The notes under the pieces: generated by a model
Database searches by the model: none
Seen by the model: only the letters and a program-made list of their open reading frames with translations
Told to the model about the DNA's origin: nothing
Shown here: in pieces, positions 1 to 11,343 of the stretch
Layout of the letters: every line of letters begins with the position of its first letter
Numbering within the stretch: position 1 is the stretch's first letter
Assembly (NCBI GenBank): GCA_023427285.1
Contig: JAEZBH010000355.1
Coordinates: 1 to 11,343, forward strand
Length of the DNA stretch: 11,343 nt
Direction of reading: 5' to 3'
Source: Pseudomonadota bacterium
GTDB lineage: Bacteria > Pseudomonadota > Alphaproteobacteria > Sphingomonadales > Sphingomonadaceae
Program-made: the position numbers and the translations under genes

Positions 1-25
1 AACTTGTTCCCCCTGCGACCCCCTA

Positions 26-66
26 TTCGTTTTAACGAACGTGTTTCCAGCACGCACTGGAGACAC
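26..66. repeat. Two adjacent inverted repeats behind phaZ
   Basis: The first is TTCGTT-TT-AACGAA (26-39). The second is a 10-bp stem, GTGTTTCCAG / CTGGAGACAC (41-50 and 57-66, one G-T pair), with a 6-nt loop. No coding frame is recognisable in 1-117. The second hairpin could stop transcription arriving from either side, but no T-tract follows it on either strand, so a terminator role is only inferred. The short-loop first repeat would also suit a protein-binding site for a gene beyond the left edge. Confidence 0.45.
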
Positions 67-86
67 GGCCCAAAAAGGAACGGGAG

Positions 87-110
87 TGCAGAGGGTTAAG
101 ACCCTCTGCA
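87..110 (-). terminator. Hairpin just after the phaZ stop codon
   Basis: This is a perfect 10-bp stem, TGCAGAGGGT / ACCCTCTGCA, around a TAAG loop, starting 7 nt after the phaZ stop in the direction of phaZ transcription. In that direction the nearest run of T is about 10 nt past the stem (71-77, CCTTTTT on the minus strand), so it is not a textbook intrinsic terminator. It may act as a weak or factor-assisted terminator or as a 3'-end stabiliser of the phaZ mRNA. Confidence 0.55.
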
Positions 111-117
111 AAAAATC

Positions 118-1341
118 CTAAATGCTATTCCGGGCGATCCAGTCCTTCACCGCTGGGGCGACGCGCTCGCGCCACGCCCTGCCGTTGAAGATGCCGAAGT
201 GGCCGACGCCTTCCACGAGCATGTAGTTCTTCATCGCCTCAGGCAGGCCGCTGGCGAGCGTCAGCGCGGCGCGGGTCTGGCCGATGCCGGAGATATCGTC
301 GCGCTCGCCCTCCACCGCCATCAGCGCGGTGCTGGTGATTTTGGCGGGGGTGATGGCCTGCTTGCCGCGATAGAGCATTTCGCCCTTGGGCAGAGCATGG
401 GTCTGGAACACCGTCTCCACCGTTTGCAGGTAGAACTCCGCCGTCATGTCGGCGACGGAGCGGTATTCCTCGTAAAATTTCTTCTTGGCCTCGGCGCTTT
501 CCCCGTCGCCTTCCACCAGATGATTGAACATCTCCCAGTGGCTCATGAGGTGATCGCCAAGGTTCATCGACATGAACCCGGCCAGTTGCAGGAAGCCAGG
601 ATAAACCCGCCTGCCCGCGCCCGGATGCTGGGCGGGGATGGTGGCGATCACGTTCTGCTCGAACCATGACAGCGGCCGGTTCTGGGCGAGCTGGTTCACC
701 GCCGTCGGGTTCTCGCGGGTGTCGATCGGCCCGCCCATCATGGTCAGGCTCAGCGGCGTGGCCGGGTGGTCGCAGCTTCCCAAGAGCGAGACTGCCGCCA
801 GCGCGGGCACCGAGGGCTGGCACACGGCAATCACATGCGCCCGCTCACCAATCTCGGTCAGGAAATAGACAAGGTAGTCGATGTAATCGTCCAGATCGAA
901 GCGGCCGTCAGACTGCGGCACCAGTTTCGCGTCGCGCCAGTCGGTGATGTAAACGTCGTGGTCCGGCAACATCTGCTCGACCGTGCCGCGCAGCAGCGTG
1001 GCAAAGTGGCCGGACATGGGCGCAACGATCAGCAGCTTCGGGTCGTCCCGGTCGGTCTCGCGCCGGAAGCGCTTGAGCTGGCCGAACGGCAGGCGCTTGA
1101 CGATCTCCTCGCGCACAGCCACCGGCTTGCCGTCGATGATCGTCTCGTGCAGCCCGAACCTGGGCTTGCCGTAGGACCGCGTGGTGTGGGCAAACACATC
1201 CAGCGCTGCGGCAACCATGTTGCCCGCATTGGAATAGGCCAGCGGATTGAACGGGTTTTGCCAAAGCGATGACCCTGCGCTGGCAAAGGCGCTTGCCTGC
1301 GCCATTGCGCGTCGCTGAAGCTCGTACCATTCATACAGCAT
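118..1341 (-). CDS. phaZ: Intracellular poly(3-hydroxybutyrate) depolymerase (PhaZ)
   Basis: The product (407 aa) is a cytoplasmic alpha/beta-hydrolase that mobilises PHB granules by releasing 3-hydroxybutyrate units or oligomers. It has the full-length N terminus typical of alphaproteobacterial PhaZ (MLYEWYELQR). The nucleophile is a cysteine in the lipase-box-like AVCQPSVP (Cys174), as in the thiol-type intracellular depolymerases. The acid is Asp348 or Asp349 in EGERDD and the base is His381 in GVGHFGIFNG. There is no signal peptide, consistent with an intracellular enzyme. I chose ATG at 1341 because it gives the family N terminus and has a purine-rich GGGACAGGA upstream; an in-frame GTG at 1374 would add 11 residues that look like translated leader. 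Two PhaR-like boxes lie 51-108 bp upstream, suggesting control by the PHB-responsive repressor. No phaC, phaP or phaR gene is in the window. Confidence 0.95.
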   Translation of the reverse strand: MLYEWYELQRRAMAQASAFASAGSSLWQNPFNPLAYSNAGNMVAAALDVFAHTTRSYGKPRFGLHETIIDGKPVAVREEIVKRLPFGQLKRFRRETDRDDPKLLIVAPMSGHFATLLRGTVEQMLPDHDVYITDWRDAKLVPQSDGRFDLDDYIDYLVYFLTEIGERAHVIAVCQPSVPALAAVSLLGSCDHPATPLSLTMMGGPIDTRENPTAVNQLAQNRPLSWFEQNVIATIPAQHPGAGRRVYPGFLQLAGFMSMNLGDHLMSHWEMFNHLVEGDGESAEAKKKFYEEYRSVADMTAEFYLQTVETVFQTHALPKGEMLYRGKQAITPAKITSTALMAVEGERDDISGIGQTRAALTLASGLPEAMKNYMLVEGVGHFGIFNGRAWRERVAPAVKDWIARNSI

Positions 1342-1391
1342 CAGACGGTCATCCTGTCCCTTCCCCTTGCGCACCGCTTATAGGCCGACTC

Positions 1392-1408
1392 GTTTTGCAG
1401 TGCAGCAT
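1392..1408 (-). promoter_or_regulatory. PhaR-like operator box 1
   Basis: On the minus strand this reads ATGCTGCACTGCAAAAC. It contains CTGC-ACT-GCAA, close to the CTGC-N3/4-GCAG pattern described for the PHB-responsive repressor PhaR. It lies 51 bp upstream of the phaZ start. A possible -10 (TATAAG, minus strand, 1382-1377) sits just downstream, so a bound repressor could block phaZ transcription. It forms an inverted pair with box 2. The PhaR assignment is inferred from motif and context. Confidence 0.5.
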
Positions 1409-1432
1409 AATTTTCCACATCTTCCCGGTAGA

Positions 1433-1449
1433 TTGCCGCAGTGCAAAAC
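1433..1449 (+). promoter_or_regulatory. PhaR-like operator box 2, mirrored to box 1
   Basis: On the plus strand this reads TTGCCGCAGTGCAAAAC, matching box 1 at 14 of 17 positions in the opposite orientation. The two boxes are 41 bp apart centre to centre, close to four helical turns, so two bound proteins would face the same side of the DNA. It could serve phaZ, a rightward transcript, or both. Confidence 0.4.
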
Positions 1450-1450
1450 C

Positions 1451-1554
1451 GGAACGGGACCAACCTCCTGTTTCCCGGCTGCACGGGCGCTCGCCTGCGG
1501 TTGCAGGACGCGCTGAGGCGGGAAACCTCCGTGGCGAACCACGCGTTGTGTTCC
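1451..1554 (+). ncRNA. Candidate structured RNA, 6S-like topology (unconfirmed)
   Basis: Complementary segments nest into a compact fold. The closing helices are GGAAC/GTTCC (1451-1455 with 1550-1554) and CAAC/GTTG (1461-1464 with 1545-1548). An apical arm starts with 8 bp, GTTTCCCG/CGGGAAAC (1470-1477 with 1519-1526), followed by GCGC/GCGC (1487-1490 with 1510-1513) and CCTGC-GGTT-GCAGG (1494-1507). A small hairpin, CGTGG-CGAA-CCACG (1530-1543), lies on the 3' side. On the plus strand this gives a closing stem, an open bubble with a 3'-side hairpin and an apical arm, the general shape of 6S RNA; a riboswitch-like leader for the downstream genes is another option. I see no strong promoter or T-tract, and the true ends could lie outside the interval. 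The strand is a guess because the helices are symmetrical. Confidence 0.35.
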
Positions 1555-1595
1555 AAGCCCCCCGCGGTTCCCAAACCTTACTTTCAAGGTCCGAC

Positions 1596-1793
1596 ATGGA
1601 CAGGTTTGCCCACAGTATGCGCCCCCGCCGCGTCCCTCGTTCGCTTCCAACGGCGGCCTTGATGCTCGTCTTGCTGGCATCCTGCCGGCAGGACCCAACG
1701 CCGACGCCGCTACCTGATCCGATGACGCACGCAGGGCCTCAAGCAGGGCCTGAGACCGGCATGAAAGCCGTTGCTGGCAGCGCTGGTCGTTAA
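1596..1793 (+). CDS. Putative small lipoprotein, 65 aa
   Basis: The family is not recognised. The start is ATG at 1596 with a well-placed AAGG 6 nt upstream. Residues 9-15 (RPRRVPR) form a basic n-region and residues 17-28 are hydrophobic (LPTAALMLVLLA). LASC (27-30) fits a lipobox with Cys30 as the lipidated residue. The mature part is only 36 residues, rich in Pro, Gly and Thr (PTPTPLPDP), with a small duplication AGPQ/AGPE, and looks disordered. Arg31 at the +2 position does not signal inner-membrane retention by the E. coli rule. An internal ATG at 1617 would still leave a usable signal peptide. Its shortness makes a chance frame possible, but the order of signal-peptide features argues for a real gene. 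Confidence 0.45.
   Translation: MDRFAHSMRPRRVPRSLPTAALMLVLLASCRQDPTPTPLPDPMTHAGPQAGPETGMKAVAGSAGR
1731..1754 (+). repeat. 12-bp tandem duplication in the lipoprotein frame
   Basis: GCAGGGCCTCAA is followed directly by GCAGGGCCTGAG. The frame is kept and the units encode A-G-P-Q and A-G-P-E. It looks like a replication-slippage duplication. Confidence 0.6.
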
Positions 1794-1798
1794 CAAAG

Positions 1799-1826
1799 CG
1801 TTGCGTTGACGTCACCATGCGCAACG
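1799..1826. promoter_or_regulatory. Nested palindrome between the lipoprotein and the CobS-like gene
   Basis: The 7-bp arms CGTTGCG (1799-1805) and CGCAACG (1820-1826) enclose a perfect 8-bp palindrome, TGACGTCA (1807-1814). It begins 5 nt after the lipoprotein stop and ends about 100 bp before the CobS-like start. There is no T-tract, so an operator is at least as likely as a terminator. The binding protein is unknown. Confidence 0.4.
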
Positions 1827-1925
1827 GACTGCACACCATCAGTTTACGCGGCTTGACCCGCTGCCCGTCATAGGCGAAGTGTGACGAACGCTCACACTGC
1901 TCAACCCCCAATCACGCAGGGAGTT

Positions 1926-2663
1926 ATGGCCGGTCAGTTCTTTTCAGCGGCCCGCTATCTGACGCGCATGCCCGCCTCCACACAAGAGGTTCGCCCGCTG
2001 TCCGATGGCGCTTCCGTTTGGTTTCCCGCCGTTGGCCTTGCCTTCGGCGCTGCTATCGGTTTTGTCGTTCGCGCTGCCGTTATCATCGACATCTGGTTTG
2101 CCGCGCTTCTGGGCCTCATCGCCTGGACCGTGCTGACACGGGCACGCCCGCTAGCGGGTCTTGCGGCCTACTCCAGCGAAACCGCCGCCCTTGCCAGCGT
2201 GGAAGAAGGAGAGGCAAAGCCTGCCGCCATCGGCCTGCACGTTGCCACCATCTCGGTCACCATCCTGCTCATCACCCAGCTCATCCTGCTCATGCTGCTG
2301 ACTGTGCGCATGGACAACACGGAATGGGTGACGCTGGCGCTGATTTTGGGCTGGGCACGGCTTGCCCCGATGGTCTGGGTGAACACCGCCGCGCGCACCC
2401 GCGAAGGCGATGCCAGCCAGCTCTGGCCTGCCGATCGCTCCATGACCGCGCGCTGGGCGCTTGCCCTTGGCCTCGCCAGCCTGTTCTGGGACTACTCCCT
2501 GCTGGCCGCGCCGATTGCCATCATGCTGTGGCAATACTGGCTGCGCCGCAACCGCGAAGGCATCAGCATTCCCGGTGTTCTGGCCGGTATCGCGGTGGTG
2601 GAAGGCATCACCCTCGCCACGGTCATCGTGCGGGGCATGCTCTCCCCCTTCGGCATGGAATAA
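1926..2663 (+). CDS. CobS-family membrane protein lacking the signature aspartates
   Basis: The 245-aa protein resembles adenosylcobinamide-GDP ribazoletransferase (CobS), the integral membrane enzyme that joins alpha-ribazole to the corrinoid ring. Residues 10-16 (RYLTRMP) and FPAVGLAFGAAIG match the family N terminus, and several hydrophobic helices follow (about 31-69, 107-126, 134-151, 175-199, 215-236). The family signature HLDGLAD is PLAGLAA here (residues 75-81, DNA 2148-2168), so both metal/phosphate-site aspartates are alanine. The later R-D-S-R-x-G stretch and the C-terminal T-G-D are also gone. It is therefore probably not a ribazoletransferase but a paralogue with another or a regulatory role. 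ATG 1926 fits the family start and has AGGGAG close upstream; GTG 1881 would add 15 residues. No other cobalamin gene is nearby, and I found no cobalamin riboswitch upstream. Confidence 0.75.
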   Translation: MAGQFFSAARYLTRMPASTQEVRPLSDGASVWFPAVGLAFGAAIGFVVRAAVIIDIWFAALLGLIAWTVLTRARPLAGLAAYSSETAALASVEEGEAKPAAIGLHVATISVTILLITQLILLMLLTVRMDNTEWVTLALILGWARLAPMVWVNTAARTREGDASQLWPADRSMTARWALALGLASLFWDYSLLAAPIAIMLWQYWLRRNREGISIPGVLAGIAVVEGITLATVIVRGMLSPFGME

Positions 2664-2682
2664 CCTGCAAAAGCATCGCACC

Positions 2683-2717
2683 AGGCGGGGCGGGCCTCGA
2701 ATCAGCCCTCCCCGCCT
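2683..2717 (+). terminator. Probable terminator after the CobS-like gene
   Basis: AGGCGGGG-C-GGGC pairs with GCCC-T-CCCCGCCT (12 of 13 positions) around a 9-nt loop, starting 20 nt after the stop codon. The stem is very GC-rich. Only TTCT follows, so the T-tract is weak. It separates the CobS-like gene from the liu-type operon. Confidence 0.6.
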
Positions 2718-2812
2718 TCTGCCCCGCCTCCTGCCACTTTTGACCGACCTCTTCCTGCGCACTCGTCCTTTTGGATCACCTCGGCTATTGGCAACAATCA
2801 GGTCGACGCCCA

Positions 2813-2853
2813 GGGGACGAATTCCAACGCATTTTCCGTCCCCGCCCTATATC
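2813..2853 (+). promoter_or_regulatory. Inverted repeat and possible promoter before the liu-type operon
   Basis: The arms GGGGACG (2813-2819) and CGTCCCC (2837-2843) are perfect, 24 bp apart start to start. Just after the second arm lies TATATC (2848-2853), a fair -10 hexamer, about 70 bp before the first start codon. No good -35 is visible at 16-18 bp, so the promoter may depend on an activator or be repressed through the inverted repeat. The rest of 2718-2923 holds nothing I can identify. Confidence 0.35.
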
Positions 2854-2923
2854 GGACCTGCAAGGAATGGGCTCCGGACCAAGACGGTCAGGCGCAGGGC
2901 GTCAGCACGATGGGACAAGGTGA

Positions 2924-4504
2924 ATGGTCAAGAGCAAGCGGGCAACGCCCCCGGTGTCCGAACCCCTCCAGCCGGGCGATGCAATGCGCGAACGGGTCGC
3001 CGACCTGAAGGCCAGGATCGCCGCCATCGCCGAGGGCGGCCCCGAGGAGGCGCGTGCAAGGCACGTGAGCCAGGGCAAGCTGCTGCCGCGCGAGCGGGTG
3101 GAGCGGCTGCTCGACCCCGCCACGCCGTTTCTCGAACTCTCCCAGCTTGCCGCCTGCGAAGTCTATGACGAGCCCCTTCCGGCAGCGGGCCTCATCACCG
3201 GCATTGGCCGCGTTGCGGGCCGCCTGTGCATGATCGTCTGCAACGATGCGACCGTGAAGGGCGGCATCTATTCTCCGCTCACCGTCAAGAAGCACCTGCG
3301 GGCGCAGGAGATTGCGCGGGAGAACCATCTGCCCTGCATCTATCTGGTGGACTCGGGCAGCACCGACCTGCCCCGTCAGGACGAAATCTTCCCTGATTGC
3401 GATCACTACGGGCGCATCTTCTACAATCAGGCCACCCTGTCGGCGGCGGGCATCCCCCAGATCTCCGTCGTGATGGGAGCCTGCACCGCAAGCGGGGCCT
3501 TTGGTCCTGCCCTGTCGGACGAAACCGTGATCGTGCAGAACCAGAGCACGGTTTTCCTCAGCAACCCGGCACAGGTGAAGGCCGCCAGCGGAGACATTGT
3601 GTCCGCTGAAGATCTGGGCGGGGCCGACGTTCACGCCCGCCGGTCCGGCGTTGCCGACCACCTCGCCCAAAGCGATGCGCACGCGCTTCGCATCACCCGG
3701 AAGATCATGAACACCTTGCCCCCGCCGCGCGTGCCGGACGTCGCTCTTCAGCCCCCAGTGCCGCCCAAATACGCGCCTGAGAGCCTCTATGACATTCTGC
3801 CGGACGATGAGCGCACGCCTCATGACGTGCGCGACGTTATCGCGCGGATCGTTGATGACTCGGCGCTCGATGAATTCAAGCCGCTCTACGGCGCCACGCT
3901 CGTCACCGGCTTTGCCCACCTCTGGGGAATGCCGGTCGGCATCATCGCCAACAACGGCGCGCTGTCCTCCGAGAGCGCGCTCAAGGGCACGCACTTCATC
4001 GAACTGTGCTGCCAGCGTAAAATTCCGCTGCTGTTCCTTCAGAATACCCGCCAGAACACCGGCCAGAACACCGGCCAGAATACTGGCGGCTTCATGATCG
4101 GCCAGCACCATGAGAACGCAGGACTGGCCAAGGACGCCGCCAAGCTCGTTGCCGCTGTTGCCTGCGCTCAGGTGCCCAAGATCACGGTCATCATCGGCGG
4201 CTCGTTCGGCGCAGGCACTTACGGCATGTGCGGGCGGGCCTATTCGCCGCGCTTCCTCTACATGTGGCCCAACGCCCGGATTTCGGCGTTCAGCGGCGCG
4301 CAAGCCGCCGCAGAAGAAGAGGCCTTCAAAACTCCAATCCGGAACCAATATGAACGTCAGGGTCATCCCTATTACGCCAGTGCGCGTTTGTGGGATGATG
4401 GGGTGATTGATCCGGCCGAAACGCGCAACGTCGTCGGCCTGTCACTCGCCGTCGCGCTCAATGCCCCCATTCCGGCAACGCAGTTCGGCGTGTTCCGGAT
4501 GTAA
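2924..4504 (+). CDS. liuB: Methylcrotonyl-CoA carboxylase beta-like carboxyltransferase, altered active-site loops
   Basis: The 526-aa protein is full length for the acyl-CoA carboxyltransferase family. In leucine breakdown this subunit moves CO2 from carboxybiotin to 3-methylcrotonyl-CoA. MCC-beta hallmarks are present: [15 protein letters not shown] (51-65), [89 protein letters not shown] and the C terminus FGVFRM. Three loops are odd. CTAGGAYVPAMSDE is [14 protein letters not shown] (187-200). QNITGFMVG is expanded to [21 protein letters not shown] (373-393). After [12 protein letters not shown] (usually ARISVMGGEQAA, 451-462) about 20 family residues are missing before EEEAFKTPI. It heads the operon liuB-liuC-liuD. 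The start has AAGG 3 nt upstream and gives the family-length N terminus. A geranyl-CoA carboxylase-like role (AtuC) is an alternative. Confidence 0.85.
4040..4087 (+). repeat. Four 12-bp tandem units inside the MCC-beta gene
   Basis: The units are CAGAATACCCGC, CAGAACACCGGC (twice) and CAGAATACTGGC, in frame, encoding [16 protein letters not shown] at residues 373-388. They sit where the family has a single QNITG, so the expansion adds about three units to a conserved active-site loop. The two identical middle units suggest recent slippage. Confidence 0.9.
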
Positions 4505-4516
4505 CGGCAACGAGCA

Positions 4517-4554
4517 GCTCTCTTTCAGGGCGCATGACCTGCGGCTGAGAGAGC
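4517..4554 (+). other. Intercistronic stem-loop 1 (liuB-liuC gap)
   Basis: GCTCTCT-tt-CAG (4517-4528) pairs with CTG-AGAGAGC (4545-4554), a 10-bp stem with a 2-nt bulge and a 16-nt loop. It begins 12 nt after the liuB stop. It may be a processing or stability element, or a partial terminator that lowers liuC-liuD expression. Confidence 0.5.
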
Positions 4555-4572
4555 GCGAGCAGACAAAGGTTG

Positions 4573-4613
4573 AGAGCGGTCGCGCAGCTTGCATGCAGAA
4601 GCCGGACCGCTCT
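4573..4613 (+). other. Intercistronic stem-loop 2 next to the liuC ribosome-binding site
   Basis: A perfect 9-bp stem, AGAGCGGTC / GACCGCTCT (4573-4581 and 4605-4613), encloses a smaller GCTT/AAGC stem (4588-4591 and 4599-4602) around the TGCATGCA region. The liuC Shine-Dalgarno region GGGAGAAG starts at the next base (4614), so folding could affect translation start or mark an RNA-processing site. No T-tract follows. Confidence 0.55.
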
Positions 4614-4625
4614 GGGAGAAGCCTC

Positions 4626-5411
4626 ATGACGGCCCTTCTGTATCAGATCGATGAACGCGGCGTGGCCTACCTCACCCTCGACCGCCCCGATGTTCACAAC
4701 GCCTTCAACGAAGAGCTTATCAGCGAGCTGAGCGACGCCTTCACCGACCTTGCCACCCATGACCGCGTGCGCGTCATTGTGCTACAGGGCAACGGCAACA
4801 GCTTCTCGGCGGGCGCGGACCTTGAGTGGATGCGCCGGATCGCCGCTGCCAGCGAAGCGAAGAACCGCGAGGACGCCCAGCGCCTCTCTGACATGCTGTA
4901 CCTGATCGACAGCTGCCCCAAGCCGGTCATCGCCAAGGTTCACGGCAATGCCTTTGGCGGCGGCGTTGGGCTGATCGCCTGTGCCGATGTGGCGGTGGCG
5001 ATCAGAAGCGTGCGTTTCGCCTTCACCGAAGTGCGGCTGGGGCTCATTCCCGCCGCCATCGCGCCATTCGTCATGAAGGCCATCGGGTCGCGTCATGCCC
5101 GCCGCTTCTTCCTGACCGCCGAGCCCATCGATGCTGCCTGCGCGCAGGAGATCGGCCTCCTGCACAAGCTGGTCGCCGATGAAAGCGACCTGCACGATCA
5201 GGTGGAATATTTTATTGGCCTGCTGCTCGCCAACGCCCCCGGCGCGATGTCGGAGGCCAAGTCGCTGATCCATGATTTTGCAGAGCGCCCGATCACGCCC
5301 GAGCTGCGCTCTGATTCCGCCCGCCGCATCGCTTCCTTGCGCGCCTCTCAAGAGGGGCAGGAAGGCATTGCCGCATTCCTTGAAAAGCGCCGTCCGAACT
5401 GGGTCCATTGA
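4626..5411 (+). CDS. liuC: Methylglutaconyl-CoA hydratase (crotonase family)
   Basis: The 261-aa crotonase-fold enzyme is predicted to hydrate 3-methylglutaconyl-CoA to HMG-CoA in leucine/isovalerate catabolism. The oxyanion-hole segments are FSAGADLEWM (60-69) and NAFGGGVGL (108-116). The catalytic glutamate is Glu135 in FTEVRLGLIPA. The second glutamate of classic enoyl-CoA hydratases (GGGCEL) is Gly115, as is usual for LiuC-type enzymes, so nothing looks broken. The start is ATG 4626 with GGGAGAAG upstream; longer in-frame starts run through the intercistronic hairpins and lack homology. The stop overlaps the next start (TGATG), implying translational coupling to the MCC-alpha-like gene. 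An isohexenylglutaconyl-CoA hydratase (AtuE) is an alternative. Confidence 0.88.
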   Translation: MTALLYQIDERGVAYLTLDRPDVHNAFNEELISELSDAFTDLATHDRVRVIVLQGNGNSFSAGADLEWMRRIAAASEAKNREDAQRLSDMLYLIDSCPKPVIAKVHGNAFGGGVGLIACADVAVAIRSVRFAFTEVRLGLIPAAIAPFVMKAIGSRHARRFFLTAEPIDAACAQEIGLLHKLVADESDLHDQVEYFIGLLLANAPGAMSEAKSLIHDFAERPITPELRSDSARRIASLRASQEGQEGIAAFLEKRRPNWVH

Positions 5412-7195
5412 TGCGTCGAATTTTAATTGCCAACCGCGGCGAAATTGCCCGTCGCATCATTCAGACTGCCCACCGGATGGGGCTCGAAACCGTTGCCGTC
5501 TATTCGGATGCAGACGCTCAAGCCCCGCATGTGGCCGAAGCCACCATGGCCGTCCACATCGGCCCCGCGCCTGCTGCCGAGAGCTATCTTCAGCCCGAGC
5601 GCATCATTGAGGCCGCGCTGAAAACCGGCAGCAACGCCATCCATCCCGGCGATGGTCTCCTGGCCGAAAACGCAGATTTTGCGCAGAAATGCCAGGAGGC
5701 CGGGCTCATTTTCATCGGCCCCGGCGCAGACGCCATCCGCGCCATGAGCCTGAAGGACGGAGCCAAACGCCTCATGCGGCAGGCGGGCCTGCCCATCGTC
5801 CCTGGCTATCAGGGCGACGACCAGAGCCTCGACCGGCTGCAACGCAGCGCCAACGCCCTCGGCTATCCCATTCTCATCAAGCCGGTGGCGGGCAGCGGCG
5901 GCCGGGGGCTGCGCCGCGTCGATAACGCCGACAGCTTCGCCGACGCCCTGATAAACGCCAAGCGCGAGGCCGCCCGCGCCTTCGGCAACGACAGCGTGCT
6001 CATCGAAAAATTCCTGCCCCGTGCGCGCCACATCGAGGTGCAGGTGTTCGCCGATACCCACGGCAACGTCGTTCACCTTTTCGAGCGCGACGGCTCCCTT
6101 CAGTCTCGCCACCGCAAGATGGTAACGGAGGCCCCCGCTCCCGGTCTGCCTGAGAAAACCCGCGCGGCAATCGGCGAGGCCGCCATCCTTGCCGCCAGGG
6201 CCATCGGTTATGCGGGCGCAGGCACGGTTGAATTTATTCTCGACGTTTCAGAGGGCGTAGAAAACGCTCCCTTCTATTTTCTGGAGATGCACACCTGCCT
6301 TGATACGCAGCATCCCGTCACCGAGAGCATCACCGGCCTTGATCTGGTGGAATGGCAGATCCGCGTTGCGCGCGGCGAGACCCTGCCCGCCTCGCAGACC
6401 GACATCCGCCCCAGCGGCCATGCGGTTGCCGTGCGCCTTTGCGCCGAGGACGAGGACGCCGGGTTCAGCCCCTCAACCGGGCAGCTGGAGCGCCTCTGCC
6501 TCCCCTCGGGCCTTCCCGGAGTGCGCGTTGACAGCGATGTTGACGAGGGGGCAGAAATCACCGCTCACGATGACCCCCTGATCGGCAAGATCGCCGCGCA
6601 TGGCGTTGATCGCTCCGTTGCCATCGACCGGCTGATCGTGGCGCTGGATGCCACCATTGCCATCGGCCCCAAAACCAATCGGAATTTTCTTGCCCGGCTC
6701 ATCGGCCATCCGGCCTTCCGCGCCGAGGAGATCGACACCCGCTTCATCGAGCGGCATCTGGATGACCTCGCGCCGATCATCAACGTGCCGGACCGCTTGC
6801 TGGCGCTGGCAGCGCTGGCGGCGGCCACGCCGCGCACACCGCCTAACCTGTCCTCGCCGTGGACCGCGTTGGGGGCCTGGCGGCTCAACCTGCCTTACCG
6901 GCAGAGCATCGATCTCGTCCTGCCCAATGCCGACAGGCGCACCGTCACACTAAATACCCGGCCTGACGGCAGCATCGCCCTTGAAGGACTGGACGAAGCG
7001 CTGGTCGCCCTTCCCCTTTGGCGCGGCGAGCACCGCTTCGAGGTGGATTTCTCCGGCAGCCTTGCCCGCGCCATCGTCCTGCACCACGGCAACAGCCTTG
7101 AGGTGCGCGTCGGCGGCTTCACCTTCCACTTCAGTCTGAATGGCGATGAACACGGCGACGAACAGGCCGCTCGTGCAGCTTGCAGCACATTATAA
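5411..7195 (+). CDS. liuD: Methylcrotonyl-CoA carboxylase alpha-like protein without biotinyl domain and with degraded catalytic motif
   Basis: The 594-aa protein has the biotin carboxylase fold (RRILIANRGEIARRII; ATP-grasp core 110-345) and an MCC-type BT region (about 480-575). It stops where the BCCP domain should begin: no AMKM motif exists here or in any frame nearby, and usual family length is about 650-670 aa. In the core, EMNTRLQVEHPVTE is EMHTCLDTQHPVTE (292-305). This alters the positions equal to E. coli AccC Asn290 (His294), Arg292 (Cys296), Gln294 (Asp298), Val295 (Thr299) and Glu296 (Gln300). HPGYGFL is HPGDGLL (78-84), the glycine loop is AGSGGRG (160-166), and ERDCSLQRRHQK is ERDGSLQSRHRK. 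Lys115, Lys157, Glu274, Glu292 and Arg342 remain. Bicarbonate activation is unlikely; ATP binding may survive. I chose ATG 5411 over TTG 5408 because of the TGATG overlap. Function is unknown; structural partner or pseudoenzyme is plausible. Confidence 0.85.
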   Translation: MRRILIANRGEIARRIIQTAHRMGLETVAVYSDADAQAPHVAEATMAVHIGPAPAAESYLQPERIIEAALKTGSNAIHPGDGLLAENADFAQKCQEAGLIFIGPGADAIRAMSLKDGAKRLMRQAGLPIVPGYQGDDQSLDRLQRSANALGYPILIKPVAGSGGRGLRRVDNADSFADALINAKREAARAFGNDSVLIEKFLPRARHIEVQVFADTHGNVVHLFERDGSLQSRHRKMVTEAPAPGLPEKTRAAIGEAAILAARAIGYAGAGTVEFILDVSEGVENAPFYFLEMHTCLDTQHPVTESITGLDLVEWQIRVARGETLPASQTDIRPSGHAVAVRLCAEDEDAGFSPSTGQLERLCLPSGLPGVRVDSDVDEGAEITAHDDPLIGKIAAHGVDRSVAIDRLIVALDATIAIGPKTNRNFLARLIGHPAFRAEEIDTRFIERHLDDLAPIINVPDRLLALAALAAATPRTPPNLSSPWTALGAWRLNLPYRQSIDLVLPNADRRTVTLNTRPDGSIALEGLDEALVALPLWRGEHRFEVDFSGSLARAIVLHHGNSLEVRVGGFTFHFSLNGDEHGDEQAARAACSTL

Positions 7196-7199
7196 AAGC

Positions 7200-7228
7200 A
7201 ATGAGGCCGGGGATGACCCGGCCTCATT
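7200..7228. terminator. Shared convergent terminator
   Basis: A perfect 12-bp stem, AATGAGGCCGGG / CCCGGCCTCATT, with a GATGA loop begins 4 nt after the liuD stop and lies 15 nt beyond the stop of the converging gene. On the minus strand it is followed by GCTTTT, so it best serves the DUF1269 gene; it probably blocks rightward transcription too. Confidence 0.85.
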
Positions 7229-7243
7229 CTGCTGCCTGCACCA

Positions 7244-7801
7244 TCAGGACTTGGCGGCGTCCGACTTGTCGGCGTCCGACTGGTCGCCTTTGACATGGGG
7301 TGCCAGCGCTTTTCTCAGGCGCTCCTCCTGTTCCGGAGACAGCGAGGTGCGCAACACCCGGCCATGATACTTGGAGAGATCCTCCAGCACCTTTTCCGCC
7401 TGAACCTTGCGTATCAGAATGAACAGCGCAGAACTTCCCGGAGGTATGGTCTTTGTCAGCGAACGGATAAAATTGTCATCGATGCCGTAATCGGTCAGGG
7501 CGCCCGCCAGCGCTCCCGCACCAGCGCCAATAATGCCTCCCAGCGCCAGCCCCGCCAGCGGGTTGAGAAACAGCAAGCCCACCAGCGTCCCCCAAAACAG
7601 GCCGGACAGGCCGCCGCTGGTTGCGCCGATGCCAACCGTTCCAACGCTTTGCTTGAGCCGCACCTTGCCGTCATCCGTGCGCACGGCCACAACCGCGTCA
7701 TTCAGGTCAATAAGATATTCCTTCTGAAGTCGGTGCAGCTCGGTCAGAACCCGGTCTGCCTCTTCTTGCGTGTCAAATCCAATAACCACCAGTTCAGACA
7801 T
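7244..7801 (-). CDS. DUF1269-family membrane protein
   Basis: The 185-aa protein has no known biochemical role. It begins MSELVVIGFDTQEEADRVL, typical of DUF1269: a ferredoxin-like N-terminal half (1-50) that recurs after the membrane part (SALFILIRKVQAEKVLEDL, 124-142). Residues 53-103 form a glycine-rich hydrophobic hairpin with GxxxG-like spacing (GGLSGLFWGTLVGLLFLNPLAGLALGG region), probably two helices. The tail is hydrophilic and repetitive (DQSDA-DKSDA, 174-183). ATG 7801 has GGAGAGG upstream; an in-frame start at 7858 would only add leader sequence. It appears monocistronic, ending at a strong hairpin. The 284 bp upstream (7802-8085) contain no gene or strong element that I can recognise. 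Confidence 0.85.
   Translation of the reverse strand: MSELVVIGFDTQEEADRVLTELHRLQKEYLIDLNDAVVAVRTDDGKVRLKQSVGTVGIGATSGGLSGLFWGTLVGLLFLNPLAGLALGGIIGAGAGALAGALTDYGIDDNFIRSLTKTIPPGSSALFILIRKVQAEKVLEDLSKYHGRVLRTSLSPEQEERLRKALAPHVKGDQSDADKSDAAKS
7256..7285 (-). repeat. 15-bp tandem duplication in the DUF1269 gene tail
   Basis: On the plus strand GGCGTCCGACTTGTC is followed by GGCGTCCGACTGGTC (14 of 15 identical). Read on the minus strand the units encode D-Q-S-D-A and D-K-S-D-A, extending the acidic C-terminal tail without changing the frame. Confidence 0.8.
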
Positions 7802-8085
7802 ATCGCGCACCTCTCCGTCGAGTTTTCGATCTGGGCTTGTCGCAGAACAACACGTCAACGATTATCAGTGCCATCGGGTTCATTCTTACGGCTCGCAGCG
7901 CAATTGAGATGCTGCGGGAGCGCAACAAGCCGCACGGTTGATCTGAGGAAAAACCGGAAACTGGCACTTTCGAAACTGGAACGCGCTATGGCGCTGGCGT
8001 CAGACCGCCTGCTTTTTTTCAGACGACACCACAGACAAGCCGCAGCGCCGCCGCCTGCGCCCATGGATAAGGTGCGCCCCGGTCT

Positions 8086-9957
8086 TTACCCGGCCAGCCG
8101 CTCCGTCTGTGCGGCATCGCCGGCATAACTGCCGTCTATGGCGATGAAATCGAGCGCAAATTCTCCCGGCGATAATTCGCGCCGCAGGTAGCCGTCCTGC
8201 TCCGGGGCCAGCCCCAATTTCGTCAGCACCGCCTGCGCCGCGCCGTTACGCTCCGTTCGCCGGAAATTGATTTCGACAAATCTTGCCTGCCAATCCGGCC
8301 GGGTCGTTAAATGGTGCAGCAGCGCCTGCTCGATAAATTTTCCCTGTACCCGGCAGGACAGCATGAAATCCTCGATGCGGATGCCATCCTCTGCGCGGCG
8401 TGCCAGACAAAAGCCGACGATGCCGTAGCTGCCGTAGCGATCCGCGCATTTTATCACGTATCGCTCCCGGCCCTGATCGGCGAGCAGCGCCAGAACTTCC
8501 TCCCGGCCATATTTCCGGCCAGAAAAATTCAGCTGGTTCGTGCGCTGCACCAACTCGCACACCCGCTCCAGATCCTCCGGCCGGTCGGGGCGGATTTCGA
8601 CCTCAATTTCACACGCGCGCAGGAACTCAATGTAATTCTCGCCAAACGCCGCCGCCGCCACTTCCCGCTCCATCGCCTGCCGGTAGAGCGAGCGGCGCAT
8701 TTTTGACTCCGCAGTTACGGCCCCTTGCAGGCGCGGGTGCTCAAGCAGCCTTGGCAGCATGGTGTCCGGCAGAACCTCAACGTCCGGCACGCTGCGCGCC
8801 ACCTCATCGCGCTCGAACGGGTTGTCATCAATGAACATCAGGGAGTCGATGCCGATATTCAGGTTCCTGGCAATTTCGCGCAGTCCTTCCGACTTCGGCC
8901 CCCAGCCGATGCTCGGAAACAGCACATATTCCTCGAGGCCGAAGGCGCGCAGCTTCTCCAGCGCGTCTTCCGGCGCGTTCTTGCTGGCAACGGAAATCAG
9001 GATGCCCCGCTCATCAAGGCGGCGGAACACCTCTGCAATGCCGTCGCGCAAGCGCACACTACCCTCGAGCAACACGCCGTCCCACAAAGTATTGTCCAGA
9101 TCGAACACCACGCATTTGGCAGCAGGTACCTTGCGATTGTGCGCGATCATCTCTTCTTGTGCGCCAGAGGCGGCCTTGCGCCCGTATTCGACAAAATCCA
9201 GCGTCAGAAAAACAAGGTGCGCGTCCTCAACGCCCAGCGGCGTCAGCGCAATGCCAAACGGCAAGCCGGAGCCGATCAGCGTCTGGAATTCAGCGCGAGG
9301 AATATCCTGCCGGAAGTAGCCCGGCGCAATTTCCAGCTTGCGCAGAACAGGCGCGGGCAACTGGTCGGCCCGCACCGTCCGGCCAATGCGCGAGCGATCG
9401 ATGAACACCGACAGTTGCAGCGTCACCGGCCGATCCATCGGGTTATACACCTCCATCACGAAGGCGTCCGGCACCACCTGCCCGGCGGCGCGCTTGTGCA
9501 GCAGACCGTTCAGCCGCTCCATCAGTGCAAAGCTGGCGTAAGCCCAGCGAATATCGCCCGTCGCCTTATGGCCAAGCCGTCCCGCCCAATTCACAACCGG
9601 GGCCAGCGCTTCCGCCAGACCTTCCAGCAGCCGCACCTGCCCGCCCGGCAGCAGCGCCGCGTTGCCCCGCGCCTCGATCTTGCCCCAGCGGCGAAATCGC
9701 ACCTCTGCGCCATAGCCAGCCGCAGACGGAAAATTCCGGTTTTTGTACATGCCGAATTCAAACCGGCGGCAGCGCATGTCAGGCCGGGCCTGATACAGGT
9801 CGCAGGTCGCAAAACAGTCCGGCGCGGCGCATTCAATGCAGTGCTCGCCCCACAGCAGAAACGCCCGCTTCTGTCCGCCTTCAAACGGCGCATAGGCCGC
9901 AACCGGACGTGCGGGCGCAGTCTGCCGGGATTTTTCGTACTTATCGAATTCAAACAT
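8086..9957 (-). CDS. FkbH-type HAD-IIIC phosphatase/GNAT protein with cysteine-rich N terminus
   Basis: The 623-aa cytoplasmic protein has the FkbH layout. HAD motifs are VVFDLDNTLWDG (Asp286, Asp288), SVASKN (322-327), WGPKSEGL (Lys355) and MFIDDNPFERDEV (Asp377, Asp378); a GNAT-like acyltransferase part follows (about 450-590, with QRTNQLNFSGRKY). FkbH proteins commonly make glyceryl-ACP or modify sugars in polyketide and polysaccharide clusters. Here no ACP, PKS or glycosyltransferase is adjacent, so the substrate is unknown. The added N terminus has five clustered cysteines, C40-x2-C43-x4-C48-x3-C52-x10-C63, with His39, suggesting a zinc or Fe-S site. A beta-rich region (about 160-260, FVMEVYNPMDRPVTLQLSVF) follows, resembling a jelly-roll module. 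The start ATG 9957 has CAGGA upstream. All HAD catalytic residues are intact. Confidence 0.88.
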   Translation of the reverse strand: MFEFDKYEKSRQTAPARPVAAYAPFEGGQKRAFLLWGEHCIECAAPDCFATCDLYQARPDMRCRRFEFGMYKNRNFPSAAGYGAEVRFRRWGKIEARGNAALLPGGQVRLLEGLAEALAPVVNWAGRLGHKATGDIRWAYASFALMERLNGLLHKRAAGQVVPDAFVMEVYNPMDRPVTLQLSVFIDRSRIGRTVRADQLPAPVLRKLEIAPGYFRQDIPRAEFQTLIGSGLPFGIALTPLGVEDAHLVFLTLDFVEYGRKAASGAQEEMIAHNRKVPAAKCVVFDLDNTLWDGVLLEGSVRLRDGIAEVFRRLDERGILISVASKNAPEDALEKLRAFGLEEYVLFPSIGWGPKSEGLREIARNLNIGIDSLMFIDDNPFERDEVARSVPDVEVLPDTMLPRLLEHPRLQGAVTAESKMRRSLYRQAMEREVAAAAFGENYIEFLRACEIEVEIRPDRPEDLERVCELVQRTNQLNFSGRKYGREEVLALLADQGRERYVIKCADRYGSYGIVGFCLARRAEDGIRIEDFMLSCRVQGKFIEQALLHHLTTRPDWQARFVEINFRRTERNGAAQAVLTKLGLAPEQDGYLRRELSPGEFALDFIAIDGSYAGDAAQTERLAG

Positions 9958-10080
9958 ATTGATCCTGCCAACCTGACACGGAGCGGTACAGAACGACGCC
10001 GTTCAGCCAGATGTTTGGCCGGACGAAACGTGGCGAAAGCACAATAAAACCAACACCGCCTATAACATATTCGATCTATT

Positions 10081-10104
10081 TTGCCTATTATCACCGCAAG
10101 GCAA
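10081..10104 (-). promoter_or_regulatory. Inverted repeat in the AT-rich region upstream of the FkbH-type gene
   Basis: TTGCCT (10081-10086) and AGGCAA (10099-10104) flank 12 bp. They lie about 125 bp upstream of the FkbH-type start in an AT-rich stretch (roughly 10040-10110) that is the likely promoter region. On the minus strand TTGCCT could serve as a -35, with AAATAG 17 bp further as a poor -10. Operator function is inferred only. Confidence 0.25.
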
Positions 10105-10208
10105 GAGGCGCACGGCATAAATCCGGGCGCAAAACGCATTTCGCCCCCGAATTAATTCACTCAGGCAAAGGAAACGCCCGAAAGCGACATGTGGTGCCGC
10201 CCCCAGAG

Positions 10209-10234
10209 TGCGGATGATACCGCTGCGGATAATA
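10209..10234. repeat. Short direct repeat downstream of the TrpRS gene
   Basis: TGCGGATGATA (10209-10219) and TGCGGATAATA (10224-10234) match at 10 of 11 positions with a 15-bp period. They lie within 40 bp of the TrpRS stop codon. No terminator hairpin with a T-tract is visible there. The rest of 9958-10244 holds no recognisable gene. Confidence 0.4.
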
Positions 10235-10244
10235 TGGGCCGAAC

Positions 10245-11267
10245 TCAGAACTCGAACAGCCCCAATGCGCCACGCACCTCCTCAAGCGTTGCTTGGGTGC
10301 GCCTGCGTGCTGCCTCGGTACCCTGCCGCAGCACCTCCAGCACATAGCCGGGATCTTTCGCCAGCGCCGCCCGCCGCTCGCGGATCGGGGCGAGAAACGC
10401 TTGCAAAATCTCTTCCAGCCGCCGCTTTAACAACATGTCGCCCAGCCCGCCGCGGCGATACTGCTCTTTCAGCGCCGCAACCGCTGCCTGATCCGGATCG
10501 AACGCATCAAGGTAAGCGAACACCACATGACCTTCGACCGTTCCGGGATCGCTTGCCCGCAGGTGGTTGGGGTCAGTGTACATCATTTGAACCGCGCGGC
10601 TGATCTCATCGGCTGAAGCGGACAGCACCAGGGCGTTTCCTTGGCTCTTGCTCATTTTTGCCTTGCCATCCACGCCCGGCAGGCGGCCCATCTGCGGAAT
10701 AAGCGCTTTGCATTCCGGCAGCACGTCCCGCCCGGCCTGCCGGTTGATGCGCCGGACGATCTCGTTGCTCTGCTCGATCATCGGGGCCTGATCCTCGCCC
10801 ACCGGCACCAGCGTTGCCCGAAAGGCGGTAATGTCCGCCGCTTGCGCCACCGGGTAGCACAGGAACCCGGCGGGAATATCCCGCTCGAACCCGCGCTGGC
10901 GGATTTCGTCCTTCACCGTCGGATTGCGCTCCAGCCGCGCCACCGTCACGAAGTTCAGGTAGAGCATTGTCAATTCGGCCAGTGCCGGCAGCAGGGACTG
11001 CACGCAAATGAATGATTTCTGCGGATCGATCCCCACCGCCAGATAATCCAGCGCCACTTCCAGAACGTTGCGCTGCACCTTTTGCGTGTCGTGTGCATTA
11101 TCGGTCAGCGCTTGCGCGTCTGCCAGCAGCAGAAACTGCTCGCAGCTCTCCTGAAGCAGCACGCGATTTTTAAGAGAACCCGCAAAATGCCCGAGATGCA
11201 GCGGGCCTGTCGTGCGATCGCCGGTCAGGATGACCGGGCGGCTTTGGGATGAATTTTCTGCCAGCAT
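10245..11267 (-). CDS. trpS: Tryptophanyl-tRNA synthetase, TrpRS II (accessory) type
   Basis: The 340-aa class I synthetase is predicted to charge tRNA-Trp. The HIGH motif is HLGH (24-27) in [20 protein letters not shown]. The Trp-pocket segment is YPVAQAADI (138-146, Asp145) and PVGEDQ follows. The second signature is KMSKS (204-208). The opening LTGDRxTGxLHLGHxxGSLxNR and LASDPG/RASDPG-type segments ([13 protein letters not shown]) differ from the housekeeping SGIQPTGxLHLGNYLG form and match the divergent group that includes the Deinococcus TrpRS II. All catalytic motifs are intact. ATG 11267 has AGGAG 8 nt upstream. The gene looks monocistronic. Whether a housekeeping TrpS exists elsewhere in this genome cannot be seen; if so, this copy may be conditional or give resistance to Trp-analogue inhibitors. 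No nitric oxide synthase gene is nearby. Confidence 0.9.
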
Positions 11268-11343
11268 GGCGAGATCTCCTGAAAGGGAGCCGCCGCGGGA
11301 GGATCAATTGCAAACGCGCATCATGCCAGCCTCACCCCGGCGG

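Follow-up and report, generated by a model that had tools for sequence, protein, structure and literature searches.

A methylcrotonyl-CoA carboxylase-like gene pair with no biotinyl domain and with replaced active-site residues in a Pedomonas-like sphingomonad: a possible pseudo-carboxylase

Here, we describe an altered methylcrotonyl-CoA carboxylase (MCC) locus in an 11,343-nucleotide stretch of sphingomonad DNA (the window; features in Table 1), where a Pedomonas-like sphingomonad appears to have stopped making a biotin-dependent methylcrotonyl-CoA carboxylase. The biotinyl domain, the bicarbonate site of the alpha subunit (LiuD) and the acyl pocket of the beta subunit (LiuB) are lost or replaced, and alpha and beta would persist as a pseudo-carboxylase, either as a scaffold or with alpha serving the beta ring as a partner that binds ATP, presumably co-expressed with a functional LiuC hydratase. 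That the two are a folded, scaffold-conserved pseudo-MCC pair, selected for a role other than carboxylation, is a reading that could as easily prove wrong as right; that a non-carboxylase pair of some kind is maintained, with or without new chemistry, is moderately probable. If so, this is a two-subunit carboxylase that has shed its cofactor carrier and active sites with scaffold and operon surviving, and it lets one ask what the MCC scaffold does without biotin. Annotation by domain only could wrongly credit the organism with leucine degradation through MCC. In open-licence PMC literature, none of the 12 titles listed out of 405 matches concerned such an altered MCC pair, and a further match was a paper on a tubulin ligase-like protein.

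Table 1. Features of the altered liu locus, in window coordinates.
Feature	Position	Strand	Basis
liuB-like, MCC beta (carboxyltransferase) subunit with altered pocket and active-site loops	2924..4504	+	Pfam, alignment, model
12-nt tandem repeat coding a 16-residue stretch just before GFMIG	4040..4087	+	repeat analysis
liuC-like, crotonase-family hydratase (probably methylglutaconyl-CoA)	4626..5411	+	TGATG overlap with liuD, conservation
liuD-like, MCC alpha without biotinyl domain, bicarbonate site replaced	5411..7195	+	ORF, Pfam, motif comparison
perfect 12-bp hairpin, beginning 4 nt past the stop codon of liuD	7200..7228	.	T-run on minus strand only

The liuD frame is open for 594 codons, as a sequence-only reading of this DNA had stated, with an alternative in-frame TTG start at 5408, and its coupling to liuC through a TGATG overlap at 5409-5413 is likewise borne out. 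Pfam finds Biotin_carb_N, CPSase_L_D2 (ATP-grasp), Biotin_carb_C and BT_MCC_alpha (PF21139, 6.7e-9) in the product and no biotinyl domain, in agreement with the same reading's description of family similarity up to the BT region and an absent BCCP; the AMKM-bearing BCCP expected of an MCC is missing. The BT domain, which joins alpha to beta, is present by this PF21139 match, and its barrel is modelled with high confidence. This order of biotin carboxylase N-terminal, ATP-grasp, biotin carboxylase C-terminal and BT domains is shared with MCC alpha (LiuD/MccA; P. aeruginosa 3u9s, human MCC), as is the operon order liuB-liuC-liuD, and among proteins of known structure P. aeruginosa MCC alpha is the best match. 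The window LiuD, 77% identical to the ortholog of a probable P. mirosovicensis genome, differs from MCC alpha in the absent biotinyl domain, the changed bicarbonate site and several changed motif blocks. Separate biotin carboxylases (AccC, with no fused BCCP) share with it the ATP-grasp fold on a chain without a biotinyl domain; AccC, for its part, lacks a BT domain and retains the residues of the bicarbonate site. Against the NCBIfam accC model LiuD scores 492.9, under the cut-off of 626.5, but this does not separate it from the intact ortholog, whose score (580.0) is also below. A search for an out-of-frame biotinyl relic after the liuD stop gave no more than a vague LVQL-like stretch, and the idea was dropped.

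Three motif blocks of LiuD read, as first reported, EMHTCLDTQHPVTE, HPGDGLLAEN and ERDGSLQSRHRK, against EMNTRLQVEH, HPGYGFLSEN and ERDCSLQRRHQK in close relatives, the bicarbonate-site motif EMNTRLQVEH being EMHTCLDTQH here. With E. coli biotin carboxylase as the reference on which positions were placed by motif, the replacements are R296C, Q298D, V299T, E300Q, N294H and Y81D in window numbering (E. coli R292, Q294, V295 and E296 to C, D, T and Q, N290 to H, and Y82 to D); four of five bicarbonate-site positions are changed. The ATP and metal positions K115, K157, E199, H207, Q231, H234, E274 and E292 (E. coli K116, K159, E201, H209, Q233, H236, E276 and E288) remain unchanged, and so do E. 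coli K238, R338 and D382; the MgATP ligands of an MCC are all present at E199, Q231, E274 and E292, as placed by motif. At site positions other than the equivalents of E201, Q233, E276, E288, E296, R338 and D382, the roles are those we take the residues to have. For these equivalents the roles follow passages of PMC11077971, mostly in Chloroflexus numbering. The proposal that metal, bicarbonate and catalytic-base residues had all been dismantled stands for the bicarbonate site and the base, which are gone, but not for the metal, where both glutamates remain and only the neighbouring N290 equivalent is His. As read from the sequences, alpha likely still binds ATP, but the pair would no longer activate bicarbonate, carboxylate biotin or transfer the carboxyl group, and it is predicted to be unable to act as a standard biotin-dependent carboxylase.

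The changes extend beyond alpha, which the sequence-only reading did not see: beta is altered as heavily (23/212 invariant columns, against 24/148 in alpha). LiuB shares with MCC beta (LiuB/MccB) a Carboxyl_trans domain over nearly its full length, with about 80% aligned identity to its closest relatives, and differs in A147T, F162Y and G190S, in an insertion and in a deletion. The replaced residues are A148, F163 and G191 of the acyl pocket and oxyanion site in the passages used from PMC5991677; that paper's F380 and G421, by motif F390 and G431 in LiuB, are kept, so three of these five pocket and oxyanion residues are replaced. The 12-residue insertion, built of 12-nt repeats, lies directly before GFMIG (GFMVG in relatives) and is followed at once by F390, and the 20-residue deletion removes the loop after QAA (VLATIRRDN...). 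QNI[TS]GFMVG is kept in 119/120 relatives listed. Short tandem repeats, 12 and 15 nt, also lie within coding regions at 4040-4087, 7142-7164 and 7248-7286, two of them in altered liu genes.

The LiuD protein search (best 120 of 7998 scored) returned, as P0001, the same protein with a difference at one position (593/594); it lies on an ENA contig of 19,059 bases and belongs to a cluster of three. Of the other 119 relatives, 118 keep EMNTRLQVE[HP] and 116 have AMKM; the exceptions among those listed are P0115 (still ARLQVEH), P0085 (EAMKV) and the short P0009 and P0075 (523 and 591 aa). The seven matches listed next after P0001 share 76-80% identity with LiuD, have 663-665 residues and all bear the biotinyl domain; P0003 goes under the name Pedomonas sp. 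No close relative came out of 396, 327 and 385 genomes searched, whereas 298 genomes of the family yielded two, which are used here: G803, the probable P. mirosovicensis genome, and G804. Canonical, BCCP-bearing homologues, which had been named as a sign of error, are therefore nearly universal among the relatives listed (118 and 116 of 119 for the two motifs) and include both fetched orthologs, as a sequencing or assembly artefact in the window would predict. Such an artefact is nonetheless very improbable, because second database sequences of alpha and of LiuC (260/261) differ by one residue each, even if they may stem from the same sample, and because the substitutions are many, spaced and none a frameshift. 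The LiuB search returned no near-identical beta, unlike those for alpha and LiuC, so sister strains may carry a broken beta.

The window's gene order is phaZ, cobS, liuB, liuC, liuD, hairpin and DUF1269 gene, and that of the G803 locus (L126) is phaZ, cobS, LysR-like, liuB, liuC, liuD and acyl-CoA dehydrogenase-like, the LysR-like and dehydrogenase labels being NCBIfam matches under cut-off. The dehydrogenase of L126 is probably an isovaleryl-CoA dehydrogenase. With the L126 proteins as queries, a dehydrogenase adjoins liuD in 8/9 other loci (L127, with an 89% match, L001, L002, L006, L008, L056, L083 and L088, where L006 and L083 are the same place counted separately) and was not found beside liuD in L005; the LysR-like protein was found in 4/9 (L127, L001, L002 and L056), some loci being too short to reveal it. 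Neither was found in the window by the same queries. Both closest fetched loci (G803 and G804) have canonical liuB and liuD motifs and both genes, so the window lineage most likely lost the two, for which one deletion from inside liuD through the dehydrogenase would be the simplest account. Since the relatives' loci are canonical and hold two genes absent here, the window locus is, by gene content and order, the orthologous leucine operon liuB-liuC-liuD in reduced form, and the missing dehydrogenase and LysR-like genes indicate that the leucine route has been lost here. A paralogue beside an intact copy is unlikely for this locus, as its phaZ, cobS, liuB, liuC, liuD order matches that of the intact ortholog. 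Vitamin B12 uptake-like genes (by eye, from ORF starts) lie upstream of liuB in L002 and L005, as does cobS in the window, and in L126 the cobS match at 15722-16482 is in two pieces offset by 2 bases, so that cobS is possibly frameshifted there.

The gene losses suit simple decay, in which a deletion took the dehydrogenase together with the biotinyl domain, the pathway was lost, and both liuB and liuD are left to drift, their frames open by chance or because liuC needs to be translated; liuB, upstream of liuC, could stay open through polarity alone. The in-frame repeat expansion and deletion in beta and the missing near-identical beta fit this as well, and we consider decay possible but rather doubtful. 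Pairwise dN/dS to G803 (NG86) is 0.26 for liuD, 0.17 for liuB, 0.16 for liuC, 0.21 for phaZ and 0.13 for trpS. Window-branch omega in a three-taxon codon model is 0.16 for liuD, 0.07 for liuB and 0.07 for liuC, values that are rough because of the long branch times fitted (2-12 neutral changes per codon) and that, as averages, would mask a short late neutral phase. Neither liuD figure is near 1, the value earlier named as the mark of decay; its branch omega is above that of G803 (p 0.003) and below 1 (p 1e-7), and that of liuB does not differ from that of G803 (p 0.5) and is below 1 (p 2e-9). Third-position changes in liuB, liuC and liuD are 1.5 times those of G803, so the window branch is longer overall. 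The marks of a pseudogene are absent, with no stop in the 1120 codons of liuB and liuD, no frameshifts and a branch-average dN/dS below 1, which argues against decay; in a neutral simulation (substitutions only) run to the observed loss of invariant columns, the probability of no stop was 0.05-0.08 for alpha and 0.10-0.16 for beta. GC3 of the altered genes (0.77-0.80, inside the neighbours' 0.67-0.85) also speaks against it.

Invariant columns were defined in an outgroup of 110 alpha and 114 beta sequences, and none is changed in the nine alpha (0/158 each) and six beta sequences of close relatives compared; in PhaZ, 3/101 columns invariant in 22 homologues differ (against their consensus). 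The changed invariant columns cluster along both chains, with 22 pairs no more than 5 residues apart in alpha, where 8.0 are expected (p 0.0003), and 29 pairs no more than 10 apart in beta, where 11.7 are expected (p 0.0003), and in alpha invariant columns are hit more than moderately conserved ones (24/148 vs 13/194, p 0.008), both of which decay would not lead one to expect; in beta, changes are spread evenly over the conservation classes (p 0.13), as decay would have it. Because the first motif segments had been drawn after the changes were seen, positions were retested as near or far, near meaning no further than 8 residues from an active-site residue; these residues were taken from the passages used from two papers, apart from one alpha position, and two beta positions were placed by hand. 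On this division the window lineage has amino acid changes at 27/115 near and 48/478 far positions of liuD (p 0.0003; ortholog 1/115 and 12/478) and at 25/134 and 36/367 of liuB (p 0.013; ortholog 3/134 and 19/367), the opposite of the trend in intact G803. The retest weakens the liuB contrast and leaves its direction the same (p 0.02 at 5 residues, 0.013 at 8 and 0.047 at 12; near vs far omega, p 0.078). By the same named residues, liuB omega at far sites is not different from background (p 0.53), against decay, and that of liuD is above it (p 0.033). Together with raised positions 1+2 outside the post hoc motif segments (p 0.036) and similar tip lengths per domain (0.17, 0.26, 0.29 and 0.26), the latter shows that LiuD is relaxed throughout, as under decay; these tip lengths also leave protection of the BT domain unsupported.

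The alpha model has a mean pLDDT of 87, is confident as far as residue 578, includes a formed BT barrel, and has human MCC as its top Foldseek match; alignments for both models included intact relatives, which helps alpha's confidence. The beta model has a mean pLDDT of 74, low at loops 146-152, 189-191, 210-224, 377-397, 429-433, 455-464 and 485-490, the active-site loops among them, and at both ends. A neofunctionalised biotin-free pair, converted in place without duplication, would use alpha's MgATP to activate another acid or acceptor in its remodelled pocket and the crotonase-fold beta to handle an acyl-CoA without carboxybiotin, with LiuC hydrating the product. The eight kept ATP and Mg positions beside four of five changed bicarbonate-site positions (roles partly from the passages used from PMC11077971, partly general background) and the conservation of LiuC, where 0/76 columns conserved at >=90% are changed, are consistent with this. 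It is unlikely, given a single species-level lineage, beta loops of low model confidence with a repeat insertion and a deletion, and no positive evidence for a new substrate. The original suggestion of a stable pseudoenzyme or new chemistry is thus favoured over error and simple decay by the second sequence, the clustering, omega below 1 and the lack of stops, with nothing positive for its second half.

A perfect terminator after the liuD stop, followed by an opposing gene, had also been proposed. The hairpin (-27.9 kcal/mol, z -5.2 over 7190-7245) and the opposing gene (a DUF1269 protein, 7244-7858 minus) are there, but the T-run that makes a terminator lies on the minus strand, so the hairpin suits the DUF1269 gene. 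Descent from the terminator after the relative's dehydrogenase was considered, the 9-bp stems being the same, and is not claimed because 200 shuffles reached an alignment score of up to 32 (mean 18.7), above the 25 observed. Near the liu operon, 8086-9957 minus encodes an FkbH-domain HAD protein of 623 aa with no match in the relative's 19.9-kb stretch. The TrpRS at 10245-11267 minus, used as a control, gave no hits at E 1e-40 across 25 sphingomonad genomes; it is of an unusual type for the order, and the probable P. mirosovicensis genome has a TrpRS with 82% identity to it.
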